Source of the DNA: an uncultured Bacteroidota bacterium
GTDB taxonomy: Bacteria; Bacteroidota; Bacteroidia; Flavobacteriales; Flavobacteriaceae
Assembly: GCA_902535165.1 (NCBI GenBank)
Contig: CACASE010000008.1
Coordinates: forward strand, 1-64,000
DNA: 64,000 nt
Direction: 5' to 3'
Shown: piece by piece, positions 1-64,000 of the stretch
Numbering within the stretch: the first letter of the stretch is position 1
How the letters are laid out: each line of letters starts with the position of its first letter
Notes under the pieces: model-generated
Databases searched by the model: none
Told to the model about the DNA's origin: nothing
What the model saw: the letters and a program-made list of their open reading frames with translations, nothing else
Position numbers and translations under genes: made by a program

Positions 1-784
1 TTAATGCCAAACCTGATACATTAATATGTGCCCCTCTATCATCTTGATTCGGGAAAAATACAGAAACAGCATTTCCAGCTTTAATCTCCTCCTCTTTCTC
101 AGATGATAATAATAGCCCTATGTAATATGAGTTGACAATTGCGATATCACCTTGTCCAGCAGCAATAGCCTTGACTTGATCTCTGTCACTCCCTTTTGGA
201 TCTCTAGCGAAGTTTTTAACTAATGCTTCAGACCAGTTTGATGTATTTTCAACGCCCAAGTTGGCAACAAGTGAAGAAACAAGCGCTTGATTGTACGCAT
301 TAGAGGATGATCTTACAAGAAGTCTACCTCTCCATTTTTCGTTTGCTAGGTCTTCATATGTTGATAATTCATCTTTTTTAACTCTTTCATTACTGTAAAC
401 GACAACTCTAGATCTGTATGTAACAGGAACCCAGAATCCATTTTTATCTAAAAATTGTGGATCAATATTTTCAAAAACTGATTTATCTTCGAATTTTTGG
501 AATAAACCCATATCAGAAGCTTGCCATAATTTCCCAACATCAACTGTAATAAATAGATCAGCGAGTGAATTTTCACCTTCATTTTTTAATCTTTGAATCA
601 ATTCATCAGCATTAGCCTTAGTTACATTAACCTTAATACCAGTCATTTTTTCAAAATTTTGATATTGAAGCTCATCTACATTATAATGTCTTTGACTATA
701 GATGTTTATTTCTTTTGATTTATTTTTATTTGGCATACAACTTGTAAGTATCAGTAAAATAGATAGGTATAAAATTTTCTTCAT
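1..784 (-). CDS. Iron(III) ABC transporter substrate-binding lipoprotein (3' end outside window)
   Basis: This is the N-terminal 261 residues of a periplasmic iron(III)-binding protein of the FutA/FbpA/IdiA type; the C-terminus lies beyond base 1. The start is the ATG at 784, followed by a hydrophobic signal and a lipobox ending LTSC (Cys16). Family hallmarks are the NIYSQRHYNVDE stretch right after the lipobox, TGIKVNV, and the tandem tyrosines Y220-Y221 in NSYYIGLL, which in this family supply iron ligands. The gene is divergent from the DUF4856 gene across a 110-base gap that holds an inverted repeat at 842-866. Permease and ATPase genes, if present, would lie to the left. The iron specificity is inferred from family motifs. 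Confidence 0.9.
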   Translation of the reverse strand, partial: MKKILYLSILLILTSCMPNKNKSKEINIYSQRHYNVDELQYQNFEKMTGIKVNVTKANADELIQRLKNEGENSLADLFITVDVGKLWQASDMGLFQKFEDKSVFENIDPQFLDKNGFWVPVTYRSRVVVYSNERVKKDELSTYEDLANEKWRGRLLVRSSSNAYNQALVSSLVANLGVENTSNWSEALVKNFARDPKGSDRDQVKAIAAGQGDIAIVNSYYIGLLLSSEKEEEIKAGNAVSVFFPNQDDRGAHINVSGLAL

Positions 785-804
785 TTGTATCTTTTTTTGT
801 GCGA

Positions 805-812
805 CGAAATTA
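805..812 (-). promoter_or_regulatory. Candidate -7 element for the iron-binding protein gene
   Basis: On the minus strand this reads TAATTTCG, one base from the Bacteroidota -7 consensus TAnnTTTG. It lies 21 bases upstream of the ATG at 784. No TTTG is present 19 bases further upstream, only a T run. Confidence 0.4.
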
Positions 813-841
813 ATTTAATAAAAGTTAAAAAAAAAATTATT

Positions 842-866
842 TTTATTTAGACTAATTCTAAATAAA
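842..866. promoter_or_regulatory. Operator-like inverted repeat between divergent iron genes
   Basis: A perfect inverted repeat with 10-base arms, TTTATTTAGA-N5-TCTAAATAAA (centre CTAAT). It lies between the iron-binding protein gene and the DUF4856/imelysin genes, just upstream of the -7-like TATATTCG at 871-878, so a bound protein would cover the rightward promoter. Two related copies occur at 7543-7565 and 7619-7641, upstream of the heme operon. The site has the size and symmetry of a dimeric metalloregulator site (Fur or DtxR family); which protein binds is not known from this window. Confidence 0.65.
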
Positions 867-894
867 TATATATATTCGCTGCAAATTCAAAAAA

Positions 895-2079
895 ATGAAA
901 AATTACAAAGCAGTTTATAAGGTGTGCCTAGTAATGTTTTTTTCAATATTATTTGTTTCATGTGATTCAGATGATGATGATCAATTAATTGAAGTTGTCG
1001 CTCCTGCAACCTATGAGTTTTTGAGAGATGGAGTTTCCACAGTTTCTTTTTCTGGTCAAACAACAAGACTTAATCAAGCCGATGCAATTTATAACGCATT
1101 AAATTCAAAGGCTGACGATGGTTCTGGTGCAACAAAGTTTTATACTGAAGCTCAGCTAGATGCAATGTTTGCTGATGGATCTGGCTTCATGAATGCAGCT
1201 TTAAACGGAACCGGTAAAAAAGTAAGAAGCAAAACTTCTGCTGGCTGTGCAGCTGGTAATTCAGCTACTCAAGCACAATTTGATGATCAAATAGCTGATT
1301 TTGTTGCTAACGTAGTACCTGCTTGGACAGCTGATGCAAGTTCTGGTGTTGCTGGAAAGTTAACAGATGCAACAAGAAGCATTCATGTAAACGGAGCCGG
1401 CCATGAAATTGATCAGACTTTTATAAAAGGCTTAATTGGCGGAATGTGTTTAGACCAGATAGTTAATAATTACATTCAACCATGTCAAATGGATTCTGGA
1501 ACCAGAAGAGATGATAATACAAATGGGATACTTTCAGGAGATAAAAACTACACTGACATGGAACATAAATGGGATGAGGCATTTGGTTATTTATATGGCC
1601 AAGTAGATAACGCTAAATCTACTGATTTTAGTGCAAACTTAGTATCGACGGGAACTACTCTATTCAAATACTTATCAAAGGTGGATGGCAGTAATGATCC
1701 TGGTATCGCAAAAAGAATATTTGATGCTTTCAAATTAGGAAGAGCAGCAATAGTTGCTGGTGCCTACGACGTAAGAGATGCACAAGCTAATATTCTTAAA
1801 ATCCAATTATCAAAAGTTATTGGATACAAATCTGTTGATTATTTAGAAGGCTACATGTCAAAAATGGCAGCTGGTAATACTGCTGATGCATTTCATGCAT
1901 TGTCTGAGGGATATGGATTTATCATGAGCTTACAGTTCACTAATGATGGAAACGATGCCCCATACTTTACTAAAGCTGAAGTTGATGGGATGTTGTCAAA
2001 ACTTTCTAATTTTTGGAATGTTAATAACTCAGACCTCACATCAATGGTAAGTCAAATCAAATCTAAAATGAGTATTTAG
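895..2079 (+). CDS. DUF4856 domain lipoprotein
   Basis: A 394-residue secreted lipoprotein with a signal peptide and lipobox LFVSC (Cys23), followed by an acidic SDDDD linker. The mature part, beginning ATYEFLRDGVSTVSFSGQT, matches the start of the DUF4856 family, found almost only in Bacteroidota and usually beside imelysin genes. Function is not established; the position next to imelysin and an iron ABC binding protein, and the operator-like repeat just upstream, suggest a surface or periplasmic role in iron acquisition. The start is the only ATG near the lipobox. A bidirectional terminator hairpin separates it from the imelysin gene, so the two may be only partly co-transcribed. Confidence 0.85.
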   Translation: MKNYKAVYKVCLVMFFSILFVSCDSDDDDQLIEVVAPATYEFLRDGVSTVSFSGQTTRLNQADAIYNALNSKADDGSGATKFYTEAQLDAMFADGSGFMNAALNGTGKKVRSKTSAGCAAGNSATQAQFDDQIADFVANVVPAWTADASSGVAGKLTDATRSIHVNGAGHEIDQTFIKGLIGGMCLDQIVNNYIQPCQMDSGTRRDDNTNGILSGDKNYTDMEHKWDEAFGYLYGQVDNAKSTDFSANLVSTGTTLFKYLSKVDGSNDPGIAKRIFDAFKLGRAAIVAGAYDVRDAQANILKIQLSKVIGYKSVDYLEGYMSKMAAGNTADAFHALSEGYGFIMSLQFTNDGNDAPYFTKAEVDGMLSKLSNFWNVNNSDLTSMVSQIKSKMSI

Positions 2080-2116
2080 TATTTGATATGTTAAAAAATC
2101 ATTTAATTAATAATAA

Positions 2117-2148
2117 AAAAAACAGTGACATTTCTGTCACTGTTTTTT
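2117..2148. terminator. Bidirectional-looking intrinsic terminator after the DUF4856 gene
   Basis: A perfect 14-base hairpin, arms 2117-2130 and 2135-2148 with a TTTC loop. The core is ACAGTGACA/TGTCACTGT flanked by an A run on the left and a T run on the right, so it can work in both directions. It ends only 12 bases before the imelysin start codon, so the downstream operon needs readthrough or a promoter inside or beside the hairpin (TAATTTCG at 2148-2155). Confidence 0.8.
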
Positions 2149-2159
2149 AATTTCGCACT

Positions 2160-3287
2160 ATGAAAATATTTAGATATACCATATTTTCGCTTTTTACTAT
2201 CCTACTAATAATGTCATGTAGTAGTGATTCTGATGAGGAGCAAAATCAAGTTCCTGAATTTGACAGATCTACAATACTTAAAAATTATGCAGAAAATATT
2301 ATAATACCAAGATATGATGATTTCCAATCAGCTCTAGCTAATTTAAAATCTAGTGTAGATGCATATGTTTCAAGCCCACTGGTATCTACGTTTGATAAAA
2401 TGCACGATGATTGGTTTACAGCCTACAAAAAATGGCAACATATTGAAATGTTTAATGTAGGTAAGGCAGAAGAAATAATGTTTTTTAATACTGTTAACAC
2501 TTACCCTATTGATGAGTTAAGAATAGTTGAAAACATAACCTCAAAGAAATATGATTTGAGCAGCTCTAACGATTGGTCTTCCCAAGGTCTAAGTGGTGTA
2601 GATTATATGATACATGGTATTGATGATTCAAAAGAAAAAGTAATTCAGAAATACATTGATGATTCTAAGTATGGTGATTATTTAATAAACTTACTTACAA
2701 TAATGTCTTCAAATACTGATCAAATTGTACAAGATTGGAAAACATATAAAGACTCATTTATTCAATCATCAGGAAATTCAAATTCAAGTTCTTTGAATAT
2801 GATAACAAATGATTTTGTTTATTACTTTGAAAAGGGATTGAGAGCTAATAAAATTGGAATACCAGCAGGTGTTTATTCAGGAGGAAATACACTGCCTGAC
2901 AGAGTTGAAGCATATTATTCCTCAAAAAACTCTTTTGAAGATGTTTCAAAAGATTTGGCAAAAGAGGCTTTGCTAGCTTCAGAAAATCTATTCCATGGTA
3001 AATCATCCACTGGTGCCTCAGGAGCAAGCTTAAAAACCTACCTTGACTATATTTATAATGCTGACGTAAATAAAGAAAATTTAAGCCCTATTATATCGAG
3101 TAACTTCCAAAAAGCAAAAGATGCTCTAGAATCATTAGACTCTAATTTTATAAATCAGATAAACAGTGATAAAGTTAAAATGTTAAATGCATTTGATAAA
3201 TTACAAGCTATAGTCGTAAATATGAAAACCAACATGTTATCATTACTTAGTATTCAAGTTGACTACATTGATGCAGACGGAGATTAA
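2160..3287 (+). CDS. Imelysin family lipoprotein
   Basis: A 375-residue lipoprotein (lipobox ending MSC, Cys20, then an acidic SDSDEE linker) of the imelysin/EfeO/IrpA-like superfamily, helical-bundle periplasmic proteins linked to iron uptake. Recognisable family segments are FDKMHDDWFTAYKKWQHIEMFNVGKAE and QGLSGVDYMIHGI, which occupies the place of the GxHxxE-type motif seen in some members; the histidine-glutamate pair is not conserved in that form here. It is the first gene of a tight unit with the HTTM protein, a TonB-dependent receptor and a DCC protein. The ligand is unknown; iron or heme is the likely guess from family and neighbours. Confidence 0.9.
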   Translation: MKIFRYTIFSLFTILLIMSCSSDSDEEQNQVPEFDRSTILKNYAENIIIPRYDDFQSALANLKSSVDAYVSSPLVSTFDKMHDDWFTAYKKWQHIEMFNVGKAEEIMFFNTVNTYPIDELRIVENITSKKYDLSSSNDWSSQGLSGVDYMIHGIDDSKEKVIQKYIDDSKYGDYLINLLTIMSSNTDQIVQDWKTYKDSFIQSSGNSNSSSLNMITNDFVYYFEKGLRANKIGIPAGVYSGGNTLPDRVEAYYSSKNSFEDVSKDLAKEALLASENLFHGKSSTGASGASLKTYLDYIYNADVNKENLSPIISSNFQKAKDALESLDSNFINQINSDKVKMLNAFDKLQAIVVNMKTNMLSLLSIQVDYIDADGD

Positions 3288-3309
3288 AAACAATTCGTAA
3301 TTTTCAGCC

Positions 3310-4668
3310 TTGGAAATTATTAGATCATACATTTCAAAAAAACAAGAATCCACAAGCTTAGCCTTTTTTAGGTTAAGCTTTGGCTTGTTAATGACTTACA
3401 GTATAATTAGGTTTTGGCTGAAAGGTTGGATTAAAGAAATGTATATTGACCCCTCTTTTCATTTTACTTTTTATGGATTTGAATGGGTTAAACCTTTAGA
3501 GGAGTATACTTATTTGCTATTTATAATTTGTGGATTGTCAGCATTTTTTGTTGCAATTGGTTTCAAATATTATCTTTCTATTATTACCTTCTTTTTATCT
3601 TTTACTTACATTGAATTGATGGATAAAACCACCTATCTAAATCATTATTATTTTGTTAGTATCCTAAGTTTTCTTTTAATTTTTCTACCAGCAAATTCAT
3701 CATATTCAGTTGATTCATATTTAAGTAAAAAATCATTTTCTCACACTCCAAAATGGTGTGTTGATAGTATTAAACTTTTACTTTTTATCGTTTACTTCTA
3801 TGCTGGGCTGGCAAAAATTAATAAAGATTGGCTCATAGAGGCTCAACCTCTCAAAATATGGCTCACAACAGGTAGCTATGATTTACCAATAATTGGATCA
3901 AGTTTGATGCAACAAGAATGGTTTCATTATTTTATGAGTTGGGGAGGTATGTTTTATGATTTACTAATTCCATTTATTTTATTATACCACAGAACAAGAA
4001 TTTTTGGGTTTTTATTGGTTATATTTTTTCACATTTTTACCGTAATCCTATTTCCTATTGGTATGTTTCCCTACATCATGATAATTTCATCATTAATTTT
4101 CTTTACATCGAAAACTCATAAAAAAATATTAGAAATAGTAACAAAACCATTTAAAAAAATAATTCATAATGTTAGAGAAATTGATGCTATAAATATTAAA
4201 AGAGAAAAATTTGCTATTACGATAGTAATAGTATTTTTTATAATACAAATACTTTTTCCATTTCGATATGCATTGTATCCCGGTGAACTTTTTTGGAATG
4301 AACAAGGTTATAGATTTTCATGGCGTGTAATGCTTATGGAAAAAAGAGGTTATACAACATTCAAAATTGTTGACAAAGAAAACGAAACATCATTTTATGT
4401 AATGAATGATGAGTTTTTAACTGAATTTCAAGAAAGACAAATGAGTTTTCAGCCTGATTTCATTCTTGAATATGCCCATTTCCTTGGTGACCATTACAAA
4501 GAAAAAGGTTATAATGACATAGAAGTTTATGCAGAGAGTTATGTTGCTTTAAATGGGAGATTAAGTAAAAAGTTTATTGACCCTACTGTTGATCTATTAA
4601 AGGAAGATAGAGGTTTTAAAAATAAAAGTTGGATTATACCACTCAATGAAAAAATTAATAAGTTATAG
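3310..4668 (+). CDS. HTTM-domain protein, vitamin K-dependent gamma-carboxylase homologue
   Basis: A 452-residue multi-pass membrane protein homologous over its full length to vitamin K-dependent gamma-glutamyl carboxylase. The N-terminal HTTM domain carries the conserved ELMDKTTYLNHYYF block (about residues 102-115) and YFYAGLAKINKDW (about 162-173), whose first lysine aligns by eye with the catalytic Lys218 of human GGCX. A YRFSW motif begins a C-terminal globular part that ends FIDPTVDLLKEDRGF, again as in GGCX. The start is TTG at 3310, 22 bases after the imelysin stop; its 3' end overlaps the TonB receptor start by 23 bases. Bacterial members are of uncertain activity; carboxylation, quinol epoxidation or another role are all possible. 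Confidence 0.88.
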   Translation: MEIIRSYISKKQESTSLAFFRLSFGLLMTYSIIRFWLKGWIKEMYIDPSFHFTFYGFEWVKPLEEYTYLLFIICGLSAFFVAIGFKYYLSIITFFLSFTYIELMDKTTYLNHYYFVSILSFLLIFLPANSSYSVDSYLSKKSFSHTPKWCVDSIKLLLFIVYFYAGLAKINKDWLIEAQPLKIWLTTGSYDLPIIGSSLMQQEWFHYFMSWGGMFYDLLIPFILLYHRTRIFGFLLVIFFHIFTVILFPIGMFPYIMIISSLIFFTSKTHKKILEIVTKPFKKIIHNVREIDAINIKREKFAITIVIVFFIIQILFPFRYALYPGELFWNEQGYRFSWRVMLMEKRGYTTFKIVDKENETSFYVMNDEFLTEFQERQMSFQPDFILEYAHFLGDHYKEKGYNDIEVYAESYVALNGRLSKKFIDPTVDLLKEDRGFKNKSWIIPLNEKINKL

Positions 4669-7063
4669 CGTTTTTTTATTTTACATTAGCTTTAGTTTTG
4701 GACAAAACAGAGTCTCAGGATATGTAATTGATAACAACTCCAATCTTCCGATTGAAAATGTTGCCATTTATGATAATTTGAGTGATAAAATTTATTACAC
4801 TGATAGTGCTGGATTTTTTGATTTTATTAAAAAGGAAAGAACAGTTGAAATTGTTTTTTTTATTGAGGGTTACAACTTATTTAGTAAACCTCTTGGAGAT
4901 GATAATAACAATTTGATCATTAAACTAAATTCAAAGATTGAACAACTTGATGAAGTTGTGGTTAGAGCTAATAAAAAAAAGATTTTTCAAATTATAAGAA
5001 TGCAAGACTATGAAGGAACCTCTGTTTTTGCAGGAAAAAAAAACGAAGTGATTTTATTAGATTTATCAATGGCTAACCTTGCATCAAATAATGCAAGACA
5101 AATCTATAATCAAATTCCTGGGTTAAATATTTATCAAAATGATGATGCTGGGCTACAGCTAAATATTGGTGGAAGAGGTCTTAACCCAAATCGAACATCA
5201 AATTTTAATACAAGACAAAATGGTTATGATATTAGTGCTGATGCATTAGGATATCCTGAAAGCTATTACACCCCCCCTGCTGAAGGTTTACAAGAAATAC
5301 AAATTTTGAGAGGTGCAGCTTCTTTGCAGTATGGAACACAGTTTGGAGGTTTAATAAACTTTATCATGAAGAAATCTAATCCAGATAAAAAATTAGATAT
5401 TATTGCTAGGAATACCGTTGGGTCAAACAATCTATACACCAATTTTACAAGCGTTAGTTCTAATGGTAGTAAACTCAACTATTATGGTTATGTTAATTAT
5501 AAAAAAGGGAACGGATTCAGAGATAACTCAAATTTTGAATCCTTAAATACTTATCAGTTTTTTGAATATAATTTTAATGAATCGACTAGCTTGAGTTCAG
5601 AATTTACATATTTAAACTATTTATGTAAGCAAGCAGGTGGTCTTAGTGATGACATGTTTAAGTCGGATCCTTATCAAAGTAACAGATCTAGAAACTGGTT
5701 TGAAGTGGACTGGCTACTTTATAATTTAAAATTCAAAAAATCGTTTTCAAGCAGAACTAATTTTAGTTTTAGTTTTTTTGGTCTTGAAGCAAAAAGAAAT
5801 TCATTAGGCTTTAGAACAAATCGAGTTAGCCAAATCGATTCCGGTGAAGAAAGAGATTTAATTAAGGGTAATTTTTCAAACTTTGGCTTTGAATCCAAGT
5901 TGCTGACAAACTATAAAGCTCTAGGTAAAAAGTCTTTTTTTCTAATTGGCCTAAAATATTACAATTCATTTTCATCAAGTATTCAAGGACCAGGATCAAA
6001 TGGGTCTGATGCAAATTTTGATTTTCAAAATTCTCTTTATCCAAACTACACAAACCAATCTAATTACACATATCCAAATCAAAATATCGCTTTCTTTGGA
6101 GAAAACATTTTTTATTTAAGTGATAAAATCTCATTAACTCCTGGATTTAGATTTGAAAATATTGTAACAAAAAGTGATGGGTTTTACAGTAAAATTAACC
6201 TAGATGGAGCCGGAAATGTTATATACAATGAAAAGTTTAAAGGGAATGATGAAAAAAGAAGAAATTTTTTACTACTTGGTTTAGGTTTTAGTTTTAAAGT
6301 AAATAACAACATTGAATTGTATTCAAACATTAGTCAAAATTATAGATCTGTAACATTTGCAGATATAAGTATAATAAATCCAGCATATGCAATCAACCCT
6401 GAAATTGATGATGAAAAAGGATACACTTTTGATTTGGGATTCAGAGGGAATATAAATAAAAAAATATCATACGACTCAAACATTTTTTTATTGCTTTATG
6501 AGGATAGAATTGGTTTTATACAAAAGGTTTTTCCTGACGGCAATGTAAAAAGTGAGAGAGGAAATGTTGGAAATGCAAGGATTAGTGGAATTGAGTCACT
6601 TTTCGATTTTGATTTAAATGAAATTGCATTTAAAAATAATTTTATCGATCTAAATTATTATATAAATTATTCTTATATAAATTCTAAATACCTCCAATCT
6701 GATGAAGTTGGCATTGAGGACAATGAAGTTGAGTTCGTTCCAAAACATAACTTGAAGACTGGAGTCAAGTTTGGATACAAAAATTTATCTTTAAATTTTC
6801 AATACTCGTTTGTATCGAGTCAATTTACTGACTCATCAAATGCAGTAACTGGGAATTTGAGCGGAGTAATAGGTCAAATACCATCATATAAAATAGCTGA
6901 TCTTTCTATGTCATATAAACTAAAAAATATTAGTTTTGAAGCAGGTGTTAACAATTTATTCAACGAGAAATATTTTACTAGAAGAGCAACAGGATATCCC
7001 GGACCTGGGATTATTCCTTCAGCTCCTCAAAATTCCTATTTAACTATACAAATTAGATTGTAA
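4646..7063 (+). CDS. TonB-dependent receptor, FecA-like
   Basis: An 805-residue outer-membrane receptor. It has a signal peptide ending SFGQ, a carboxypeptidase-like regulatory domain (about residues 20-105, beginning RVSGYVIDNNSNLPIENV), a plug domain with NIGGRGLNPNRTSNFNTRQ and IQILRGAASLQYGTQFGGLINF, and a 22-strand-type barrel ending in the aromatic-rich C-terminus of outer-membrane proteins (TIQIRL). The plug resembles iron(III) dicitrate/siderophore receptors. It overlaps the HTTM gene by 23 bases and the DCC gene by 1 base, so it is surely co-transcribed. No SusD partner is present, which favours iron-chelate or cofactor import over glycan import. The exact substrate cannot be read from sequence. 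Confidence 0.92.
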   Translation: MKKLISYSVFLFYISFSFGQNRVSGYVIDNNSNLPIENVAIYDNLSDKIYYTDSAGFFDFIKKERTVEIVFFIEGYNLFSKPLGDDNNNLIIKLNSKIEQLDEVVVRANKKKIFQIIRMQDYEGTSVFAGKKNEVILLDLSMANLASNNARQIYNQIPGLNIYQNDDAGLQLNIGGRGLNPNRTSNFNTRQNGYDISADALGYPESYYTPPAEGLQEIQILRGAASLQYGTQFGGLINFIMKKSNPDKKLDIIARNTVGSNNLYTNFTSVSSNGSKLNYYGYVNYKKGNGFRDNSNFESLNTYQFFEYNFNESTSLSSEFTYLNYLCKQAGGLSDDMFKSDPYQSNRSRNWFEVDWLLYNLKFKKSFSSRTNFSFSFFGLEAKRNSLGFRTNRVSQIDSGEERDLIKGNFSNFGFESKLLTNYKALGKKSFFLIGLKYYNSFSSSIQGPGSNGSDANFDFQNSLYPNYTNQSNYTYPNQNIAFFGENIFYLSDKISLTPGFRFENIVTKSDGFYSKINLDGAGNVIYNEKFKGNDEKRRNFLLLGLGFSFKVNNNIELYSNISQNYRSVTFADISIINPAYAINPEIDDEKGYTFDLGFRGNINKKISYDSNIFLLLYEDRIGFIQKVFPDGNVKSERGNVGNARISGIESLFDFDLNEIAFKNNFIDLNYYINYSYINSKYLQSDEVGIEDNEVEFVPKHNLKTGVKFGYKNLSLNFQYSFVSSQFTDSSNAVTGNLSGVIGQIPSYKIADLSMSYKLKNISFEAGVNNLFNEKYFTRRATGYPGPGIIPSAPQNSYLTIQIRL

Positions 7064-7455
7064 TGGTGAAAAAAGATATAATTATTTATGATGGAGTTTG
7101 TAAAATGTGTAATGCATTTTTTAGATGGGTTCACAAAAATGATAAAAAAAATGTTTTCATGTTCACAAATTTTCAAAGTGATTACACCTCTAATAAAATG
7201 GATATTTTAAAGGATTCAAATTCTATAGCAGTGATTTTAGCAGATGGTAAGGTATTAAGAAAAACAAATGCAATTAAACATGTTTTAAAAGAAACTAAAA
7301 AATTCGTAATTATCAGTTTAATTTTAAAAATTCTACCAAATTTTATTTCAAATTTCTTCTATAATATTGTAGCAAGTTTACGATACTTCTTGTTTGGAAA
7401 ATATGACAACTGCCCTATTCTTGATGAAAAATACAAATCCAAATTTCTAAATTAA
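7063..7455 (+). CDS. DUF393 (DCC family) thiol-disulfide oxidoreductase-like protein
   Basis: A 130-residue protein of the DCC family, named for the DxxCxxC motif, here DGVCKMC (Asp10, Cys13, Cys16). The family is predicted to have a thioredoxin-like fold and thiol redox activity. The ATG shares its A with the stop of the TonB receptor (TAATG), marking it as the last gene of the imelysin operon. DCC proteins are often neighbours of, or fused to, HTTM proteins, so this one probably serves the HTTM protein three genes upstream in redox chemistry; that partnership is an inference. No signal peptide is visible. Confidence 0.88.
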   Translation: MVKKDIIIYDGVCKMCNAFFRWVHKNDKKNVFMFTNFQSDYTSNKMDILKDSNSIAVILADGKVLRKTNAIKHVLKETKKFVIISLILKILPNFISNFFYNIVASLRYFLFGKYDNCPILDEKYKSKFLN

Positions 7456-7492
7456 AAAAGGAACTTAGATATTTGAGATCTATCCAAGTTCC
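7455..7492 (-). terminator. Leftward intrinsic terminator in the gap before the heme operon
   Basis: Read on the minus strand, a 13-base stem AGGAACTTGGATA / TATCTAAGTTCCT (one G-U pair) with a 9-base loop is followed directly by six T residues. On the plus strand the G-U becomes an A-C mismatch and no T run follows, so the element is built for leftward transcription although no leftward gene lies here. It would end a short RNA started within 7500-7731. Confidence 0.65.
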
Positions 7493-7563
7493 TCTCAAGG
7501 TGTGAACTAGAAAAAACTATAATAAATTAACTAAATAAATACTTATTTAGAATTATTATAAAT
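7455..7563 (-). ncRNA. Candidate small RNA upstream of the heme operon
   Basis: A possible transcript of about 110 bases read leftward. Support: a -7 element TAAGTTTG on the minus strand at 7570-7577, a start site expected near 7563, and the leftward terminator at 7455-7492 with six T residues. A TTTT rather than TTTG lies 19 bases before the -7 element, so the promoter is imperfect. An operator-like repeat (7543-7565) covers the expected start site, which would make the RNA responsive to the same regulator as the iron genes. No open reading frame of useful length is present. This is a prediction only. Confidence 0.35.
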
Positions 7564-7565
7564 AA
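7543..7565. promoter_or_regulatory. Operator-like inverted repeat, copy 2
   Basis: TTATTTAGA-N5-TATAAATAA, identical to the core of the repeat at 842-866 except for one base in the right arm and the centre (ATTAT). It lies about 166 bases upstream of the predicted hemA start site but right on the expected start site of the leftward candidate RNA. Confidence 0.5.
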
Positions 7566-7569
7566 AGGT

Positions 7570-7577
7570 CAAACTTA
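7570..7577 (-). promoter_or_regulatory. Leftward -7 element TAAGTTTG
   Basis: A full match to TAnnTTTG on the minus strand, in a gap where the only leftward element is a terminator 80 bases downstream. The -33 position has TTTT instead of TTTG at the expected 19-base spacing. Confidence 0.4.
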
Positions 7578-7603
7578 TAATAATTAATTCATTTTAAAAA
7601 GAA

Positions 7604-7686
7604 CTTTTAGCGATATTATTATTTAGAATCATTATATATAAGCTCTGGGAACTGATAGCTATACTTTTAGACCTTTTAGCGTTATT
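7604..7686 (+). repeat. Direct repeat upstream of hemA
   Basis: CTTTTAGCGATATT (7604-7617) and CTTTTAGCGTTATT (7673-7686) match at 13 of 14 bases, 69 bases apart. A third partial copy, CTTTTAG, is at 7664-7670, so the downstream copies are spaced 9 bases apart. Tandem or spaced direct repeats just upstream of a promoter are typical of activator sites; the second copy ends 20 bases before the hemA -7 element. Confidence 0.45.
7619..7641. promoter_or_regulatory. Operator-like inverted repeat, copy 3
   Basis: TTATTTAGA-N5-TATATATAA. The left arm is identical to the copies at 843-865 and 7543-7565; the right arm differs at two positions from the best copy. It lies about 90 bases upstream of the predicted hemA transcription start. 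Confidence 0.4.
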
Positions 7687-7706
7687 TCTGGATATCCGTT
7701 AAAGGG

Positions 7707-7714
7707 TATTTTTG
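7707..7714 (+). promoter_or_regulatory. hemA: -7 element of the heme operon promoter
   Basis: TATTTTTG fits TAnnTTTG exactly and lies 17 bases before the hemA start codon, implying a very short leader. No convincing TTTG is found 19 bases upstream, which would fit an activator-dependent promoter given the direct repeat that ends at 7686. Confidence 0.5.
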
Positions 7715-7731
7715 CCTAGCAAGTCAGAATT

Positions 7732-8985
7732 TTGGTTGGATTAATCAGTATTAACTACAAAATAGCTCCTTTAGAAATAAGAGAGAAATTTTACTTCGAC
7801 TCTTCCGAAAAAATTGTGTTCAATAATTTACTAAAGAAAAAGGTTGGAGCTGAAGGTTTGATGATTATTTCAACTTGCAATAGAACAGAAATCTATTTTG
7901 AGTTTGAAAATCATGTTGGAGAGGAAAATAAGTTTCTACATTCAATTGTTAAAGAGCTGGTTGAATTTAAAAGATTTAAAGATAGTCTCTCCCCTTACCT
8001 GAACAATTCGATTGGATCATACGATGTGGCCAATCACTTATTTCGACTAGTTTCAGGTTTAGAGTCAATGATCATTGGCGAATTTCAAATCGTTGAACAA
8101 CTAAAAGATGCCTATTACTTTTCAAAAAAACATAAAATGCTGGGTCCAATTCTAAAAAGAATGATTCAAAAATCTTTAGAAACTGGAAAATATATCAGAA
8201 CTAATACAGACATTGGAAGAGGTGCTGTTTCTGTAAGTTATGCAGCAGTTGAACAAATCACGAAAAAATATGACCTAACTAAATCCAATTTTTTATGTGT
8301 TGGATTGGGAGAAACATCTAAGTTGTCAATTCGCCATCTTCACCAAAAAAAGATTAAAAATATTAAAATTTGTAACCGCACTGAGTCAAAAGCAAAACTC
8401 TTCAGTAAAGAATTAGGCTATAGTAGCGTAAAATTTGAGGATTTTAAAAAGGAAATTAAAAAAAGTGACGTTGTATTTTTTTCAACTAGCTCAAAAACCA
8501 CTTTACTAAACAAATCTGATTTGGAAAAAATTATGAAAAATAGAAGAAAAAAACTTCTTCTAGTCGATCTTTCTGTACCTCGAAATTTAGAATCAGATTT
8601 ATATGAATTAAAAAATGTTGAAGTTATTAATGTAGATAATCTAAAGGACGCCGTCAATGATAATTATAAAAAAAGAAAGGGTGAAATAATAAAGGCTGAA
8701 TTATATATTGAAGAGTTCCTCGTTGAATTTGATGATTGGACAAATGCTCGTCTTTTGAGACCTTCAATTTTGTCTTTAAAAAAACAAGTCAGGGAATTGA
8801 TTGTTAATGAAACTTTAAATTATAACTCTGAAAACAAAAATGGAGATGACTTTAACTCTCACCTCAACAAAGTTTATGATAAGTTTTCAAATAATCTTGT
8901 AAAAAAAATTAAAAGAGCTAGTAATAACGGAAAAGATGAAAAAGCAATTGAAATTATAAACCAAATTTTTCTGAATGAAAAATAG
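7732..8985 (+). CDS. hemA: Glutamyl-tRNA reductase
   Basis: A 417-residue cytoplasmic enzyme that reduces glutamyl-tRNA to glutamate-1-semialdehyde, the first committed step of C5 heme synthesis. The catalytic cysteine is Cys49 in IISTCNRTEIYFE. GLESMIIGEFQIVEQLKDAY and RGAVSVSYAAVE are family signatures; the middle part is an NADPH-binding Rossmann domain and the C-terminus is the helical dimerisation region. The start is TTG at 7732; the next residues, VGLISINYKIAPLEIREK, align with the family N-terminus, so this start is likely. It overlaps hemC by 11 bases and opens a nine-gene operon. Confidence 0.97.
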   Translation: MVGLISINYKIAPLEIREKFYFDSSEKIVFNNLLKKKVGAEGLMIISTCNRTEIYFEFENHVGEENKFLHSIVKELVEFKRFKDSLSPYLNNSIGSYDVANHLFRLVSGLESMIIGEFQIVEQLKDAYYFSKKHKMLGPILKRMIQKSLETGKYIRTNTDIGRGAVSVSYAAVEQITKKYDLTKSNFLCVGLGETSKLSIRHLHQKKIKNIKICNRTESKAKLFSKELGYSSVKFEDFKKEIKKSDVVFFSTSSKTTLLNKSDLEKIMKNRRKKLLLVDLSVPRNLESDLYELKNVEVINVDNLKDAVNDNYKKRKGEIIKAELYIEEFLVEFDDWTNARLLRPSILSLKKQVRELIVNETLNYNSENKNGDDFNSHLNKVYDKFSNNLVKKIKRASNNGKDEKAIEIINQIFLNEK

Positions 8986-9904
8986 AGTTGTAATTGGAAC
9001 AAGGACTAGCAAATTAGCTCTTTACCAGACAAACAAAGTCAAACAAGAGTTAAAAAAAAACTTTCCAAATCTAAATATTGAAATTAAGGAAGTTAAAACA
9101 AAGGGTGATATTTTACTAGACAAACCTCTTGATAGAAATCTTGACAAAGGTTATTTTGTCAAAGAAATTCAAGATCTATTAATTCAAAATAAGATTGATG
9201 TTGCTGTTCATAGTTTAAAAGATTTACCTGTAGAAAATATTGATGGATTAGAGATTTCCGCAATTCTAAAAAGAGGCAATCCAAAAGATGTCTTTTTAAG
9301 TAAAACAAGAAAGAAATTATCTGAATTTGGTAAACACCAATTGATTGGAACAACATCCCTAAGACGAAAAGCACAACTTTTAAAGTTAAATTCTGAACTT
9401 CAGATTAAAGATGTAAGAGGAAATGTTGATACAAGAATAAAGAAAATGATTGATGGAGATTATGATGGACTAGTAATGGCTGCTGCGGGTATAGAAAGGT
9501 TAAAACTTGAAAAGTATATAACTGAATATCTTGATTTTAACTTGTTTATGAGTGCTCCGGGTCAGGGAGCAATTGCTGTTGAAACCAATGCTCAAAATCT
9601 TGAAATAAAAAAAATTATTTCAACTATTAATCATACTGACTCAATGATTTGTACTACAAATGAAAGAGCCTTTATGAAAAGTATGGGTGGTGGATGTAAT
9701 TATCCAATTGGAGCATATTCAAATATTGTAGAGAATAAAATCTTCTTGCAGGGAATTGTATTGTCTTTGGATGGAAAAAAATCAATTAGTTATGAGGTTG
9801 AGTCATTAAATCTAGAGGAAAACCTGGCTCTAAAGCTTAGTAAAAAATTTTTTGATAATGATGTTTCCTCCATTTTAACAGACATAGATAATGAAATTAA
9901 ATAG
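8975..9904 (+). CDS. hemC: Hydroxymethylbilane synthase (porphobilinogen deaminase)
   Basis: A 309-residue enzyme joining four porphobilinogen units into hydroxymethylbilane. Seen: IGTRTSKLALYQTNKVK at the N-terminus, HSLKDLPVE with the catalytic-aspartate region, TTSLRRKAQL and RGNVDTRI substrate-binding arginines, and MGGGCNYPIGAY, whose cysteine (about residue 240) carries the dipyrromethane cofactor. Length is normal for the family. It begins inside the last 11 bases of hemA and its end overlaps the next gene by 14 bases, consistent with translational coupling. Confidence 0.97.
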   Translation: MKNRVVIGTRTSKLALYQTNKVKQELKKNFPNLNIEIKEVKTKGDILLDKPLDRNLDKGYFVKEIQDLLIQNKIDVAVHSLKDLPVENIDGLEISAILKRGNPKDVFLSKTRKKLSEFGKHQLIGTTSLRRKAQLLKLNSELQIKDVRGNVDTRIKKMIDGDYDGLVMAAAGIERLKLEKYITEYLDFNLFMSAPGQGAIAVETNAQNLEIKKIISTINHTDSMICTTNERAFMKSMGGGCNYPIGAYSNIVENKIFLQGIVLSLDGKKSISYEVESLNLEENLALKLSKKFFDNDVSSILTDIDNEIK

Positions 9905-10641
9905 TCAAATAAATATTGTATTGACAAATGAAAAGCTTGAGAAAGGCTTTGAAAAACTTAAAAATTTAGGTTTTAAATTGTCACATTTTCCTTTGATTAA
10001 GACCCTACCAATCAAATTAGATTTAAATTTTAATATTTCAGATTTTAACTGCATCATTTTTACATCAAAAAAATGGTGTAGAATATTTTTTAAAAAACAA
10101 GTTAGTGCAGAAGACAAAATTAAATGAAAGATATTTTGTTTGTATAGGAGAAAAAACGGCACAAAAATTGAAAGAATTGGGCTTTAAACCTGGCTACATA
10201 TGCAAGAGAAATTATTCAGAATTTATGAGTGAAGAATTAAAAAACAAAGAAGTTTTAAATAACAAGAAAAGTCTTTTAGTACAAGGCTCACTTTCTGATA
10301 ATAAATTAATTGAGTCATTAAAATCATTTTCTAACACAGAAAAAATTATCTCATATAGCACTGAATTAGTAAACAAAAAATATTCAGACCTAGAAAAAAT
10401 CATAAAAAAATATGAGACCTATGTAGTTTTTACTAGCCCATCATCATTTGACTCATTTATAAAATTCTATGATGCCAGTAAAGTAAATCTTGTGAGTATT
10501 GGAAACACTACATCCTCTCATATAACTAATTTAGGTTTTCAAACAATATTAACCTCAAAAATGCAATCTTATGAGGGAATCAGTGAATCTCTAATTGCTT
10601 TCTTTAACGAAAATAAACAATATGAATTATCCAAAAACTAG
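9891..10641 (+). pseudogene. hemD: Uroporphyrinogen-III synthase, frameshifted at an A7 run
   Basis: The N-terminal part (MKLNSQINIVLTNEKL to IIFTSK) and the C-terminal part (from NGVEYFLKNKLVQKTKLN to the end) are in different frames. The break is at a run of seven A residues, 10067-10073. Removing one A gives the continuous reading FTSKNGVEYFLKNKLV, typical of HemD, and one 250-residue protein. The enzyme closes the tetrapyrrole ring with inversion of ring D. The operon order demands hemD here and the rest is intact, so a sequencing or assembly error in the homopolymer is the likeliest cause; a true recent mutation is possible. It overlaps hemB by 20 bases. Confidence 0.85.
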
Positions 10642-11602
10642 ATTAAGAAGGCTTAGATACAATAAAAATATTCGAAAATTATTTGAGGATATTAACATTA
10701 ATAAATCTGATTTAATTCAACCGATATTTATTGTAGAAGGTGATAATATTAAAAAAGAAATAAAATCGCTGAAAGGTCAATATCAACTGTCAATTGATAA
10801 TACAATAACTTTTTGTAAAGAATTAATTGAAAATGGAATAAATTCTATCATTTTATTTGGTGTATCATCTAAAAAGGATGAAACCGGGGAAATCTCATGC
10901 TCTAGTGAAAGCATTATTCCGAAAGCAATCAAAGAAATTAAAAAAACATATGATGATCAACTTTTAGTGATAGCGGATGTTTGTAATTGTAGCTATACAA
11001 ATCATGGTCACTGTGGAACAATAGTGAATGATGATGTAGATAATGATTTAACACTAAAAACTCTGTCTAAGCAATCATTAACATTAGCTAAAGCAGGGGC
11101 TGACGTTCTAGCTCCCTCTGACATGATGGATGGAAGAGTTGAATCAATAAGAGCAACACTTGATGCATCGGGCTATGAAAAGATACCAATCTTCTCTTAT
11201 TCTGTTAAATATGCATCTGCATTTTATGGTCCATTCAGAGACGCAGTTGGCAGTGGGCCCAAAAAAGGTGACAGAAAAACTTATCAAATGAGCTTTAAAA
11301 ATTCTAAGGAATATTTAAGAGAAATAGAGCAGGACTTAAATGAAGGTGCTGATGCTATTATAATTAAACCTGCACTTGCCTATTTAGATATTATTAATGT
11401 AGCTAAAACTAACTACAATATCCCAATTATAGCATACAATGTGAGTGGTGAGTACTCAATGATCAAATCATCGGCAGAAAATGGTCACATTAATGAAATT
11501 GAGGTTGTATTAGAAACAATTTACGCGATGAAAAGAGCTGGTGCTAATGCTATAATAACTTATTACGCTCTTGAACTTTCAAAAAACTTAAAATATGTAT
11601 AA
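10622..11602 (+). CDS. hemB: Porphobilinogen synthase (delta-aminolevulinate dehydratase)
   Basis: A 326-residue enzyme condensing two 5-aminolevulinate molecules to porphobilinogen. The metal-binding cysteines are visible in DVCNCSYTNHGHCG, the zinc-type arrangement. The substrate-binding lysines lie in YSVKYASAFYGPFRDA and IIIKPALAYLDII. The ATG at 10622 (MNYPKTRLRRLRYN) is preferred over an upstream TTG at 10595 because it gives the family N-terminus. The start lies within the last 20 bases of hemD and the end overlaps hemL by 8 bases. Confidence 0.97.
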   Translation: MNYPKTRLRRLRYNKNIRKLFEDININKSDLIQPIFIVEGDNIKKEIKSLKGQYQLSIDNTITFCKELIENGINSIILFGVSSKKDETGEISCSSESIIPKAIKEIKKTYDDQLLVIADVCNCSYTNHGHCGTIVNDDVDNDLTLKTLSKQSLTLAKAGADVLAPSDMMDGRVESIRATLDASGYEKIPIFSYSVKYASAFYGPFRDAVGSGPKKGDRKTYQMSFKNSKEYLREIEQDLNEGADAIIIKPALAYLDIINVAKTNYNIPIIAYNVSGEYSMIKSSAENGHINEIEVVLETIYAMKRAGANAIITYYALELSKNLKYV

Positions 11603-12884
11603 CAATAGTCATAAAGCATTTGACGAGGCAAAAAAATTCATTCCGGGAGGCGTAAACTCCCCAGTGAGAGCATTTAAGAGTGTTAATTCAACTCCAGTGT
11701 TTTTTGAAAAGGGACAAGGAAGCAAAATGTTTGACATTGATGGTAATGAATACATTGATTGTGTTTCATCATGGGGACCACTAATTTTTGGTCATGCACA
11801 TGAATCTATACTTAAATCTATCACTGAAACAAGTAAAAAAGGAACAACATATGGTGCATCAACTGAGCTTGAAACATTACTAGCTAAAAAAATTGTTGAT
11901 ATGGTCCCATCAATTGAAAAGGTGAGGATGGTTAATTCAGGAACAGAGGCTACCATGAGTGCTATAAGATTGGCAAGAGGTTACACTAAAAAGGAGAAAA
12001 TAATCAAATTCTCTGGAAACTATCACGGCCATGGAGACAGTTTTTTAATAAAAGCTGGATCTGGTGCTGTAACTTTAGGTCTTCCTGACAGTCCTGGTGT
12101 GACAAAAAATATTGCAAAAGATACTTTAATAGCAGATTTTAATAATATAGAGTCTGTTTTTAATTTATTAAATGAAAATAAAGAAAATGTTGCGGCAGTA
12201 ATTGTCGAACCAATTGCAGGAAATATGGGTCTTGTAAAACCTCAAAAGAATTTCCTAAACGAATTAAGAAACCTTTGCAATGAGTTTAAAAGTGTCCTAA
12301 TTTTTGATGAGGTCATGACAGGGTTCAGAGTTGCACCAGGTGGTGTACAAGAATTGTATAATGTTAATCCTGATTTAACAACACTTGGCAAGATTATTGG
12401 CGGTGGTTTACCTGTTGGAGCATACGGTGGAAAAAAAGAAATCATGAATTTATTAGCCCCAGAAGGACCTGTTTATCAAGCTGGAACTCTCTCAGGCAAC
12501 CCACTTGCGATGTCTGCTGGGCTAACTGTTCTAAATATGCTCGAAAAAGATGTATATATTAAATTAGAAGAGATTTCAAAAACTATTGAAAAAGGATGGA
12601 ATCAAAATATACTAGAAACTAACACCAAAGCACACATTGCTAGAGTTGGATCAATGATGACTTTATTCTTTTCAGATAAAAATGAAATTAATAATTATGA
12701 AGATGCTTTAGAGCTAGATACTGATAGATATGCAAAGTATTTTAAACATATGCTTGACATGGGTGTCTATCTTCCACCATCTCAATATGAATGTTTGTTT
12801 TTATCATCAGTTTTAGATGAAAAAGATATTGATCATTTAATTAAGTCTAATAAAAAAGCTCTTGAAAAATTAAAGAATGAGTAA
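11595..12884 (+). CDS. hemL: Glutamate-1-semialdehyde 2,1-aminomutase
   Basis: A 429-residue pyridoxal-phosphate enzyme turning glutamate-1-semialdehyde into 5-aminolevulinate, the second step after HemA. Seen: IPGGVNSPVRAF near the N-terminus, VNSGTEATMSAIRLARG (cofactor phosphate site), FSGNYHGHGDSFL, LIFDEVMTGFR with the cofactor-binding aspartate, and TLGKIIGGGLPVGAYGG with the Schiff-base lysine. Length fits the family. It overlaps both neighbours by 8 bases. Together with HemA it proves a C5 rather than a Shemin route to 5-aminolevulinate. Confidence 0.97.
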   Translation: MYNNSHKAFDEAKKFIPGGVNSPVRAFKSVNSTPVFFEKGQGSKMFDIDGNEYIDCVSSWGPLIFGHAHESILKSITETSKKGTTYGASTELETLLAKKIVDMVPSIEKVRMVNSGTEATMSAIRLARGYTKKEKIIKFSGNYHGHGDSFLIKAGSGAVTLGLPDSPGVTKNIAKDTLIADFNNIESVFNLLNENKENVAAVIVEPIAGNMGLVKPQKNFLNELRNLCNEFKSVLIFDEVMTGFRVAPGGVQELYNVNPDLTTLGKIIGGGLPVGAYGGKKEIMNLLAPEGPVYQAGTLSGNPLAMSAGLTVLNMLEKDVYIKLEEISKTIEKGWNQNILETNTKAHIARVGSMMTLFFSDKNEINNYEDALELDTDRYAKYFKHMLDMGVYLPPSQYECLFLSSVLDEKDIDHLIKSNKKALEKLKNE

Positions 12885-13896
12885 CATATTTTTAGATACT
12901 ATAAATGGAAATAGCAGCTCAAGACCACCAGTATGGTTTATGAGGCAAGCTGGTAGGATATTACCATCTTACAGAAAACTAAAAGAAAAACATCATTTCT
13001 ATGATATGATGAAAGACTCTGAATTAGCTTCTGAGGTTACCCTTCTGCCAATAAATGATTTAGATGTTGATAGTGCAATTTTATTTTCTGACATCCTGGT
13101 TATTCCTGATGCTCTAGGTTTAGAATTAATATTTACTAAAAATGGTCCCAAATTCACAAATGCGATTACTGAAATCAATCATAATCACTTAAACTTTAAT
13201 CCTGAAAAACTAAGTTACATTTATAAGAATATTGAAAAAACAGTTGAAAATAAAAAAGATACACCTCTTATTGGTTTTTGTGGAGGTCCATTAACAACTT
13301 TTTTATTTATGTTCAGAGGAGATGAAAATCAAAAGGGTTTTAAAAATGCTATTAAGTTCTTTTACAATAACAGAAAACAGAGTTTAAGAATTATTGAACA
13401 AATAACTGAAGCATCTATTTTATATGCTCAAAACCAAGTCAAAAGCGGAATTCAATGTTTTCAATTGTTTGAAACTTATTGTGGAAGTATACCATATGAA
13501 CTTTATGAAAATTGCATACTTCCTTATTCAAAAAAAATACTCAACAGTGCAAAGGAATTAGGATGTCCAACCATATTTTTTCCTAAAGATTTTTCTTTAG
13601 GTTTAAAAAGCATAAATAAAGATATCTGTGATTTTGTTAGTATTGATTGGAGTATGTCTTTAGATGATGCAAGAAACCTTGTTGATGAAAGTGTAGGACT
13701 TCAGGGAAATATGGACCCTAGAATTTTTTATCAGGAAAATATAGAAATCGAAAATTATTTAGAATCCCTTTCAAAATTTGGGAAAGAAAACCATGATTGG
13801 ATCTTCAATCTGGGGCATGGTTTCCTTCCTGATATTGATCATATTAAAGTTAAAAATGTAGTTAAATGGATAAAAACTAAAAACTGGAATAGATAA
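12877..13896 (+). CDS. hemE: Uroporphyrinogen decarboxylase
   Basis: A 339-residue cytoplasmic enzyme that removes four carboxyl groups from uroporphyrinogen III to give coproporphyrinogen III. The signature RPPVWFMRQAGRILPSYRK is at the N-terminus, ILFSDILVIPDALG carries the active-site aspartate, and GFCGGPLTTFLFMF and NLGHGFLPDID are family motifs. The start overlaps hemL by 8 bases and its last base is shared with the hemN start (TAATG), so coupling is likely. Confidence 0.97.
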   Translation: MSNIFLDTINGNSSSRPPVWFMRQAGRILPSYRKLKEKHHFYDMMKDSELASEVTLLPINDLDVDSAILFSDILVIPDALGLELIFTKNGPKFTNAITEINHNHLNFNPEKLSYIYKNIEKTVENKKDTPLIGFCGGPLTTFLFMFRGDENQKGFKNAIKFFYNNRKQSLRIIEQITEASILYAQNQVKSGIQCFQLFETYCGSIPYELYENCILPYSKKILNSAKELGCPTIFFPKDFSLGLKSINKDICDFVSIDWSMSLDDARNLVDESVGLQGNMDPRIFYQENIEIENYLESLSKFGKENHDWIFNLGHGFLPDIDHIKVKNVVKWIKTKNWNR

Positions 13897-15272
13897 TGAA
13901 GGTAAGTGATAAACTTATAAAGAAGTATAGTAAAAGTGGTCCAAGATATACATCTTATCCACCCGCAACTTTTTTTGATAGTAATTTTTCAAATGAGAAT
14001 TTCAAAAAGAAAATCATAGAATCCAACAATGAAAATCCTCAGAACATATCTATTTATATCCACATACCATTTTGCCCACAAATATGTCATTTCTGTGGAT
14101 GTACTACAGAGTCTGGTTTTACTAAGCCTTTTTTGGAAAGATATGTAGATGCTGTCATCAAAGAGATTGATTATGTTGGTAAATTGATTAATAAAAAAAG
14201 AAAGTTAACTCAAGTTCATTGGGGAGGTGGTACTCCAAATGCCATTTCATACAAGTTTATTGAAAGAATTACTAATAAGCTTTATGATGAATTTACTTTT
14301 TCAAAAAACTATGAAATGGCCATAGAATGCAATCCAGCTCATTTAGAATTTAGACACATTGAATTGTTGAAAAAATTTGGATTCAATAGAATTTCAGTAG
14401 GAATTCAAGATTTTAGAAATGATGTTTTAGATGCAATTAATAGGAAACCATCAAAACATCCAATATCTGATATAATAAAGAAAATAAAAGACGAAGGCTT
14501 TACAGGAACAAATATTGATTTGGTTTATGGATTACCATTGCAGACAGTTGACAGTTTCAAAAAAACTGTGGAAAATGCAATAAAGTTAGATACAGAGAGG
14601 ATCGTAACTTTTTCATATGCACACGTACCGTCAATCTTACCCAGACAAAAAATTCTTGAGAATATTGGCTTTCCAAGTTCTTCAGACAAAGCTCTGATGT
14701 ATGAAAATTCTTATAAATTATTTACTGATGCAGGTTATGTATCAATTGGAATGGATCATTTTTCTAAACCTGGAGATGAATTTGAAATTGCATTAAAAAA
14801 CAAGCAACTGCATAGAAACTTTCAAGGTTATTGCACAAGAGAAACAACTGGTCAAGTTTATGCTTTCGGAGCATCATCAATATCTCAACTTGATTCAGCC
14901 TACAGTCAAAACATAAAAAATGCAGCACAATATATAAATGCTATTGAAAAAAATAATTTAGCTGTTTTAAGGGGTTATTCAGTTAACAAGAAACAAAAAA
15001 TTGTAAGAGATGTCATCAACTCTGTAATGTGTAATTATTATTTAGATATTGAAAATATTGCTGAAAAACACAAATCAAGTATTTCTGAAATAGTTGATAT
15101 TATTGACTTTAGTGAAGATAAATTTCAAGATTTTATAGATGATAATCTTTTAACTGTAGAGAATTACAAGTTAACAATTTTCAAAAAGGGGAGGCTATTT
15201 ACTAGGAATATTGCAATGAGGTTTGATCCTCTTATTAAACAAAACGTTGGAACATATTCAAATACAATTTAA
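13896..15272 (+). CDS. hemN: Oxygen-independent coproporphyrinogen III oxidase (radical SAM)
   Basis: A 458-residue radical S-adenosylmethionine enzyme converting coproporphyrinogen III to protoporphyrinogen IX. The cluster motif is HIPFCPQICHFCGC, with CxxxCxxC plus the fourth cysteine typical of true HemN rather than the HemW heme chaperone. The N-terminus SGPRYTSYPPA and the GLPLQTVDSF and MDHFSKPGDEF blocks are also HemN-like. It follows hemE by a shared base and is followed immediately by hemH. No oxygen-dependent hemF is seen in the window. Confidence 0.96.
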   Translation: MKVSDKLIKKYSKSGPRYTSYPPATFFDSNFSNENFKKKIIESNNENPQNISIYIHIPFCPQICHFCGCTTESGFTKPFLERYVDAVIKEIDYVGKLINKKRKLTQVHWGGGTPNAISYKFIERITNKLYDEFTFSKNYEMAIECNPAHLEFRHIELLKKFGFNRISVGIQDFRNDVLDAINRKPSKHPISDIIKKIKDEGFTGTNIDLVYGLPLQTVDSFKKTVENAIKLDTERIVTFSYAHVPSILPRQKILENIGFPSSSDKALMYENSYKLFTDAGYVSIGMDHFSKPGDEFEIALKNKQLHRNFQGYCTRETTGQVYAFGASSISQLDSAYSQNIKNAAQYINAIEKNNLAVLRGYSVNKKQKIVRDVINSVMCNYYLDIENIAEKHKSSISEIVDIIDFSEDKFQDFIDDNLLTVENYKLTIFKKGRLFTRNIAMRFDPLIKQNVGTYSNTI

Positions 15273-16277
15273 ATGAAGGGATTATTAATGATTAATTTAG
15301 GTTCACCTGATAGTACCTCAATCAAAGATGTTAGAAAGTACTTAGATGAGTTTTTGATGGATGAAAGAGTTATTGGTAAAAGTTATTGGTTTAGATGGTT
15401 TTTAGTTAAAGTCATAATTCTTAACACTAGACCTAGGAAATCTGCAAAAGCATATAAAAAAATTTGGTGGAAAGAGGGTTCTCCTCTAATAGTTTTATCC
15501 AAAAGATTATTTGATAAAATAACAAAACTTGTAAAATTTCCTGTTGCATTAGCAATGAGGTACGGATCAATAAGCATATTCAAGGGCTTAAAAGAGTTGG
15601 ATGATAAAGGAGTTAAAAATATAACTGTGCTTCCACTCTACCCTCACTACGCAATGTCTTCTTATGAAACTGTTGTTGAAAAAGTGAAGGATGAGGTAAA
15701 AACTAATTTTCCACATTTGAAAATAAAAACAGTTGAACCATTTTATAATGACAAAAAATATATTGATCTTCTATGTAAAAAAATAAAGAGTACTATTAGT
15801 AAAATTGAGTATGATCACATTTTATTTTCATACCATGGCATACCAATTAGTCATTTAAAGATTTCTGACCCAACCAATAGTCATTGTTACAAGGTTAAAG
15901 ATTGTTGTAATAACCATTCTGATGCTCATAAGTTTTGTTACAAACATCAAGTCCTTGAAACAACAGAATTAGTTATAAAAAAACTTAAAATTGATAAGAA
16001 TAAATACAGTAATGCTTTTCAATCACGACTTCCTAATGAGGCTTGGCTTAAGCCATATACTGATGATGAATTGGTTAGATTAGCCAAGGAGGGTAAAAAG
16101 AAATTAGTAATTGTAACACCAGCATTTGTTACTGATTGTTTAGAAACGTTAGAAGAGATCGCAATGGAAGGAAAAGAAGAGTTTTTAGAGGCAGGTGGTG
16201 AAAGCTATCATTATGTACCTTGTCTAAATGATGATGATGATTGGGCTAAATTAATTTCTAAATGGTCTGATAAATGA
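15273..16277 (+). CDS. hemH: Ferrochelatase
   Basis: A 334-residue enzyme inserting ferrous iron into the porphyrin. Seen: LLMINLGSPDSTSIKDVRKYLDEFLMD at the N-terminus, LPLYPHYAMSSYET, the catalytic histidine in LFSYHGIPISH, and FVTDCLETLEEIAMEG near the C-terminus. A cysteine-rich insert (CYKVKDCC... to CYKHQ, about residues 205-228) is present, as in several Bacteroidota ferrochelatases. It starts at the base after the hemN stop and overlaps hemJ by 4 bases. It makes either heme b or, if a coproporphyrin route were used, coproheme; HemN and HemJ here favour the classical protoporphyrin route. Confidence 0.96.
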   Translation: MKGLLMINLGSPDSTSIKDVRKYLDEFLMDERVIGKSYWFRWFLVKVIILNTRPRKSAKAYKKIWWKEGSPLIVLSKRLFDKITKLVKFPVALAMRYGSISIFKGLKELDDKGVKNITVLPLYPHYAMSSYETVVEKVKDEVKTNFPHLKIKTVEPFYNDKKYIDLLCKKIKSTISKIEYDHILFSYHGIPISHLKISDPTNSHCYKVKDCCNNHSDAHKFCYKHQVLETTELVIKKLKIDKNKYSNAFQSRLPNEAWLKPYTDDELVRLAKEGKKKLVIVTPAFVTDCLETLEEIAMEGKEEFLEAGGESYHYVPCLNDDDDWAKLISKWSDK

Positions 16278-16816
16278 GCTATCTAGTTTTAAAAACTATT
16301 CATTTGATTTCAGTGATAGCATGGTTTGCAGGTCTATTTTATGTTGGCAGATTATTTATATATTTTAATGAGGCTAAATCTTATGAAAAAGTAAAGAAAA
16401 AAATTCTTCAAGATCAATTTTTATTAATGACTAAACGTTGTATGTATATTATAACATGGCCATCACTAATACTATCTACTTTTTTCGGACTTTATATGAT
16501 ACACAAAAACCCATCATTAATCTATTTAAACTGGATGATTGTGAAGTTAATATTTGTTACTGTTTTAATTTTTTATACTGCATACTGTCAAAAAATATAT
16601 TTTCAAATGAAAAAAGGTTCAATAAAATTTTCTGATTTTAAACTTAGGCTTTGGAACGAATTTGCAACACTTCTTTTAATATCAATAGTTTCGCTTGCAG
16701 TATTAAAAACTGCTATGTCATGGCTCAAAGCTTCTTTGATTTTTTTGGTGATTGGTATCTTATTATTTTCCCTTATTAAGATTTATAGAGGCTACATAAA
16801 TTCAAAAGCAAATTAA
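16274..16816 (+). CDS. hemJ: Protoporphyrinogen IX oxidase, HemJ type
   Basis: A 180-residue integral membrane protein with about four to five helices, matching HemJ (UPF0093). The N-terminal KTIHLISVIAWFAGLFYVGRLF holds the conserved histidine, and LWNEFATLLLISIVSLAVLK the NExxT-like block. HemJ oxidises protoporphyrinogen IX and appears in genomes lacking hemG and hemY. It overlaps hemH by 4 bases as the last gene of the heme operon, and its stop shares a TTAA tetranucleotide with the stop of the opposing LysE gene. Confidence 0.93.
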   Translation: MSYLVLKTIHLISVIAWFAGLFYVGRLFIYFNEAKSYEKVKKKILQDQFLLMTKRCMYIITWPSLILSTFFGLYMIHKNPSLIYLNWMIVKLIFVTVLIFYTAYCQKIYFQMKKGSIKFSDFKLRLWNEFATLLLISIVSLAVLKTAMSWLKASLIFLVIGILLFSLIKIYRGYINSKAN

Positions 16817-17412
16817 ACTAAAATCCATATTGCTATAAAAACATAAAAAATAATTTTAAGATTTTTAACATATTTATGTTTGATTAAATTATTAACGAGT
16901 TTTGTATACATTGATGACAACAAAACTACCATCATAAAGATGATGTTTGCAATTAACCAAAATAAAATACCAAGAATTGAAAATTGAAGTTCATAAGACC
17001 AGCTGTTATGAAAAATATAATTTGGAAAAAATGCAATAAAAAAAATACTAACTTTTGGATTTAAAACATTCATCATTAAGCCTGTTACAAAATCAGATCT
17101 ATTTGTTTTTTTGTTTTCATTGATCTTCGAATTTTCATTATAAGTTGATATAGCTAGAAAAATAAAATACATAAAACCAAAAACCTTAATTAGCATAAAG
17201 AAGTTTTCATTTGAATTTATTAGAGCAGAGATACCAAACACTAATAAAATTGTATGAAAAAATAAACCTGTAGTTAAACCGAGAACAGTTTTGATTCCAG
17301 CAATCTTTCCATCTGTTGAACTCTTCAGAAAAACATAAATTATATCAGGTCCTGGGCTTAAGGTTAAAATCGATGCTGAAAATAAAAAAATTAAAAGAGT
17401 ATCTAATTGCAT
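16813..17412 (-). CDS. LysE/RhtB family exporter
   Basis: A 199-residue membrane protein with six predicted helices of the LysE translocator family. The N-terminus has the family motif LSPGPDIIYVFLKSSTDGKIAGIKTVLG, and the middle has GLMMNVLNPKVSIFFIAFFPNY with the conserved NPK. Members export amino acids or related small molecules; the substrate cannot be told here. The gene converges on hemJ with a 4-base overlap and diverges from the DUF3050 gene across 57 bases. Confidence 0.92.
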   Translation of the reverse strand: MQLDTLLIFLFSASILTLSPGPDIIYVFLKSSTDGKIAGIKTVLGLTTGLFFHTILLVFGISALINSNENFFMLIKVFGFMYFIFLAISTYNENSKINENKKTNRSDFVTGLMMNVLNPKVSIFFIAFFPNYIFHNSWSYELQFSILGILFWLIANIIFMMVVLLSSMYTKLVNNLIKHKYVKNLKIIFYVFIAIWILV

Positions 17413-17451
17413 AATTTTTGATTTAAACTATGAATAATTTCTGTTATTATA

Positions 17452-17459
17452 TAATTTTG
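17452..17459 (+). promoter_or_regulatory. -7 element before the DUF3050 gene
   Basis: TAATTTTG fits TAnnTTTG exactly and ends 10 bases before the start codon at 17470, so transcription would begin a few bases from the ATG. No clear TTTG is at the -33 position. Confidence 0.5.
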
Positions 17460-17469
17460 CAAGCCTGAA

Positions 17470-18231
17470 ATGAAGAATATAGATACCCTTTTAAATAATA
17501 TATCGGAAACCAGAAATGAACTTCTTAATCATTCGATATACTCAAAACTAAAGTCAGAAGATGCGATAGCTAAATTCATGGAAACTCATGTTTTTGCAGT
17601 ATGGGATTTTATGTCACTTGTAAAAGCACTTCAAATTGATTTGACAAGTGTTGAATTGCCATGGACACCAACAAAAGACAACATTTCAAGAAGGTTGATA
17701 AATGAGATAGTTTTAGGTGAAGAAAGCGATATTGATCAGCAGGAAAATCCAACAAGTCACTATGAGCTGTATTTAGAAGCCATGGAAACTATTGGAGCTA
17801 ATACAGAAAAAATAAAAAAATTTGTTTCAAATGTCATTGATTGTAACAATTATAAATTGGCAGTCTCCAAATCAGAAATACCAAATGCTGCAGTGGATTT
17901 TATGAATTTTACATTTGATATTATTGACACAAAAAAAACTCATATAATTGCCAGTGTATTTACATTTGGAAGAGAGGATTTAATCCCAGATATGTTTATA
18001 AATATTGTTAAAACTCTAAATGAAAAACCGGGAAGCAAAACAAACGATTTACTTTATTATTTAGAAAGACATATTGAGATGGATGGAGACGAACATGGTC
18101 CTATGGCATTGAAAATGATTTCAGGATTATGTGGAAATGATCAAGAAAAGTGGAATGATGCTATTAAATATTCAAATGAGGCGCTAAAGCAAAGAATAAA
18201 GCTTTGGGACTATATCAGTAGTCAAATCTAG
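17470..18231 (+). CDS. DUF3050 domain protein, heme-oxygenase-like fold
   Basis: A 253-residue soluble protein of family DUF3050, which belongs to the heme-oxygenase-like helical fold. Possible metal or substrate ligands are in METHVFAVWDFM (about residues 38-49), VLGEESDID (about 80-88), and ERHIEMDGDEHGPMA (about 201-215), where E, H, D and H residues recur in the way seen in diiron heme-oxygenase-like oxygenases. No function has been shown for the family that can be stated here. It lies beside the heme operon but has its own promoter and converges on the sulfatase gene with a shared CTAG stop. Confidence 0.82.
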   Translation: MKNIDTLLNNISETRNELLNHSIYSKLKSEDAIAKFMETHVFAVWDFMSLVKALQIDLTSVELPWTPTKDNISRRLINEIVLGEESDIDQQENPTSHYELYLEAMETIGANTEKIKKFVSNVIDCNNYKLAVSKSEIPNAAVDFMNFTFDIIDTKKTHIIASVFTFGREDLIPDMFINIVKTLNEKPGSKTNDLLYYLERHIEMDGDEHGPMALKMISGLCGNDQEKWNDAIKYSNEALKQRIKLWDYISSQI

Positions 18232-19652
18232 AACTTCTCACTATTTCTGGATTCTAGTAAACTCTTTGGCGGATTAAAACTATTGATGTGATTTTGGGCT
18301 ATTAGTTTTATTTCTTCAACTTTTTCAGGATATTTTTCAGCAATATTGTGTTTTTCAGATGGATCCTCATCTAAATTAAATAGTAAGGGAGTATCTAAAA
18401 CAATTTTTTCATTACTCCCAGTTGGATAATTATATGCACCTTTAATTATAAAATGTGCTTTGTATTTTCCATATCTAATTGCATAAACTTCTCTTTCTCT
18501 ATAGAATATTATTTTATCTCTTTCGCTGGGTGAATGATTTAGTAAAGTCTGTTTAATGCTTACACCATCAATAACTCTATCAGAAATACTCTCAGAATTA
18601 GTAAAATCAACTATTGTTGGTAGTAGATCCATCGTAGAGCCAATTTGATCAATCACACCTGGTTTTATATCAGCTCCCCAAAAAATTCCTGGAACTCTTT
18701 GACCACCTTCCCAGGTCATTCCCTTACCCTCTCTTAATAAACCAGCAGAACCACCATGGGTTTTAAAAGGTAGCCATGGTCCATTATCAGAGCTAAACAC
18801 AACAATTGTGTTTTTATCGAGGTTGATTTTCCTTAGCTCATTCATAATAATACCTACACCATGATCAATTTCTTCAATAACATCACCATAAAGACCTGCT
18901 TTACTCTTACCTATAAAATCATCAGACGCATAAATTGGAATATGTGGCATACTATGCGATAAATAAATAAAGAATTTATCATCCTTCATCTCTTTAATTT
19001 TTTCAACAACCTTCTCTGAGAATCTTTTTGTTATAGTAGTTTGATCTACAGGTCTTTCAATTATATCATTATTTTCAATCAAAGGCACATTGTAATTGTT
19101 AGAGTTAATTGGATTTTCTTTATACTGTGGCCAATAATTATTACCAGGACAGCAACTAACTCCATTAATTGCATTCATATCATTTGAATATGGAATCCCA
19201 TAATAGTAATCAAATCCATTATTTAGGGGTAAATATTTTTGTTTGTGACCTAAATGCCATTTTCCAACTGCAGCTGTTTTATAATTTTGTTCTTTTAGCT
19301 TTTCAGCAATAGTAATTTCAGATTCAGGAATTCCATAATCAGAATTTTCATAGAGAACTCTATATTTTTCACCTATCATACCATTTCTGATTGGCAACCT
19401 TCCTGTCATTAGTGCTGCTCTGCTTGGTGTACAAACACTTGACGCAGAATAAAACTGAGTCCATTTTTGACCCTCATACGACATCATATCAAGGTTTGGT
19501 GTTTTTATAGTAGGATGACCATACGAGCCAACATCACCATAACCCATGTCATCAACATATATAATTATAAAATTATAGTCTTTAATATTTTGATTATCAC
19601 AACTAATAAATATTAAAAATGAAATAAAAAGAGTAAAAAATATATTTCTCAT
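18228..19652 (-). CDS. Sulfatase family lipoprotein
   Basis: A 474-residue type I sulfatase. The signal peptide ends in a lipobox (FIFISC, Cys18). The signature SSVCTPSRAALMTGR has Cys74, which is converted to formylglycine by an anaerobic sulfatase-maturating enzyme not seen here. Metal ligands include Asp34-Asp35 in YVDDMGYGD and the SSDNGPW block; KWHLGH is also typical. Marine flavobacteria use such enzymes to desulfate algal polysaccharides, but no glycoside hydrolase or SusCD pair is nearby, so the substrate is open. It is divergent from the M28 peptidase gene. Confidence 0.94.
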   Translation of the reverse strand: MRNIFFTLFISFLIFISCDNQNIKDYNFIIIYVDDMGYGDVGSYGHPTIKTPNLDMMSYEGQKWTQFYSASSVCTPSRAALMTGRLPIRNGMIGEKYRVLYENSDYGIPESEITIAEKLKEQNYKTAAVGKWHLGHKQKYLPLNNGFDYYYGIPYSNDMNAINGVSCCPGNNYWPQYKENPINSNNYNVPLIENNDIIERPVDQTTITKRFSEKVVEKIKEMKDDKFFIYLSHSMPHIPIYASDDFIGKSKAGLYGDVIEEIDHGVGIIMNELRKINLDKNTIVVFSSDNGPWLPFKTHGGSAGLLREGKGMTWEGGQRVPGIFWGADIKPGVIDQIGSTMDLLPTIVDFTNSESISDRVIDGVSIKQTLLNHSPSERDKIIFYREREVYAIRYGKYKAHFIIKGAYNYPTGSNEKIVLDTPLLFNLDEDPSEKHNIAEKYPEKVEEIKLIAQNHINSFNPPKSLLESRNSEKF

Positions 19653-19730
19653 TTAATAAATATATGGAAATAGAATTTTATTATTCATTCAAATAATAAC
19701 TATATTAGTATCCGTTCTAAATCATATAAA

Positions 19731-21038
19731 ATGAAAATTTTTTTTATAATAATATTAGTAAGTTTATATACATTTAAAACTCACGGACAACTTCAAAATG
19801 CAAATAAGTTTGCAAAAACAATTACAGCTCAGGAGCTTAAAGATCATTTATATATATATGCTTCTGATGAATTTGAAGGAAGAAATACTGGTGCAGAAGG
19901 ACAAAAAAAAGCTGTTGAATATTTAAGGAATTTTTACATAGAAAACGAAATTGAGCCAGGTGATCTTGATGATAAAGATTACTTTCAAAAAATGAAACTA
20001 AACTTAAGGAGAGGAAATGAAGGTGAAGTTGATACTGAAAATGTTATTGCAATTATTAAAGGAACTGAAATTCCTGATGAATATCTAATTCTGACATCCC
20101 ACCTTGATCATGTAGGTTATGGAAGGACAGGATCTAGATCCAGAGAAGCTTACATAGGAGAAGTAAAAGAGAGAATTCATAATGGAGCTGATGATGATGG
20201 ATCAGGAACTGTTGCAATGCTTGAAATAGCCCAAGCTTTTAAACAAGCCAGTAAAAAAGGTAAGGGACCTAAAAGAAGTATTATTTTTTTACATGTAACT
20301 GGGGAGGAAAAGGGCCTATTGGGCTCTGCATATTATGCAGATAATCCGATATATCCACTTGAAAATACAGTCACAAATCTTAATTTAGATATGATTGGTA
20401 GAATTGATCCAACTAGAAAAGGTGATAAAAGAGAATATATTTATATCATTGGGTCTGATCATGACAGCCAAGATTTACATAACTTATCAGAGCAGACTAA
20501 CCAGGAGACAGTAAATATTGATTTAGACTATCGATACAATGCTAAAGATGATCCTAACAGATTTTATTATAGAAGTGACCATTATAATTTTGCAAAAAAT
20601 GGAATTCCTATTATTTTCTATTTTTCAGGAACACACCCAGATTATCATTTACCATCTGACACACCAGATAAAATTGAATATGACTTACTTGAACTTAGAA
20701 GCAAATTAGTTTTTTATACAGCATGGAATATTGCAAATAGAGATGAAAAAATAAAGGTTGATCCAAAGCCTGAAGCGAAAAAATTTGAAGTTGATAAAGA
20801 TAAATTAGATGGCTATGCTGGTAATTATGGTGCTGAGGGTATTCCTTTAAAAATTGGAGTATTTATTAGAGATAATAATCTTTTTATTGAGGTGATGAAT
20901 CAAGCTGTTCAGCTTGATGCTCTTGCAGATGATGTTTTCGGAAGTGAAGCTATGGGTCTTAAAATAACATTTGATATTGAAAATGGTACAATGGAATTTA
21001 AACAAGGGCCTTATAACATAAAACTAAATAAAGAGTAA
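19731..21038 (+). CDS. Secreted M28 family metallopeptidase
   Basis: A 435-residue exported zinc aminopeptidase. A signal peptide (MKIFFIIILVSLYTFKTHG) is followed by the M28 domain. Ligands for two zinc ions are visible in TSHLDHVG (His), GADDDGSGT (Asp), TGEEKG (catalytic Glu, Glu ligand), NLDMIG (Asp) and SGTHPDYH (His). DASDEFEGRNTGAEGQK-like text near the N-terminus (YIYASDEFEGRNTG) is typical of Bacteroidota members. A C-terminal extension of about 90 residues lacks recognised catalytic residues. It is followed by an intrinsic terminator. Confidence 0.93.
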   Translation: MKIFFIIILVSLYTFKTHGQLQNANKFAKTITAQELKDHLYIYASDEFEGRNTGAEGQKKAVEYLRNFYIENEIEPGDLDDKDYFQKMKLNLRRGNEGEVDTENVIAIIKGTEIPDEYLILTSHLDHVGYGRTGSRSREAYIGEVKERIHNGADDDGSGTVAMLEIAQAFKQASKKGKGPKRSIIFLHVTGEEKGLLGSAYYADNPIYPLENTVTNLNLDMIGRIDPTRKGDKREYIYIIGSDHDSQDLHNLSEQTNQETVNIDLDYRYNAKDDPNRFYYRSDHYNFAKNGIPIIFYFSGTHPDYHLPSDTPDKIEYDLLELRSKLVFYTAWNIANRDEKIKVDPKPEAKKFEVDKDKLDGYAGNYGAEGIPLKIGVFIRDNNLFIEVMNQAVQLDALADDVFGSEAMGLKITFDIENGTMEFKQGPYNIKLNKE

Positions 21039-21057
21039 TTATTCAAATAATAAATAA

Positions 21058-21082
21058 AAAAACCCATCAACTCTGGGTTTTT
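21058..21082. terminator. Intrinsic terminator between M28 peptidase and CPXCG gene
   Basis: Hairpin with arms AAAAACCCA (21058-21066) and TGGGTTTTT (21074-21082) and a 7-base loop; A and T runs on both sides make it usable in both directions. It is the only hairpin found between two convergent genes in the window. Confidence 0.8.
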
Positions 21083-21264
21083 CATTGTTCAATTGAAACT
21101 ACATCTGATTGAGTTATTGAATTAGCTGAAATTTTGAAACTAAAAGAAATAGGATTACAGCAAATTTCACAATCTTCAATGAACGATTGATTATCGACAG
21201 AGGAATCCACCAATTTTATTTGATTTTCCCAACAATACGGACACGTAAATAAAAACTCAATCAT
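21082..21264 (-). CDS. CPXCG motif cysteine-rich small protein
   Basis: A 60-residue protein of the CPXCG cysteine-rich family. The N-terminal knuckle CPYC (residues 8-11) replaces the canonical CPXCG by CPYCW, and a second cluster CEICC is at about 32-36, so four cysteines could bind one zinc ion. The function of the family is unknown. It sits between a terminator and tRNA-His, in the same direction as the tRNA. Confidence 0.85.
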   Translation of the reverse strand: MIEFLFTCPYCWENQIKLVDSSVDNQSFIEDCEICCNPISFSFKISANSITQSDVVSIEQ

Positions 21265-21274
21265 TTAAAGTTTG

Positions 21275-21349
21275 GGTGGAAGACCGGACTCGAACCGGCG
21301 ACCTCCTGAACCACAATCAGGCGTTCTAACCAACTGAACTACAACCACC
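21275..21349 (-). tRNA. tRNA-His (GTG)
   Basis: A full cloverleaf on the minus strand: extra G(-1) opposite C73, D-arm GTTC/GAAC, anticodon stem CCTGA/TCAGG with anticodon GTG, and T-arm with TTCGAGT. CCA is not encoded. In the acceptor stem, GTGGTTG against CTTCCAC leaves two adjacent T-T mismatches (positions 5:68 and 6:67). Confidence 0.93.
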
Positions 21350-21396
21350 ATTTTTGAGTCCGCTAATATAATATTTAAGATTTTAAAATAATAGAT

Positions 21397-22128
21397 TTAA
21401 ATTAAATCATTTAAAGAGTTTGTAGCAATAACTCTATTAGATGTAAAACCCTCAGCATGTTCAACACCAATTAATCTTCCTAGATCTGAAGATCTGTTAT
21501 AAATCATATCTAAAAAGTTTTTCTTACTAATCAATGTTTCAGGCTCTTTACTTGAGGGATCATAGAATTGTGATGAATAACATTTAATAGTATTCATCTT
21601 TTGTGTTTCATATCCACTAATATCAACTAAAAAATCAGGCGAACTGTTTTTCCACTGTATGTAGTGATATACATTTAGCGGCCTGTGTGGTTCTTGATTA
21701 ATTCCGTTGTAGTTTGTTTTAACTTTTTTTAGACCACTTAAAAAACATGAATCAGTGATTAGATTAGCGCCTTTAGGATGATCAATATGCCTATCATCTT
21801 TGGCATTACATAGAACAATTTTTGGTTTGTATTTTCTTATAATTTTAATAACCTCAATTTGATGGGACTCATCATTCTTAAAAAAACCATCTTTAAAGCC
21901 CAAATTTTCCCTGAAATTTATACCCATCACTTTAGCTGCATTAGCACTTTCTTCATCTCTTATTTCTGGTGTTCCTCTTGTACCTAGCTCGCCCCTTGTT
22001 AAATCAATGATACCAACTGATTTTCCTAATTTGACTTCTTTAACTATTGTGCCTCCGCAACCAAGCTCAACATCGTCAGGGTGTGCACCAAAAGCCAGTA
22101 TATCAATACTTCTATCCATTAATTTCAA
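21397..22128 (-). CDS. bshB1: Bacillithiol biosynthesis deacetylase BshB1
   Basis: A 243-residue zinc-dependent LmbE-type deacetylase producing glucosaminyl-malate, the second step of bacillithiol synthesis. The zinc site is in LAFGAHPDDVELGCGGT (His, Asp-Asp), with further ligand region DDRHIDHPKG. GELGTRGT and EHAEGF are BshB1-specific blocks. A second ATG at 22119 would give the shorter N-terminus MDRSIDILAF seen in relatives and is an alternative start. It overlaps the upstream trans-sulfuration gene by 8-17 bases. The other bsh genes are not in the window. Confidence 0.93.
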   Translation of the reverse strand: MKLMDRSIDILAFGAHPDDVELGCGGTIVKEVKLGKSVGIIDLTRGELGTRGTPEIRDEESANAAKVMGINFRENLGFKDGFFKNDESHQIEVIKIIRKYKPKIVLCNAKDDRHIDHPKGANLITDSCFLSGLKKVKTNYNGINQEPHRPLNVYHYIQWKNSSPDFLVDISGYETQKMNTIKCYSSQFYDPSSKEPETLISKKNFLDMIYNRSSDLGRLIGVEHAEGFTSNRVIATNSLNDLI

Positions 22129-23251
22129 GGGAGTTTGATAAATCTTTAATCAAATCATCAGCGTCCTCAATTCCAACCGATAATCTTAAAAGGTTTTTTG
22201 TTATCCCGATTTTATCTCTTTCAACAGGATCCATTTTTTTATGTGATGTTTGAATAGGCGATGTAATTGTTGACTCAACACCTGCTAGACTCATGGTGGG
22301 TTGAACAACCTTTAAACTTTTAACAAAATCATCAGAGTTCATATTGTCATTTAATTCAAAAGAAACCATCCCTCCAAATCCCCCGTTCATTTGGTCTTTG
22401 GCAATATTATGGTTTTCATGTTTTTCTAATCCAGGGTAATAAACTTTATTAATTAATTTATGACCACTTAAAAATAATGCAACTTTTAAAGCATTATCAT
22501 TTTGTTTTAACACTCTAACTGAAAGAGTTTTTATACTTCTCTCAAGTAACCAGGCTACATACTCACTAATATTGCTTCCAAAATTTAACCCCGATTTTTT
22601 GATTGATGAAATTAATTCATGTGAACCACAGACGGTTCCAGCTAATATATCGCTATGACCACCTAAATATTTAGTTGCACTGTGTATTACCAAATCTATA
22701 CCAAATTCAATAGGATTTTGGTTTACTGGACTAGCAAAAGTATTATCAATGATGGAAATTAAATTATTTTGTTTTGCAAACTCAGATATTGCTCTGATAT
22801 TGGTTATACTAAGTAATGGATTACTTGGAGATTCGATATAAATAATCTTTGTATTATCATTCAAATAAGATTCCAATTTTTCTTTATTGCTAACATCCAC
22901 ATAATCAAATGAAATATTAAATTTTTTAAATTCAGTATTGACCAGGTTAATTGTTCCTCCATATAAAGATTTTTGTAAAATGACATGGTCTCCTGTTTTC
23001 AGTAGAGAAAACATTGAAGAAGCGACGGCTGCAAGTCCAGAACCAAAAAGTACTGCATCTTCGGCATTCTCTAGCTCAGCAATTTTTTTACATACAGAAA
23101 GTTGATTTGGAGTATTGAAATAACGTGGATAAACATCACTTTTTAAATAGTCATATGTAATTGATGGATATATTGGAGTTATGTTACCAAAATACTTTTC
23201 ATCAGAAATTCCGCCTGAATGAATGCATTTTGTACCTAACTTTTTTGACAT
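22112..23251 (-). CDS. Trans-sulfuration PLP enzyme (cystathionine gamma-synthase/lyase family)
   Basis: A 379-residue pyridoxal-phosphate enzyme of the Cys/Met metabolism family. Seen: GSGLAAVASSMFSLLKTGDHVI, YIESPSNPLLSI, IDNTFASPVNQNP and the Schiff-base lysine in SATKYLGGHSDILAG. It could be cystathionine gamma-synthase, cystathionine gamma-lyase or O-acetylhomoserine sulfhydrylase; sequence alone does not decide. Overlap with bshB1, which makes a cysteine-containing thiol, suggests a link between cysteine supply and bacillithiol, by inference only. Confidence 0.9.
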   Translation of the reverse strand: MSKKLGTKCIHSGGISDEKYFGNITPIYPSITYDYLKSDVYPRYFNTPNQLSVCKKIAELENAEDAVLFGSGLAAVASSMFSLLKTGDHVILQKSLYGGTINLVNTEFKKFNISFDYVDVSNKEKLESYLNDNTKIIYIESPSNPLLSITNIRAISEFAKQNNLISIIDNTFASPVNQNPIEFGIDLVIHSATKYLGGHSDILAGTVCGSHELISSIKKSGLNFGSNISEYVAWLLERSIKTLSVRVLKQNDNALKVALFLSGHKLINKVYYPGLEKHENHNIAKDQMNGGFGGMVSFELNDNMNSDDFVKSLKVVQPTMSLAGVESTITSPIQTSHKKMDPVERDKIGITKNLLRLSVGIEDADDLIKDLSNSLEING

Positions 23252-23254
23252 ATT

Positions 23255-23806
23255 TTAACTTGATATCCAGTCAATTATAGACTGATCATCTGGCTTGGTT
23301 CTAGGTGAAACAACTCTGACAATATAACCGTTTTCATCAATCAAATACTTTTGAAAGTTCCATGACACGGATGAATCTAAAACACCATTTTCACTTTTTT
23401 TTGTGAGAAACTTATAAACTGGATGAATTGTAGACCCTTTCACTGAAATTTTACTCATCATTGGAAAACTTACTCCGTAATTTTCTTTGCAGAAGTTAGC
23501 AATTTTTTCATTTGAGCCAGGCTCTTGCCATAAAAAGTTGTTAGCTGGAAAACCAACTATAATGAAGTTTTTATTTTTAAACTGCTTGTAGAGTTTTTCT
23601 AAATTAGTGTATTGGTTAGTCAATCCGCATTTTGAAGCAGTGTTAACTACCATCACCTTTTTACCTTTAAGCGATTTAAAATCAAAGTCATTCCCATAAA
23701 TATCCTGTACATTAAAATTATGAATTGATTTAGGCACTTGATTGTTAGTTTGAGATAATATACAATTAAAAAAAAGAACCATTGATAAGCTTAAAACTAT
23801 TTTCAT
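23255..23806 (-). CDS. Glutathione peroxidase family protein, exported
   Basis: A 183-residue peroxidase with a signal peptide (cleavage near SQT, residue 20). The peroxidatic cysteine is Cys60 in VVNTASKCGLTNQY; VGFPANNFLWQEPGS supplies the glutamine and VSWNFQKYLID the tryptophan of the active-site triad. A cysteine rather than selenocysteine means thiol peroxidase activity, probably with a thioredoxin-like donor in the periplasm. It lies 3 bases from the trans-sulfuration gene in the same direction, so the thiol theme continues across the unit. Confidence 0.92.
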   Translation of the reverse strand: MKIVLSLSMVLFFNCILSQTNNQVPKSIHNFNVQDIYGNDFDFKSLKGKKVMVVNTASKCGLTNQYTNLEKLYKQFKNKNFIIVGFPANNFLWQEPGSNEKIANFCKENYGVSFPMMSKISVKGSTIHPVYKFLTKKSENGVLDSSVSWNFQKYLIDENGYIVRVVSPRTKPDDQSIIDWISS

Positions 23807-23815
23807 ATTAACATT

Positions 23816-24097
23816 TTAAATTATTTCAGCGGATAGATTAGCATCTATAAGCCTCTTCAGTCTAGGTTTTAAATCAAGAAGTGTACCAGACTTTACAGAA
23901 CATTTTCCTTTATAATGTACTATTAGGGTACATTGCTCAGCTTGTAAAGGAGTATGATCACAAACATTTATTAATGTTTCTATAACATGATCAAAAGTAT
24001 TAAAATCATCATTATACAAAATTATTTGATGCTCATCTCCCTTAGCTTCATCAACTGAAAAATCCTTTTTTTCTTTTTCTTTAACACTCATAACCAA
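23816..24097 (-). CDS. clpS: ATP-dependent Clp protease adaptor ClpS
   Basis: A 93-residue N-end-rule adaptor delivering substrates to ClpA-type ATPases. The core HQIILYNDDFNTFDHVIETLINVCDHT matches ClpS, including the NDD substrate-pocket residues and the later HYKGKCSV segment. The charged N-terminal tail of about 20 residues is the part that engages the ATPase. No clpA or clpP is in the window. Confidence 0.93.
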   Translation of the reverse strand: MVMSVKEKEKKDFSVDEAKGDEHQIILYNDDFNTFDHVIETLINVCDHTPLQAEQCTLIVHYKGKCSVKSGTLLDLKPRLKRLIDANLSAEII

Positions 24098-24132
24098 TTA
24101 GTTATGTGCTAATGTACAATTTTTAAAATAAG

Positions 24133-24885
24133 TTAAATTGAATTAATTATATCTGAAAAATCATTGGCATTCAATGATGCGCCTCCAATTAAACCACCAT
24201 CAACATCAGATTGGTTAAAAATATTTTTTGCAGAACTTGGCTTCACACTTCCACCATAAATTATTGATAAATTACTTGAAATAGATTCAGAAAATTTTTC
24301 TGTGAACTTTTGTCTTATAAATTTATGCATTTCTTGAGCTTGTTCTGGACTTGCAGTTAAACCAGTTCCTATTGCCCAAACTGGCTCATAAGCAATCACT
24401 AGATTCTTTGGGTCTATTTTTTCAAGTATAAATACAGTTTCGTTGAGTTGATTTTCTATTACTGAGAAATGTTTATTATTATTTCTTGCCTCGATTTCCT
24501 CTCCAATACAAAAAAATACCTCTAAATTATTCTCCAAGCAGATTTTTATTTTTTTTAACAGAACGTCATTACTTTCTCCAAAAATTGTCCTTCTTTCTGA
24601 ATGACCAATGATAACGCTATTTATTCCAATGCTTTTAAGCATTGTACATGAAACATCTCCAGTTAAAGCACCGTTAGTAAGGTGTGAGACGTTTTGTGAC
24701 AGCACCTTAATGTTTGATTTACTGCAAGTTAATACAGCATCTTTCAAAAATGGGAATGATGGTGATACATAAATGTTACAAGAAGAATTTTCAGAGTTTT
24801 TTTCAATTATTGAATTAATCAAAATATTTGATTCACTTTGATTATTATTCATTTTCCAATTACCAGCAACAATTTTTCTTCTCAT
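24133..24885 (-). CDS. tpiA: Triose-phosphate isomerase
   Basis: A 250-residue glycolytic enzyme interconverting dihydroxyacetone phosphate and glyceraldehyde-3-phosphate. Active-site residues are visible: Asn and Lys in GNWKMNN, His in IIGHSERRTIFGE, Glu in AYEPVWAIGTG, and the phosphate-binding IYGGSVKP and GGLIGGASL. Length is normal. It lies 2 bases after the ABC permease gene. Confidence 0.97.
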   Translation of the reverse strand: MRRKIVAGNWKMNNNQSESNILINSIIEKNSENSSCNIYVSPSFPFLKDAVLTCSKSNIKVLSQNVSHLTNGALTGDVSCTMLKSIGINSVIIGHSERRTIFGESNDVLLKKIKICLENNLEVFFCIGEEIEARNNNKHFSVIENQLNETVFILEKIDPKNLVIAYEPVWAIGTGLTASPEQAQEMHKFIRQKFTEKFSESISSNLSIIYGGSVKPSSAKNIFNQSDVDGGLIGGASLNANDFSDIINSI

Positions 24886-24887
24886 AA

Positions 24888-25940
24888 TTATGTTATTCTA
24901 GGATCCAAATATTTGTATATATAATCAACAAATATATTAATCATTATAAAAGCAAAGCTAATAACTAATACGGAACCTATAATCACTGGAACGTCTAGAA
25001 CATTTAAAGAGTTTACAATTTCTCTTCCAAGACCATTCCAGCCAAATATATATTCAACAAAGACAGAACCAGCCAACAAACTTGCAAACCATCCTGATAG
25101 AGCAGTAATAACTGGATTTAGAGAGTTTTTAATACAGTGATTTAATATTACTTTAGATTTTGATAATCCCTTAGCATAAGCAGTTATAACATAATTTTTT
25201 TTGAGTGTCTCAATTAATGAGTTTCTCATCATCATACTGATCACAGCAATTGGTCTAATTCCGAGTACTATTGAAGGTAGAATTAGATTCTTAAGCACAA
25301 GCCTATATTCTTCACCAAAATCATCCAATTCGTATAAACTACCAGTCATATTTAGATTAGTATATTCAGAGAGAACAAAACCAAAAATCCAAGCAAAAAT
25401 TATGGAGCTAAGAAATGATGGCATACTCATTCCAAAAGTACTTAACAACTGAACAAAATTATCTAAAAAAGTTCCTTTATTTAAAGCTGAGATAATCCCA
25501 AAAATCAACCCAAAAATTGTTGCAATTAGAATCGAAGAAATAGCTAAAACTACTGTATTTGGAAAAGTATCTTTAATAATTGTGGAGACCTTCACTCCTC
25601 TTCGTTGATATGATTCTCGTAAATAAGGAAATTTTATAACAATTGATGATTGCTCAAAACTTAGAAGTGTCTTGTAAGAGTATTTTTTTTTATTAAGAAA
25701 ATTAAATTTCTCTGGATTTTTAGAATGAATTGATAAAATTGATAAATCATTCAAATAATATAAGTATTGATTTAAAATTGGTTGATCAAAACCATACTTC
25801 TTTTGTATTATTTTAAGTTGCTCAGCATCTTCATTTTGATCCATCATCATTCTGGCAGGATCACCTGGAAGTATTTGAAATAAAAAAAAGATTACAGTAA
25901 CTACTCCAAATAATGTAAATAGAATATTAAATAGCTTCAT
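24888..25940 (-). CDS. ABC transporter permease, DppB/OppB type
   Basis: A 350-residue inner-membrane permease of the dipeptide/oligopeptide/nickel family. The N-terminal helix runs into FQILPGDPARMMMDQN, the family hallmark, and the C-terminal half has the inner-membrane component domain with ITAYAKGLSKSKVILNHCIKNSLNPVI, the ATPase-contact loop, and SVFVEYIFGWNGLGR. Between helix 1 and the core are about 90 extra residues, as in many Bacteroidota members. The ATG at 25940 is chosen over 25952 because it gives the usual MKxFxxLxT start. No binding protein, second permease or ATPase gene is nearby, so partners must be elsewhere. Confidence 0.88.
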   Translation of the reverse strand: MKLFNILFTLFGVVTVIFFLFQILPGDPARMMMDQNEDAEQLKIIQKKYGFDQPILNQYLYYLNDLSILSIHSKNPEKFNFLNKKKYSYKTLLSFEQSSIVIKFPYLRESYQRRGVKVSTIIKDTFPNTVVLAISSILIATIFGLIFGIISALNKGTFLDNFVQLLSTFGMSMPSFLSSIIFAWIFGFVLSEYTNLNMTGSLYELDDFGEEYRLVLKNLILPSIVLGIRPIAVISMMMRNSLIETLKKNYVITAYAKGLSKSKVILNHCIKNSLNPVITALSGWFASLLAGSVFVEYIFGWNGLGREIVNSLNVLDVPVIIGSVLVISFAFIMINIFVDYIYKYLDPRIT

Positions 25941-26478
25941 TAGAACCATCAATTAAAATCAAAGCAAAAACAGAATAGTTTATTATATCTTGATAATTTG
26001 CGTCAATACCTTCACTAATCAGAGTTTCTCCATAATTATCCTCAATTTGTTTAACTCTTAAAAGTTTTTGTAGTATTAAGTCAGTCAAAGAGCTAATTCT
26101 CATATCTCTCCATGCTTCACCATAATCATGATTTTTATTAATCATTAAGTTTTTTACTGATTTGATATGCTTATTATAATATTTAATTGCATCATCAAAA
26201 TTCATATCTGGTTCATCAACTACACCCAATTCGATTTGTATTAATGACATTATTGAATAATTAATAATTCCAATGAATTCAGAAGATTGACCTTCATCAA
26301 TTTTTTTTGTTTTTTTGGTCTGTAAACTTCTTATTCTTTGTGCTTTAATAAAAATCTGATCAGTCAAAGATGGTAATCTTAATATTCTCCAAGCACTGCC
26401 ATAATCTTTCATTTTTTTTGAAAAGATATCCAAGCAATTTTTAATAATAAAATCAAACTGTTTTTCAGTAGTTGTCAC
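25927..26478 (-). CDS. DUF1599 domain protein
   Basis: A 183-residue soluble protein consisting of two copies of the DUF1599 domain: KMKDYGSAWRILRLPSLTDQI (about residues 23-43) with INYSIMSLIQ, and KNHDYGEAWRDMRISSLTDLI (about 115-135) with INYSVFALIL. DUF1599 has been linked to nucleotide-modification genes in phages, but here it is a chromosomal flavobacterial gene beside folP and tpiA. Its activity is unknown. The 3' end overlaps the permease gene and the 5' end is divergent from folP. Confidence 0.88.
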   Translation of the reverse strand: MTTTEKQFDFIIKNCLDIFSKKMKDYGSAWRILRLPSLTDQIFIKAQRIRSLQTKKTKKIDEGQSSEFIGIINYSIMSLIQIELGVVDEPDMNFDDAIKYYNKHIKSVKNLMINKNHDYGEAWRDMRISSLTDLILQKLLRVKQIEDNYGETLISEGIDANYQDIINYSVFALILIDGSNEAI

Positions 26479-26533
26479 AAAAAGTTATTTTATGTAAATT
26501 TCGATTAAAATTACCTAATAAACTAATCCATAA

Positions 26534-27367
26534 ATGAATATTAATATCAGAGGAAGACTTTTTGATTTATCTAAGCCAAAAGTCATGGGGATACTTAATT
26601 TAACACCTGATTCATTTTATGATGGTGGTGTTCATAATGAAATTAATAAGATAGAAGATCATGTAAACAAAATGGTTAATGATGGTATGGATATTCTTGA
26701 TATCGGTGGTTACAGCTCAAAACCTGGAGCAAAAAACATAAGCGTTGATGAAGAATTGTCAAGAGTCATTCCAATTTTGAAACACATAAGAAAAATATTT
26801 CCTGAATTGGTTATTTCGATTGATACTTTTCGATCCAAAATTGCAAGCGCGTCACTTAATGAGGGAGCGGATATTATAAATGATATATCTGGTGGAACAT
26901 TAGATAAAAATATGATGAGTGTTGTCGCAAAAAATAATTGCCCCTATATTTTAATGCACATGCAAGGTAATCCACAAAACATGCAAAATGATCCTAGTTA
27001 TGAAAATGTAACCTTAGAAATTATTCAATATTTAGCTCAAAGAATAAAAATTGCTCATGATAATAACATTGTTGATATAATAGTTGATCCAGGCTTTGGA
27101 TTTGGTAAAACACTAGAACATAATTTTGAAATTTTAAATAATCTAGAAAAATTTAATGTGCTTGATACACCAATTCTTGCGGGATTCTCAAGAAAATCAA
27201 TGATATATAAAACATTAAAAACATCTAGTGAAAAAGCTTTAAATGGAACTTCAAGTCTAAATACAATTGCACTAACGAAAGGTGCAAAAATATTAAGAGT
27301 ACATGATGTTAGAGAAGCAAAAGAGTGTATTATTTTACATGAAAAAACAATAAGTAGTCTATTTTGA
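26534..27367 (+). CDS. folP: Dihydropteroate synthase
   Basis: A 277-residue enzyme joining p-aminobenzoate to the pterin pyrophosphate in folate synthesis. Seen: VMGILNLTPDSFYDGG (phosphate-binding loop), DIGGYSSKPGA, SIDTFRSKIA, NDISGG, HMQGNPQNMQ and DPGFGFGKT. Length is normal. A -7-like TAAATTTC lies about 35 bases upstream in the divergent gap. The cdaA gene follows after 16 bases. Confidence 0.96.
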   Translation: MNINIRGRLFDLSKPKVMGILNLTPDSFYDGGVHNEINKIEDHVNKMVNDGMDILDIGGYSSKPGAKNISVDEELSRVIPILKHIRKIFPELVISIDTFRSKIASASLNEGADIINDISGGTLDKNMMSVVAKNNCPYILMHMQGNPQNMQNDPSYENVTLEIIQYLAQRIKIAHDNNIVDIIVDPGFGFGKTLEHNFEILNNLEKFNVLDTPILAGFSRKSMIYKTLKTSSEKALNGTSSLNTIALTKGAKILRVHDVREAKECIILHEKTISSLF

Positions 27368-27383
27368 CTAATTTTGTTGGAGT

Positions 27384-28172
27384 TTGGAAATTCTTGATCT
27401 CATAAAGTCTACTATCTTACCAATCATAGATATAATTTTAGTTGCAATAATGCTCTATTACGCATATAAGTTAGTAAGAGGGACTGCTGCAATAATAGTA
27501 TTTAGAGGTTTTGTTATCATTTACATAATCTGGTGGATTACTGATCTTTTGAATATGAATATACTGAGCAGTATACTTGGAGGATTCATAGGAGTTGGAG
27601 TTTTTGCAGTCATTATTGTATTTCAACAAGAAATTAGAAAGTTTTTATTATTGTTAGGCTCATCAAGAATAACAAATAATAAGTCATATTGGAAAAAGTT
27701 TAATCTATTCTTTAGAATTAGCGAAGAAAAAGCCAAACTAAATATTGAAGATTTTTTAGAGGCATGTAATAAGTTAAAAAAAGATAAAACAGGAGCAATT
27801 TTTGTTTTTGAAAGAAACAATAATCTTGATTTTGTGAAGGAGGATGGAGATTCAATTAATGCAGAACTTTCAACACCTATAATTGAAAGTATTTTCTATA
27901 AAAATAGTCCATTGCATGATGGAGCTGTAATTATTGTTGGAAATGTAATTGTTGCATCAAGAGTAACATTACCAGTATCAAAAAGTAAAAAAATTAATAA
28001 ATCTTTAGGTTTAAGACATAAAGCTGGAATTGGGATCACCGAAGAGTCTGATGCTATATCAATAGTAATTTCAGAAGAAACTGGTAAACTATCCTATATA
28101 AAAAGTGGGAAAATTATTAGTTATAAAAATAATGAGGAGTTAAAAAGTTTAATCTCAAATGACTTGCTCTAA
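27384..28172 (+). CDS. cdaA: Diadenylate cyclase CdaA
   Basis: A 262-residue membrane-bound enzyme making cyclic di-AMP. Two to three N-terminal helices (to about residue 75) precede the DAC domain. The DGA motif is in PLHDGAVIIVGN; the second catalytic motif, usually RHR, reads RHK in LGLRHKAGIGITEESDA. The start is TTG at 27384. Cyclic di-AMP controls potassium and osmolyte balance in other bacteria. Position after folP is common in Bacteroidota. Its 3' end overlaps the opposing ABC exporter gene by 18 bases. Confidence 0.94.
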   Translation: MEILDLIKSTILPIIDIILVAIMLYYAYKLVRGTAAIIVFRGFVIIYIIWWITDLLNMNILSSILGGFIGVGVFAVIIVFQQEIRKFLLLLGSSRITNNKSYWKKFNLFFRISEEKAKLNIEDFLEACNKLKKDKTGAIFVFERNNNLDFVKEDGDSINAELSTPIIESIFYKNSPLHDGAVIIVGNVIVASRVTLPVSKSKKINKSLGLRHKAGIGITEESDAISIVISEETGKLSYIKSGKIISYKNNEELKSLISNDLL

Positions 28173-29924
28173 CTCTTTTGAATCTTGAAACTGATACTCA
28201 AAAAGTTTTTTATAAAAACCATTTTCAATTTTTATTAATTCATCATGACTACCAAATTCTTTAATTTCACCATTATCCAAATAAATTATCTTATCTGCAT
28301 TTAAAATTGTTGAAAGTCTGTGAGCAATAATTATTGAGGTTTTACCCTCAATAATCTTATTTGTTGCATATTGAATAAGCTGTTCAGTCTTAGAATCAAT
28401 TGAAGATGTTGCTTCGTCCAATATTAAAATTTTTGGATTTGAAACATAAGCTCTTAAGAAGGAAATTAGTTGTCTTTGACCCTCAGACAACATTACACCT
28501 CTTTCTTTTACATTGTAATTAAATCCACCAGGAAGTTTATTTATAAATTCCAAAATACCAATTTCTTTAGCCGCATTTTCAATTTTATCTTTCGATATAT
28601 TTTTTTTGAAAAGAGATATATTATTATAAATAGAATCTGCAAATAAAAAAATATCTTGAGAAACAAGCGAAATTTGAGATCTCAAATTTTTCAAGGAAAA
28701 CTTTTCAATGCTTGTTCCGTCAACATAAATTTTTCCACTATTAATCTCAAAAAATCTTAAAATAAGTTTAATTATTGTTGATTTTCCTGAGCCGGTTGGA
28801 CCAACTATGGCGACTCTTTCACCGGGCTTAATTTCAATAGAAAGATTTTTAATAATTGGATTATTAATTTCATATGAAAAATTAACTTTATCAAAAATAA
28901 TTTCCCCTTTAACCTCATCAAGATTTGTTCCAGTATCTTTTACAAACTCATCTGTATCTAAAATTTTAAATACTCTGTTAGCTGCCACCATGCCCATTTG
29001 TAACGTATTAAACTTGTCCGCAATTTGTCTAAGTGGTCTAAAAAGCATTTGAGAAAGTTGTATAAATAGAAATATTGTTCCAAGTGATATAGAATTTTCA
29101 TCAGCAATATTATTAAAACCAGCATACCAAACTAGAAGTCCAATTGTAATTGATGTTGAAATCTCAGATATTGGAAAAAAAATTGAGTTATACCAAACTG
29201 TTTTTAGCCAAGCTTGCTTATGTCTTTCGTTTATATTTTTAAAATTTTCATGTTCAATTTTCTGACGATTAAATATCTGAATCTCTTTCATTCCTGAAAG
29301 TCTTTCCTGAACAAAAGAATTCAAATTTGCAACCTCATTTCTAACTTGATTAAAAGCAACTTTCATAGCCATTTGGAATAATCTTGTGGCAACAATTATA
29401 AATGGGAGTATTAAAAAAATTATTATTGAGAGTTTAAGACTTAAAATTACCATTACAGTTAGGACTGATAACATTAAAATTAAATCAGCAATTATCATGA
29501 ACAGACCTTGACTAAATATACTTGCAATTGTTTCCATATCATTCACAGTTCTGGTAACAAGTCTACCAATAGATGATTTGTTGTAATACGACATCTTAAA
29601 AGAAATTATTTTGGAAAATAATTTATTTCTGATATCAAAGACTACTTTTTGACCTAATAGGTTTGTGAAATACACAAACAAAAATTGAAATAGTACTTGA
29701 AAAAGTAATACACCCACCATGATTGAAATTATTGTGATAAGTCCTTGATAGTTTTTTAATGTGATATAATCATCAACAGCAATCTTTAAAAGATATTGAT
29801 TGAGGATAGAAAAAAAGGAAATTAATACAGCCGCAAATGAAACAAATATGAAATTTGTCCTGTAGGGCTTGACGTTTTTAATTAGCCTTGAAAAAAGTTT
29901 AAAATTAAATTTTCTTTTATCCAT
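28155..29924 (-). CDS. ABC exporter, MsbA/LmrA-like half-transporter
   Basis: A 589-residue fused permease-ATPase. The N-terminal half (about residues 1-320) has six helices with the exporter motif FDIRNKLFSKIISFKMSYYNKSSIGRLVTR; the ATPase has Walker A GPTGSGKSTI, a Q-loop SQDIFLF, signature LSEGQRQ, Walker B ILILDEATSSID and the switch histidine in IIAHRLST. It may flip lipid or export a small molecule; substrate unknown. It overlaps truA by 8 bases at its start and cdaA by 18 bases at its end. Confidence 0.94.
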   Translation of the reverse strand: MDKRKFNFKLFSRLIKNVKPYRTNFIFVSFAAVLISFFSILNQYLLKIAVDDYITLKNYQGLITIISIMVGVLLFQVLFQFLFVYFTNLLGQKVVFDIRNKLFSKIISFKMSYYNKSSIGRLVTRTVNDMETIASIFSQGLFMIIADLILMLSVLTVMVILSLKLSIIIFLILPFIIVATRLFQMAMKVAFNQVRNEVANLNSFVQERLSGMKEIQIFNRQKIEHENFKNINERHKQAWLKTVWYNSIFFPISEISTSITIGLLVWYAGFNNIADENSISLGTIFLFIQLSQMLFRPLRQIADKFNTLQMGMVAANRVFKILDTDEFVKDTGTNLDEVKGEIIFDKVNFSYEINNPIIKNLSIEIKPGERVAIVGPTGSGKSTIIKLILRFFEINSGKIYVDGTSIEKFSLKNLRSQISLVSQDIFLFADSIYNNISLFKKNISKDKIENAAKEIGILEFINKLPGGFNYNVKERGVMLSEGQRQLISFLRAYVSNPKILILDEATSSIDSKTEQLIQYATNKIIEGKTSIIIAHRLSTILNADKIIYLDNGEIKEFGSHDELIKIENGFYKKLFEYQFQDSKELEQVI

Positions 29925-30672
29925 TCACTAAAATTTTATCCCAATTATAATTAATTTCTTTCAAAAATAAACCGTGAGCAGGAACTGAATATCCAGCTAA
30001 TTTTCTATCTCTTTTATTTATTATTTCTTCAAAATCATCTGTAGAAATTGTACCTAACCCAACTTCAATTAATGTACCAACAATTGCTCTAACCATATTT
30101 CTTAAAAATCTATCAGCTTTAATTTTAAAACATAGTTTACCTTCAATAATTTCCCAACTAGCTTTAAATATTTTACAATTATATGTTTTAACGTCTGACT
30201 TTGATTTGGAAAAAGATTTAAAATCTACATAATTGAAAAGCAAGTTTGCGCATTCATTCATTTTTTTTAAGTCTAGTTTATTTTTGAAATAATAAGACTT
30301 ATTTAATTCAAATGGATTTTTTTCTGTAGAAATAAAATATTCATAAGATCTGCAGACAGCATCAAATCTGGCATGAGCTTTATTATTTACTTGAAAGATT
30401 TTTTTAACAACAATCTCATGGGGGAGAAAAGAATTTAGTTTGTATATCATTTGATCGGTGTTATTAATTTTGTCATCAATATCAAAATGTGCAAACATCT
30501 GATTTGCATGAACACCAGTATCAGTCCTGCCAGCACCTACAAGCTTGATTTTTAATTTTAGAAGCTTTGATATACAATCTTCTAAAACACCTTGTATTGT
30601 GATTGAATTCGGCTGGATTTGCCATCCATGGTAATTAGTTCCCAAATATGAAATTTCTAAAAAATATCTCAA
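29917..30672 (-). CDS. truA: tRNA pseudouridine synthase A
   Basis: A 251-residue enzyme forming pseudouridine at positions 38-40 of tRNA. The N-terminus YFLEISYLGTNYHGWQIQPNSITIQGVLE and the catalytic aspartate in VGAGRTDTGVHANQ are clear; RFLRNMVRAIVGTLIEVG is the C-terminal signature. Length is normal. It overlaps the ABC exporter gene and is divergent from the phosphoesterase gene. Confidence 0.96.
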   Translation of the reverse strand: MRYFLEISYLGTNYHGWQIQPNSITIQGVLEDCISKLLKLKIKLVGAGRTDTGVHANQMFAHFDIDDKINNTDQMIYKLNSFLPHEIVVKKIFQVNNKAHARFDAVCRSYEYFISTEKNPFELNKSYYFKNKLDLKKMNECANLLFNYVDFKSFSKSKSDVKTYNCKIFKASWEIIEGKLCFKIKADRFLRNMVRAIVGTLIEVGLGTISTDDFEEIINKRDRKLAGYSVPAHGLFLKEINYNWDKILVNG

Positions 30673-30695
30673 TTACAGGTAAAATTTGTTAAATT

Positions 30696-30703
30696 CAAAG
30701 ATA
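30696..30703 (-). promoter_or_regulatory. truA: -7 element of truA
   Basis: TATCTTTG on the minus strand fits TAnnTTTG exactly, 23 bases before the truA start codon. No TTTG lies at the -33 spacing. Confidence 0.5.
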
Positions 30704-30722
30704 AGTAATAAGAGATTAAAGT

Positions 30723-31229
30723 TTGAAAAAAGTTCTTTTGATATCTGATACACATGGGTATATTGATGATGTAATTATTAAGTATGCAAAAGCGGCTGAT
30801 TTAGTTCTTCATGCTGGTGATATTGGAGATGTTAAAGTTATTGATGAATTATCCAAAATATCGATTACAAAAGCAGTATTTGGAAATATAGACAGTGCTG
30901 AAATAAGGTCCATGACTAAGGAAAATGAATTATTTGAAATTGAAGGATTCAAAATTTTAATAACTCATATCGCGGGGAAGCAGCCAAAATATAATAAAAG
31001 ATTATTAAACTTAATACAAAAAGAATCTCCAAACCTTCTTATATATGGTCATTCACATATATTAAAAATCGAAAATGATAAAAAAAATAATTTGTTATGT
31101 ATTAACCCTGGAGCAGCTGGTAGACATGGTTTTCACAAGAAAAGAACAATGATCAGATTTAATCTTAATAATAAACAAATTGAAAAAACTGAAATAATTG
31201 AACTTGGTGATAGATCATCATTATCTTAA
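30723..31229 (+). CDS. YfcE/MJ0936-like metallophosphoesterase
   Basis: A 168-residue cytoplasmic phosphodiesterase. Metal ligands are seen in LLISDTHGYID (Asp, His), LHAGDIGD (Asp), FGNIDS (Asn-type motif), ITHIAG and YGHSHI (His residues). These are the five blocks of the calcineurin-like superfamily. The start is TTG at 30723. Natural substrate unknown. Its end overlaps the DUF4293 gene by 9 bases on the opposite strand. Confidence 0.92.
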   Translation: MKKVLLISDTHGYIDDVIIKYAKAADLVLHAGDIGDVKVIDELSKISITKAVFGNIDSAEIRSMTKENELFEIEGFKILITHIAGKQPKYNKRLLNLIQKESPNLLIYGHSHILKIENDKKNNLLCINPGAAGRHGFHKKRTMIRFNLNNKQIEKTEIIELGDRSSLS

Positions 31230-31592
31230 TCTATCAATAGAGTCAATCAATTCTTGATCTTTTTTTAAAGAACTTAGTGAAATTGCTAAAAGTATTGTAA
31301 CCAAAGCTAAATATATAAATCCATATGCATTGCTATCACTAAAAAAAACAGACTTTAAAATGTAGATAACATTAATGAAGGAACTTATTTTTATTATGGA
31401 AATTTGTCTTTTTCTATTTTTACTTTGAGTTAAAATAAAAATTGACACAAAACAGACTAACAGAGCATAACTTAATTTATTCTCAAGAAAAACTGATAAT
31501 TTTAAGCTAAGGTTATTTGAGAACTCAAGGTAATAGAGAATTGCACTTACAAGTGTTAGTGTAAATATTGATATTGTATGTTTTCTAAACAC
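31221..31592 (-). CDS. DUF4293-like small membrane protein
   Basis: A 123-residue protein with four predicted helices. The cytoplasmic loop KNRKRQISIIKI and the C-terminus SLKKDQELIDSIDRLR resemble the DUF4293 family, which in flavobacteria sits next to rho, exactly as here. The similarity is weak, and the conserved N-terminal MIQRIQ-type start of DUF4293 is not evident, so the call rests on end motif, topology and position. Function unknown. Confidence 0.65.
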   Translation of the reverse strand: MFRKHTISIFTLTLVSAILYYLEFSNNLSLKLSVFLENKLSYALLVCFVSIFILTQSKNRKRQISIIKISSFINVIYILKSVFFSDSNAYGFIYLALVTILLAISLSSLKKDQELIDSIDRLR

Positions 31593-31634
31593 TTTTTAAA
31601 AATATAGTTTTTTTATTATAATTTAAAAAAATTG

Positions 31635-31642
31635 TATATTTG
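31635..31642 (+). promoter_or_regulatory. rho: -7 element of rho
   Basis: TATATTTG fits TAnnTTTG exactly, 46 bases before the rho ATG. The expected transcription start (about 31647-31649) falls at the first arm of the leader hairpin. Confidence 0.6.
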
Positions 31643-31645
31643 GGC

Positions 31646-31672
31646 TGCAATCTCATCACTTTCCTGATTGCA
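31646..31672 (+). promoter_or_regulatory. rho: Leader hairpin of rho
   Basis: A perfect 7-base inverted repeat TGCAATC / GATTGCA (31646-31652 and 31666-31672) with a 13-base loop. With the predicted start site it would lie at the very 5' end of the mRNA. rho is autoregulated in many bacteria, so this could be a stability or control element. Confidence 0.4.
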
Positions 31673-31688
31673 ACATCACGTTTTAATT

Positions 31689-33044
31689 ATGACAGAAATT
31701 AAAGAACTAACTAAGAAAAAGATTACAGAGCTTGTAGAAGTAGCAAAAGAATTAGGTATTGACAGCTCGGGTAAAAAAGATGAGTTGATTCAAAAAATTA
31801 TTGACTTTCACGCTGGAAATAATAAAGAAAATGACTCCAAATCAAAAAGTGATTCAAAAAAAGAAAATCCAAGAGAAAAAAGTCACAATAAAGACAACAG
31901 AAACAGATATAAACAGCCTGATTTTGAATTCGACGGAATCATTGAATCTGAGGGTGTTCTTGATATCATGCAAGAAGGATATGGTTTCCTAAGATCTTCA
32001 GACTATAATTATTTAAGTTCACCTGATGATATATATGTGTCACAATCTCAAGTCAGATTATTTGGTCTAAAAACTGGAGATACTGTTTTAGGCCAGGTCA
32101 GACCACCAAAAGAGGGAGAAAAATATTTTCCTTTAATCAAAGTAAAAAAGATAAATGGTCTTGGACCTGAAGTTGTTAGAGATCGAGTTTCATTTGAACA
32201 CTTGACACCATTATTTCCAGATGAGAAATTTAATATTGCAGATAAAGAGAGTAGCATATCTACCAGGATTATGGACCTTTTTTCTCCAATCGGAAAAGGA
32301 CAGAGAGGAATGATTGTTTCTCAACCAAAAACTGGAAAAACAATGCTACTTAAAGATGTTGCAAATGCTATTGCAGCCAATCATCCTGAGGTTTATCAAA
32401 TTATATTACTTATAGATGAAAGACCAGAAGAGGTTACTGACATGCAAAGAAATGTAAAAGGTGAAGTCGTAGCTTCGACTTTTGATGAACCAGCAGATAG
32501 GCATGTGAGAGTAGCTAACATTGTTCTTTCAAAAGCTAAAAGATTAGTAGAATGTGGACATGATGTTGTTATTTTATTAGATTCAATTACAAGATTAGCA
32601 AGAGCATACAACACAGTGCAACCTGCATCAGGAAAAATATTGAGTGGTGGTGTTGATGCTAACGCTCTTCACAAACCAAAAAGATTTTTTGGTGCTGCAA
32701 GAAATATTGAGGGAGGAGGCTCTTTATCAATTATTGCGACAGCACTTACAGAAACAGGCTCAAAAATGGATGAAGTAATTTTTGAAGAATTTAAGGGTAC
32801 AGGCAATATGGAACTTCAATTGGACAGAAGAATTTCAAACAGAAGAATTTTTCCTGCGATTGATCTTGTTTCCTCAAGCACTAGAAGAGATGACCTCTTA
32901 CTTGATGAAAATACTATTCAAAGAATGTGGATAATGAGAAAATACTTGGCCGATATGAATCCTGTTGAAGCAATGGAATTTGTGGAGGATAAGATAAAAA
33001 AGACTCTTAACAATGAAGAGTTTCTAATTTCTATGAACTCTTAG
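31689..33044 (+). CDS. rho: Transcription termination factor Rho
   Basis: A 451-residue hexameric RNA helicase. The Rho N-terminal helix-turn domain ([23 protein letters not shown]) is followed by a lysine/asparagine/aspartate-rich linker (about residues 45-80), the RNA-binding OB fold ([15 protein letters not shown]), and the ATPase with Walker [15 protein letters not shown] and [11 protein letters not shown]. The ATG at 31689 is preferred to an upstream TTG. Its last 14 bases overlap rpsT on the opposite strand. With few intrinsic terminators nearby, Rho is likely important in this genome. Confidence 0.97.
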
Positions 33045-33330
33045 ATTTTGTTTTTGGCTTAGCTACTTTCTTAACTGGCTTAAGAGAATTCACATGTTTA
33101 GACAACTTTGACTTTAAATTTGAAGATTTATTTTTATGTATAATGTTGTTTTTAGCAAGCTTGTCTAACATTGAAGTTACATCTGCAAATAGTTTGTCAG
33201 CAGCTTTTTTACTTGTAGTTTCTTTTAAACTTTTTATCGCGTTTCTTGTAGTCTTATGTTGAAGACGGTTTTTAGCATTTCTTGTCTTAGTTTGCCTAAT
33301 TCTTTTAACTGCTGATTTATGATTTGCCAT
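33031..33330 (-). CDS. rpsT: 30S ribosomal protein S20
   Basis: A 99-residue ribosomal protein. [35 protein letters not shown] is the classic S20 N-terminus. It is about a dozen residues longer than many S20 proteins because of a lysine-rich tail ([14 protein letters not shown]), the part that overlaps the end of rho. It lies 88 bases downstream of tRNA-Glu and has its own -7 element. Confidence 0.97.
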
Positions 33331-33350
33331 ATAGTTTAAATTTTGCTCAG

Positions 33351-33358
33351 CAAATATA
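33351..33358 (-). promoter_or_regulatory. rpsT: -7 element of rpsT
   Basis: TATATTTG on the minus strand, exact TAnnTTTG, 20 bases before the rpsT start codon. Confidence 0.55.
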
Positions 33359-33418
33359 ATGGTTTTTTATATCTGTAAAGCGAATCTCAAGTTTAATTTA
33401 ATTAAACTTAAAGATTTG

Positions 33419-33490
33419 TAGCCCGTAGGGGAATCGAACCCCTCTTACCAGGATGAAAACCTGGCGTCCTAGCCGATAGACGAACGGGCC
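33419..33490 (-). tRNA. tRNA-Glu (TTC)
   Basis: A complete cloverleaf on the minus strand with anticodon TTC between CCAGG and CCTGG stems, T-arm GGGG/CCCC with TTCGATT, and acceptor GGCCCGT against ACGGGCT. CCA is not encoded. Its charged product also feeds the C5 heme pathway (HemA substrate). Confidence 0.96.
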
Positions 33491-33506
33491 AGAAAAATTA
33501 ACCGTG

Positions 33507-33537
33507 CAAATTTATATAAAGGAAATAAAGATGCAAA
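33507..33537 (-). promoter_or_regulatory. Promoter of tRNA-Glu (TTTG-N19-TAAATTTG)
   Basis: On the minus strand TTTG (33534-33537), a 19-base spacer and TAAATTTG (33507-33514) match the Bacteroidota primary sigma factor consensus perfectly, 16 bases before the tRNA. Confidence 0.8.
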
Positions 33538-33553
33538 ATATTAAATGTCAAAA

Positions 33554-35026
33554 TTAATATGATCTAGCAAAAAAAACCATGCCTTTAGATTTTTTTCCTG
33601 TGACTATACATAAACCAGAATCATTAGATTCAAATGGGATACATCTAATTGTTGCTTTTGTTTCTTTTTTTATAAGTTCCTCAGTTTCTTCAGTTCCATC
33701 CCAGTGTGCTAACACGAAACCTCCATTTTCAATCAAATTTTTGAAATCTTCATAATTTTCAGCAACTTTAGTATTTGTGGTCATGAAATCTTTTGATCTT
33801 TCATACAGCGTTTTTTGAATATCTTCAATCAGAAACTTAATTTCATTAACAGCATCTGAAGATTTTAAATTTTTCTTTGTCAGAGTATCTCTGCGGAATA
33901 TTTCAATAGTATTTTCTTTTAGATCTCGAGGACCAACAGCTATTCTGATAGGAACACCTCTAATCTCATGTTCATTAAATTTAAATCCAGGTTTTTGATT
34001 AAGTCTATCATCAAACTTAACTGAAAATCCACTTTCTCTGATATCCTTTATTATAGGATTAACATAGTCAGTGATATCTTCCAATTCTTTTTCTGACTTG
34101 AATATTGGTATGATGACAATTTGGTATGGTGCAAGTTTTGGTGGCAAAACTAAACCATTATCATCCCCATGGCTCATGATCAATGCACCCATTAACCTTG
34201 TAGAAACACCCCAAGAAGTTGCCCAAACATGGTCAAGATTACCTTGTTTATCAGCAAATTTTACATCAAAAGCTTTGGCAAAATTTTGTCCAAGAAAATG
34301 AGAAGTACCAGCCTGTAAGGCTTTTCCATCCTGCATCAATGATTCAATACAATATGTCTCTTCAGCACCAGCAAATTTTTCTGCGTCTGATTTTAATCCA
34401 GAAATTACAGAAATACCCATAAAATTTTCTACAAAATTTGCATACAAATCAATAATAAGTTTTGTTTCATCTAAAGCCTCTTGCTCAGTGGCATGGGCTG
34501 TATGCCCTTCTTGCCATAAAAATTCAGATGTTCTTAAAAATAGTCTTGTTCTCATCTCCCAACGCACAACATTAGCCCATTGATTTAGCAGGATAGGTAA
34601 ATCACGATAAGATTGGATCCAATTTTTATATGTTCTCCATATTATAGCCTCACTTGTAGGCCTAACTATTAACTCCTCCTCCAATTTTGACTTTTCATCA
34701 ACAATTAATTTACCAGGATTTTTATCATCATTCTTTAGTCTGTAGTGGGTGACAACTGCACACTCTTTTGCAAATCCCTTAGCATTTTTTTCTTCAGCCT
34801 CAAACAAGCTTTTTGGAACAAAAAGTGGAAAATATGCATTGTAGTGTCCAGTTTGTTTAAATTTTAGGTCTAATTCATGTTGAATTTTCTCCCAAATTGC
34901 ATATCCATATGGTTTAATTACCATGCAGCCTCGAACTGAAGAATTTTCAGCTAAATCAGCCATAACCACAAGCTCATTGTACCATTTTGAATAATTTTCG
35001 CTCCGTTTTGTTAATTTTTTAGACAT
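33554..35026 (-). CDS. proS: Prolyl-tRNA synthetase, archaeal/eukaryotic-type
   Basis: A 490-residue class II synthetase. The N-terminus [38 protein letters not shown] and motif RPTSEAIIW identify the archaeal/eukaryotic-like ProRS without the bacterial editing insertion, and the C-terminal domain ends in the conserved tyrosine (FFARSY). This type is usual in Bacteroidota. The ATG at 35026 ([12 protein letters not shown]) is chosen over an upstream TTG-type start because the extra residues are unlike the family. It is divergent from the Tyr-rich lipoprotein gene. Confidence 0.97.
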
Positions 35027-35081
35027 AATTGATTTGGCACAAAATTTGTTTTTATATTTATATAACAAAAGTAATTTAATA

Positions 35082-36278
35082 ATGCCATCTATCAAATTAA
35101 ATCTTAATCTTCTGCTTTTAATCTTGATGATAACTTATGGATGTGGCTCATTTAATAGCTCAAGTCTTGTTTCCGCAGATGGCATATATAACAATAACAT
35201 CAAGGAGACAGAAAATAGTACGTCTAAGTATTACGAAAATTATTTCAAAGACAAAGCACTGGAATTGGAAAATGATTTTGTTTTTTCAGATAGTATTAAT
35301 TTAAACTCTGATTTTGTAACATCAAGTGACATCAGTTATTCAAGTAATCAAGCAGCTTGGGGAGATATCCCTGATACCATTGACTATGTAGTTGACTATT
35401 TTCCTTACAGAAATAGATATTTTGGATTTGGTTATTATGGTGGTATGTACCCATATTACGGAAATTGGTATCCTGGTTATTCATATTTTTCAATGAGAAA
35501 TTGGTACAGATACGGCTGGATGTACGGTTACTACCCATTTTACTATGATTTCTACCCATATGGTTGGTGGGGAAGAACAATGCCATTTAATTACAGAACT
35601 AGGTATTCTAAATATGGATCTTACAATAATTCTATTTACAACAACTATTTAAATAGAAGTTCAAATGAAAATATTTCCTATAACCAAGGTAAAAGAGGAA
35701 GTTCTAAGGGTGTTGTCGTTTATGGAGACGGTAATTCAACTAGATCGAGTGGAAATAACTCAAACGCGACAAGCGTTACTTATTACAATGTTGGTAGGTC
35801 TTCAACTTTACAAGATGATAACGTGGTAGATAATAAAGACATTAGGATTAGAACTTATAAAGATTTTGTGAAAGATAATAACTCAACAAAAAATAATATA
35901 GAGAGGAATAGAATTTACTCTAGACCTGAAATGGGTGTGGGTGTATCAAGTTCAGGATCTAAAGCACGTTCCTCTGGAAATGATGTTTCAAGAAGATATT
36001 ACACGAATCCTACAAATTCATCTACTGGCAAGCCAGCTAAATCAACACAATATAACTGGGGTCTTGGAGGTAGAAATAATTATTCTGGAAATTCATCTAA
36101 TACAGGAGTTAGAAGTTATAACAATCCTAGCTCTAGCTCATCATCAACCAGGTCTTACAGTAGACCTAGTAATTCTAGTTCCAGTTATTCTAGACCTTCA
36201 ACTTCACCAAGTATGAATACTTCTTCATCAACAAGAGGTTCATCGTCAGTTGGATCAAGTGGCAGAGGATCCAGATAA
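35082..36278 (+). CDS. Tyr/Trp-rich, Ser/Asn-rich surface lipoprotein
   Basis: A 398-residue lipoprotein (start ATG 35082, lipobox ITYGC) of unknown function. After about 100 residues comes a strongly aromatic stretch (about residues 105-180) of Tyr, Trp, Gly, Phe, Pro and Arg, such as [18 protein letters not shown]. The last 200 residues are low-complexity Ser/Asn/Gly/Arg with repeated YSRPS-like units and end SGRGSR. In flavobacteria a similar gene, sometimes labelled vitellogenin II-like, sits between proS and a FadL-type barrel, as here. Surface location is inferred from lipidation and composition. It ends 6 bases before the next gene. Confidence 0.8.
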
Positions 36279-36284
36279 TTTTAA

Positions 36285-37778
36285 ATGAGATTCATTTATT
36301 TTTTTTTAACAATATTTCCTTATTTAGCTTATTCTCAAGATATAACCGATGCTATAAATTGGAGTATTGAGAATGAGAGTGGTAATGCAAGATATTCTGC
36401 TATGGGAGGTGCATTTGGAGCTCTAGGTGGAAATTTATCCGCAATATCTAGTAACCCAGCATCTGGTGCTGTATTTGAACTATCAAGGTTTGGTGGATCA
36501 TTAGTTTCAAATATTGATCAAACTAAATCAAACTTTAAATCGAACATAAATAATGTAAACTCTCAAAATGCAAATTATCAAATTGGCCTTGTTTATGTAT
36601 TTAAGAATTATGGAAGTGGAGATTTAAATAAGTTTTCCATTGGATTAAATTATCAATCACAAAATAATTACAATCAGGATATAAAAATCTCCGGAAGAAA
36701 TAATAATTCAATTGATAATTTTTTTCTAAATAATGCGCAGGGAATTAATTTAAATGATATTAGCGTTGGTTCAAATGAAAGTGTAAGTGGAGTCTACAGA
36801 TGGCTAGGAAATAACATTGGCTACTATGCGCAACAGGCATTTTTAGGTTATCAATCTTACCTTTTAAGTTATGATTCAGACACCAACTCATATTACTCAC
36901 TAGCAAAATATAATAATGGTCTTGATCAAGATAACTCAACAATTATTGAAGGCTACAATAATATTGCCTCGCTTAATCTATCATGGCAATATAAAGACAA
37001 TTTATATATGGGAATTAATCTCAATTTTCATGACATATTATACGAAAAGGAAAATAAGCATATTGAAACTAATTTTGATGATGATTCTGCGATTACCCGT
37101 ATTGATTTCAGAAATTATTTATCTACCGTTGGAAATGGCATTTCAATTCAAGGAGGTATTATATATAAAGCTGGTTCATTAAGATTTGGTCTGTCTTATA
37201 AATCACCAACATTTTATGCATTTGAAGACAATTTAGATCAATACCTTGAAACAAGCTCAATTGACACTGATGGTATTTCGTATACTGATATTGTTGATCC
37301 AAGAGTTACCAACATTTATGAATATAATTTTAAATCACCATCAAAATTTACATTTAGTTCAGGTGCTGTAATAAACAATATGATTTTACTTAACCTTGAT
37401 GTAACTTCAAAAAATTATTCTAAATCCTCTTTTAAGCATCAATTCGATGGAGTTTATACAGATTTGAATAATGCTATATCAAGAAATTTAACCAATGTCT
37501 TAGATTACAATATTGGAACGGAAATAAAAATTAATAATTTTAGTTTAAGAGGAGGATATAAGATTATAAACTCACCTTACGATAACATCGATGAAAATTA
37601 CTTTAATGCTTCATCACTCGGATTAGGCTATAATTTTAGATCCTCAACAGTTGACTTTGCCCTTGTAAATTCAAAATTGAATTATAATTATCAGATGTTC
37701 GATTCAGGCTTAACTGATTCAGCATCAATTATCAATGAAAAAGTAAATATCATCCTTTCTTACAATATCATATTTTAA
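36285..37778 (+). CDS. OmpP1/FadL/TodX family outer-membrane barrel protein
   Basis: A 497-residue outer-membrane protein with a signal peptide ending AYSQ and the FadL-type N-terminus GNARYSAMGGAFGALGGNLSAISSNPAS, which forms the hatch. The rest has alternating beta-strand patterning and ends in an aromatic-aliphatic strand (IILSYNIIF). The family transports hydrophobic compounds; flavobacterial members are often named hemin receptor, a name not supported by a visible heme motif. It is 6 bases after the aromatic lipoprotein gene, so the two are likely co-expressed. Confidence 0.88.
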   Translation: MRFIYFFLTIFPYLAYSQDITDAINWSIENESGNARYSAMGGAFGALGGNLSAISSNPASGAVFELSRFGGSLVSNIDQTKSNFKSNINNVNSQNANYQIGLVYVFKNYGSGDLNKFSIGLNYQSQNNYNQDIKISGRNNNSIDNFFLNNAQGINLNDISVGSNESVSGVYRWLGNNIGYYAQQAFLGYQSYLLSYDSDTNSYYSLAKYNNGLDQDNSTIIEGYNNIASLNLSWQYKDNLYMGINLNFHDILYEKENKHIETNFDDDSAITRIDFRNYLSTVGNGISIQGGIIYKAGSLRFGLSYKSPTFYAFEDNLDQYLETSSIDTDGISYTDIVDPRVTNIYEYNFKSPSKFTFSSGAVINNMILLNLDVTSKNYSKSSFKHQFDGVYTDLNNAISRNLTNVLDYNIGTEIKINNFSLRGGYKIINSPYDNIDENYFNASSLGLGYNFRSSTVDFALVNSKLNYNYQMFDSGLTDSASIINEKVNIILSYNIIF

Positions 37779-37791
37779 ATAAATTCTTTTG

Positions 37792-37799
37792 TATCTTTG
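37792..37799 (+). promoter_or_regulatory. folE: -7 element of folE
   Basis: TATCTTTG fits TAnnTTTG exactly, 17 bases before the folE start codon. No TTTG at the -33 spacing. Confidence 0.55.
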
Positions 37800-37816
37800 C
37801 ATAACTTAAAACAACT

Positions 37817-38479
37817 ATGAAATACAATAAATTTCTTGAGGAATTAGAGCAAATCGACTCTGATCATAAAAATTTTTCAATTGAAACTCCACTAAGAGAC
37901 GATGCTTTTGAAATTTCTGATGATGAAAAAATTTCTATTATACAGAAAAATGTTAATGAAATTCTTAAGACCCTTGGAATGGATATGACTGATGACAGTT
38001 TAAAAGGTACTCCTTTGAGAGTTGCGAAAGCATATGTTAAAGAAATTTTTGGAGGGTTAAATCCAAAAAACTTACCAAAAGCATCAACATTTGATAATAA
38101 ATATCAATATGGTGAAATGCTAGTTGAAAAGAATATTACAGTTTTTTCTACATGTGAACATCATCTGTTACCTATATATGGAAAAGCACATGTTGCATAT
38201 TTTTCTAATGGCAATGTAATTGGTCTTTCAAAAATGAATAGAATCGTAGATTATTATGCTAGAAGACCACAAGTTCAAGAAAGATTGAATATTCAAATTG
38301 TAAGAAAACTACAAGAATTTTTAAATACTGAAGATGTAGCCTGTGTTATTGATGCTAAACATATGTGTGTTAATTCCAGAGGAATTAGGCATATTGATTG
38401 CAGTACAGTTACAGGTGAATTTGGAGGAAAATTCAAAGATAAATTAATAAAAAGGGAATTTTTAGATTATATTCGTTAA
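37817..38479 (+). CDS. folE: GTP cyclohydrolase I
   Basis: A 220-residue enzyme making dihydroneopterin triphosphate, first step of folate and queuosine precursor synthesis. Zinc and active-site residues are visible in FSTCEHHLLPIYGKAHVAY and MCVNSRGIRH. The core is preceded by about 40 extra N-terminal residues. It begins a run of rightward genes to rplT and complements folP and tgt elsewhere in the window. Confidence 0.97.
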   Translation: MKYNKFLEELEQIDSDHKNFSIETPLRDDAFEISDDEKISIIQKNVNEILKTLGMDMTDDSLKGTPLRVAKAYVKEIFGGLNPKNLPKASTFDNKYQYGEMLVEKNITVFSTCEHHLLPIYGKAHVAYFSNGNVIGLSKMNRIVDYYARRPQVQERLNIQIVRKLQEFLNTEDVACVIDAKHMCVNSRGIRHIDCSTVTGEFGGKFKDKLIKREFLDYIR

Positions 38480-38498
38480 CAAAGCTAAAATTTTAACG

Positions 38499-39938
38499 AT
38501 GTCTTCGTCGAATAAAAATTTAAAAATATATAATTCTCTATCATCCCAAAAAGAAGTTTTTAACAGTATTAACAAAAAGATGGTTGGTATGTATGTATGT
38601 GGGCCTACTGTATATAATACTGTTCACCTAGGGAATTGTAGAACTTTCGTTTCATTTGATTTAATTTTCCGTTATTTAAAACATTTGGGATATAAAGTTA
38701 GATATGTTAGAAATATAACTGATGTTGGACATCTTGAAGATGATACTCAAGAGGATAAAATCTCTAAAAGAGCTGCTATAGAGAAATTAGAGCCTATGGA
38801 AATAGTTCAAAAGTATAGCAATGATTTTAGAAATACTTTACAAAAATTTAATCTATTAAATCCAAATATAGAGCCAACTGCAACTGGTCACATCATTGAT
38901 CAAATTGAAATGATTGAAAAAATAATCAAGAATGGGTTTGCGTATGTTAAAAATGGATCTGTTTATTTTGATATTAAAGAGTTTAATAAAAAATATAAAT
39001 ATGGGAGATTGAGTAATAGAAATTTAGATGATTTAATTAATGAATCCAGGCAACTCAAAGGATCAGACGAAAAGAAGAATCCGCAAGATTTTGCTCTATG
39101 GAAAAAAGCCGGAAAAAAACACATCATGAAATGGAATTCACCTTGGGGAGATGGTTTTCCAGGATGGCATATTGAATGTTCTGCTATGGGTCACAAATAT
39201 TTAGGAAAACAATTTGATATCCACGGAGGAGGTATTGACTTAAAATTTCCTCATCATGATTGTGAAATTGCTCAATCTGAATCGATATATGGTAATAATC
39301 CTGCAAACTATTGGATTCATACCAATATGCTAACTCTCAATGGAAAAAAAATGTCAAAATCTTTAGATAATTCAGTTTTCCCCAATGAAATTTTTAATGG
39401 AACTAATAAAGAATTTTCAAAAAAGTTTAGTCCAATGACTTTAAAATTTTTCATGTATCAAGCTCATTACAGGAATACTTTGGATATTTCTAATCATGCA
39501 TTACTTGCAGCTGAAAAAGGTTTTGAAAAAATAAAAATGTTAGCGGAGGAGATTAACACAATACATGAAAGTAAAAAAAATGATTTTAATGCTAGTGAAT
39601 GGGTTAATGAATGCTATGATGCATTGAATGATGATTTTAATTCGCCGAAATTAATTGCCAAATTATTTGATTTACATAAAACAGTCTCTGAAATAAAAAA
39701 TAGAACCAAATCAATTGATTTAAAAAACAAAAAAATATTAATTAGGTTTTACAAAGTATTTTATTCCGAGATTCTTGGACTTGACGATGATAATTTAACT
39801 CAAGAAAAATTTGATGAAATTCTGGAACTGATCTTGGAATTAAGAGAGAAAGAAAGGTTGAGTAAGAATTATGAGAAATCTGATTACATCAGAGACAAGC
39901 TGAGTGAGTTAGGAGTAAAAATTAATGACAAAATATGA
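38499..39938 (+). CDS. cysS: Cysteinyl-tRNA synthetase
   Basis: A 479-residue class I synthetase. Zinc-binding residues are in MYVCGPTVYN, GWHIECSAM and FPHHDCEIAQSE; the HIGH-like motif is VHLGNCRT and the KMSKS loop is KMSKSLDN. Length is normal. The end overlaps yidD by 4 bases. It uses cysteine, also needed for bacillithiol. Confidence 0.97.
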   Translation: MSSSNKNLKIYNSLSSQKEVFNSINKKMVGMYVCGPTVYNTVHLGNCRTFVSFDLIFRYLKHLGYKVRYVRNITDVGHLEDDTQEDKISKRAAIEKLEPMEIVQKYSNDFRNTLQKFNLLNPNIEPTATGHIIDQIEMIEKIIKNGFAYVKNGSVYFDIKEFNKKYKYGRLSNRNLDDLINESRQLKGSDEKKNPQDFALWKKAGKKHIMKWNSPWGDGFPGWHIECSAMGHKYLGKQFDIHGGGIDLKFPHHDCEIAQSESIYGNNPANYWIHTNMLTLNGKKMSKSLDNSVFPNEIFNGTNKEFSKKFSPMTLKFFMYQAHYRNTLDISNHALLAAEKGFEKIKMLAEEINTIHESKKNDFNASEWVNECYDALNDDFNSPKLIAKLFDLHKTVSEIKNRTKSIDLKNKKILIRFYKVFYSEILGLDDDNLTQEKFDEILELILELREKERLSKNYEKSDYIRDKLSELGVKINDKI

Positions 39939-40156
39939 GGGAAATTATAATCTCACCTTTTGTTTTTCTAATTAAACTTTACCAAAAAATAATTTCACCT
40001 ACTTTAGGTGTCAATTGTAGGTTCAATCCAACATGCTCGAATTATGCTATCGAAAGTTTAAAAAAACATGGTCTTTTTAAGGGTCTTTACTATTCAATAA
40101 TTAGAATTTCAAAATGTCATCCATGGGGAAAAAGTGGAGATGATCCAGTACCTTAA
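39935..40156 (+). CDS. yidD: Membrane protein insertion efficiency factor YidD
   Basis: A 73-residue small membrane-associated protein. LIKLYQKIISPTLGVNCRFNPTCSNYAIESLKKHG with its three cysteines and IRISKCHPWGKSGDDPVP are diagnostic of YidD, which assists YidC-dependent insertion. It overlaps cysS by 4 bases and is followed by lgt. Confidence 0.95.
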   Translation: MREIIISPFVFLIKLYQKIISPTLGVNCRFNPTCSNYAIESLKKHGLFKGLYYSIIRISKCHPWGKSGDDPVP

Positions 40157-40188
40157 TCATTATTAATATATTTGAGGCAAACTTTGGT

Positions 40189-41022
40189 ATGAGTGATTTT
40201 ATATTTGAACATGATTTAAGCGAAAAATTTATAAGCATTGGACCAATTACTGTATACTGGTACAGTTTAATGTTTCTTTTTGCTTTCTGGTTTGGATATT
40301 TGATTCTAAAAAAAATCTATATCAAAGAAAATAAAGATGTAAAACTTTTAGATCCTTTTTTGGTACATATGGTCCTCGGTACAATAATAGGTGCAAGATT
40401 GGGTGAGGTTTTTTTTTATAACTGGGAATATTTTCAAAATAACCTTCTAGAAATTTTTTTACCTTTTAAAATAAATGGCTTGGATTGGGAGTTTGTTGGC
40501 TTTCGGGGTTTATCGAGTCATGGTGCAACTATTGGAATTATAACATCAATTGTACTATATAAGATTAAGTACAAATATGATTCAGTTCTCTGGATTTTTG
40601 ATCGGCTTGTAATTGCAGTGGCTCTCGGTGGAACTCTAGTTAGAATAGGTAATTTTTTCAATTCCGAAATTGTTGGGGTATTTACTAATTCAGATTATGG
40701 AGTTATCTTTCAAAATAGAGGCGAAATTTTACCTAGACATCCTGCGCAACTCTATGAAGCATTAGGCTATATAATTCTCTTCATTACGTTAGTTTTTATT
40801 TATAATAAAACAAACTTAAAAAGTAAAAAAGGTTTTCTTTTTGGTTTTTTCTTGATGTTTTTATTTGTAGTCAGATTTATTGTAGAATATGTTAAAGAAA
40901 GTCAAGGCGGTCTTGAGGAACAATTGGGAATTTTTTCTACCGGACAGTGGCTAAGTATACCTTTTATTTTAATTGGTATTGGATTAATGATTTATAGTTA
41001 CTTATCAATTGAAAAAAAATAA
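40189..41022 (+). CDS. lgt: Prolipoprotein diacylglyceryl transferase
   Basis: A 277-residue inner-membrane enzyme with seven predicted helices that attaches diacylglycerol to lipobox cysteines, serving the many lipoproteins in this window. Seen: ISIGPITVYWYSLMF, GARLGEVFFYNW, FRGLSSHGATIGI, RIGNFFNSEIVG (signature RxGNFxNxE) and LPRHPAQLYEA. The end overlaps the next small gene by 14 bases. Confidence 0.96.
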   Translation: MSDFIFEHDLSEKFISIGPITVYWYSLMFLFAFWFGYLILKKIYIKENKDVKLLDPFLVHMVLGTIIGARLGEVFFYNWEYFQNNLLEIFLPFKINGLDWEFVGFRGLSSHGATIGIITSIVLYKIKYKYDSVLWIFDRLVIAVALGGTLVRIGNFFNSEIVGVFTNSDYGVIFQNRGEILPRHPAQLYEALGYIILFITLVFIYNKTNLKSKKGFLFGFFLMFLFVVRFIVEYVKESQGGLEEQLGIFSTGQWLSIPFILIGIGLMIYSYLSIEKK

Positions 41023-41230
41023 ATTAACAGCAGGATTTAAAAAACTTGCACTCACTCTATTTTTAATGTTTACTGGACCGGTAATTTTATACCAAGCTTT
41101 TAGCAATATTGGTCACCAGTGGTATTATTTTGTTTTAGTTATTGGCTTAATTGTTTGCATTCTTTCCATATTTACATTGTTTTCTGGGATAAAGTCTATT
41201 ATAAACCATATTTTTGATAAAGATTTATAA
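41009..41230 (+). CDS. Small two-helix membrane protein (DUF6095-like)
   Basis: A 73-residue protein with two predicted helices (about residues 12-30 and 38-60) separated by a short loop SNIGHQWYY. It has a TTG start and lies between lgt and thrS, a position held in flavobacteria by the DUF6095 family, which it resembles in size and motif GPVxxYQAFSN. Function unknown. Confidence 0.75.
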   Translation: MKKNKLTAGFKKLALTLFLMFTGPVILYQAFSNIGHQWYYFVLVIGLIVCILSIFTLFSGIKSIINHIFDKDL

Positions 41231-41233
41231 AAA

Positions 41234-43171
41234 ATGTTAAAAGTTTCTTTTCCAGATGGTGCGATTAAACACTACAATGAAGGGATTACACCTTTTCAAA
41301 TTGCTGAAAATATTAGCAACTCTCTTTCAAAAAAACTTTTGAGTGCTTCTTATAATGGAAAACAAGTTGAATCTAACACTGAATTAAATGAAGATGGTAA
41401 AATTGAATTTCATTTTTGGGATGATTTGAAAGGGAAAAGTGCTTTTTGGCACTCTTCAGCTCACTTATTTGCTCAGGTAATACTAAAGTTATATCCCAAC
41501 TCAAAATTAACAATTGGTCCTCCAATAGAAAATGGTTTTTATTATGATGTTGATTTAGTTGATGAATCTATATCAGAAAATGATTTTGAAAAGATTGAAA
41601 AAATGATGATTGAGGAAGCAAGAAAAGATCATAAATTCACATTAAGAGAATCCTCAAAAGAGGAAGCCTTGAATTTCTACAAGAAAAATAGTAATGAATA
41701 CAAAATTGAGCTGATTAAAGATCTTAATGATGAAAAAATTACCTTTTGTGACCATGCTAACTTCTCTGACCTCTGCAAAGGTGGTCATATCCCATCTACA
41801 GGACACATAAAAGCGGTTAAATTACTTAATGTTGCGGGAGCATATTGGAGAGGCAATGAGAAAAATAAACAGCTGACTCGAATTTATGGAATTTCTTTTC
41901 CTAAGCAAAAACTTTTGACAGAATACTTATCCTTGGTCGAGGAATCAAAAAAAAGAGATCATAGAATAATCGGAAAAAAACTTAAATTATTTACATTTTC
42001 AAAACAAGTTGGGTTGGGACTTCCACTTTGGTTGCCAAAAGGAGCAGAATTAAGAAAAAGATTAGAAGAATTTTTAAATAAAGCCCAAAAAGAAGCTGGT
42101 TATGAAATGGTTATCAGTCCTCACATAGGTAATAAAAAACTTTATGAAACATCTGGTCATTTTCAAAAGTATGGTGAAAGTAGTTTTATGCCTATCAAAT
42201 CTCCGAGCTCTGATGAAGAATTTTTGTTAAAACCAATGAACTGTCCACATCATTGTGAAATTTACAAATCTGAGCAATGGAGTTACCGAGACTTACCTAA
42301 ACGATATGCTGAATTTGGAACAGTTTACAGGTATGAGCAAAGTGGTGAACTTCATGGTTTAACCAGAGTCCGAGGTTTCACACAAGATGATGCTCATATT
42401 TTTTGTGCACAAGACCAACTAATTGATGAATTTGAGAAAGTAATCGATTTAGTATTACATGTTTTTAACACATTAGGTTTTGAAAATTATGAAGTTCAAA
42501 TTTCTTTGAAAGACAAAGAAAATAATGATAAATATATTGGCACTGATGAAATGTGGAAACTTTCTGAGGAAGCAATAATAAAAGCTACAAAAGGCAAAAA
42601 ATTAAATTATAAAATTGAGTATGGGGAAGCAGCATTTTACGGACCTAAGCTAGACTTTATGGTGAAAGATGCACTAAACAGAAAATGGCAACTGGGAACA
42701 ATCCAAGTTGATTATAATCTTCCAGAAAGATTTGATTTAACATTTAAAAACAAAGAAAATCAAGATGAAAGACCAGTAATGATCCATAGGGCTCCGTTTG
42801 GAAGCCTTGAAAGGTTTGTTGCAATTCTAATAGAACATACTGCAGGAATTTTTCCACTGTGGTTAACATCAAATCAAATATTACTTATAAGTGTAGGTGA
42901 AAAACATGAAAAATATGCTGAAAAAGTTTCAGTTTTTCTTGAAAAAGCTGAAATTCGTGCAACTTTAGATAATAGAAATGAAACTGTCAGTAAAAAGATT
43001 AGAGATAGTGAACAAAATAAAATACCATACATGGGCATTATTGGAGACAAAGAAATAAGAAATAATAGTATTTCAATACGTGCTTTAGGTGGTGATGATA
43101 TTGGAGAAATGAATATTGACGAATTGATTAACTTTATAAAAAAAGAAGAAGAAAAATCATATAATAATTAA
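41234..43171 (+). CDS. thrS: Threonyl-tRNA synthetase
   Basis: A 645-residue class II synthetase with the TGS domain (about 1-60), the editing domain (HSSAHLFAQVI and CKGGHIPSTGHI), and the catalytic core with the zinc-binding KPMNCPHHCEIY, motif 2 RYEQSGELHGLTRVRGFTQDD and motif 3 IHRAPFGSLERF, then an anticodon-binding domain. It is followed by infC with only 24 bases between its stop and the likely infC start, the common thrS-infC-rpmI-rplT order. Confidence 0.97.
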   Translation: MLKVSFPDGAIKHYNEGITPFQIAENISNSLSKKLLSASYNGKQVESNTELNEDGKIEFHFWDDLKGKSAFWHSSAHLFAQVILKLYPNSKLTIGPPIENGFYYDVDLVDESISENDFEKIEKMMIEEARKDHKFTLRESSKEEALNFYKKNSNEYKIELIKDLNDEKITFCDHANFSDLCKGGHIPSTGHIKAVKLLNVAGAYWRGNEKNKQLTRIYGISFPKQKLLTEYLSLVEESKKRDHRIIGKKLKLFTFSKQVGLGLPLWLPKGAELRKRLEEFLNKAQKEAGYEMVISPHIGNKKLYETSGHFQKYGESSFMPIKSPSSDEEFLLKPMNCPHHCEIYKSEQWSYRDLPKRYAEFGTVYRYEQSGELHGLTRVRGFTQDDAHIFCAQDQLIDEFEKVIDLVLHVFNTLGFENYEVQISLKDKENNDKYIGTDEMWKLSEEAIIKATKGKKLNYKIEYGEAAFYGPKLDFMVKDALNRKWQLGTIQVDYNLPERFDLTFKNKENQDERPVMIHRAPFGSLERFVAILIEHTAGIFPLWLTSNQILLISVGEKHEKYAEKVSVFLEKAEIRATLDNRNETVSKKIRDSEQNKIPYMGIIGDKEIRNNSISIRALGGDDIGEMNIDELINFIKKEEEKSYNN

Positions 43172-43195
43172 CTTAAATCAAAAGCCATAGCAGCA

Positions 43196-43753
43196 ATTAG
43201 AAGAAAAAGAGGAAGACGTCAAGGGAGAGTAATTAAAAAAAACCCTCACAACATAAATGAGTTTATTAAAGCATCAGAAGTAAGGCTTGTGGGCGATAAT
43301 GTAGAAATAGGCATATATCCAATTGAAAAGGCGCTATCCATCGCAAAAAATTTAGAGACAGATTTGGTTGAAATATCACCAAATGCAACACCTCCTGTCT
43401 GTAAAGCACTTGATTACAAAAAGTTTCTTTATGATCAAAGAAAGAGGGAAAAATACCTTAAAGCAAAAACTCAAAAGGTAGTTGTTAAAGAGATAAGGTT
43501 TGGACCCCAAACTGATATTCATGATTATGAGTTCAAGAAAAAACATGCAATTAAATTTCTTGAGGATGGTGCAAAATTAAAAGCTTTTGTTTTTTTTAAA
43601 GGAAGATCAATTATTTTTAAGGAGCAGGGTCAAATTTTATTACTAAAATTAGCCCAAGAATTGGAAGAATATGGAAAAGTTGAGCAATTACCTGTGCTAG
43701 AAGGAAAAAAAATGATTATGTTTGTGTCCCCAAAAAAAGCTAAAAAGAAATAG
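43196..43753 (+). CDS. infC: Translation initiation factor IF-3 with non-AUG start
   Basis: IF-3 promotes correct start-codon choice on the 30S subunit. The conserved text [46 protein letters not shown] and [20 protein letters not shown] covers the whole protein. The frame is open back to the thrS stop but contains no ATG, GTG or TTG before the conserved GTG at 43289, which is inside the core (RLVGDN) and far too late. The ATT at 43196 is proposed as start (185 residues, [15 protein letters not shown]-terminus); ATA at 43187 is the alternative. Rare start codons on infC are known in Escherichia coli, where they allow IF-3 autoregulation. rpmI starts 1 base after its stop. Confidence 0.88.
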
Positions 43754-43754
43754 A

Positions 43755-43952
43755 ATGAGTAAACAAAAAACTAAATCTAGTGCAAAAAAAAGATTTAAAG
43801 TTACAGGTACTGGAAAGATTAAAAGAAAACATGCTTTTAAAAATCATATTCTTACGAAAAAATCTAAAAAAAGAAAATTGAAGCTTACTCACTCATCTCT
43901 AGTTAGTGATAGTGATTTGGGTAGTGTAAAAAAACAATTGAGATTAAAATAA
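43755..43952 (+). CDS. rpmI: 50S ribosomal protein L35
   Basis: A 65-residue basic ribosomal protein. [40 protein letters not shown] is the L35 pattern. The ATG at 43755, one base after the infC stop, gives the standard length; an earlier in-frame GTG/ATG-like start would run into infC. Followed after 71 bases by rplT. Confidence 0.97.
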
Positions 43953-44023
43953 TTTGTATAACCGGTTAAAGGTAAAAATTCAAAGACCCAATTTAGGGCA
44001 CCTCAGCCAAAAATATAATTAAA

Positions 44024-44371
44024 ATGCCAAAATCATCAAATTCAGTAGCTTCTAAAAAAAGAAGAAAGAAAATTTTAAAAAAAGCTAAAGGTTATTTCGG
44101 AAGAAGAAAAAATGTCTATACAATTGCTAAAAATGCGGTTGAAAAGGGACTAAGCTACGCATACAGAGATAGAAAAAATAAGAAAAGAGTATTTAGATCA
44201 TTATGGATTACAAGAATTAATGCTGCAGCAAGAGAGCATGGTCTTAGCTACTCTGAACTAATCAATAAACTAAAAGTTCACGGAGTTGAAATTAATAGAA
44301 AAGTTCTTGCTGATTTAGCAATGAATGACCCTGATAAATTTTCATCAATTATTAAAAATTTAAAAGCTTAG
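44024..44371 (+). CDS. rplT: 50S ribosomal protein L20
   Basis: A 115-residue ribosomal protein, early in 50S assembly. [43 protein letters not shown] and [21 protein letters not shown] are typical, with the N-terminal extension threading the subunit. In other bacteria L20 represses its own operon through a leader; the 71-base rpmI-rplT gap shows only a weak hairpin. Its stop overlaps the dnaB stop in a shared TTAG. Confidence 0.97.
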
Positions 44372-45885
44372 AAAGGATTTTCCTCATCATCACTTCTATA
44401 ACTTCCACTTTCAAATGCTTGATCTGGATTGACTTTTTGATCTTGATTGAGTTTTGATTCATATTCAAATGGGTTATCATAAGAACTTAAATTTTCAAAT
44501 TTACCAAGAGAGCTTATAAACTTTAATTTAATAGAATTTAGGCCCCCATTTCTATGCTTAGCCACTATAAATTCAGCTTGGCCTAAAGCAGGAGAATGAT
44601 CTTCATCATCCCATTCATCCATCTTATAATACTCTGGTCTATATAAAAATGATACAATATCAGCATCCTGTTCAATTGCACCTGATTCTCTTAAATCAGA
44701 CAAAATAGGTCTTTTTACACCACCCCTTAGCTCAACGGCTCTAGAAAGCTGAGATAAAGCTATTATGGGTATATCTAATTCTTTTGCTAGGGCTTTTAAA
44801 TTCCTAGAGATAGTCGAAATTTCTTGTTCTCTGTTACCACTTTTTTGACTTGATCCAAGCGTCATTAATTGTAGGTAATCTAACACTATCAACTTAATCC
44901 CATATTGTGAGGATAATCTTCTTGCTTTTGCTCTCAATTCAAATATTGAAAGAGAGGGTGTATCGTCAATATATAAGGGAGCATTCTCTAAATTTGAAAC
45001 TTTAACATTCAACTGTTCCCACTCGAATTTTTCAAGTTTTCCAGTCCTTAATTTTTCAGAGTTAAGCCCTGTTTCAGATGAAATTAACCTTGTAATTAAT
45101 TGAAGTGATGACATTTCTAATGAGAAAAAAGCAACAGGAATATTATTTTCAACTGACATATTTCTAGCCATTGATAAAGTAAATGCTGTTTTTCCCATTC
45201 CAGGCCTTGCAGCTATAATTACTAAATCACTTGGTTGCCAACCTGATGTCAATTTATCAATTTCATAAAATCCAGATGCAATACCACTTAAACCCTCCTT
45301 TTTTGATATTTCTTCAATTTTTTGTTTTGCTTGAATTACTAAATCCTCAGCTGTTTGAGTATTCTTCTTTAAATTTCCTTGAGAAATATCATAAATCTTA
45401 GATTCCGCATTATCAAGTAAATCAAACACATCAGATGTTTCATCGTATGAATCTTCAATAATTTCATTAGATATCTGGATCAATCTTCTTTGAATGAATT
45501 TTTGTAAAATTATTCTTGAATGAAATTCTATATGTGCAGAGGAGGAAACTTTTTGAGTAAGTTCAACTAAGTAGTAGTCACCACCTATGGTGTTTAACTT
45601 TCCCTCCTTTTTTAATTGATGAGATACAGTTTTAATATCAATTGGCTCCTGCTTATCAAATAAATTTATAATAGAATTGAAAATAATCTTGTGACTATCT
45701 TTATAAAAAGCATCAGGTTGTAAAATATCAATAACTTCATCTACACCCTTTTTATCAATCATCATAGCTCCCAAAACGACTTCCTCAAGATCTACAGCCT
45801 GGGGAGGTAATTTCCCTTTTTGCATTGAAAAAATTGCTGGACTATTAGAAATTGATGATGATTTTAAATTTTCAACTCTTTTCAT
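44368..45885 (-). CDS. dnaB: Replicative DNA helicase
   Basis: A 505-residue hexameric helicase. The N-terminal primase-interaction domain ([27 protein letters not shown]) is followed by the RecA-like ATPase with Walker [19 protein letters not shown], Walker [11 protein letters not shown], and SELSRAVE-type motif ([13 protein letters not shown]), then [24 protein letters not shown]. There is no intein. The C-terminal 50 residues are acidic and polar. Upstream is a 103-base gap before accA. Confidence 0.97.
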
Positions 45886-45988
45886 ATGACTAACTTAAAA
45901 AATTCAATTACTAAAGAATAATTTAATTGGTAAATAAAACAAACATTTAAATGTTAATAAGTATGAAAAATTTGTTAATAGATATAAA

Positions 45989-46942
45989 CTATTCGCTAAA
46001 AACCCCCATTTTAGTGAATCTATCAAGTCTATCATCAAGTAAATTTTTTATTTTTTTCTTTTTAAGATCATTATATGTAGATAATATTTCTTTTTTAACG
46101 GTATTGAAAACTTTTTCCCTATTTTGATGTGCCCCACCCAGAGGCTCCTTTATTATTTTGTCAATTAGTTTATTTTCCTTCATGTCTTTGGGAGTTAATT
46201 TTAAGACATTTGCTGCATCTTCCTTGTAATCCCAACTTCTCCACAAAATAGAGGAACATGATTCTGGTGAAATCACTGAATACCAAGTGTTTTCAAGCAT
46301 CATTATTCTATCTCCAATACCAATTCCCAATGCTCCACCAGAGGCACCTTCACCAATTACAATAACAATTATTTGAGTTTTAATATTAAACATCTCATAG
46401 AGATTTCTAGCGATAGCTTCTGCTTGTCCTCTTTCTTCAGCCTCTATACCAGGATATGCACCAGGTGTATCAATCATTGTCACTATTGGAATATTAAACT
46501 TTTCTGCTAATCTCATCAACCTCAAAGCTTTACGATAGCCTTCAGGGTTAGCCATTCCAAAATTTCTGTATTGTCTAGTTTTAATGTTATTTCCTTTTTG
46601 TTGACCTATAAACATAAAAGTTTGATCATCAATTTTACCTAGGCCTCCAATCATAGCTTTGTCATCAGAGATATTTCTATCTCCATGAAGCTCCAAAAAA
46701 TTATTATCTGTAATAAAGTTTACGTAATCTAGGGTGTAAGGTCGTGATGGGTGTCGAGATAATTGAACCCTTTGCCATGGGGTTATATTTGAATAAATTT
46801 CTTTTTTTTTAGCCTCAATCTTTTCCTTTAATTTTTTTGAGGTATCCTTAACATCAACTTTACTCTCATCACCAATTATATTACACTTTTCAAGTTGATC
46901 TTTTAATTCTTTTAAAGGTAACTCAAAGTCTAAATATTCCAT
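45989..46942 (-). CDS. accA: Acetyl-CoA carboxylase carboxyltransferase subunit alpha
   Basis: A 317-residue subunit that, with AccD, transfers the carboxyl group from biotin to acetyl-CoA in fatty-acid synthesis. Seen: [76 protein letters not shown] and [18 protein letters not shown]. The length is normal. Separated from the LptF/G-type gene by 37 bases. Confidence 0.97.
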
Positions 46943-46979
46943 AAGCGTATTTCAAATATACATTTATTAGGTAAGAAAA

Positions 46980-48056
46980 TTATTTTTTTGCTATTTTCAT
47001 TATTTGCATAGTTATTAGTAAAAAAACAAAATTTGGAGCCCATGCACCTAACATTGCATTTAAATCTGTTTTAACAACGAGAACTGAGAAAAATTTATCA
47101 AAAAATATAAAAATGAATGCAAGTGAAATCCCAAAAGCAAGATTTATTCCAATCCCACCTCTTCTTTTAAATGATGATACTGAAACAGCTAATAAAGTCA
47201 AAATAATTACTGAAAAAGGAATGCTAAATCTTCTATTTTTTTCAAGTAAATGATCATTCAAAAGTGGAGATCCACTCGCTCTCTCCTCATTTATAAAGTC
47301 ATTAAGTTCAAAGAAGTTAAGAGCCTTAGCTTGGTACTTTAGTGATGATAAATCATCAATTTTAAAATTAAATATAGTATCATAAATTCTTCTTGACTCT
47401 ATTATTTCTAACTCTTCATTATATGTTCTTTTAAAAAAATCTGTTAATCTAAAAATACTATCATCCTCAATCCACCTAATGTTTCTTGCGGTTATTTTTT
47501 TAAGAAGTTTATTTTCATTAAATAGTTCATATGAGAAATTATATGCTTGACTTCTAGTTGGGTTGTACGAGCTGACGTATATATACTCATTTTCTGAGAT
47601 TTGCTTGTATAAATTAGACAAATTTCTATCCTTCTTATTTTTACTTAAATATTTAAACTGGAACTCATTAAAACTCTTATTTTTTTCGGGTACAATAAAC
47701 ATCCCTGAAAAAGCTGAAAAAAGAAAAATAATTAATGCTGATATTATATATGGACGTAGAAATCTATTAAATGAAATGCCTGAACTTAAAATGGCCGTAA
47801 TTTCTGAATTACTAGATAGTTTTGATGTGAACCAGATTACAGAAAGGAAAACGAAAATTGGAAATAAGAAATATCCATAATACCATACAAAATCAGAGTA
47901 ATAATCTAGTATTTGTGTAAATGATAACTCATGCTCTTTAAACTTATCAATTTTTTCAGAAATATCAACTAATATACCTATTGGTATAAATAGAAGAAAC
48001 ATCATTAAAAAGGTTAATAAAAACTTTTTTATTATGTAAACATCTAAAATTCTCAT
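46980..48056 (-). CDS. LptF/LptG (YjgP/YjgQ) family permease
   Basis: A 358-residue inner-membrane protein with two N-terminal and three to four C-terminal helix groups around a periplasmic beta-jellyroll domain, the layout of LptF/LptG, which extract lipopolysaccharide with LptB. RILDVYIIKKFLLTFLMMF at the N-terminus and ILSSGISFNRFLRPYII are family patterns. Whether it is the F or G partner cannot be told. Its start shares one base with the tgt stop, so the two are coupled. Confidence 0.9.
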   Translation of the reverse strand: MRILDVYIIKKFLLTFLMMFLLFIPIGILVDISEKIDKFKEHELSFTQILDYYSDFVWYYGYFLFPIFVFLSVIWFTSKLSSNSEITAILSSGISFNRFLRPYIISALIIFLFSAFSGMFIVPEKNKSFNEFQFKYLSKNKKDRNLSNLYKQISENEYIYVSSYNPTRSQAYNFSYELFNENKLLKKITARNIRWIEDDSIFRLTDFFKRTYNEELEIIESRRIYDTIFNFKIDDLSSLKYQAKALNFFELNDFINEERASGSPLLNDHLLEKNRRFSIPFSVIILTLLAVSVSSFKRRGGIGINLAFGISLAFIFIFFDKFFSVLVVKTDLNAMLGAWAPNFVFLLITMQIMKIAKK

Positions 48057-49186
48057 TACAGTTTGTTATCAAGTCTTTTTACCATTTCATTTTTCCAATT
48101 TAAAAATCTATCTTCTTTAATTGCAGTTTTTGCTTCCTCAATTAGCCAACTGTAGAAGCCTAAATTATGAATTGTTGCAATTTCTTTTCCTAAAAATTCA
48201 TTAATTGTAAATAAATGTCTAAGATAAGTTTTTGTATATAGCTTGTCTACAAATGTTGTTCCATCAGGATCAATTTCACTATTGTCATCTTTCCATTTTT
48301 TATTTTTAATATTGATTGTACCATTTTTTGTAAATAACATTCCGTTTCTAGCATTTCTTGTAGGCATAACACAATCAAACATATCAACACCTAGAGCTAT
48401 GTTTTCAAGAATATTTGACGGAGTACCAACTCCCATTAAATACCTTGGTTTTTCTACAGGAAGTATTGAACAAACTTCGTTACACATTTCATACATGAGT
48501 TCATGTGGTTCACCAACAGATAATCCTCCAATGGCATTTCCTGGCATATCATGACTCATAACTATTTCAGCTGATTGTTTTCTTAGATCTTTATAAACAC
48601 TTCCTTGAACTATTGGAAATAAAAATTGATTATAATCATATTTAGATTTACTTGAATTAAATCGATTAATACATCTTAATAACCAATCATGAGTCAAATC
48701 CATAGATCTTCTGGCATACTTTTTATCACATGGGTAAGGTGTGCACTCATCAAAAGCCATTATGATATCGGCACCAATATTTCTTTGAATATCTATAGCT
48801 TTCTCTGGTGTAAAAAAATGATAAGATCCATCGATATGAGATTTAAACTTTACACCATCAGCATTAATTTTTCTGTTTGAAGAAAGTGAATATACTTGGT
48901 AACCACCGCTATCAGTCAAAATATTATTATTCCAGCTCATAAATTTGTGAATTCCGCCGGCATTAACAATGGTGTTTTCACCGGGTCTCAAATAAAGATG
49001 ATATGTATTAGATAATAATACTTTTGGAGAAACATTTTCAATTAAATCCTTATTGTGTACCCCCTTAATTGCTGCAGACGTTGCCACAGGCATAAAAATA
49101 GGTGTATCAAAAGCACCATGATCAGTTTGAATTTTACCTAGCCTGGCTGATGAATTAAGGTCATTTTTTATTAATTGAAATTTCAT
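48056..49186 (-). CDS. tgt: tRNA-guanine transglycosylase
   Basis: A 376-residue enzyme exchanging guanine-34 for a queuosine precursor in tRNAs for Asp, Asn, His and Tyr. Seen: FDTPIFMPVATSAAIKG, LLSNTYHLYLRPGE, ILTDSGGYQVYSLSSNRKI with the catalytic-loop aspartate, GGLSVGEP and GVGTPSNILENIALGVDMFDCVMPTRNARNG (nucleophile Asp). The C-terminal zinc motif CxCxxC, usual before YLRHL, is replaced by DGTTFVDKLYTKTYLRHL with no cysteines. The tRNA-His in this window is a possible substrate. Confidence 0.95.
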   Translation of the reverse strand: MKFQLIKNDLNSSARLGKIQTDHGAFDTPIFMPVATSAAIKGVHNKDLIENVSPKVLLSNTYHLYLRPGENTIVNAGGIHKFMSWNNNILTDSGGYQVYSLSSNRKINADGVKFKSHIDGSYHFFTPEKAIDIQRNIGADIIMAFDECTPYPCDKKYARRSMDLTHDWLLRCINRFNSSKSKYDYNQFLFPIVQGSVYKDLRKQSAEIVMSHDMPGNAIGGLSVGEPHELMYEMCNEVCSILPVEKPRYLMGVGTPSNILENIALGVDMFDCVMPTRNARNGMLFTKNGTINIKNKKWKDDNSEIDPDGTTFVDKLYTKTYLRHLFTINEFLGKEIATIHNLGFYSWLIEEAKTAIKEDRFLNWKNEMVKRLDNKL

Positions 49187-49299
49187 AAAAATTCAAATAT
49201 AAATTATATAAATTTCAGAAATTAATTTCTTGTTGATTAATTGAGTGTAATCGTTAATAAGTTCTGGAATGCTAGCAACATTTAGATATTAATTAATGA

Positions 49300-49307
49300 T
49301 AATTTTG
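49300..49307 (+). promoter_or_regulatory. -7 element of the transketolase operon
   Basis: TAATTTTG fits TAnnTTTG exactly and ends only 5 bases before the start codon at 49313, so the mRNA would be leaderless or nearly so. Confidence 0.5.
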
Positions 49308-49312
49308 AATAG

Positions 49313-50149
49313 ATGACTAACCTTAATAAGATTGTCACGCAGGTAAGGAGGGATATTCTAAGGATGGTGAATGATGTTAATTCTGGACATCCAGGTGGTT
49401 CTCTTGGCTGTACAGAATTTATGGTAATCCTTTATTTCAAAATAATGAAAAGAAATAAAGATTTTACAATGAATGGAGAAAATGAAGATCTTTTCTTTCT
49501 TTCAAATGGACATATATCCCCTGTTTTTTACAGTGTTTTAAGTCGATGTGGGTATTTTCATACATCCGAACTTAGTACTTTTAGAAAAATAAATTCAAGA
49601 CTCCAAGGTCACCCAACAACACATGAAGGATTACCGGGTGTTAGAATTGCCAGTGGATCGCTAGGTCAAGGGTTTTCAGTAGCAATTGGGGCTGCAATTA
49701 CAAAAAAATTAAATCAAGAAAAAAATATTATATATAGTTTACATGGTGATGGTGAACTACAGGAAGGGCAAAATTGGGAAGCTATTATGTACGCATCTGC
49801 AAATAAAATTGATAATCTTATTTGTACAATTGATAATAATAACAAACAAATTGATGGAGATATTAAAGATGTTTTAGACATGGGTAGTTTAGAATTAAAA
49901 TTTCAAGCTTTTGGTTGGGTTGTTTTAACAATTGAAAATGGAAATGACCTAAGTGAAATTCACACTAAATTAAGTGAAGCAAAAAATTTATGTTTTAAAG
50001 GAAATCCAATTGTTATAATCATGAAAACAGAAATGGGCAATGGAGTTGATTTCATGATGGGAACACACAAATGGCATGGAGTTGCTCCAAATGATGAACA
50101 ACTCAAATTAGCTTTAGATCAAAACCCAGAAACAATTGGAGATTATTAG
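49313..50149 (+). CDS. Transketolase, N-terminal (thiamine-binding) subunit
   Basis: A 278-residue protein covering the N-terminal third of transketolase. It contains SGHPGGSLGCTEF, SNGHISPVFYSVL, RIASGSLGQGFSVAIGAA and the thiamine-diphosphate motif HGDGELQEGQNWEAIMYASANK...TIDNNNKQIDG. The start agrees with family N-termini (QVRRDILRMVND). It forms a two-gene pair with the next gene, which holds the pyrimidine-binding and C-terminal domains, a common split arrangement. Role: non-oxidative pentose phosphate pathway. Confidence 0.95.
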   Translation: MTNLNKIVTQVRRDILRMVNDVNSGHPGGSLGCTEFMVILYFKIMKRNKDFTMNGENEDLFFLSNGHISPVFYSVLSRCGYFHTSELSTFRKINSRLQGHPTTHEGLPGVRIASGSLGQGFSVAIGAAITKKLNQEKNIIYSLHGDGELQEGQNWEAIMYASANKIDNLICTIDNNNKQIDGDIKDVLDMGSLELKFQAFGWVVLTIENGNDLSEIHTKLSEAKNLCFKGNPIVIIMKTEMGNGVDFMMGTHKWHGVAPNDEQLKLALDQNPETIGDY

Positions 50150-51103
50150 ATGAAAAAATTTATAAACCAAGGAAATAACGATACTAGGTCTGGCTTTGGA
50201 GCTGGTTTGCTAGAAATTGGACGCAATAATAAAAATATTGTTGCTTTATGCGCTGACCTAACTGGTTCTTTGAAAATGAATGAATTTAAAAATGAATTCC
50301 CAGAAAGATTTTTTCAAGTTGGAATAGCTGAGGCTAACATGATGGGTATTGCTGCTGGAATGACTATCGGTGGTAAAATTCCTTTTACTGGAACTTTTGC
50401 AAATTTTTCTACAGGAAGAGTATATGACCAAATAAGACAATCAATAGCATATTCAGGTAAAAATGTCAAAATTTGTGCTTCTCACGCTGGTGTAACACTT
50501 GGTGAGGATGGTGCAACTCATCAAATTTTAGAAGATATTGGATTAATGAAAATGTTACCTGGAATGACCGTAATTAATACTTGTGACTATAATCAAACAA
50601 AAGCTGCTACAATTTCAATATCTAATCATTATGGACCTGTTTACCTGAGATTTGGCAGACCAAAAGTTCCAAATTTTACTGATCCAAATCAAGATTTTAA
50701 AATTGGGAAAGGGGTTAAGCTCATTGATGGTAATGATGTTACGATAGTCGCAACCGGACATCTAGTTTGGGAAGCAATTGAATCCTGTAACCAACTAAAA
50801 AAAGAAGGTATCTCTGCAGAATTAATAAATATTCATACGATAAAACCTCTTGATGAGAAAATAATTTTAAAATCAATAGTAAAAACAAAATGTATTGTAT
50901 CAGCTGAAGAGCATAACATTATTGGTGGATTAGGTGAATCAATTTCGAGCATCTTAGTTAGAAACAACTTAGTTCCTATGGAATTTGTTGGTGTTGAAGA
51001 TTCTTTTGGTGAATCTGGAACTCCAACTCAGCTAATGAATAAGTATGGACTTTCATCCGAAAAAATCATGGAAAAATGCAAAAAAGTAATTTTAAGAAAA
51101 TAA
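50150..51103 (+). CDS. Transketolase, C-terminal subunit
   Basis: A 317-residue protein with the transketolase pyrimidine-binding domain (NDTRSGFGAGLLEIG, QVGIAEANMMGIAAGMTIGGKIPF with the catalytic glutamate, SHAGVTLGEDGATHQ) and the C-terminal domain (VTIVATGHLVWEAI, EEHNIIGGLGE). It begins at the base after the stop of the N-terminal subunit. Its last 28 bases overlap the next gene. Confidence 0.95.
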   Translation: MKKFINQGNNDTRSGFGAGLLEIGRNNKNIVALCADLTGSLKMNEFKNEFPERFFQVGIAEANMMGIAAGMTIGGKIPFTGTFANFSTGRVYDQIRQSIAYSGKNVKICASHAGVTLGEDGATHQILEDIGLMKMLPGMTVINTCDYNQTKAATISISNHYGPVYLRFGRPKVPNFTDPNQDFKIGKGVKLIDGNDVTIVATGHLVWEAIESCNQLKKEGISAELINIHTIKPLDEKIILKSIVKTKCIVSAEEHNIIGGLGESISSILVRNNLVPMEFVGVEDSFGESGTPTQLMNKYGLSSEKIMEKCKKVILRK

Positions 51104-51741
51104 TTTTTTTCCTTCTCTCCTCTATTTTCATTTTATTTTTCAACACTAAAGCATTATCACAGTTAGAAATAGGTGTAAAAGGTGGGCTTAGTTTTAATTC
51201 TGTAAATAACCAAAGTTTCTTTTTCGAATCGGAAAATATGTCTCACAATATATTTGAGAAAAATACTGGTTATCGGTTTGGTTTTTACACCAAAATAAAA
51301 TTATTTAAATCTCTTTTTATACAACCAGAAATTTATTACTCATCCGTAAACAAAAAATACGACTTAACATTTCCACTAGATCATGAAAATTTTGTGGTTG
51401 ATGAATTTGAAAAAAACAGAATTATTGTCCCAATTCTAATTGGTGTTGATTTATTTGACAGATTTAGCCTTTTTGGAGGACCTAATTTTAATTTTAATAA
51501 TAAAATATTTTTTAATGAAAACAATCAGATTATTACACTAGAAAATCTTTATGACAGGGCGGAAATTTACTTAAACTATGGTTTATCGGTAAAATTTAAA
51601 AAATTGATTATAGACTTTAGATTTGAGAGGGGTTTTAATGAGAAAGAAATTGAAGTTGTTGATGTAATTGTTGATGATGTAGATCAAATTATCAAATCAA
51701 ATAATCTTCTAACAATTATTACTTTAGGATATCAATTTTAG
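51076..51741 (+). CDS. Outer-membrane beta-barrel (PorT-like) protein
   Basis: A 221-residue protein with a signal peptide ending ALSQ and an eight-strand-type barrel beginning LEIGVKGGLSFNSVNNQ and ending in FGYQF-like aromatic strand (LLTIITLGYQF). It fits the outer membrane protein beta-barrel family widespread in Bacteroidota; no specific function can be given. It starts 28 bases inside the transketolase gene and its stop shares TTAG with the opposing FKBP gene. Confidence 0.82.
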   Translation: MQKSNFKKIIFFLLSSIFILFFNTKALSQLEIGVKGGLSFNSVNNQSFFFESENMSHNIFEKNTGYRFGFYTKIKLFKSLFIQPEIYYSSVNKKYDLTFPLDHENFVVDEFEKNRIIVPILIGVDLFDRFSLFGGPNFNFNNKIFFNENNQIITLENLYDRAEIYLNYGLSVKFKKLIIDFRFERGFNEKEIEVVDVIVDDVDQIIKSNNLLTIITLGYQF

Positions 51742-52637
51742 TCATTGTCTAAATAATCTGGGGTTCCATCGCCGTCACTATCATCAGGAACACCATCTCC
51801 ATCAACATCATATTCATCTTTCGTTAAAATTTCGTCCCCATCATCATCTGAATCCAAATAGTTCGGGAAACCGTCACTATCAGTATCATCATTATCAAAA
51901 TTGTGGTCACCATCTAAATCCTCAAGTATTGTTAAAACAGAATCATTGTCATGATCAGTTCTATTAAGAGTCATTAGATTAACTTGGAAAATCAATGGTG
52001 AATATGGCTGTATATTTCCGGTACCATTATTAAAATAGCCTAATCCAGAGGGAAAAATTGCAAAAGCAATACCAAAATTTAAAAAGTCGTAAGTCCCATC
52101 AGGATTTACTTTAATTTCTCCACGTTTTATTTTTGGTAGAAACTCTTGAAAACCTCTCACTACATTTTTAGCTTCCAACCATACTGGGGTTTTTCTTTGA
52201 TCAAAAACTTTATTATCAAAAAGCATCCCTTTATAAGAAACAAAAACTGAGTCCGCAACAGTTGGATTTTCTCCAGTGCCCTCGCGAAGAACTTCATAAT
52301 ATAATTTGTGAACAACAATATTATCATCATCATCTTTAACCTCAATATCTATAGATTTAACTTGCTCTGAAATTGGTGTCTTATTTATGTTATCACCAGC
52401 AATGGTATCAATAATCAACTCAGGTGTTTGATTATTACCAATATTTTCAAAATCTGTGTAGTTATAGAAATGAGTTTCCATAAATTCAATAATTGAGTCA
52501 TTTTCTGCTATATATTGTTCTGCTAAATCTCTTTTTGGTGTTGCTTCAGGGTCTGTTGTTTCATCTTTCTTACAAGAGGAAAGTAAAGTAATATTGATAG
52601 TCAAAAATAGAATTAAAAGAAAATTTTTTTTAGACAT
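51738..52637 (-). CDS. FKBP-type prolyl isomerase lipoprotein with calcium-repeat tail
   Basis: A 299-residue lipoprotein (start ATG 52637 rather than an upstream in-frame codon at 52664; lipobox LLSSC). An N-terminal segment of about 90 residues leads to the FKBP domain (about 105-220: YEVLREGTGENPTVADSVFVSYKGMLFDNKVFD ... AFAIFPSGLGYFN), as in lipoprotein FKBPs of the gliding bacteria. The last 70 residues are Asp-rich repeats of the thrombospondin type-3 kind (DTDSDGFPNYLDSDDDGD, DVDGDGVPDDSDGDGTPDYLDND), expected to bind calcium. The prolyl isomerase fold is likely active on exported proteins. Confidence 0.88.
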   Translation of the reverse strand: MSKKNFLLILFLTINITLLSSCKKDETTDPEATPKRDLAEQYIAENDSIIEFMETHFYNYTDFENIGNNQTPELIIDTIAGDNINKTPISEQVKSIDIEVKDDDDNIVVHKLYYEVLREGTGENPTVADSVFVSYKGMLFDNKVFDQRKTPVWLEAKNVVRGFQEFLPKIKRGEIKVNPDGTYDFLNFGIAFAIFPSGLGYFNNGTGNIQPYSPLIFQVNLMTLNRTDHDNDSVLTILEDLDGDHNFDNDDTDSDGFPNYLDSDDDGDEILTKDEYDVDGDGVPDDSDGDGTPDYLDND

Positions 52638-52707
52638 TTTTTTGAAATCATCGGCAAGATACAATTTTCTTAATATTTTTGTAATTGTTTTATAAGCTAA
52701 TTATCAA

Positions 52708-53199
52708 ATGAAAACAGAGGTTTTAGATGAAGATCAAATATTAAGAATTTGTAACAGATTTGCATTTCAAATTTTAGAAAACTCAATTGATTCTGATGTC
52801 ATTCACATAATTGGTATTAAAGAAAAAGGATTTGATATTGCAAAAATTGTTGAAAGAGAATTAAAATCAATTACAAAAAAAAATATTTCATTAAGCTCAA
52901 TAAAAATTGACAAAAAAAATCCAAAAGACTCAGTTCTATCTGATTCAAATTTAAACAATAATATAGATACTATTTTTTTAATTGATGATGTATTAAATAC
53001 TGGTAAAACCTTAATTTATTCCTTATCATTTCTTTTAAAATTTAATTTTAAAAGCATTAAAACCTTGGTTCTAATTGATAGAAATCACAAACAATTTCCG
53101 ATAAAAGTTGACTACAAGGGGATTTCCCTATCAACTAATATTAATGACAATATTAAATTACTGAATGATAATAAAGAATTAAAAGCTATTCTTTTCTAG
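52708..53199 (+). CDS. Phosphoribosyltransferase family protein
   Basis: A 163-residue protein with the type I phosphoribosyltransferase fold. The PRPP-binding loop is TIFLIDDVLNTGKTLIYSL; IHIIGIKEKGFDIAKIVEREL is the start of the fold. It resembles PyrR-like and flavobacterial PRT proteins that sit next to aroK. The substrate is unknown; a uracil or hypoxanthine activity is not shown by any residue I can name. Its end overlaps aroK by 21 bases on the other strand. Confidence 0.85.
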   Translation: MKTEVLDEDQILRICNRFAFQILENSIDSDVIHIIGIKEKGFDIAKIVERELKSITKKNISLSSIKIDKKNPKDSVLSDSNLNNNIDTIFLIDDVLNTGKTLIYSLSFLLKFNFKSIKTLVLIDRNHKQFPIKVDYKGISLSTNINDNIKLLNDNKELKAILF

Positions 53200-53715
53200 T
53201 ACTTCGATAATTGATTTACATATTTTATTTATATCTCGCTTATTACAATTAATAATATGTTTAGCTTGCATATAGAATATATTACGTTCAAACAAGTGTT
53301 TATTAATGAAACTTAGCATATCTTTTTTATTAACTACAGACGAGATTAATGGTCTTTTTGATTTTCTTGAAAACAATCTTTCAGCTAAAACTTTTGAACT
53401 TAAATTGATGTAGAATGAAAAATTAGTTTTTTTTTGAATAATTTCCATATTATCAAAATAACATGGTGTACCTCCACCCAGTGATAAAACAAATCTATCT
53501 TTATTATCTAGGATTTTAATTAAAATTTCTCTTTCAATTTCTCTAAACCTAACTTCACCTAAATCTTCAAAAAGTTCTACTATTGTTTTGGAATAAAATA
53601 ATTCAATTTCGTGATCTAAATCAATAAAATTTAAGTTGAGTTTTTGTGAAAGTCTTTTCCCTATTTTAGTCTTTCCACAACCCATATATCCTAATAGTAT
53701 GACAGATGAATTCAT
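53179..53715 (-). CDS. aroK: Shikimate kinase
   Basis: A 178-residue kinase phosphorylating shikimate in aromatic amino-acid synthesis. Walker A is LLGYMGCGKTKIGKRLS, shikimate-binding residues are in FIDLDHEIE, FREIEREIL and SLGGGTPCY, and the lid includes ERLFSRKSKRPLI. The ATG at 53715 (MNSSVILLGYMG) is preferred to a TTG three codons earlier. It is divergent from tRNA-Lys across 72 bases. Confidence 0.95.
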   Translation of the reverse strand: MNSSVILLGYMGCGKTKIGKRLSQKLNLNFIDLDHEIELFYSKTIVELFEDLGEVRFREIEREILIKILDNKDRFVLSLGGGTPCYFDNMEIIQKKTNFSFYINLSSKVLAERLFSRKSKRPLISSVVNKKDMLSFINKHLFERNIFYMQAKHIINCNKRDINKICKSIIEVLEKNSF

Positions 53716-53741
53716 ATTTAACAAATTTATGAGAAATAATC

Positions 53742-53772
53742 TTTGAAATGTATGTTTACGGCCCTATATTTG
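53742..53772 (+). promoter_or_regulatory. Promoter of tRNA-Lys/tRNA-Leu (TTTG-N19-TATATTTG)
   Basis: TTTG at 53742-53745, a 19-base spacer and TATATTTG at 53765-53772, a perfect match to the Bacteroidota consensus, 15 bases before tRNA-Lys. It probably drives both tRNAs and possibly the crt genes. Confidence 0.8.
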
Positions 53773-53787
53773 CAAGCGTTTGAAAAA

Positions 53788-53860
53788 GACCTGGTAGCTC
53801 AGCTGGTAGAGCATCTCCCTTTTAAGGAGAGGGTCCTGGGTTCGAACCCCAGCCAGGTCA
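53788..53860 (+). tRNA. tRNA-Lys (TTT)
   Basis: Full cloverleaf: acceptor GACCTGG/CCAGGTC, D-arm GCTC/GAGC, anticodon stem TCTCC/GGAGA with loop CTTTTAA (anticodon TTT), T-arm with TTCGAAC, discriminator A, no encoded CCA. Eight bases separate it from tRNA-Leu. Confidence 0.97.
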
Positions 53861-53868
53861 CTACTCTA

Positions 53869-53952
53869 GCGCACGTGGCGGAACTGGTAGACGCGCTAGG
53901 TTGAGGGCCTAGTGGGAAATATCCCTTGGAGGTTCGAGTCCTCTCGTGTGCA
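53869..53952 (+). tRNA. tRNA-Leu (GAG)
   Basis: An 84-base class II tRNA with a long variable arm (TGGGAAATATCCCTT), acceptor GCGCACG/CGTGTGC (one G-T), anticodon GAG in loop TTGAGGG, T-arm GAGG TTCGAGT CCTC and discriminator A. No encoded CCA. Confidence 0.96.
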
Positions 53953-53988
53953 CTACTCATAAATATAAAACACTAACTTATATTTAAA

Positions 53989-55461
53989 TTGAAGAAGAAA
54001 GTTTTTATAATAGGTTCTGGATTCTCATCTTTGTCAGCTGCATGTTACCTATCAAAATCTGGTTATGATGTTCATGTTTTTGAGAAAAATAATTCTCTCG
54101 GTGGAAGAGCAGCACAATTTAAAGCTAATGGTTTCACATTTGATATGGGGCCAAGCTGGTATTGGATGCCGGATGTTTTTGAAAGATTTTTTAATGATTT
54201 TGGAAAGTCATCAAAAAATTTCTATGAACTAAAAAAACTAGACCCAGCTTACAGAGTAATATTTAATAAAGAAAATCAGATCCAAATTGGAGATAATATT
54301 GATAATATTTCTAGTCAGTTTGAAAAAATTGAAAAAGGAAGTGGTGAAAAATTAAAAAAGTTTTTAAAAGAGTCAAAAGAAAATTATGATCTGGCGGTTA
54401 CAAACATGTTGTATAAAATGCCTGGAAAATCAATTTTTGAACTTATCAACTCAAAAACAATTTTAAAGGTTAATTTATTTTTTAGCAACATAAAAAATGA
54501 TATTGAAAAAAGATTTAAAGATTCAAGACTGAGGTCTGTTCTACAATTTCCAGTCTTATTTTTAGGCGCAAAGCCCTCCAATACTCCTGCCTTCTATAAT
54601 TTCATGAATTATGCTGATTTTGGTTTAGGAACATGGCAACCTAAAAATGGATTCTACGATGTTGTGAAAGCAATGATTAGTATAGCTGAAGAGAATGGAG
54701 CAGTTTTTAATACAAACTCTGAAATCAATAAAATAGAAATTGAAAAAAATCAAGTTAAAGGAATTTATGTTAATGGTGAACTACAAAAATGTGATATTCT
54801 AATTTCAGGTGCTGATTATCACCACACAGAATCTTTACTGGAGGAGAGATATCGGCAATACTCCGAATCTTATTGGAATAACAGAACTTGGTCTCCCTCA
54901 TCTCTATTGTTTTATCTTGGTCTTGATAAGAAATTATCAAATCTAAATCACCACAATTTATTTTTTGACACAGATTTTGATAAACATGCAGATGAGATAT
55001 ACACAAATCCAAAATGGCCTTCTAATCCATTATTTTATTTAAATATTACCTCTAAAACATATAACCATACAGCTCCTCCCGGACACGAAAACTGCTTTAT
55101 TTTAATTCCACTCTCTACCAATTTAGAAGACTCTGAAACGATCCGTGAAAAGTATTTTAAAATCGTTTTAGACAGAATAAAAAAAATTAGTGGAAATGAT
55201 ATTGAAAAACATATTATATACAAGAGAAGTTTTTGTGTTAGTGATTTTAAAGAAACTTATAATTCCTTTGGTGGAAATGCGTATGGACTAGCCAATACGC
55301 TAATGCAAACCGCATTTTTACGTCCTAAACTACAAAGTAAAAAAGTAAAAAAATTGTATTTTAGTGGACAGTTAACTGTACCTGGACCTGGCGTCCCCCC
55401 TGCAATTGTGTCAGGAAAGCTTGTTTCAGATATAATTATAAACAATGAAAGAACTTTTTGA
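53989..55461 (+). CDS. crtI: Phytoene desaturase
   Basis: A 490-residue FAD-dependent carotene desaturase taking phytoene to lycopene. The dinucleotide site is VFIIGSGFSSLSAACYLSKSGYDVHVFEKN, followed by LGGRAAQFKANGFTFDMGPSWYWMPDVFERFF; the C-terminus has YFSGQLTVPGPGVPPAIVSGKLVSD, a CrtI signature. The start is TTG at 53989. It overlaps crtB by 17 bases. It may be read through from the tRNA promoter, as no separate -7 element is obvious in the 36-base gap. Confidence 0.95.
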   Translation: MKKKVFIIGSGFSSLSAACYLSKSGYDVHVFEKNNSLGGRAAQFKANGFTFDMGPSWYWMPDVFERFFNDFGKSSKNFYELKKLDPAYRVIFNKENQIQIGDNIDNISSQFEKIEKGSGEKLKKFLKESKENYDLAVTNMLYKMPGKSIFELINSKTILKVNLFFSNIKNDIEKRFKDSRLRSVLQFPVLFLGAKPSNTPAFYNFMNYADFGLGTWQPKNGFYDVVKAMISIAEENGAVFNTNSEINKIEIEKNQVKGIYVNGELQKCDILISGADYHHTESLLEERYRQYSESYWNNRTWSPSSLLFYLGLDKKLSNLNHHNLFFDTDFDKHADEIYTNPKWPSNPLFYLNITSKTYNHTAPPGHENCFILIPLSTNLEDSETIREKYFKIVLDRIKKISGNDIEKHIIYKRSFCVSDFKETYNSFGGNAYGLANTLMQTAFLRPKLQSKKVKKLYFSGQLTVPGPGVPPAIVSGKLVSDIIINNERTF

Positions 55462-56284
55462 TAAAATCTCAGAAGAGTGTTCAAAAAATGTAACTAAGTC
55501 TTACAGTACATCATTTAGTTTAGCAACCAAAATGCTTTCTAGCAATATAAGACAGGACATTTATAATATTTATGGATTTGTTAGATTTGCAGATGAAATA
55601 GTTGATACATTTCATTCGTATAATAAAAAAGAGTTGTTTTCCAGATTTGTTGATGATTTAAATTATTCTCTCATTGAAGGTATTAGCTTAAATCCAATTT
55701 TAAATTCTTTTCAAAAGACTGTTAATAAATATAATATTGACAAAAGCCTGATCGATGCCTTTCTTAAAAGCATGGAGCAAGATCTAGAGAAAAAAAAATA
55801 TAAAAGCTTAAAAGAATATAAAGATTACATATACGGCTCTGCCGATGTTGTTGGACTAATGTGTTTAAAAGTCTTTGTTGGAGGTAATAATGATGATTTT
55901 AATAGACTCAAACCCTATGCTATGTCTCTTGGTTCTGCATTTCAAAAAGTTAATTTTTTGAGAGACTTAAATGATGATTACAAAAAGTTAAATAGAATTT
56001 ATTTCCCTGGTATTGATTATAAAACATTTAATGAAGATGCAAAGAATAATATTATGATTGATATTGAAAAAGATTTTTCTAAAGCTTTAAAGGGAATTTA
56101 TATGCTCCCCAATAACTCTAAATTTGGAGTTTATGCTGCTTATAAATATTACAAAAGACTTCTAAGAAAATTAGATAGGGCATCATATTTGCAAATAAAA
56201 AGTAAAAGAGTTCGAGTGCCTAACTATCAAAAAGTTGATGTCTTAGCCCGTTCCTACGTTAGATACAGATTAAATATTTTATAA
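55445..56284 (+). CDS. crtB: Phytoene synthase
   Basis: A 279-residue prenyl transferase joining two geranylgeranyl diphosphates into phytoene. Aspartate-rich sites are visible in YGFVRFADEIVDTF and FLRDLNDDYKKLNRIYFP, and YIYGSADVVGLMCLKVF is typical. It starts inside crtI and ends 2 bases before crtZ, so the three genes form one unit. Confidence 0.95.
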   Translation: MKELFDKISEECSKNVTKSYSTSFSLATKMLSSNIRQDIYNIYGFVRFADEIVDTFHSYNKKELFSRFVDDLNYSLIEGISLNPILNSFQKTVNKYNIDKSLIDAFLKSMEQDLEKKKYKSLKEYKDYIYGSADVVGLMCLKVFVGGNNDDFNRLKPYAMSLGSAFQKVNFLRDLNDDYKKLNRIYFPGIDYKTFNEDAKNNIMIDIEKDFSKALKGIYMLPNNSKFGVYAAYKYYKRLLRKLDRASYLQIKSKRVRVPNYQKVDVLARSYVRYRLNIL

Positions 56285-56286
56285 TA

Positions 56287-56733
56287 ATGGAAACTTTTTT
56301 TTGGATAATATCTCTCTTAGGTGCTTTTTCAATAATGGAATTTATGGCTTGGTTCACACATAAATATATTATGCATGGTTTCCTATGGTATCTCCATGAG
56401 GACCATCATAAAAAAGATCATGATTCTTGGTTTGAAAGAAACGATACATTTTTTCTTTTTTATGCCATTGTAAGCATGCTTTTTGTACTTTCTTGGGCCA
56501 AACTAGATTTTTTCTATGGTCTTCCAATCGCAATCGGAATTTTCCTATATGGTTTCACATATTTTGTAGTTCATGACATATTTATTCACCAAAGGTTCAA
56601 AATGTTTAGAAATATTGATAATAAATATGCTAAGGGTATTAGAAGAGCTCACAAAATTCATCATAAAAATATCCATAAAAATGGTGGTGAATGTTTTGGA
56701 ATGTTGGTTGTTCCTTTTAAATATTTCAAATAA
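56287..56733 (+). CDS. crtZ: Beta-carotene hydroxylase
   Basis: A 148-residue membrane diiron hydroxylase (fatty-acid hydroxylase superfamily) adding 3-hydroxyl groups to beta-carotene to give zeaxanthin. The histidine boxes are HKYIMHGFLWYLHEDHH, HDIFIHQRF and RRAHKIHHKN. Four helices are predicted. No lycopene cyclase gene follows, so crtY must be elsewhere or another ring enzyme is used. Its end overlaps ribH by 8 bases. Confidence 0.93.
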   Translation: METFFWIISLLGAFSIMEFMAWFTHKYIMHGFLWYLHEDHHKKDHDSWFERNDTFFLFYAIVSMLFVLSWAKLDFFYGLPIAIGIFLYGFTYFVVHDIFIHQRFKMFRNIDNKYAKGIRRAHKIHHKNIHKNGGECFGMLVVPFKYFK

Positions 56734-57208
56734 GCGAAACCTTTACAGCCGCAGCTGCACAGTCAAATCCTTTATTTCCATATTTTCCTCCACTCCTATC
56801 CAATGCTTGTTGGTAATTATCATCCGTAAGTAAACATAAAATAATTGGGGCTTTTCCATTAATGTTTAAGTCCTTAATACCATCAAAAACTGATTGTGAA
56901 ATATATTTGAAGTGAGAAGTTTCACCTCTAATTATACTTCCAATTGCCAAAATAGCATCATATTTTTCAAAGGACTGTACTTTAGAACATGCATAAATTA
57001 GTTCGAAGCTTCCAGGAACTTTTAGTTCAAAGATCTCATCATTTGTGATACCAATTTTATCAAAAAAACTATATGCACCTTCCAACAATCTATTAATTAT
57101 TTCAGGATTCCATTCAGAACACACTATAGCAAACTTTTTACTCGATCTGTTTACAGCTACTTTTAGTTTATCTATATCTAGATTAGAAGATTTGTCTTTA
57201 GTAGACAT
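56726..57208 (-). CDS. ribH: 6,7-dimethyl-8-ribityllumazine synthase
   Basis: A 160-residue enzyme of the penultimate riboflavin step. Seen: FAIVCSEWNPEIINRLLEGAYSFF, LKVPGSFELIYACSK, AILAIGSIIRGETSHFKYISQSV and GNKGFDCAAAAVKV; the catalytic histidine is in ETSHF. It lies 2 bases after the TPR protein gene and converges on crtZ. Confidence 0.96.
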   Translation of the reverse strand: MSTKDKSSNLDIDKLKVAVNRSSKKFAIVCSEWNPEIINRLLEGAYSFFDKIGITNDEIFELKVPGSFELIYACSKVQSFEKYDAILAIGSIIRGETSHFKYISQSVFDGIKDLNINGKAPIILCLLTDDNYQQALDRSGGKYGNKGFDCAAAAVKVSLI

Positions 57209-57210
57209 AA

Positions 57211-57957
57211 TTATTTGACTTGTTCTAATTTGATATCAATTAAATTAGCTTCATTTGACTTGGGAAAGTCGTCCTTAATTTCCTGATAATATTTTTTAGC
57301 ATCATTTAATTTTCCTAACTCCTTCGCCAAATCTCCAGCTTTTTGTAGAATAAGAGGTCTTATAAAACTATTATTTGAATATGACAAAGCAGATTCATAA
57401 TAATTAAGTCCATCTTCAAACTGATTTAGTTGAACAAAGGCATCACCAATGGTTGCATAACTGAGTGATTGAAGAATTTCATCGTCAGAGGAAAAATTTT
57501 CCAAAAATTCAATAGCAAGATCATACTTTTTTAAATTGTAATATGCCATACCCGCAGAGTAGTACGAAATATTCGATGCATCTGTACCTGAATAATTTTC
57601 AATTATATCAAGAAATCCGAATTTACCTTCAGCCCCGTTGAGCGATAAATTAAAAAGAGAATCTTTATTGTTATCTGACTTGACTGCTAAATCAAAATAC
57701 TTCTGAGCAGTAAAAATTTCTAAATTACTTTCTGTTGTTTTTGGCTGCACAATAAATTTATCATAAGCATAATATGCAGAAAAAGCGATTAAGACAGATA
57801 AAATTGCACCTATTATGTAATTTTGATATTGATTTACAAATGTTTCAGTTTTTGAAGCACTTACATCGAGAGTATCAAAAACCTGTTTTGTAGATTCAAT
57901 ATTCTTAGCTTTCAGATTAGTTTTAGTTTTTACCGATCTTTTCTTATAGGTTGCCAT
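57211..57957 (-). CDS. Membrane-anchored tetratricopeptide repeat protein
   Basis: A 248-residue protein. A basic N-terminus of about 45 residues is followed by one helix (YIIGAILSVLIAFSAYYAYDKFI) and then TPR-like repeats (ISYYSAGMAYYNLKKYDLAIEFLENF, ATIGDAFVQLNQFEDGLNYYESAL, QKAGDLAKELGKLNDAKKYYQEI). The layout resembles YfgM, an ancillary Sec-associated chaperone, and this gene is usual next to ribH in flavobacteria. The ATG at 57957 (MATYKKRSVKTK) fits better than an upstream start. Exact role unknown. Confidence 0.88.
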   Translation of the reverse strand: MATYKKRSVKTKTNLKAKNIESTKQVFDTLDVSASKTETFVNQYQNYIIGAILSVLIAFSAYYAYDKFIVQPKTTESNLEIFTAQKYFDLAVKSDNNKDSLFNLSLNGAEGKFGFLDIIENYSGTDASNISYYSAGMAYYNLKKYDLAIEFLENFSSDDEILQSLSYATIGDAFVQLNQFEDGLNYYESALSYSNNSFIRPLILQKAGDLAKELGKLNDAKKYYQEIKDDFPKSNEANLIDIKLEQVK

Positions 57958-58045
57958 AATACCTGGCAAAAATAAAATTTTATACGAATCAAACATGATA
58001 ATTACTTAATTATTTTATATAATTTGCATGTTTATTCAGGCATAA

Positions 58046-59134
58046 ATGATTTCAAATTATCTAAAGAAAATTTCAATTATTAATTACAAAAACATTGTTG
58101 ATAAGGAATATAATCTTGATCCAAAAATTAATTGCTTTGTTGGTAACAATGGAGTAGGTAAAACAAATATCTTAGATTCGATATATCATTTAGCTCTTGG
58201 AAAAAGCTACTTTAACCTTAGGAATGATCAATTAATAAATAAAAATGAGGATTTTATGGTAATTGATGGTCTTTTTGATCTAAACGGTAAAAAAGAAAAT
58301 ATTATTTGTAGTATTAAAAGAGGAGATAAAAAAAATTTAAAGAGAAATGGAAAAACTTATAAAAAATTTTCTAATCATATAGGATTAATACCCGTTGTTT
58401 TAATTTCACCTTATGATAATGATTTAATAAATGAAGGAAGTAGTGAAAGAAGAAAGTTTATAGATTCTATTATATCTCAAAACAATAAAGAATACTTAAT
58501 TAATTTGATTGCTTACTCAAGAGTAATTCAAAATAGAAATTCATTGCTTAAACAGTATAATAAGTCTGTTGATTTTGATCTTGATACAATTAAAATTTAT
58601 GATGATCAAATAATTAAACTGTCAGAACCAATATTTATGGCAAGAAAAAATTTCTTTAACGATTTTAAAGATCTAGTTATTGAAAAGTATGATCAAATTT
58701 CAGAAAATCAAGAAAAAATTTCAATTGAATATAAAAGTGATTTATTTGATAGTGAGATCAAAAATTTAATTGAAAATTCATTTCAAAAAGATGTCATCCT
58801 ACAATATACCTCATCAGGGATTCATAAAGATGATTTCATCTTTAATTTAGATGGTTCTAGAATAAAAAAATTTGGAAGTCAGGGCCAACAAAAATCATTC
58901 TTAATTGCTTTAAAATTAGCCCAATTTGAATACCTAAAAAACAAAACTGGAAATTCACCAATACTACTTTTGGATGATATTTTTGATAAATTAGACTTAA
59001 TAAGAGTTAAAAGGATTGTTGAAATTGTAAATTCAACTAATTTTGGACAATTATTTTTATCGGATACTGATAGAGAAAGAATAGAAAAGGTTTTATCAAG
59101 CTTGAATCTCTCGTCAAAAATATTTGATGTATGA
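58046..59134 (+). CDS. recF: DNA replication and repair protein RecF
   Basis: A 362-residue SMC-like ATPase that helps load RecA at gaps. Walker A is CFVGNNGVGKTNILDSIYHLALGKSYF, the signature region is FGSQGQQKSFLIALKLAQ and Walker B is PILLLDDIFDKLD. Length is normal. Its stop overlaps the next gene by 4 bases; pairing with a DciA-like gene recalls the recF neighbourhood of many bacteria. Confidence 0.95.
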   Translation: MISNYLKKISIINYKNIVDKEYNLDPKINCFVGNNGVGKTNILDSIYHLALGKSYFNLRNDQLINKNEDFMVIDGLFDLNGKKENIICSIKRGDKKNLKRNGKTYKKFSNHIGLIPVVLISPYDNDLINEGSSERRKFIDSIISQNNKEYLINLIAYSRVIQNRNSLLKQYNKSVDFDLDTIKIYDDQIIKLSEPIFMARKNFFNDFKDLVIEKYDQISENQEKISIEYKSDLFDSEIKNLIENSFQKDVILQYTSSGIHKDDFIFNLDGSRIKKFGSQGQQKSFLIALKLAQFEYLKNKTGNSPILLLDDIFDKLDLIRVKRIVEIVNSTNFGQLFLSDTDRERIEKVLSSLNLSSKIFDV

Positions 59135-59424
59135 AAAGAAATTATAAACTAAAACCCATTAAAAACATCATTGAAAGTTTTGTAGAGCAGGACAGTATCT
59201 CAGATGGAATTTTTAATATTAAGATTCAAAAAGCATGGGAAAATGCAGTTGAAAAAAAAATACTTGACTACACCAAAGAAATCTATGTAAAAGGTGATAT
59301 TCTGTACATAAAAGTTTCTAATCCAATTTTAAAACAGGAAATTTTATATAGCAGACAAAAAGTTATAAATCTAATTAATGAAGAACTTGAAAAAGATTTA
59401 ATTAAGAAAATTGTATTAAAATAA
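59131..59424 (+). CDS. DUF721 (DciA-like) protein
   Basis: A 97-residue protein of the DUF721/DciA family, with the core [55 protein letters not shown]. DciA loads or activates the replicative helicase in other bacteria, so DnaB in this window would be the partner by inference. It overlaps recF by 4 bases and ndk by 9 bases. Confidence 0.9.
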
Positions 59425-59835
59425 TATTTCTCTAGCTGAGAAATGAAATTCAGCTTCAATTTTTGCATTTTCATCACTATCAGAGCCATGGACAGAATTC
59501 TCTCCCTTAGAAATTGCATATTTTGCTCTAATTGTAGCTTCGTTAGCCTTTGATGGATCAGTATCTCCAATTAAATTTCTAAACTCACTAACCGCATTAT
59601 CTTTTTCTAAAACTGCAGCAACAATTGGACTTCTGCTCATGTAAGAGGTCAAATCATTAAAAAATGGTCTTTCCGAATGAATAGCATAAAAAGTTTTAGC
59701 TTCGCTAAGACTAAGTTGCGTAAGCTTTAAAGCTTTAATTTTAAAACCTGCATTAGTAATATCCTTTAAGATATCTCCGATCAAACCTCTTTCTACTGCG
59801 TCAGGCTTAATCATCATGAATGTATTTTTTGACAT
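59416..59835 (-). CDS. ndk: Nucleoside-diphosphate kinase
   Basis: A 139-residue enzyme balancing nucleoside triphosphates. [19 protein letters not shown] is the N-terminus and the phosphorylated histidine is in [19 protein letters not shown]. The ATG at 59835 ([12 protein letters not shown]) is preferred over an upstream start. It diverges from the DUF2520 gene across 66 bases. Confidence 0.97.
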
Positions 59836-59901
59836 TTTTTTTTGCAAACCTAACAAAAACAATCAAATCAATTGTTGTAAATTTCAGATTATATTTTTTT
59901 T

Positions 59902-60657
59902 ATGATTGAGGTAACTTTAATTGGTACAGGAAGACTTTCATTCAACTTAATGAATGAAATTTTAAATAATAAAAGATTTAAATTAAATCAGGTCTTTGGA
60001 AGATCTAAATTTAGGCCAAAACATATTAGCGATGATGTAGATTATATTAAAGAAATTAAAAACATAAACAATAGTGACTTTTATTTAATTGCAGTTTCTG
60101 ACAATGAAATTTATAATGTTAGTAATCAATTTGATGCAAAGGAAGGAATAGTACTGCATGTCTCTGGAAATACAAACATTAATGTTCTCTCAAATCATAA
60201 AAACTACGGTGTATTTTATCCTTTACAAACATTTAGCTACGAGACTAATTTAAACTTTAGAGAAATACCAATAATTATAGAAGCAAACAATAAAATTAAT
60301 CAGAAGAAAATTGAAAAATTCTCGAAAATTTTCTCTAAGAAAGTTTGTAAAATGTCATCTAATGAAAGAGCAATTTGTCACCTATCAGCCACTATAGCTA
60401 ATAACTTTACAAATCATTTAGTTTTTAAGGCTGAACAAATTTTAGAGAAAAACGGAATTGATAAAAAAATACTTCAACCTCTAATCAAAGAAACTTTTAA
60501 TAAGTTAGATAGAATGACAACATCTGAAGCACAAACTGGTCCAGCTTTAAGAAATGATAATTTAACTATTGAGAGTCATTTAAGACAATTAAATGAAAGT
60601 GATTTTTTAAATTTATATAAAGAAATAACTAAAAGTATTAGATCTAATGAATTATAA
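59902..60657 (+). CDS. DUF2520 Rossmann-like protein
   Basis: A 251-residue protein with an N-terminal dinucleotide fold (VTLIGTGRLSFNLMNEIL) related to ketopantoate reductase-like proteins and a C-terminal helical DUF2520 domain (ANNFTNHLVFKAEQILEKNGIDKKILQPLIKET, TGPALRNDN). Substrate unknown. In flavobacteria it precedes kdsC as here, overlapping it by 11 bases. Confidence 0.88.
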   Translation: MIEVTLIGTGRLSFNLMNEILNNKRFKLNQVFGRSKFRPKHISDDVDYIKEIKNINNSDFYLIAVSDNEIYNVSNQFDAKEGIVLHVSGNTNINVLSNHKNYGVFYPLQTFSYETNLNFREIPIIIEANNKINQKKIEKFSKIFSKKVCKMSSNERAICHLSATIANNFTNHLVFKAEQILEKNGIDKKILQPLIKETFNKLDRMTTSEAQTGPALRNDNLTIESHLRQLNESDFLNLYKEITKSIRSNEL

Positions 60658-61150
60658 GGAAAAACTTAAAAAAATTAAAAACTTTGTATTTGATGTGGAT
60701 GGAGTATTCACGGATGGATCAATTGTCGTGGATTCAAATGGAAATGAATTAAGAATTTTTAGCACAAGAGATGGTATTGCAGTTAAACTAGCATCAGACA
60801 AGGGATATAATATTTGTGTTATAAGTGGTGGTAATAATGAGGGAGTTAGAAAAAGATTAAATAGATTGGGAGTTAAAAGTGTATTTTTAGGTGTTGATGA
60901 TAAGATTAAAGTCTTTAAGGATTATCTAAAAGAAAATAGCATTGAATTGGAAGAAACATCATTTATGGGAGATGACTTACCTGATATCAAAATTCTTGAA
61001 CTAGTAGGATTATCTTGTTGCCCAAATGATGCAGCTCCTGAGGTTCGAAAAATCGTAGATTATATTTCAGATAAAAAGGGAGGTAATGGTTGTGTTAGAG
61101 ACATAATTGAACAAGTTTTAACAATTCATGGTGATTGGAGTATGAAATAA
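60647..61150 (+). CDS. kdsC: 3-deoxy-D-manno-octulosonate 8-phosphate phosphatase
   Basis: A 167-residue HAD phosphatase of the KdsC type. Motif I is FVFDVDGVFTDGSI, motif II VISGGNN, and motif III-IV MGDDLPDIKILELVGLSCCPNDA. It supplies Kdo for the lipopolysaccharide core. The short length without a cap domain is typical of the tetrameric KdsC. A plain sugar-phosphate HAD role is the alternative. Confidence 0.9.
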   Translation: MNYKEKLKKIKNFVFDVDGVFTDGSIVVDSNGNELRIFSTRDGIAVKLASDKGYNICVISGGNNEGVRKRLNRLGVKSVFLGVDDKIKVFKDYLKENSIELEETSFMGDDLPDIKILELVGLSCCPNDAAPEVRKIVDYISDKKGGNGCVRDIIEQVLTIHGDWSMK

Positions 61151-61240
61151 TTAGTGATTATGAATTGGGAAAAAGAATACACTATCGTACTATTATTAAA
61201 TTTGATGTATATCTTTTTTTTCTTGATTATTATGTAAACT

Positions 61241-62893
61241 ATGCATCAAGACGATTGGATAATATTAATCTTTACAATTCTATTTATTGTAGTATATGGT
61301 TCTTACAAGACAAGAAAAAATAAAAATATTCAGTCATTTCTAAAAGGCGATAACTCGTCAAATTGGTTTACAATTGGGATTTCTGTTATGGCAACGCAAG
61401 CAAGTGCTATAACTTTTTTATCTACACCAGGTCAAGGATATTATGATGGGATGGGATTTTTACAATTCTATTTAGGTCTTCCTCTTGCCATGATTATAAT
61501 ATGTATATTTTTTGTTCCATTATATCACAAACTCAAAATTTATACTGCATATGAGTTTCTAGAAAATAGATTTGATAGAAAAACAAGAACATTAGGAGCA
61601 ATTTTATTTCTAGTACAAAGAGGCCTTGCAGCAGGCATCACGATTTTTGCTCCCTCTATTATTCTTTCAACTGTTTTAGGAATTGATATTAAAATTTTAA
61701 ATTTTTTAGTTGGATTTTTAGTAATAGTTTATACAGTTTCAGGGGGTACTAAGGCCGTAAATATTACGCAAAAACAACAGATGTTTGTGATATTTTTAGG
61801 CTTGTTTTTTGTTTTCTTTTTTTTGATAGATAAATATCCCGAAAATTTAACTATTTCAAAATTTTTGGATTATTCTCGCTCAAGTGAAAAATTTAAAATA
61901 CTTGATTTTTCATTGGATATAAATAATAGATATACATTTTGGAGTGGTATAACAGGTGGTCTATTTTTGGCTTTGTCATACTTTGGTACAGATCAAAGTC
62001 AAGTTCAAAGATATATCTCAGGTAAGTCTGTTAAAGAAATTAGACTTGGGTTAATTTTTAATGGTGTTTTTAAAATACCAATGCAATTTTTCATATTGCT
62101 GCTTGGTGTTATGGTATTTGTATTCTTTGAATTTAATACATCACCCGTTAATTTCAACCCTCAAGTCATATCCCACCTCGAGGAGAAGCATACTAATGAA
62201 TTTGATGTAATATCAAACCAGTATGATGAAATAAACTCTGAAAAAAGAAGACTTCAAGAAAATTTTTTAGTAAGTGAGATGGATTTCCCAATTGAACTAA
62301 ATTCACTACAAACAAAAGAAAAAGAAATTAGAAATGATGTAAAAGAATTGGTTTCGAGCACTGAAAATACAATTGAAGAAAATGATAAGGACTACGTATT
62401 TCTTCATTTTATATTAAACTATTTACCAAAAGGATTAATTGGATTATTAATAGCTGTAATAATTTGTGCTGCAATGTCATCAACTGCATCAGAACTAAAT
62501 GCATTGGCTGCCACAACAACCATTGATCTTTATAAGAGAAATCATAATCAAAAAAAGACTGAAAAACACTATTTAGTTGCAACTAAATTATTTACTGTGA
62601 TGTGGGGTATTATTGCGATAATTTTTGCAAGTTTTGGAACATTATTCGAAAACTTGATACAACTTGTAAATATTATAGGTTCTATTTTTTATGGAACTAT
62701 ATTAGGAATATTTTTGGTTGCTTTTTTCCTAAAAAAAGTAAAATCTAATTCAGTTTTTTGTTCAGCATGTTTATCACAGTTTTTAATATTTGTGATATTT
62801 TTCTCCACTGATATTAGTTTTTTATGGCTAAATGTTATAGGCGCATTTTTAACAGTTATATTTTCTGCTTTAACAGAAAAAGTTAATAGTTAA
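61241..62893 (+). CDS. Sodium:solute symporter (SSS family)
   Basis: A 550-residue transporter with about 13 helices. NWFTIGISVMATQASAITFLSTPGQGYYDGMGFLQ carries the sodium-site pattern, and TVSGGTKAVNITQKQQMFVI and SSTASELNALAATTTIDLYKR are SSS signatures. Between two helices, about residues 305-385, is a charged insert with coiled-coil character (NQYDEINSEKRRLQENF, LQTKEKEIRNDVKELV). The substrate is unknown. The stop shares TTAA with the DUF2911 gene. The 90-base gap to kdsC shows nothing notable. Confidence 0.92.
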   Translation: MHQDDWIILIFTILFIVVYGSYKTRKNKNIQSFLKGDNSSNWFTIGISVMATQASAITFLSTPGQGYYDGMGFLQFYLGLPLAMIIICIFFVPLYHKLKIYTAYEFLENRFDRKTRTLGAILFLVQRGLAAGITIFAPSIILSTVLGIDIKILNFLVGFLVIVYTVSGGTKAVNITQKQQMFVIFLGLFFVFFFLIDKYPENLTISKFLDYSRSSEKFKILDFSLDINNRYTFWSGITGGLFLALSYFGTDQSQVQRYISGKSVKEIRLGLIFNGVFKIPMQFFILLLGVMVFVFFEFNTSPVNFNPQVISHLEEKHTNEFDVISNQYDEINSEKRRLQENFLVSEMDFPIELNSLQTKEKEIRNDVKELVSSTENTIEENDKDYVFLHFILNYLPKGLIGLLIAVIICAAMSSTASELNALAATTTIDLYKRNHNQKKTEKHYLVATKLFTVMWGIIAIIFASFGTLFENLIQLVNIIGSIFYGTILGIFLVAFFLKKVKSNSVFCSACLSQFLIFVIFFSTDISFLWLNVIGAFLTVIFSALTEKVNS

Positions 62894-63735
62894 TTATGAA
62901 GTCTATCATAAACAATTTTTAAAGTATTCATTGCATCAGGAGAATTTGCCTTTTTGGCAATTTCATAGCCTTGTTTGGCATATTTTTTTGCTTTTTTCAT
63001 TTTACCTGCCTTTTCATAAATTATAGCTTTATATCTAAGTTGCCAATATTTTAAATCTTTTGAGTCTGGTAATGCAATATCAATCCATTTTAAAGCTTTA
63101 TTAATATCAAGCTCTTCTTCATAGAAATAAATTGCAGCTTTTTGGTAATCCGCCTTGGAAGGATTTCCTGACATAACTTCATTAATATTTGTTATCATTT
63201 TTTCCTTGGTTAAAGCATCAATAATAAATATTGCTGCCTTGTTGTCCCATAATAAATTTAAACTAGCACCTGAATTTGAAATATCGCCTAAAGAAAGAGT
63301 GAAAGTTTCAACTGCAAATGGCAAATCATAGAAATCAGTACTAACTCTTGCCTTTATTAGAGATTCATCAAAGCTTTTTAAAGATCCCCACGCACTAGTT
63401 TTTTCATAAATGACAAGGTCAATTTTAGACTCACCTGGAACAGAGTATACATGATATTCACCTTTCTCAACTAATTGACCATTAATTTTTACGTCATCAG
63501 AAAAAGAAATTGTAGTAGCTTGATTTGCACCTGTTCTCCAAATTTGTTTGTATGGAATCAAATTACCAAATATTGTCCTACCCTTTTTGGATGGCCTGGA
63601 ATAATCCAATTTAATAGTAACTAATCCAACTTTTTGAGAAATTTTTGCTCGTGGACTAGCTACTGGCGATTGCAACTGGGAGTTAGTAAACTGAAATAAC
63701 AGCAAAGTAAAAAATAAAGAGATGAATTTTTTCAT
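62890..63735 (-). CDS. DUF2911 domain exported protein
   Basis: A 281-residue protein with a signal peptide ending TNSQ and the DUF2911 domain (SPRAKISQKVGLVTIKLDYSRPSKKGRTIFG, PYKQIWRTGANQATTISFSDDVKING). The C-terminal 80 residues have helix pairs like TPR repeats (KADYQKAAIYFYEEELDINKALKWIDIAL, KYWQLRYKAIIYEKAGKMKKAKKYAKQG). The family is of unknown function and common in Bacteroidota. Divergent from the SRPBCC gene. Confidence 0.9.
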   Translation of the reverse strand: MKKFISLFFTLLLFQFTNSQLQSPVASPRAKISQKVGLVTIKLDYSRPSKKGRTIFGNLIPYKQIWRTGANQATTISFSDDVKINGQLVEKGEYHVYSVPGESKIDLVIYEKTSAWGSLKSFDESLIKARVSTDFYDLPFAVETFTLSLGDISNSGASLNLLWDNKAAIFIIDALTKEKMITNINEVMSGNPSKADYQKAAIYFYEEELDINKALKWIDIALPDSKDLKYWQLRYKAIIYEKAGKMKKAKKYAKQGYEIAKKANSPDAMNTLKIVYDRLHN

Positions 63736-63770
63736 GTTTTTTGATATTAAGATTTATTTTTACAAAGATT

Positions 63771-64000
63771 ATGAAAATTTTTAAAATACACACTAAGCAA
63801 AAATTACCTATCTCAGTAGATGAAGCCTGGGATTTTTTATCAAATCCTAAAAATCTTAAAACCATTACACCCAATGAGATGAATTTTAAAATTATTGATT
63901 GTGATTTTAAAAAAGTTTATCCAGGTCAAATCATAGTTTACATTGTTACTCCAATACTAAATATTCCGTTAAAGTGGGTAACTGAAATAACACATGTGGT
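63771..64000 (+). CDS. SRPBCC family protein, N-terminal part (cut by window end)
   Basis: The first 76 residues of a lipid/ligand-binding SRPBCC (START-like) protein: MKIFKIHTKQKLPISVDEAWDFLSNPKNLKTITPNEMNFKI, then YPGQIIVYIVTPILNIPLKWVTEI. The family resembles the cyclase/dehydrase group sometimes called cell-division inhibitor SulA-like. The reading frame is open to the last base. Function unknown. Confidence 0.85.
   Translation, partial: MKIFKIHTKQKLPISVDEAWDFLSNPKNLKTITPNEMNFKIIDCDFKKVYPGQIIVYIVTPILNIPLKWVTEITHV

Follow-up and report, generated by a model that had tools for sequence, protein, structure and literature searches.

The gap upstream of hemA in the window, by which we mean the whole stretch of 64,000 nucleotides analysed here, very probably encodes a conserved structured RNA that is read leftward. 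On balance, we favour the view that this is a Fur-repressed, trans-acting, RyhB-like small RNA of about 110 nt that would block start-codon regions, with actA as the best candidate target. A first-pass annotation, made from the letters alone, had proposed an iron-controlled small RNA at this position; below we ask what comparison with related genomes adds to that proposal, and which other readings of the gap have to be weighed.

Results

A predicted structured RNA on the minus strand

The window belongs to a 1.3 Mb genome of an uncultured marine Bacteroidota lineage, which is incomplete and in 40 contigs. Its named relatives, a mix of MAGs and genomes from single cells, bear the labels uncultured Bacteroidetes, Flavobacteriaceae or Cryomorphaceae. 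For comparison, hemA loci were gathered from 23 genus genomes, all of them incomplete, and from public genome contigs. In the window, 276 bases separate a DCC1-like gene from hemA, both rightward, and this gap holds no leftward open reading frame of at least 60 aa, as expected from the earlier remark that there is no leftward gene here. The features of the region are as follows.

7063 to 7455, plus strand: DCC1-like thiol-disulfide oxidoreductase gene (Pfam), converging on the predicted RNA
7454 to 7459, minus strand: terminator U-tract, overlapping the DCC stop codon (7453-7455); a U-rich minus-side tail is present in 11/11 genomes
7456 to 7565, minus strand: predicted small RNA of about 110 nt, from an 11-genome alignment and covariance model, starting near 7565 and ending in the U-tract
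7460 to 7492, minus strand: terminator hairpin, from folding, covariation and strand comparison
7499 to 7516, minus strand: conserved unpaired stretch UUUUUUCUAGUUCACACC, the predicted target-pairing region, which pairs with the actA start region
7517 to 7525, minus strand: 3' arm of the 5' stem (UUAUUAUAG), pairing kept while loop length varies (27/23/21 nt)
7545 to 7563, no strand: operator box1, a presumed Fur-type 7-1-7 palindrome ATTTAGAATtATTaTAAAT with 17/18 palindrome matches, just downstream of the predicted start
7553 to 7561, minus strand: 5' arm of the 5' stem (UUAUAAUAA), within the operator, pairing with 7517-7525 in 11/11 genomes
7570 to 7577, minus strand: -7 promoter element TAAGTTTG (sigma-A of Bacteroidota, TAnnTTTG)
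7621 to 7639, no strand: operator box2, upstream of hemA, kept in all genus hemA loci examined
7732 to 8985, plus strand: hemA (glutamyl-tRNA reductase; Pfam GlutR_N, Shikimate_DH, GlutR_dimer), divergent neighbour of the predicted RNA

On the minus strand the hairpin reads GGAACTTGGATA / TATCTAAGTTCC and then TTTTTT, and its lone odd pair is G-U on that strand but becomes A-C when the plus strand is read, which is the geometry from which the first-pass annotation had argued that the stem works leftward only. Folding energy is -19.8 kcal/mol on the minus strand (z -5.0; 1/200 shuffles equally good) and -11.6 kcal/mol on the plus strand (z -2.6). A generic terminator scan omitted this hairpin because its rule allows loops of 3-8 bases and the loop here has 9. 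Covariation in related genomes, which had been suggested as a check, is indeed found: across 11 genomes 97.2% of cells in the terminator stem are paired and five pairs have changed on both sides, a result equalled by 0/500 shuffles, and slid controls collapse. Unprompted, RNAalifold also returned a 5' stem that joins half of the operator to UUAUUAUA[G/A], with 100% of cells paired in 11/11 genomes.

Which strand is read can be judged from the asymmetry of these changes. Wobble variation occurs at six pair positions and is G-U on the minus strand in every case and on the plus strand in none, where it becomes an A-C mismatch; under symmetry, the chance of such one-sidedness is 1/64. Hairpin energy is lower on the minus than on the plus strand in 11/11 genomes, and the T count of the minus-side tail equals or exceeds that of the plus side in 11/11, with a tie in two. 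We considered whether the hairpin might instead be the 3' end or a stabiliser of the rightward DCC mRNA, given that the DCC stop codon immediately precedes it. With plus-strand folding weaker throughout, wobbles turning into mismatches and no clear U-tract on the plus side, we give this reading hardly any credence. The inverted repeats might also be protein sites in a DNA regulatory block for hemA, made up of paired Fur-type boxes and a site for another protein; hemA is indeed preceded by two copies of the operator and by further conserved motifs. However, covarying stem letters with one-sided wobble are ill-suited to DNA sites, the spacing between the two arms of the 5' stem shifts by 4-6 bp without phase, and a U-tract is present, all of which makes such a block very improbable.

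Promoter and start site

The leftward -7 element reported at first pass is present as TAAGTTTG at 7577-7570 on the minus strand. TA and TTTG are exact in 9/11 genomes and stand at a constant distance from the operator, while the two free letters vary (AG, TG, CT, AA). In Flavobacterium psychrophilum the -7 box is located at -12 to -5 (PMC9723704); by that spacing the predicted RNA would begin near 7565, and the operator would span roughly +3 to +21. The operator-like repeat that had been noted over the expected start is ATTTAGAATTATTATAAAT at 7545-7563. The -33 box is weak and imperfect in the window, as had also been said, but this is no objection to the promoter, since no -33 box is identifiable in F. 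johnsoniae (PMC7366714). A generic sigma-70 scan was uninformative (86 found vs 88.7 expected). The covarying stem, the minus-only wobbles, the one-sided U-tract and a TA..TTTG that is kept while its free letters vary all speak for a leftward RNA.

The promoters of the predicted RNA and of hemA stand back to back. The hemA promoter is probably TTTG-N19-TACTTTTA (7662-7669; clean in locus L060), with box2 covering its -33 region. Separately, a GAACCTTTAGCGTTATTTTT-like motif lies upstream of hemA at 7671-7690 and 7596-7616, and the genus has two copies, one on each side of box2. GCGTT.TTTT forms precede hemA in several other flavobacterial families (L018, L019, L021, L025, L074), and in L018 and L019, both with this form before hemA, a gene for an AraC-type regulator lies upstream on the opposite strand. 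The motif may be a hitherto unrecognised hemA operator.

Distribution among relatives

Eleven genus genomes carry the module between the DCC gene and hemA, one copy each and in the same layout. Read leftward, it consists of TAnnTTTG, a few bases, the near-invariant operator CTTTATTTATAATA[A/G]TTCTAAATAA (box1), an AU-rich spacer of variable length, TTATTATA[G/A], TTCTAG[T/C]TCACA, the hairpin and the T's. Within the unpaired stretch UUCUAG[U/C]UCACA, CUAG[U/C]UCACA is invariant in all 11. Both the hairpin and the -7 element, on whose conservation in close relatives the first-pass annotation had staked its reading, are conserved. In more distant relatives (G012, G022, G004 and L060-L073) the genes are ordered alike, and the interval from DCC to hemA has just one operator and no module.

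This distribution bears on whether the hairpin is only an insulating terminator that stops leftward antisense leakage from the hemA promoter, in which case there need be no functional RNA. The hairpin does act leftward only and it faces the iron operon. If insulation were all, however, we would not expect the promoter element, the second stem and an invariant 12-nt unpaired core to be conserved along with it, nor relatives of the same gene order that lack the RNA to have no terminator in the DCC-hemA gap, as is the case. We regard insulation alone as quite improbable.

With a covariance model, 11/23 genus genomes each yield a single strong copy (E 1e-12 to 1e-15) and the 12 others none, the remaining matches in the genus being coding or operator noise: weak matches in G022, G012, G003, G006 and G020 (E 0.3-0.9) fall inside coding genes, and the matches in G016 and G004 correspond to copies of the operator. 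Under stricter filters there were 0 copies in 247 further family genomes. Within the 23 genus and 247 further family genomes searched, the predicted RNA is therefore confined to part of one genus. No Rfam family, RyhB included, matches the gap at gathering score, matches at E 3-10 being at chance level, and this agrees with the earlier view that the RNA is unrelated to RyhB by sequence.

Operator and probable Fur-type control

Strong intergenic operator sites number four in the 1.30 Mb of this genome that we examined: box1, box2 and the following two.

845 to 863, no strand: another strong operator, flanked by the gene of a solute-binding protein that resembles Fe(III) binders and by a DUF4856/imelysin/TonB-receptor operon
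G000:C1:23822 (L119:3822), no strand: the remaining strong operator, with a gene for DUF6607 on one side and one for an ABC transporter ATPase on the other

Three of the four adjoin iron-uptake genes, hemA and the predicted RNA. In 1.21 Mb of a relative (G021), copies are found in the orthologous interval between solute-binding-protein gene and TonB receptor, and as box1 and box2. As in Fur and PerR boxes, a 7-1-7 palindrome is of the Fur type. The genome has one gene of the Fur family (PF01475) and none of the DtxR family. Given so few operator sites, one Fur and no DtxR, the natural reading is that Fur reads the operator and that control is by iron; these counts strengthen the link to the iron genes that had been drawn at first pass, and we consider Fur-type control of the predicted RNA likely. 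The DUF6607 or the ABC ATPase gene at C1:23822 may also take part in the iron response. Elsewhere in the window, 3310-4668 encodes a protein resembling HTTM and vitamin-K-dependent gamma-carboxylases in an iron-type operon, flanked by an imelysin and a TonB receptor.

A candidate target

The gene actA encodes a multihaem cytochrome c and is followed by a protein with 4Fe-4S domains; it looks like the head of an alternative complex III operon rich in haem and Fe-S. Its start codon is predicted to be TTG. The actA start region reads GAAACTAGAAAAAAC (core site AACTAGAA) in genomes with U-type RNA and AA[A/G]GCTAGAAAC (core site [AG]GCTAGAA) in those with C-type RNA, so that where the RNA has switched between U and C, the actA site has switched between A and G, in a single evolutionary split. 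The site is absent from G012, G022 and G004, which lack the RNA, and also from G003, G019 and G017, whose actA clusters with theirs. Predicted duplexes between RNA and actA reach -11.5 to -14.0 kcal/mol for cognate pairs and -8.1 to -9.5 kcal/mol for non-cognate ones, while actA from genomes lacking the RNA pairs weakly (-2.4 to -7.7 kcal/mol).

How special is this match? Among 868 orthologs (own genome versus G021), actA is the only one that carries the exact core 8-mers AACTAGAA/AGCTAGAA at corresponding positions; permuted core 8-mers find a match in 45/1500 cases (3%). When duplexes are restricted to start-codon windows, the real RNA has 2 matches at -12 kcal/mol or better against a permuted mean of 0.16, and 5/323 permuted RNAs have two, a restriction chosen after the matches were seen and the only one under which the excess appears. 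Whole-region duplex screens of the 868 orthologs gave no excess over permuted RNAs. The target evidence for actA is hence modest, about p 0.02-0.03, with no global excess.

A CobW/G3E GTPase start site was rejected as a second target because two close relatives, G001 and G018, do not keep it intact, and an acyl-CoA dehydrogenase and other energy-ranked matches were not above permuted controls. The start of a DUF1800 gene (L142:2760-2800) is a weaker candidate: of the genomes that matched, the U-type ones have A and the C-type ones G, and the site is absent from G012, which lacks the RNA, and weak in G020. We know of no iron link for DUF1800.

That global screens do not rise above control would suit a Fur-controlled RNA with another role, whether through other targets or through local control of hemA or of the converging DCC/TonB operon, and so would its position, with the 3' end abutting the DCC stop codon and the promoter back to back with that of hemA. 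Yet the unpaired core is invariant even though it lies outside both neighbouring genes, and the actA site tracks both the U/C change and the presence or absence of the RNA. We therefore think another role rather unlikely, if well worth keeping in mind. That the predicted RNA acts in trans through its unpaired core seems to us a reasonably good bet from these comparisons; that it spares iron through actA is a tentative proposal.

RNA chaperones

Hfq (PF17209) was found in 0/23 genus genomes, all of them incomplete, with positive controls, and an RRM-1 protein (PF00076) likewise in 0/23, with a positive Bacteroides control. Despite the incompleteness of the genomes, 0/23 makes the absence of both proteins likely.

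Discussion

How might the parts work together? In the model we lean towards, transcription of a trans-acting RNA would proceed leftward from 7565 and end at about 7456. In iron-rich cells, iron-bound Fur would sit on box1, directly downstream of the start, and block transcription; when iron is scarce, Fur would leave box1 and the RNA would be made. It would fold into a 5' AU stem, one arm of which is operator sequence, and the 3' terminator hairpin, leaving UUUUUUCUAGUUCACACC single-stranded to pair with start-codon regions of mRNAs and block their translation. With actA, at the head of the putative alternative complex III operon, as the best candidate, iron of the respiratory chain would be spared. 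What our analysis adds to the earlier likening to RyhB in function is this one specific candidate target. The structure conserved on the minus strand, its promoter element and operator, and the presence of one Fur come from sequence comparison; that the RNA is made, that it answers to iron, that Fur recognises the box and that actA is repressed are steps that we infer.

RyhB, PrrF, FsrA, MrsI and IsrR are alike in function yet differ in both sequence and synteny (PMC9410917); the predicted RNA would add to their number. Like RyhB of the Enterobacteriaceae, the predicted RNA would be Fur-repressed, some 90-110 nt long, and equipped with a single-stranded pairing core, an intrinsic terminator and a candidate iron-rich target operon; unlike it, it has another genomic place, there is no sequence or Rfam match between the two, and RyhB is Hfq-assisted (PMC9410917) whereas no Hfq was found in the genomes here. 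A closer parallel in this last respect is IsrR of Staphylococcus, which works without Hfq (PMC9410917). IsrR and FsrA of Bacillus are also Fur-controlled iron-sparing RNAs of separate origin outside the Proteobacteria, but they pair with Shine-Dalgarno sequences (PMC9410917), whereas the predicted site here is the start codon; flavobacteria are without Shine-Dalgarno sites (PMC9723704). Rfp18 of Flavobacterium psychrophilum and GibS/FopS of Bacteroides are likewise small RNAs from the Bacteroidota, where promoters carry TAnnTTTG, but in the available portions of the reports on them they are linked to proteases and polysaccharide use rather than to Fur or iron (PMC9723704, PMC7366714, PMC11697453), and FopS/GibS are there described as binding the RRM protein RbpB, whereas no RRM protein was found here. 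In the literature we searched, Fur-controlled iron-sparing RNAs are from Proteobacteria and Firmicutes, with a predicted IdeR-controlled one in Mycobacterium, and none is from Bacteroidota.

It is possible, if somewhat doubtful, that we are looking at an iron-sparing small RNA of Bacteroidota that arose in one marine lineage and acts independently of Hfq and RRM chaperones. One arm of its 5' stem would be supplied by the Fur operator that controls it, and it would stop translation of alternative complex III by pairing at a start codon that has no Shine-Dalgarno site, the RNA and its target having changed in step. If this is true, it would provide a concrete case of small RNA action where Hfq and Shine-Dalgarno sites are absent, and a separately evolved iron-sparing RNA in ocean flavobacteria would reveal how iron-poor seawater shapes respiration.
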